Of a DNA stretch of 11,095 nucleotides, positions 1-11,095 are shown piece by piece. The DNA is from Solirubrobacteraceae bacterium (lineage in GTDB: Bacteria; Actinomycetota; Thermoleophilia; Solirubrobacterales; Solirubrobacteraceae). Below the pieces are notes generated by a model, which was not told the origin of the DNA, made no database searches, and saw only the letters and a program-made list of their open reading frames with translations. Every line of letters begins with the position of its first letter. Position 1 is the stretch's first letter. A program made the translations under genes and the position numbers. The DNA is taken from contig JANJUA010000442.1 in NCBI GenBank assembly GCA_024710825.1, positions 1 to 11,095 of the forward strand. Reading direction: 5' to 3'.

Positions 1-1239
1 GCGGTGACGATCGCGCTCAATCAGGTGAACGAGCCTCCGCTGCCGCCGAGCAACTTAAACAGCTCGGTCACGCCCGAGCTGGAGGGCGACGACCTGCGCG
101 CACTGGCCAAGGACCCGGCGCAGCGCTTCGCGAGCGCCGACGAGATGATCCTCGCGCTGGAGCGGGCCCGGGCGGGCATCGTCGAGGGCGCCGCGCCCGA
201 CCCGCGGGCCACCGCGGCGTTCGCGCCCGTCCGCCCCGACCCGCGCGAGGCCCTGGCCGAGGATGCGCGCCGCGGTCGGCGCTGGTGGATCGCGTTGGCG
301 ATCCTCGCCGCGCTCGTGGCCGTGGCCGCGGCCGCCTACGCGCTGACGCGCCCCGACACGCGGGAGGTGCCCGACGTGACCGGCCGCCCGCTGGCGGCCG
401 CGCTGGCCATCCTCCAGAACGCCGGGTTCGACCCGAGCGTAGAGCGCACGACCTCCGACGCGCCCGAGGGCCGCGTGCTGCGCCAGGACCCCCAGCCCGG
501 CGAGCGGGCCGAGGAGGGCTCGGAGGTGACGCTCACGGTGTCGGACGGGCCGGGGACCGCTCCCGTCCCGGACGTGGTGGGCCAGCGGCGCAAGCGGGCG
601 GTCGCGGCGCTCCAGGACGCGGGCTTCGAGGTTCGCGAGCGCCGCCAGGCGAGCGATTCGGTGGAGCGCAACCGCGTGATCTCCACGACGCCTGCCGCCG
701 GCACGCCGACCGAGCGCGGGTCGACGGTGACGCTGGTGCTGTCCAGCGGCCCGGAGCAGGTGACCGTGCCGGACGTGCAGGGCGAGGACGTCGAGGACGC
801 GCGCAGCACGCTCCAGGCCGCCGGCCTGGCGGCGAACGCCACCGAGCAGGAGGACCTGGAGGCGGAGCCCGGCACGGTGCTCGCGCAGAGCCCGGCGCCG
901 GGGACGGCGGTCGACAAGGGCAGCACGGTGGCGCTGACGGTCGCCGTCGAGCCGGCGGAGGTGACGGTGCCCGAGGTGATCGGGCGGACCTCGTCGCGGG
1001 CGATCGACATCCTGACCGCCGCCGGCCTGGTGCCCAACCAGGTCACCGAGCCGGTGGGCGACGAGCGCAACGACGGCCGCGTCATCGCGCAGGCGCCCGA
1101 GGCGGGCGGCACGGCCGAGCGCGACTCGCGGGTGACGATCACCGTCGGGGCGTACGATCCGGCGCTGGACCCCGATCAGCCGCCGGAGCCGCCTCCCACC
1201 GAGACGCTGCCCACCCCGGAGCCGGAGGAGTCGCCATGA
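1..1239 (+). CDS. pknB: PASTA-domain Ser/Thr protein kinase (PknB/PrkC type), 5'-truncated by window edge
   Basis: This is the C-terminal 412 codons of a membrane Ser/Thr kinase; the start and most of the catalytic domain lie before the window. The visible part opens with the last helices of the kinase C-lobe, including RALAKDPAQRF with the conserved late Arg. A linker follows, then a positively charged stop (RRGRR) and one membrane helix at about nt 280-345. Four PASTA repeats follow, at about nt 361-552, 559-750, 757-954 and 961-1155. Each begins VPDV/VPEV and has a GxxVxxQxPxxGxxxxxGSxVxLxVS pattern. The protein ends in a Pro/Glu-rich tail. PASTA domains bind muropeptides or lipid II on the cell surface, and kinases of this family control growth and cell-wall synthesis. 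Four repeats match M. tuberculosis PknB. The stop codon overlaps the ddl start as ATGA, which fits translational coupling with a peptidoglycan-precursor gene. A rare TTA codon occurs at 55-57. Confidence 0.93.
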   Translation, partial: AVTIALNQVNEPPLPPSNLNSSVTPELEGDDLRALAKDPAQRFASADEMILALERARAGIVEGAAPDPRATAAFAPVRPDPREALAEDARRGRRWWIALAILAALVAVAAAAYALTRPDTREVPDVTGRPLAAALAILQNAGFDPSVERTTSDAPEGRVLRQDPQPGERAEEGSEVTLTVSDGPGTAPVPDVVGQRRKRAVAALQDAGFEVRERRQASDSVERNRVISTTPAAGTPTERGSTVTLVLSSGPEQVTVPDVQGEDVEDARSTLQAAGLAANATEQEDLEAEPGTVLAQSPAPGTAVDKGSTVALTVAVEPAEVTVPEVIGRTSSRAIDILTAAGLVPNQVTEPVGDERNDGRVIAQAPEAGGTAERDSRVTITVGAYDPALDPDQPPEPPPTETLPTPEPEESP

Positions 1240-2201
1240 GGGTCGCGGTCCTGTCGGGCGGCCGCTCGTCCGAGCACGACGTGTCGCTGGCCTCCGGCGC
1301 CAGCGTGCGCGAGGGGCTCGCCCAGGCGGGCCACGAGGTCGTCGACGTGCTCGTCGCGCGCGACGGCACCTGGTCGGTCGACGGCGCCGAGCTGAGCCTG
1401 CGCCTCGGACGCGGCCTGCTCGGCGCGGACGTCGCCTTCCCCGTGCTGCACGGACCGTACGGCGAGGACGGCGTGGTCCAGGGCGTGCTCGAGGCCCTCG
1501 CGATCCCGTACGTCGGCGCGAACGTCCTCAGCGCCGCGCTGTGCATGGACAAGGTGCTCTTCAAGGACGTGCTGGCCGCGGCGGGCGTCCCGCAGGTCCG
1601 CTACGCCGCGGTGCGCCACGGGGAGGTCGACCTGGGCGCGCTCGAACCCCTGGGCCTGCCTGTCTTCGTCAAGCCGGCGCGGCTCGGGTCGTCGGTGGGG
1701 ATCGCCAAGGTCGTCTCCGCCGACGAGCTGCCGGCCGCTCTGGAGCAGGCCTTCGCGCACGATCCGCTGGCGATCGTCGAGGCGATGGCGCCGGGGATCG
1801 AGGTCGAGTGCAGCGTGCTCGGCAACCGCGATCCGCTGGCCAGCGAGCCCGGCGAGATCACCTACGACGGCGACTGGTACGACTACGAGGCCAAGTACAC
1901 CCCGGGCGGGATGGAGCTGCTCGTCCCGGCGCGGATCTCGGCGACCGCCCGCGAGCGGGTGCGGGAGCTCGCGGTCGAGACGTTCCGGCGCGTCGGCTGC
2001 TCGGGCCTGGCCCGCGTCGACTTCTTCGTCGCCGGCGAGGAGGTGCTCGTCAACGAGCTCAACACGATGCCGGGGCAGACGGCGACGAGCGTGTACGCGA
2101 AGCTCTTCGCCGCGTCCGGCATCGGCTACGACGTGGTCCTGGAGCGGCTGTGCGCGCTGGCGGTGGAGCGCCACGCCGCCGAGGCCGCGTACGCCCGCTG
2201 A
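1236..2201 (+). CDS. ddl: D-alanine--D-alanine ligase
   Basis: This 321-residue ATP-grasp enzyme joins two D-alanines into the dipeptide that ends the peptidoglycan stem peptide; it is cytosolic. Visible signatures are GGRSSEHDVSLASG near the start (Glu13 is the expected catalytic residue), LHGPYGEDGVVQGVLE, the Lys-containing FVKPARLGSSVGI strand-loop, YDYEAKY, SGLARVDFFV, and the Mg-binding end VNELNTMPGQTATSVY. The length is normal for Ddl. The ATG at 1236 overlaps the stop of the upstream PASTA kinase by 4 bp, so the two are probably one transcript. The open frame extends far upstream of 1236, but homology starts exactly at MRVAVLSGG, so the upstream frame is a shadow of the kinase. The gene ends 3 bp from the stop of an opposing kinase gene. 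The MurC/MurF partners are not in the window. Confidence 0.96.
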   Translation: MRVAVLSGGRSSEHDVSLASGASVREGLAQAGHEVVDVLVARDGTWSVDGAELSLRLGRGLLGADVAFPVLHGPYGEDGVVQGVLEALAIPYVGANVLSAALCMDKVLFKDVLAAAGVPQVRYAAVRHGEVDLGALEPLGLPVFVKPARLGSSVGIAKVVSADELPAALEQAFAHDPLAIVEAMAPGIEVECSVLGNRDPLASEPGEITYDGDWYDYEAKYTPGGMELLVPARISATARERVRELAVETFRRVGCSGLARVDFFVAGEEVLVNELNTMPGQTATSVYAKLFAASGIGYDVVLERLCALAVERHAAEAAYAR

Positions 2202-2204
2202 CGG

Positions 2205-3713
2205 CTACTCGAACAGCGCGAGATCGCTGATCTCGACCTTCGTCTCGCCCTCGGGCAGGCTGTCGATCCAGACGAGGTAGTAGCGGAAGCGCGTGCCCGC
2301 CGTGTCGAGCTGGATCTGCTGGTTGCGCTTGGCGTCGGCGATGGTCGCGACCTTCGTCCAGCCGTCCAGGCCGTCCTGCGGCGGGCCTTGCTCCGCGGCG
2401 TAGATGCCGCCCGACCAGCCGGGCGTCGGGGTGCGCAGCTGAAGCTCGCGCGCGGCGACGCCCGGCGCCGCGTCGACGTAGAGGCCCACGCCCTCCTTCT
2501 GGAGGTCCGCCGCCTCGTAGGTCTCCGTCGACCAGGTCGAGCGCGTGTCGTCGTCGATCGCGGCCGAGGCCTCCTCCGGGTGCTCGCCGTCGCCACCGAA
2601 GGGGTCGAAGTCGGAGGCGGCCTTCGTGCGCAGCGATATCTGCTGCAGGTCGGGCGCGGAGGGCGTCGTGCTGGGCGCCCGCACGCCGCGCTCGGCGTTG
2701 TCGCGGGCCAGATAGACGGCCGCGGCGACGGCGACCACGGCGAGCAGGAGCAGCAGGGCGACGACGAGCCGGGGCACGCGCGTGCGTAGCGGCAGACGGC
2801 GGCGAGTCTCCTCCGGCAGCGTGCGCAGGACGGCCGTCGCCTCCCCGGTCGTGTGGCCCGACCGGGCGGTCTCGATCGCCAGGACGTCCTCGAGGTCGGC
2901 GGCCATCGTGACGGCGTCGTGGTAGCGGCGGGAGACGTCCTTGTCGGTCGCCCGGTCGAGGACCGCGGCGAGCGCCGCCGACACCTGGGGCCGCAGCACG
3001 CGGACGTCCGGGAGGTCGTCGCGCACGTGCTTCATGGCGACGGAGATCTGGTTCTCGCCCTTGAACGGGACGTCGCCCGTGAGCATCTCGAAGAGGACGA
3101 TCCCGAGCGAGTAGACGTCCGACTGGCCGGTGACCGCGTGGCCGAGCGCCTGCTCGGGGGAGACGTAGTCCGTGGTGCCGAGGACCCGTCCGTCGGCGGT
3201 GAGGCCCTCCTCCTCCAGCGTGCGGGCGATGCCGAAGTCCGTGACCTTCGCCGTGCCCTCGGCGTCGACGAGGACGTTCTGCGGCTTGACGTCGCGGTGG
3301 ACGATGCCGCGCTCGTGGGCGGCGCCGAGCGCGCGCGCGATCTCGACGGCGTAGGCGATCGCCTCCACGATCGGGAGCCGGCCGTGGCGGCGGATGCGCT
3401 CCTTGAGCGTCTCGCCCTCGACGTACTCGAGGACGATGTAGGGGGTCGGCCAGCTCGGGTCCTCGTCGGTCTCTCCGGCGTCGATGACCGTCACCACGTG
3501 GGGGTGGTTGAGCTGCGCCACCGCGCGGGCCTCGCGGCGGAAGCGCTCGAGCTGGTCGGAGTCCGAGGCGATCTCGCGGTGCATCAGCTTGATCGCGACG
3601 GGCCGCTCGAGCACCGTGTCGAAGGCGCGGTAGACGGTGGACATGCCGCCGTGCCCGATCTGGGCGTCGAGGCGGTAGCGGTCCGAGAGCAGGGTGCCGA
3701 CGGGCGAGGTCAC
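2205..3713 (-). CDS. Membrane Ser/Thr protein kinase with C-terminal discoidin-like domain
   Basis: This 502-residue kinase starts at a GTG (3711-3713) preceded by an AGGGGGG ribosome-binding stretch. The catalytic domain spans about residues 13-280. It has the Gly-rich loop GHGGMS, Lys42 in VAIKLM, Glu61 of helix C, HRDVKPQN (Asp141, Asn146), DFG at 159-161 and SPE at 185-187, so all catalytic residues are present. A basic, disordered juxtamembrane stretch leads to one hydrophobic helix at about 315-336. The outer part (about 356-502) looks like a galactose-binding/discoidin fold, with the pattern AAIDDDTRSTWST followed by VAARELQLRT and RYYLVWIDSL. Such domains occur on actinobacterial kinases and on the MviN-type pseudokinase; the ligand here is unknown. 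It has no PASTA repeats, unlike the kinase at the window start. It lies downstream of flagellin in the same direction but is separated by 172 bp with hairpins, so it is probably its own transcript. Confidence 0.93.
   Translation of the reverse strand: MTSPVGTLLSDRYRLDAQIGHGGMSTVYRAFDTVLERPVAIKLMHREIASDSDQLERFRREARAVAQLNHPHVVTVIDAGETDEDPSWPTPYIVLEYVEGETLKERIRRHGRLPIVEAIAYAVEIARALGAAHERGIVHRDVKPQNVLVDAEGTAKVTDFGIARTLEEEGLTADGRVLGTTDYVSPEQALGHAVTGQSDVYSLGIVLFEMLTGDVPFKGENQISVAMKHVRDDLPDVRVLRPQVSAALAAVLDRATDKDVSRRYHDAVTMAADLEDVLAIETARSGHTTGEATAVLRTLPEETRRRLPLRTRVPRLVVALLLLLAVVAVAAAVYLARDNAERGVRAPSTTPSAPDLQQISLRTKAASDFDPFGGDGEHPEEASAAIDDDTRSTWSTETYEAADLQKEGVGLYVDAAPGVAARELQLRTPTPGWSGGIYAAEQGPPQDGLDGWTKVATIADAKRNQQIQLDTAGTRFRYYLVWIDSLPEGETKVEISDLALFE
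2219..2235. terminator. Weak candidate hairpin at the ddl/kinase convergence
   Basis: A perfect 7-bp inverted repeat (CGAGATC, loop GCT, GATCTCG) begins 18 nt after the ddl stop. It lies inside the last codons of the opposing kinase gene. It has no T-tract on either strand, so it is at best a non-canonical terminator for ddl. It may simply reflect the codons for EISDL. Confidence 0.2.
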
Positions 3714-3769
3714 GTCCCCCCTATGTTGACGCGATGGGCGCCGTCCATGTCCTCTTGGCCTGTTGACGG

Positions 3770-3786
3770 CCCGCGAACGCCGCGGG
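3770..3786. other. GC-rich hairpin in the flagellin-kinase gap
   Basis: A perfect 6-bp stem (CCCGCG and CGCGGG) encloses a 5-nt loop. It lies between the stronger hairpin after fliC and the kinase start. It could be a second, back-up terminator for the flagellar operon or part of the kinase control region. No T-tract or clear promoter hexamers accompany it. Confidence 0.3.
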
Positions 3787-3839
3787 TGCAGGGGGAGTTC
3801 GGCGGCGGCTCGCGTTCACCTACGTGCCGGCGTGGACCG

Positions 3840-3863
3840 GGGGCGGGGTCTGGGCCCCGCCCC
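3840..3863 (-). terminator. Likely transcription terminator of the flagellar operon
   Basis: A perfect 9-bp inverted repeat (GGGGCGGGG and CCCCGCCCC) with a 6-nt loop lies 22 nt after the fliC stop, in the expected place for the end of a highly expressed flagellin transcript. All stem pairs are G-C. There is no following U-tract, which is common for hairpin terminators in GC-rich actinobacteria but lowers certainty. Confidence 0.6.
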
Positions 3864-3885
3864 TCAGCCGTCGTGGCCCATCTGC

Positions 3886-4689
3886 CTAGCCCTGCAGCAG
3901 CGCGAGCACGCCCTGCGTCGACTGGTTCGCCTGCGCCAGCATCGACGTACCGGCCTGCTGGAGCACCTGGAGCTTCGTGAACTCGATCATCTGCTCGGCC
4001 ATGTCGACGTCGCGGATGCGCGACTCGGCCGCCACCAGGTTCTCCTGGTACGCGGTCGAGGCCTTCACCGAGTGCTCGAGGCGGTTCTGCACCGCGCCGA
4101 ACGTGGCGCGCGTGCCCGCGATCGAGTCGATCGCGGCGTCGAGGTTCGAGATCGCGGCCGCGGCCGACAGGTCGAAGTAGCCGGCCGGTAGGGCGCCGTT
4201 GAGGCTGATCGTCGGCACGGTGATGACCTGGCCGTCGTTGGCGCCGACCTGGAAGGTCACGGTGCCGCCCACGGCCAGGAACGTGATGCCGTTGAACTGG
4301 GCCTGAGAGCCGATCCGGTCGATCTCCGACGCGAGCTGGGCGACCTCGGACTGGATCGCCGACCGGTTGTCCGCCGACATCGTGCCGTTCTTGTACTGGA
4401 CCGCCAGCTCGCGCATGCGCTGGAGCATGGAGTGGACCTCGTCGAGGTTCGCCTCCGCGGTCTGGACGAGCGAGATGCCGTCCTGCATGTTGCGCTGCGC
4501 CTGCGCGAGGCCGCGGATCTGGCCGCGCATCTTCTCGGAGATGCCGAGACCGGCGGCGTCGTCGGACGCGCGGTTGATGCGGTAGCCGGACGACAGGCGC
4601 TCCATCGCCTTCGACATCTGGGCGCTGGTGCCGGTGAGTTGGCGATGCGTGTTGATCGCCTGGATGTTGTGGTTGATCCTCAGGGACAT
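3886..4689 (-). CDS. fliC: Flagellin
   Basis: This 267-residue protein polymerises into the flagellar filament outside the cell after type III export. The N-terminal D0/D1 region is strongly conserved (MSLRINHNIQAINTHRQL, LSSGYRINRASDDAAGLGISEKMR, then the QNxxDG and AQFNG areas). The C-terminal D1/D0 ends RIRDVDMAEQMIEFTK followed by QQAGTSMLAQANQS. Only about 40 residues separate the two halves, so it is a minimal flagellin without outer D2/D3 domains, like Bacillus Hag. The ATG at 4687-4689 lies inside the csrA 3' end (10-bp overlap). Its AAGGA ribosome-binding site, 9 nt upstream, is in the loop of a small hairpin, consistent with CsrA repression. There is no room for a dedicated promoter directly upstream. 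fliD and fliS, often next to flagellin, are not here. Confidence 0.97.
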   Translation of the reverse strand: MSLRINHNIQAINTHRQLTGTSAQMSKAMERLSSGYRINRASDDAAGLGISEKMRGQIRGLAQAQRNMQDGISLVQTAEANLDEVHSMLQRMRELAVQYKNGTMSADNRSAIQSEVAQLASEIDRIGSQAQFNGITFLAVGGTVTFQVGANDGQVITVPTISLNGALPAGYFDLSAAAAISNLDAAIDSIAGTRATFGAVQNRLEHSVKASTAYQENLVAAESRIRDVDMAEQMIEFTKLQVLQQAGTSMLAQANQSTQGVLALLQG

Positions 4690-4931
4690 GCCTGCGAGTC
4701 CTTTCGCTGCTTGGTGACGGGCAGGTCGCCGGGGAGGACGGTCGGGTCGGCCTTGGCCGCCGCGGCGTTCTCCTCCTTGACCGAGCGCCAGATCTCCTCC
4801 CGGTACACGGGAAGGGAGCGGGGCGCGTCGATCCCGATGCGCACGCTCGAACCGCTGACCTCGATCACCTCGATGACGGTGTCGTCGCCCAGCATGATCT
4901 TCTCGCCGGGACGTCGGGTGATGATGAGCAT
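4680..4931 (-). CDS. csrA: CsrA translational regulator
   Basis: This 83-residue RNA-binding protein begins MLIITRRPGEKIMLGDD, continues with VRIGIDAPRSLPVYREEIW, and so contains the whole CsrA core, including the conserved Arg44 that contacts RNA. CsrA dimers bind GGA in hairpin loops, usually over ribosome-binding sites. A C-terminal tail of about 30 residues (Ala/Lys/Asp rich) makes it longer than the E. coli protein (61) and somewhat longer than the Bacillus one (74). The ATG at 4929-4931 has a strong AAGGAGG site 10 nt upstream; the frame remains open further upstream but homology starts at MLIITRR. The gene follows fliW by 59 bp and overlaps fliC by 10 bp, the standard fliW-csrA-flagellin arrangement in which CsrA represses flagellin and FliW relieves it. 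Its own ribosome-binding site also looks like a CsrA site. Confidence 0.96.
   Translation of the reverse strand: MLIITRRPGEKIMLGDDTVIEVIEVSGSSVRIGIDAPRSLPVYREEIWRSVKEENAAAAKADPTVLPGDLPVTKQRKDSQACP
4694..4707 (-). promoter_or_regulatory. Candidate CsrA-binding hairpin covering the fliC ribosome-binding site
   Basis: On the transcript the sequence reads GCGA, loop AAGGAC, UCGC: a perfect 4-bp stem with a six-base loop containing ARGGA. This loop is the fliC Shine-Dalgarno (9 nt before the AUG). It also lies within codons of the csrA 3' end. CsrA is known to bind GGA in hairpin loops and, in Bacillus, to cover the hag ribosome-binding site. A second GGA is in fliC codons 4-5 (4677-4679), 22 nt from the first. 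The stem is short, so the structure itself is uncertain. Confidence 0.6.
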
Positions 4932-4936
4932 CTGGT

Positions 4937-4955
4937 CAGTTCCTCCTTGGAGCTG
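4937..4955 (-). promoter_or_regulatory. Candidate CsrA-binding hairpin on the csrA ribosome-binding site
   Basis: On the transcript, CAG and CUG pair, then after one C/A mismatch UCC and GGA pair, leaving loop AAGGA. The 19-nt imperfect palindrome contains the csrA Shine-Dalgarno, so CsrA could repress its own synthesis. An SD of the form AAGGAGG naturally contains AAGGA, so only the flanking symmetry is extra evidence. Confidence 0.45.
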
Positions 4956-4990
4956 GGCTTGCGGTTCGACAGCGACACCGGGGATGGTCG

Positions 4991-5434
4991 CTACGCCGCC
5001 CGCTCCTCCACGTCGGACGCGAAGAGCGGGGCCCGGACCGGGGCGTCCGGGGCCTGGTTGATGACCTGGTGGCCGAACCCGTTCGAGACAAGGATCGGCG
5101 CGCGGAGGTTGGCACTGAAGTCCTCCAACGACTCTGCCGCGCGCACGGTCACGTACACGGCGGTGTCGTCGTCGGACGCGATGCCCAGCCGCTCGACCTC
5201 GTCGTCGCCGATCTCCACCTCGTAGGACGGAAAGAAGCGCCACGGGTTCGTCAGCGGCAGGGCCAGCGCCGGGTCGTCGAGCGAGTGCAGCCACACGAAT
5301 GCGGCGTCGTCGCTGCGGGCGAGCAGCGTGTAGCGGCTCCCCCCCAGCCCGATGAGCCCGTGAGGGAACTCGAGCACCGACTCCGCGGAGATCTCGAGAT
5401 CCCCGACGCGCGTGGATTGCAGGGTCACGGCCAT
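4991..5434 (-). CDS. fliW: Flagellar assembly factor FliW
   Basis: This 147-residue protein is the CsrA antagonist of the flagellin feedback switch. It binds CsrA and releases flagellin mRNA, and is itself sequestered by unexported flagellin. Family marks are the start MAVTLQSTRVGDLEI, then LEFPHGLIGL, FVWLHSLDDPALALPLTNPW, the acidic EIGDDEVERLG segment, a VYVTVR strand, the FSANLRAPILVS core motif and a final hydrophobic/polar stretch. I chose the ATG at 5432-5434 because GGAGG lies 5 nt upstream and family alignment starts there. An alternative GTG at 5468-5470 would add 12 basic/polar residues and overlap the flgL stop as GTGA, but it has no good ribosome-binding site. It is followed by csrA and fliC, its functional partners. 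Confidence 0.94.
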   Translation of the reverse strand: MAVTLQSTRVGDLEISAESVLEFPHGLIGLGGSRYTLLARSDDAAFVWLHSLDDPALALPLTNPWRFFPSYEVEIGDDEVERLGIASDDDTAVYVTVRAAESLEDFSANLRAPILVSNGFGHQVINQAPDAPVRAPLFASDVEERAA

Positions 5435-5466
5435 GCGTGCCTCCGTGCGTGTAGACCGCTCCGTCT

Positions 5467-6393
5467 TCACCTGAGGAAGTCCAGGAGCGATGGTTGGATG
5501 ATGCGCGCGCCCGTTCGGAGCGCGGCGTCGTAGACGGACTGCTGACTGGAGAGGTTCAACGCCGCTTCGGCGAAGTCGACGTCCTCGATCTCCGAGAGGA
5601 GCTTGGTGGCGGCGAGCTCGGTCGCGCCCAGGCGGGCGTCCGCCGCGTCCAGGCGGTTCACCGTGGCGCCGACGTTCGCGCGGGCCGTGTTGAGCCCGTC
5701 GAGGTTGCGCTCGAGTGCCGCCAGGTCGGTGGAGCGCAGCGCGTCGGCGTCGGCGGCGGCGCCGCCCCTGAGGTGGGCGGAGATGTTGCGCAACGTGTCG
5801 ATCAGGCCGCCGTCGCCGCCGCCGCTGCCGAGCAGCGGGGTCGCCGAGCCGTCGTCGGGGACCGAGTTGATCTGGATCGAGATGCCCGGCCCGATCTCGC
5901 GCGCGACGATGCCCGCGTTGCCGGCGTAGGTGTCGTCGGGGGGGATCGTCTCGGTGTCGTAGGGCCGTGTCGTGGTCTCGGTGCCGGCGAGGACGTAGAC
6001 CCCGCCGAAGGAGGTGTTGGCGGCCTGCTTGACCGCGCTGACGAGCTGGTCGATCTCGAGCGCGATGTTCTCGCGGCCCGCGGGGCCGGTCGCGTCGTTG
6101 GCGCCCTGAACCGTCAGCGCCCGCGCCCGGTGCAGGATGTCGATGATCTCCGAGTACGCGTCGTCGGTCGTCTCCATCCAGCCGCGCGCCTGGGTGACGT
6201 TCGCCTGGTGCTGGACGTTCGCGTCGAGCTCGCCGCGGGTCAGGATCGCGCGCTGCGCGCCGACGGGATCGTCAGACGGCTTGAGCAGCTGCTTCTGGCT
6301 CATCATCTCGCGCTGGGCGCGGTCGACGCGCTCGCGGGAGGCCTGGAGGTCGGCCAGCAGCCGCCGGGTCATGGACTCCTGGGTGATGCGCAT
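5467..6393 (-). CDS. flgL: Flagellar hook-filament junction protein FlgL
   Basis: This 308-residue protein is the second junction protein between hook and filament (HAP3). It begins MRITQESMTRRLLADL and carries the flagellin-like N-terminal helices (LLKPSDDPVGAQRAILTR). A variable middle with a Gly-rich stretch follows, then a C-terminal helix region DVDFAEAALNLSSQQSVYDAAL that is shared with flagellins. The length is typical. Its ATG (6391-6393) shares one base with the flgK stop (TGATG), so translation is probably coupled; the upstream ribosome-binding site is weak. The frame is open far upstream into flgK, but those residues are a shadow of flgK. It is expected to use FlgN, encoded just before flgK, as export chaperone. 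Confidence 0.93.
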   Translation of the reverse strand: MRITQESMTRRLLADLQASRERVDRAQREMMSQKQLLKPSDDPVGAQRAILTRGELDANVQHQANVTQARGWMETTDDAYSEIIDILHRARALTVQGANDATGPAGRENIALEIDQLVSAVKQAANTSFGGVYVLAGTETTTRPYDTETIPPDDTYAGNAGIVAREIGPGISIQINSVPDDGSATPLLGSGGGDGGLIDTLRNISAHLRGGAAADADALRSTDLAALERNLDGLNTARANVGATVNRLDAADARLGATELAATKLLSEIEDVDFAEAALNLSSQQSVYDAALRTGARIIQPSLLDFLR

Positions 6394-7751
6394 CAGAGAC
6401 CCACCCGGCCCGTGCGGTTGATGAGCGTGTCGAGCATCTCGTCGAGCGTCGACATCGTGCGGGCGGACGCCTGGTAGCCGCGCTGGAAGCGGATCATGTT
6501 CGCCATCTCCTCGTCGAGGGAGACGCCGGAGACCTGGGAGCGGCGCTCGATCGCCGATTCGAGCACCGCGCTCGCCGCGGCCTCCCGGCGGTTGGCGTCG
6601 CGCGCGTCGGAGCCGATGTGCAGGACGAGGCCGGCGTACGCCCGATCCGCGGCGCCGCCCTGGAGCGCCGCGACCGCCAGGGCGACGTCGTTGGCGCCGT
6701 CGGGCGCGCCGGCGACGTTCGTGGTCCTGATCGTCGCCGGGTCGGCGGCGATAGCGGCGTCGATCGCGATCGTTCCGGCGGTCAGGCCCACGACGTCGAA
6801 GAACGGGGCCCCGTGGGCTGTGTTGACGTCGGTGACGAGCCGGTTGACGAAGGCGTCGAGCTCGGCGCGGTAGCCGTCGAGCGTGCCGCCCGGCTCCGAC
6901 AGGGTCTGGAGCGCGCCGACGGTCCCGCCCGGGCTGGGCGTGGCGTAGAGCTGCGTGGCCGGGGGCGTCGGCGCCCAGGCGGTCGAGCCGTCGACGAGCA
7001 GCGGCACCGCGACGCCGCCGAACGCGATCTGAAGCGAGCCGTTGGGCAGGTCGGTCGTCGTGACCTGGCCGAGCTCGGCGAGCCGGTCGATCAGGCGGTC
7101 GCGCTGGTCCATGAGGTCGTTGGGCTGCTTGCCGCCCGCGATCGCGGTGCTGATCTCCTCGTTGAGGTGCGCGATCGTCTGGGCGTTGGCGAGGATGTCG
7201 CCGCCGACGGCGGTCAGCGCCGTGAGCTCGTCGGCCGCGTGCGACCGGATCTGGTCGATGTGCGCGTCGAGCGCCTTGATGCCGTCGACCAGGGCCTGGG
7301 CGTTGACGGCCAGGGCGCTCTTGGTCGCCGCGTCCTCGGGGTGGTTGGAGACCTCCTTCCACGCGTCCCAGTAGCGCGACAGGAGCTTGCCGATGCCGCT
7401 GTCGCCGGGCTCGTTGAGCGCGAGCTCGACGGTCTCGAGGGTCTTGGCGGTGGTGGTGGCCTGGCCGTTGACCGTGGACTGCCCGCGGAACTGGAGATCG
7501 GCGAACACGTCGCGGGCGCGCCGGTAGGCGCTGATGCTGACGCCGCCGCCGAGGTAGGCGCCGCCGCCGCCGGCCAGGGCGCCCGAGGCCAGCTTCAGGC
7601 CGACGATCGACTCGACCTCGGCCGACTGGCGCGAGTAGCCCTCGGTCGCGGCGTTGGTGATGTTGTGGGCCGTGACGTCGAGCTGGCCCTGGTGGGCGAG
7701 CAGCCCGCGCAGCGACGTCTGCAGGCCGAAGAAGCTCGAGATGCCGGACAT
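6393..7751 (-). CDS. flgK: Flagellar hook-filament junction protein FlgK
   Basis: This 452-residue protein is HAP1, the first junction protein on the hook. The N-terminus SSFFGLQTSLRGLLAHQGQLD and the rod/hook-family motif AHNITNAATEGYSRQ (residues 29-42) are diagnostic. The C-terminus has DEEMANMIRFQRGYQASARTM and the heptad-like DEMLDTLIN helix. Between them are the usual helical segment (KEVSNHPEDAATKSAL), the NDLMDQRDRLIDRLAEL motif and a short variable domain. It is on the short side for FlgK, as the surface domain is small. The ATG at 7749-7751 has GGAGG 6 nt upstream and lies 1 nt after the flgN stop. The 3' end overlaps flgL by one base. Confidence 0.95.
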   Translation of the reverse strand: MSGISSFFGLQTSLRGLLAHQGQLDVTAHNITNAATEGYSRQSAEVESIVGLKLASGALAGGGGAYLGGGVSISAYRRARDVFADLQFRGQSTVNGQATTTAKTLETVELALNEPGDSGIGKLLSRYWDAWKEVSNHPEDAATKSALAVNAQALVDGIKALDAHIDQIRSHAADELTALTAVGGDILANAQTIAHLNEEISTAIAGGKQPNDLMDQRDRLIDRLAELGQVTTTDLPNGSLQIAFGGVAVPLLVDGSTAWAPTPPATQLYATPSPGGTVGALQTLSEPGGTLDGYRAELDAFVNRLVTDVNTAHGAPFFDVVGLTAGTIAIDAAIAADPATIRTTNVAGAPDGANDVALAVAALQGGAADRAYAGLVLHIGSDARDANRREAAASAVLESAIERRSQVSGVSLDEEMANMIRFQRGYQASARTMSTLDEMLDTLINRTGRVGL

Positions 7752-7752
7752 G

Positions 7753-8286
7753 TCAGGCCTCCAGGTCCAGGACGCGGTGTGGGTTGCGGACGGGGGTTGC
7801 CACGCGCAGCCCCTCGCCCTGGCGCTCGGCCGGCGGCCGGTAGCCGAGGTCCGGGCCGCCGGACAGCATCCGGGTGAGATGGTCGAGGAACGCGAGCTCC
7901 TGGCGCATGAGGGCGCGGTTGATCCCGTGCTCGCGGGCGATCTCGTTCAGCAGGCCGCGCAGCTCCGCGCTGCGCTCGCGCGCGGGCTCCGCCTCGTGCG
8001 GCGCCATGAGCGTGACGAGCGCGTCGAGGGTGATGGCGTGGCCGGCGACGCCGAGCTGCCCGCCGGCGCGGTGCAGGAGGGCGGTGCGCTCCTGCTCGAG
8101 GGTGGCGCGGTGCTCCATCTCGGCGTGGAGGTCGGTCATGCGCGCCACGACCTCCTCGACCTCCTGGCGCCGGATGGCGGCGCCCTGGCGCAGGACGATG
8201 TCCAGCAGCCGCCGCGCGGACGCGAGCTGGGAGTCGAGGTGGTCGAGCACGGCGGAGCCGAGGGTGGGGGGCGTCGCGGCGAGCAT
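7753..8286 (-). CDS. flgN: FlgN-like export chaperone
   Basis: This 177-residue, largely helical protein matches the FlgN family in pattern more than in strict motifs. It has an N-terminal helix with LDHLDSQLASARRLLDIVLRQ, a charged helix RRQEVEEVVARMTDLHAEM, a basic/acidic helix ending LLHRAG, and a C-terminal helix GINRALMRQELAFLDHLTRML followed by a Pro/Arg-rich tail. FlgN binds FlgK and FlgL and delivers them to the export gate; the location directly before flgK and flgL supports this. The start ATG at 8284-8286 overlaps the preceding gene's stop by one base (TGATG), with GAGG 7 nt upstream. The assignment relies on context as well as sequence. Confidence 0.8.
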   Translation of the reverse strand: MLAATPPTLGSAVLDHLDSQLASARRLLDIVLRQGAAIRRQEVEEVVARMTDLHAEMEHRATLEQERTALLHRAGGQLGVAGHAITLDALVTLMAPHEAEPARERSAELRGLLNEIAREHGINRALMRQELAFLDHLTRMLSGGPDLGYRPPAERQGEGLRVATPVRNPHRVLDLEA

Positions 8287-8546
8287 CAGCCGGCCTCGTA
8301 GATCGTGTGGGCGAGGCCGATGCCGCCGCCGGCGAGGACGGCGTCGGCCATGGCGTCTCCGAGCAGATGGGCGTAGGGACCCTCACGCAGCGGCGCGCCG
8401 GCGGTGGCGGTGAGCTGCTTGGTCAGCTCGCCTACGAGCTGGCGCTCGAAGCCGAGGGCCGCCTGGTAGCGCTCTCGGTCGGCGCGCGGAGCCTGGCGCA
8501 CGTCGGCGGGAAGGAGCGCGCCGTCGATGGGGGGCAGGACGCTCAT
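8286..8546 (-). CDS. flgJ: FlgJ N-terminal-like rod-binding protein (no muramidase domain)
   Basis: This 86-residue protein corresponds to the rod-binding half of FlgJ. It has a central ALGFERQLVGELTKQLTAT helix (equivalent to the FExxFLxxLLKxM part of the family) and a C-terminal segment YAHLLGDAMADAVLAGGGIGLAHTIYEAG, resembling the family ending of a short helix, GGGLGLA and a final helix. The peptidoglycan hydrolase domain of proteobacterial FlgJ is absent, so another enzyme must open the wall. The ATG (8544-8546) overlaps the flgG stop as ATGA. There is no Shine-Dalgarno, suggesting translation depends on flgG. The position between flgG and flgN fits a rod-assembly protein. Confidence 0.78.
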   Translation of the reverse strand: MSVLPPIDGALLPADVRQAPRADRERYQAALGFERQLVGELTKQLTATAGAPLREGPYAHLLGDAMADAVLAGGGIGLAHTIYEAG

Positions 8547-9280
8547 CGCTTGAGCTGGTTGGCGATCTGCGCCATCTGGTCCTGCATGTCGATGGCCCGG
8601 CTCGCAAGCGTGTAGCTGCGCTGCGCGAGCATCATGTCGGTCATCGCCGTGCCCATGTCGACGTCGGAGGTCTCCAGGAGGCCCTGGCGCAGCCTGGCGT
8701 CGGCGCCGGCGCGCACCGGGTTGCCGCTCGCCTGCGTCGGCAGGTGCAGGTTGCCGCCGGCGGGCTGGAGCCGGTCGGGGGCGGCGACCGTCACGAGGCC
8801 GATGCGGCCGAGGACGGCTCCGTCGGCGCCGGTGACCGCGCCGTCGGCGGAGATGGCGACGTCGGTCTCGCCGACGCCCTCGGGGATCCGGACGGGTGGC
8901 TGGAGCGGCAGGCCGTCGGCGCGGAGGCGGCCCTGCCCGTCGACCGTGAGCTGGCCGTTGCGCGTCAGGGCGACGCTGCCGTCGGCCCGGCGCACCTGGA
9001 GCCAGCCCGTGCCCTCGATCGCGACGTCGAGCGGCCGGTCGGTGGTCTTGTAGGACGCTCCTGCGCCGCCGCGGCCGATGACCGTCGCGGCGGCGCCGGC
9101 GCCCTCCACGTTGCCCGGCAGGCCGCCCGGGCCCGCCGCGCTGTAGACGAGGTCGCGGAACGCGACGCGCAGGTGCTTGTAGCCGACCGTGTTGACGTTG
9201 GCTATGTCGTTGGACAGCGCGTCCAGACGGTGCTGCTGCGCTGCCATGCCGGCAGCGGCCGAGTACATGCCTTCGAGCAT
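8543..9280 (-). CDS. flgG: Flagellar distal rod protein FlgG
   Basis: This 245-residue protein forms the axial rod of the basal body. It begins MLEGMYSAAAGMAAQQHRLD and has the family motif LSNDIANVNTVGYK. A middle part follows with DRPLDVAIEGTGWLQVRRADG, the LTRNGQLTVDGQGRL beta motif, and a C-terminal helix LLETSDVDMGTAMTDMMLAQ that packs against the N-terminus. The ATG at 9278-9280 has ACAAGGA just upstream with a 5-nt spacer after the final A. An in-frame extension to 9385 (35 more codons through the repeats) is unlikely because rod proteins start at this MLEGMY position. A long leader with two repeated stem-loops precedes it, and the FlgJ-like gene overlaps its stop. Confidence 0.93.
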   Translation of the reverse strand: MLEGMYSAAAGMAAQQHRLDALSNDIANVNTVGYKHLRVAFRDLVYSAAGPGGLPGNVEGAGAAATVIGRGGAGASYKTTDRPLDVAIEGTGWLQVRRADGSVALTRNGQLTVDGQGRLRADGLPLQPPVRIPEGVGETDVAISADGAVTGADGAVLGRIGLVTVAAPDRLQPAGGNLHLPTQASGNPVRAGADARLRQGLLETSDVDMGTAMTDMMLAQRSYTLASRAIDMQDQMAQIANQLKR

Positions 9281-9285
9281 CGGGT

Positions 9286-9290
9286 TCCTT
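9286..9290 (-). promoter_or_regulatory. flgG ribosome-binding site resembling a CsrA core site
   Basis: The transcript reads ACAAGGA at and just before these bases, matching the ACARGGA core of the known CsrA consensus. It is 5 nt from the flgG AUG. A possible CGGG/CCCG pairing (9281-9284 with 9299-9302) would put it in a large loop and compete with the adjacent repeat stem. Confidence 0.4.
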
Positions 9291-9294
9291 GTCG

Positions 9295-9328
9295 GAGCCC
9301 CGGCCCCCGCTCCCTGCGGTCCAGCCGG
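9295..9328 (-). repeat. 34-bp direct repeat, copy 1 (flgG-proximal), encoding a stem-loop
   Basis: This is identical to copy 2 at 33 of 34 positions, with copy starts 50 bp apart. In the transcript it folds into an outer stem CCGGC/GCCGG and an inner stem CCGC/GCGG, all G-C pairs, split by a UGGA/GG internal loop and capped by AGGGA (9311-9315). The single difference from copy 2 is in the cap. Confidence 0.85.
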
Positions 9329-9344
9329 CGCATCTAAACGTGGA

Positions 9345-9378
9345 GAGCCCCGGCCCCCGCTCCTTGCGGTCCAGCCGG
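9345..9378 (-). repeat. 34-bp direct repeat, copy 2 (flgG-distal), encoding a stem-loop
   Basis: It has the same 5 + 4 bp stem as copy 1, capped by AAGGA (9361-9365). Both copies lie in the 187-bp gap between flgF and flgG. The 50-bp copy spacing is not a multiple of three, arguing against a coding repeat; about five DNA helical turns would also suit a two-site protein operator. Confidence 0.85.
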
Positions 9379-9467
9379 TCCACATACCTATGGTCAGCCC
9401 GGTCGTCGGTCGGCGATGCCGGGACTTGAATCAGGGGTGGACGGGGATATGAGCGCCCGAGGCCCGC

Positions 9468-10151
9468 TCAGCCGAGGCCGGCGACCTGGGTGGCGGCTCG
9501 CTCGAGGGTCGAGTCGATGGTCTGGATCGCCTTCTGGCCGGCCTCGAAGGAGCGCATCGAGGCGATCATGTCCACCATGGCGCGCGCGGGGTCGACGCCG
9601 GAGCCCTCCAGGGCCCCGGCGGTGGCGGTGCCCGTGGCCTGGCCGGCCGCCGCGCCGGTGAAGAGGGAGTCGCCGGCCTTCTCCGCGCCCTCCAGCGCGA
9701 AGACGCCCAGCCGCCCCGGGTCCACCCTGCCGTCGCGCACGTCGATCGTGGCTCCGTTCTGCGTGAGGACGGGATTGCCGAGCTGGTCGGTGAGGATGCC
9801 GCCCGCGCCCTGCGTGAACGCCCCGTTGCGGGTGTAGCGCACGCCGTCATCGGTGCGCACGGCGAAGTGCCCCTCGCCGGCGACCGCGAAGTCGAGCGGG
9901 TCGTTCGTGGTGCGCAGCGGCTGCGGCGCGAGGTCCGTGACGGTCTCGGCGATCTGGGCGCCGAACCCGAGCGGGCCCACAGCCTGGCCGGTGCGGGTGT
10001 TGGTGAGGAGCAGGTCGCCGAACGCCTGCTGCGCCGAGCGGTCGGCCTTGTAGCCGGGCGTCGACGCGTTCGCGAGGTCGTTGGCGAGCTGGTTCTGGCG
10101 TACCTGCTCGGCGAGCATGCCGGAGGCCGCGATGTAGAGGCCGCGTTCCAT
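9468..10151 (-). CDS. flgF: Flagellar proximal rod protein FlgF/FlhO-like
   Basis: This 227-residue rod protein is a paralogue of FlgG. It starts MERGLYIAASGMLAEQVRQN and carries LANDLANASTPGYKADR, TNDPLDFAVAGEGHFAVRT, VRYTRNGAFTQGAGG and a C-terminal helix GVDPARAMVDMIASMRSFEA. FlgF is usually the proximal rod partner of FlgG; in Gram-positives the pair is FlhO/FlhP, and order and length fit that scheme. The ATG at 10149-10151 has only a weak AGG upstream, and the frame is open further upstream, but homology begins here. It starts 37 bp from the divergent fliK-like gene, so its promoter must overlap that spacer or the neighbouring coding sequence. Assignment as FlgF rather than another FlgG-family rod protein is less certain than the family. 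Confidence 0.87.
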   Translation of the reverse strand: MERGLYIAASGMLAEQVRQNQLANDLANASTPGYKADRSAQQAFGDLLLTNTRTGQAVGPLGFGAQIAETVTDLAPQPLRTTNDPLDFAVAGEGHFAVRTDDGVRYTRNGAFTQGAGGILTDQLGNPVLTQNGATIDVRDGRVDPGRLGVFALEGAEKAGDSLFTGAAAGQATGTATAGALEGSGVDPARAMVDMIASMRSFEAGQKAIQTIDSTLERAATQVAGLG

Positions 10152-10166
10152 CGCACCTGAAGGTCG

Positions 10167-10176
10167 GCCGATCGGC
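10167..10176. promoter_or_regulatory. Palindrome in the divergent flgF/fliK spacer
   Basis: A perfect 10-bp palindrome, GCCGATCGGC, sits in the middle of the 37-bp spacer. On both strands it begins GCCGAT, the first six bases of the flagellar sigma-28 -10 consensus GCCGATAA. No TAAA -35 element lies about 15 bp upstream on either strand, so it may instead be an operator or chance. Confidence 0.3.
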
Positions 10177-10188
10177 ACACTTCTTGAG

Positions 10189-10812
10189 ATGAGCGCCGCC
10201 CCGATCAGCGTCGTCCTGCTCCGCAACCTCCTTGCCGACCTCCCGATCCGCCCCGGCGACGTGCTGCCCGCGCGGGTGCTGGCCCGGGAGGGGCAGACGG
10301 GGGTCCTGCAGCTCGCGGGCGTGCGGGTCGACGCGCGGCTGCCGCCGGAGCTGGCCGCCGGCACGCGCCTGCGCCTGCGCGTCGCGGAGGCGGCGAGCGA
10401 GCGGGTCACGCTCCAGGTCGTCCCGCGGACCGAGGCCCAGCCCGCCGCGGCGGCGCAGACGGCGGATCCGCTCGCGGCGGCGCTGCGCGCGGGGCTGGCG
10501 GTGGCGCTGCCCGGCGGAGCGCTCGCGCGGCTCTTCGTCGACCCGGAGGAGGAGGGACGATCGGGCGGCGGGGCCGGCGGGCCGGCGCGCGTGACCCTGC
10601 GCTACGAGGCCGCCGCGCTGGGGCGCGTGGACCTGGCGCTGGCGCTGGCGCCGGGCGCGGTGACGGGCACGATTCACGCGGCCGGCGGCGAGACGGCCGA
10701 GCGTCTGCGCGCGGCGGCGGGTGAGCTGCGCGACGCGCTTGCCGCGGCGACGGGCCGCCCGGCGAGCGTGACCGTGCGCGAGCGGGCCGAGACGGTGGAT
10801 CTGCGTGCCTGA
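10189..10812 (+). CDS. fliK: Short FliK-like flagellar hook-length control protein
   Basis: This 207-residue protein has a beta-rich N-terminal part (PGDVLPARVLAREGQTGVLQL, then RLRLRVAEA) like the N-domains of Gram-positive FliK/YlqG-type proteins. An Ala/Gly-rich linker follows (about 80-133). The C-terminal region (about 134-198) resembles the FliK hook-control domain: LGRVDLALALAPGAVTGTIHA, then TAERLRAAAGELRDAL. That domain contacts the FlhB C-terminal domain to switch export from hook to filament substrates. At 207 residues it is far shorter than most FliK proteins, so a tape-measure role is uncertain. The ATG follows ttcttgag, a weak ribosome-binding site. It overlaps a gene for a free FlhB C-domain by 8 bp, which supports the assignment. 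Family assignment is by pattern. Confidence 0.75.
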   Translation: MSAAPISVVLLRNLLADLPIRPGDVLPARVLAREGQTGVLQLAGVRVDARLPPELAAGTRLRLRVAEAASERVTLQVVPRTEAQPAAAAQTADPLAAALRAGLAVALPGGALARLFVDPEEEGRSGGGAGGPARVTLRYEAAALGRVDLALALAPGAVTGTIHAAGGETAERLRAAAGELRDALAAATGRPASVTVRERAETVDLRA

Positions 10813-11095
10813 GCGGCCCGGGAGGCGGGACCGCGCGGCGGCGCTGCGCTACGACCCCGTCGATCCCGGCGCTCCACGGGTCGTGGCCTCGGGCCGGGGC
10901 GAGGTGGCGCGTCAGATCGTCGCGACGGCGCGGGCCGCGGGCGTCCCGGTGCGTGACGACGCGGCGCTCGCGGAGGCGCTGTCGGCGCTCGAGCTCGACA
11001 CCGAGGTCCCGGAGGCGCTCTGGTCGGCGGTCGCGGAGGCGCTGATCTGGGCCCACCGGATGGACCTCGGCGCACTGCGCCGCGTCCGCCCGGGC
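10805..11095 (+). CDS. Free-standing FlhB C-terminal-domain protein (FhlX/YlqH type), open at window edge
   Basis: Ninety-seven codons run to the last base with no stop. The sequence AAALRYDPVDPGAPRVVASG, then EVARQIVATARAAGVPVRDD, ALAEALSALELDTEVPEALW and AVAEALIWAHRMD, matches the part of FlhB after its NPTH self-cleavage site. There is no NPTH and no membrane domain, as in the small FlhB-like proteins (B. subtilis YlqH). These are thought to act at the export gate where FliK binds. The GTG at 10805-10807 overlaps the fliK stop by 8 bp; GGTGG lies close upstream. Known members are about this size, so only a few residues are probably missing. Being cut by the edge, its end is unknown. Confidence 0.82.
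   Translation, partial: MPERPGRRDRAAALRYDPVDPGAPRVVASGRGEVARQIVATARAAGVPVRDDAALAEALSALELDTEVPEALWSAVAEALIWAHRMDLGALRRVRPG

Follow-up and report, generated by a model that had tools for sequence, protein, structure and literature searches.

An RNA hairpin with an internal-loop GGA at flagellar flgG and flgE of Actinomycetota and Bacillota and inside fliK of Actinomycetota

What is the twin repeat that precedes the distal-rod gene flgG in a Solirubrobacteraceae bacterium, and is it a private feature of this leader or part of something wider? The window, i.e. the whole stretch of DNA analysed here, is the complete contig C184 of 11,095 bases from a draft genome (G000; 3.04 Mb, 444 contigs). Its flagellar genes lie on the minus strand, with flgF ending at 9468, flgG starting at 9280, and fliW and csrA further downstream (Table 1). 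The original prediction described two 34-nt repeats as stem-loops capped by ARGGA and proposed a multi-site CsrA leader of flgG. The description of the repeats was confirmed: the copies are 33/34 identical and 50 nt apart from start to start, each copy folded alone as minus-strand RNA gives CCGGC(U)/(G)GCCGG plus CCGC/GCGG, the caps are AGGGA and AAGGA as described, the AAGGA of the flgG Shine-Dalgarno sequence is present, and csrA lies on the same strand and in the same cluster as flgG.

Table 1. Features of the window around the flgG leader and the csrA-fliW genes
Feature	Position	Strand	Remarks
flgG, distal rod protein	8543..9280	-	PF00460, PF22692, PF06429
flgF-like gene, upstream of flgG	9468..10151	-	
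csrA, candidate RNA-binding protein	4680..4934	-	PF02599
fliW	4991..5431	-	PF02623
flgG Shine-Dalgarno AAGGA, not within the hairpins	9286..9290	-	ATG at 9280
Hairpin copy a, the upstream one on the transcript	9345..9378	-	covariance model core 9349-9380
Copy a, conserved internal-loop GGA	9372-9370	-	
Copy a, cap AAGGA	9365-9361	-	
Hairpin copy b	9295..9328	-	covariance model core 9299-9330
Copy b, conserved internal-loop GGA	9322-9320	-	
Copy b, cap AGGGA	9315-9311	-	
Putative sigma-28/WhiG-like promoter, TTCAAG-N15-CCGACGA	9403..9430	-	consensus match only; pattern picked by eye

The structure rests on comparative evidence, because the stability of the single hairpins is modest (z -1.1 to -1.8 against shuffles) and in a 211-nt fold copies a and b form no separate hairpins but pair with one another, with a z of 0.01 that is no better than shuffles. 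Thermodynamic stability alone was thus unconvincing as support for the hairpins. A leader search over 61 genomes gave 26 matches, and the flgG upstream regions were read in 21 of these genomes, the window's included. A hairpin alignable to that of the window was present in 18 of the 21 and absent in G031, G034 and G018, and 15 of the 18 carriers, including the congener G003, have a single copy. The element also keeps its place at flgG where flgF is not adjacent, at a distance of 1.8-4.1 kb in G001, G033, G037 and G040. A pattern picked by eye, a CTCAAG-like box 14-16 nt ahead of a CCGA-like box, recurs in 19 of these 21 upstream regions. In their sequence these boxes come close to the flagellar sigma-factor consensus, TAAA / GCCGATAA in the available part of PMC8325347, and they persist in relatives even without an adjacent flgF.

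The conserved element has two stems separated by a 3x1 internal loop GGA/R, an outer one and an inner one of CCNC/GNGG that carries a free apical loop. The pattern that is kept reads C-Y-GGA-CC...GG-R-R-G, in which GGA lies opposite A, sometimes G, in an asymmetric loop between the two stems; a kink-turn geometry for this loop was considered and seemed not to fit. Two alignments were scored. In A4, a MAFFT alignment of the core with 47 rows (45 distinct), 92.2% of cells were paired as compared to 53.2% at best for slid pairings, seven of the ten pairs changed on both sides, and the covariation score was 0.286 as against 0.136 in shuffled alignments, with 0 of 500 shuffles as high. A5, which was fitted to the model and restricted to E<=0.003 sites from 81 chosen loci, has 88 rows (84 distinct) and gave 91.8% of cells paired (slid pairings <=54.3%) and a score of 0.336 as against 0.142, which 0 of 500 shuffles reached; its number of pairs changing on both sides was matched by 7 of 500 shuffles. 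The internal-loop GGA was found in 83 of the 84 distinct sites. The exception is flgE of G002, reading GGC, and flgE of G024, which lies outside A5, also has GGC in place of GGA. Two nucleotides 5' of the conserved GGA, 83 of 84 sites have C, one has U and none has A; the base in between is a pyrimidine.

Covariation in both alignments together with this GGA supports an RNA element in the flgG leader in which GGA is involved, as the original prediction held. The relatives bear out its compensatory stem changes, and they place the near-invariant GGA in the internal loop and not in the cap. The earlier fold was correct but left out the conserved part, namely the GGA in the 5' strand of the internal loop. 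The ARGGA cap, taken as the key feature, holds for the window's genome and two congeners and fails elsewhere: five of the 84 distinct sites have an apical GGA, and among the 88 aligned rows these correspond to the six copies of G000, G001 and G002 and to no others. The apical loop is otherwise variable, with 60 loop types over the 84 distinct sites, and the congener G003 has the cap ACUU.

The inverted repeat is also present in the DNA, and a DNA-level element or a generic repeat would account for that much. This reading is nevertheless extremely improbable, as compensatory changes flank an asymmetric loop, the orientation towards the gene is fixed in the assigned sites, and the genome of the window has no dispersed copies. 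The repeat searched against its own genome gave a next match past itself at E 0.091, and the third model, R3, found four sites there at E<=0.005, each flagellar, namely flgG twice, flgE and fliK. Within the window the element model found the two flgG copies and nothing else at E<=1. Plasmid homologues of the flgG leader were searched and none was found, and neither copy is followed on its 3' side by the run of U expected of an intrinsic terminator.

The doubling of the hairpin is confined to one lineage: among the 21 flgG upstream regions only those of G000, G001 and G002, i.e. the window's genome and two congeners, have two copies. The twin form is best explained as a duplication, specific to this lineage, of a cis-acting RNA element that is itself conserved, and the two copies may have been homogenised within species. 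In one of these congeners the leader and flgG start (G001:C1:63355-63573, locus L038) share 91% DNA identity with the window, and the FlgG proteins share 67% identity.

The element is not specific to flgG, contrary to the earlier proposal, and the same structure occurs at flgE and fliK. A first model, R1, run over 146 genomes of the family, had matches in 34, among them a site directly before flgE in the window's own genome (L132), and flgE of G001, of G003 and of other genera also carries the element. The core model R2, run over 399 genomes of the class, had matches in 95 at E<=0.02. Of the sites that R2 yielded, 95 unique and chiefly better-scoring ones were classified: 29 lie before flgE (18-77 nt), 21 before flgG (18-97 nt) and 14 are of the fliK type, and the other 31 were matched to none of the three, although one of these (G221:C132) is probably an flgG cut by the contig end. 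When a genome was counted as flagellated by a TIGR02488 match at E<=1e-30, the model matched 60 of 86 flagellated and 35 of 313 other genomes of the class. A match assigned to a flagellar gene was found in 52 of the 86, which is an undercount, and 26 of the 86 had no match at E<=0.02; strict filters lose weak matches. Run over 22 whole genomes that were chosen as motif carriers, R3 gave 50 sites at E<=0.05. Of these, 46 belong to flgG, flgE or fliK, and many of the 46 had been in the training set; the other four are G001:4176571, G011:730596, G033:4917955 and G148:2760972.

The third type of site lies inside the coding region of fliK, about 36-49 codons past the first plausible start and 2.1-2.6 kb before flgE wherever both were seen. 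Nine of the 14 fliK-type sites were identified as FliK by Pfam and the remaining five share the same peptide, while a tenth tested ORF (L303) was not FliK by Pfam and was rejected as a chance match. Eighteen fliK sites are read in one frame, with the codons GCC, CGG/TGG, ACC, GCA/GCC, any, GCG, GAA/GAG/GGG and GGC; because the model found these sites, part of this codon constancy reflects how they were selected. The swap from Arg to Trp preserves Y-GGA-CC, that from Glu to Gly preserves the purine, and the free codon is the apical loop. The element was also found in a second frame, as AAGPLPGEL in G181 and AAGPAQGEL in G221, and in a third, as KDLDLQEEGL in G561, where the stem letters are quite different and still pair. 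The FliK domain was confirmed in all three of these genomes, and the sites score modestly (27, 17 and 25 bits, respectively). With one RNA read in three different frames, conservation of the FliK peptide was rejected as an explanation of the fliK copy, and it is the RNA, not the peptide, that is conserved. The model that detected the fliK site of the window's genome had other fliK sites in its training set but not this one; the contig end cuts the reading frame of this site short, no Pfam family matches it, and its identity as FliK comes from N-terminal resemblance. The fliK copy is degenerate in the congener G001 (14 bits by R2, 18 bits by R3) and was not convincingly found in G054, where it is weak or absent.

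The element extends beyond the class. An exact-pattern scan, blind to gene content, of one genome per species in 84,980 species matched 89 stretches. Among the 80 loci listed, ten have an flgG- or flgE-like ORF within 500 nt downstream, four in Actinomycetota (two Solirubrobacterales, one Conexibacter and one named to phylum only) and six in Bacillota; the remaining 70, without such an ORF, are presumably chance. Five of the Bacillota six have the element before both flgE and flgG and one before flgE only, and two of these flgE sites score weakly (E 0.011 and 0.042). A search of fliK in four Bacillota flgE regions (L330-L333) found no copy, with fliK confirmed in two of them, and the fliK copy is seen in Actinomycetota only. 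A T-box leader (RF00230) was also noted in a Bacillota relative (L205, 746-1013), which is unrelated to the element. A sample of 396 genomes of the phylum had matches in 22 at E<=0.005; of 19 sites examined, six are flagellar and 13 have no assigned flagellar gene. Four further families of Actinomycetota have flgE or flgG downstream of the element (G703, G561, G571 and G448).

When 18 sites were folded, a second predicted hairpin, with a stem of mostly 6-8 bp, appeared directly 3' of the element in Bacillota and in some other Actinomycetota. Its loop is often near GGANYGAYWGAA (L222, L223, L225, L226, L391, L393, L398 and L399), and it is not present at all 18 sites, being absent for example at flgE of G703, G181 and G221. 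This downstream hairpin with its recurring loop and the conserved internal loop are what a small aptamer would predict, i.e. a riboswitch that senses a second messenger or another motility signal. The core of about 31 nt has no obvious expression platform, the fliK site is placed within a coding region and no Rfam family matches the motif, and a riboswitch is therefore quite unlikely.

The element may bear on the question of how translation of rod, hook and ruler is matched to the state of flagellum assembly. The placement of the element near the starts of linked mRNAs, with a conserved asymmetric loop between covarying stems, points to a site for a trans-acting factor in translation, and its position, shortly before the start codon of flgG and flgE and near the beginning of the fliK coding region, suits control of translation initiation or early elongation. 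From these sequence features we consider it somewhat probable that the element is a protein-binding RNA hairpin that coordinates translation of the distal rod, the hook and, in Actinomycetota, the hook ruler. This main reading rests on two findings, that the element precedes flgG and flgE in more than one phylum and that fliK of Actinomycetota reads it in three frames. The element marks flgG and flgE mRNAs in Actinomycetota and Bacillota and fliK mRNA in Actinomycetota; an RNA-binding protein may read the internal loop and gate translation of the three mRNAs jointly, and rod, hook and ruler would thereby be made in step with assembly. A small-molecule ligand or a role in RNA stability would leave the same sequence signature. 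A hairpin for RNA processing or stabilisation, such as a ribonuclease site that sets the mRNA stoichiometry of rod, hook and ruler, is suggested by the strong GC hairpin between flgF and flgG and, in the fliK-flgE region, ahead of flgE. It is unlikely all the same, as the conserved asymmetric loop exceeds the needs of a stability hairpin and the element lies behind the promoter-like site even in the four genomes with a distant flgF.

The candidate binder encoded in the window is CsrA, which would read the internal-loop GGA, and in the twin lineage also the ARGGA caps and the Shine-Dalgarno sequence, and repress translation of rod, hook and ruler with FliW as antagonist. We hold this version as tentative, and the identity of the binder as CsrA equally so; a protein other than CsrA is a serious candidate, although it too falls short of an even chance. 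The near-universal GGA is what a CsrA leader is expected to contain. Moreover, of 36 genomes chosen because they carry the motif, 32 have csrA, and in the window it shares the cluster of flgG; some of the four absences may be assembly gaps. In the available part of PMC4894983, co-immunoprecipitation with CsrA of C. jejuni enriches, in two data columns, the mRNAs of flgE (68x, 7x) and flgG2 (44x, 77x), whereas those of flgG (1.4x, 1.3x) and fliK (4.1x, 1.2x) are barely enriched in the same columns. The canonical CsrA site in that text is ANGGA in an apical hairpin loop, and the flaA leader of C. jejuni has two such ANGGA stem-loops; the conserved GGA of the element, in contrast, follows C-Y (83 of 84 sites) and never A-N, and it lies in an internal loop; the twin lineage has an apical GGA in addition. 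Among flagellated genomes, an assigned motif was found in 47 of the 76 that have csrA and in 5 of the 10 that lack it (Fisher p 0.51; assigned sites are undercounted), and csrA is also present in 108 of 313 non-flagellated members of the class (76 of 86 flagellated, 184 of 399 overall). The absence of csrA was rejected as proof against CsrA, because the contig of G201 ends 3.5 kb from its flgG and flagellar matches are few in G221 and G293.

What remains of the multi-site CsrA leader of the original prediction is the RNA element and its GGA; the ARGGA caps as the conserved basis and the restriction to flgG did not hold. Both copies do hold ARGGA in the window's genome and the two congeners, with the cap changing between A and G at R only, but elsewhere the cap is free and the GGA/R internal loop is kept, and the element has targets other than flgG, so an flgG-specific leader built on ARGGA caps is very unlikely. 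On the genomic side, two csrA paralogues were observed in the genome of the window (G000:C381:10862-11020 and window 4773-4931), and at least two csrA genes in the 18 searched members of its family, likewise in the five of a sister family. On the minus strand, csrA with its end and the flagellin gene with its start share positions 4680-4689 of the window, an arrangement which suggests that flagellin may be translationally coupled to csrA.

A bolder proposal, to which we give less than an even chance, is an ancient RNA code for the rod-hook stage, in which a hairpin on the distal-rod and hook mRNAs of at least two phyla, and on actinobacterial fliK in any frame, would let a dedicated factor couple translation, or delivery of the mRNA to the export gate, to assembly. 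One RNA mark conserved across phyla and captured by a 31-position model provides a direct handle on the coordination of rod, hook and ruler, and it adds to the known RNAs a structured one without a match in Rfam 15 and with an unusual member embedded in coding sequence.

The original prediction knew of no described equivalent, and none was found in the literature searched, outside which subscription papers and preprints mostly fall; the element was apparently not catalogued before. The actinobacterial flagellar genes are treated in PMC10746217, the available part of which does not mention leaders. No Rfam 15 family matched at the motif in the window (E<=5) or at 15 other loci (seven at E<=3, eight at E<=1), and the covariance model of the flg-Rhizobiales RNA (RF01736) likewise gave no match in the window (E<=5) or at these 15 loci; such Rfam matches as were obtained lie away from the motif. 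Guanidine-II (mini-ykkC) RNAs carry tandem small similar hairpins in a leader. They share the twin leader hairpins with the window but differ in loops and genes, and the twin form of the present element, unlike tandem guanidine-II, is found only in three congeners. As Lee and Hughes reportedly found in 2006, the FlgE protein of Salmonella is under post-transcriptional control; that case concerns a different phylum, and the two are likened by their target alone, a hook protein controlled post-transcriptionally. In B. subtilis, CsrA and FliW act on the hag leader. The flg-Rhizobiales RNA motif is, like the element, a structured RNA linked to flg genes, for which it is named in its catalogue, but the table in the available part of PMC2864571 lists it in Rhizobiales only, and the present element is without an Rfam 15 match. 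There is also a likeness in form to the CsrA/FliW flagellin leaders (hag, and flaA in the available part of PMC4894983), which are also flagellar mRNA leaders with GGA and stem-loops near the start codon, and csrA and fliW are both in the flagellar cluster of the window. The element differs from these leaders in that its GGA lies in a 3x1 internal loop after C-Y where theirs is an apical ANGGA, and in that its targets are the rod, the hook and the ruler.
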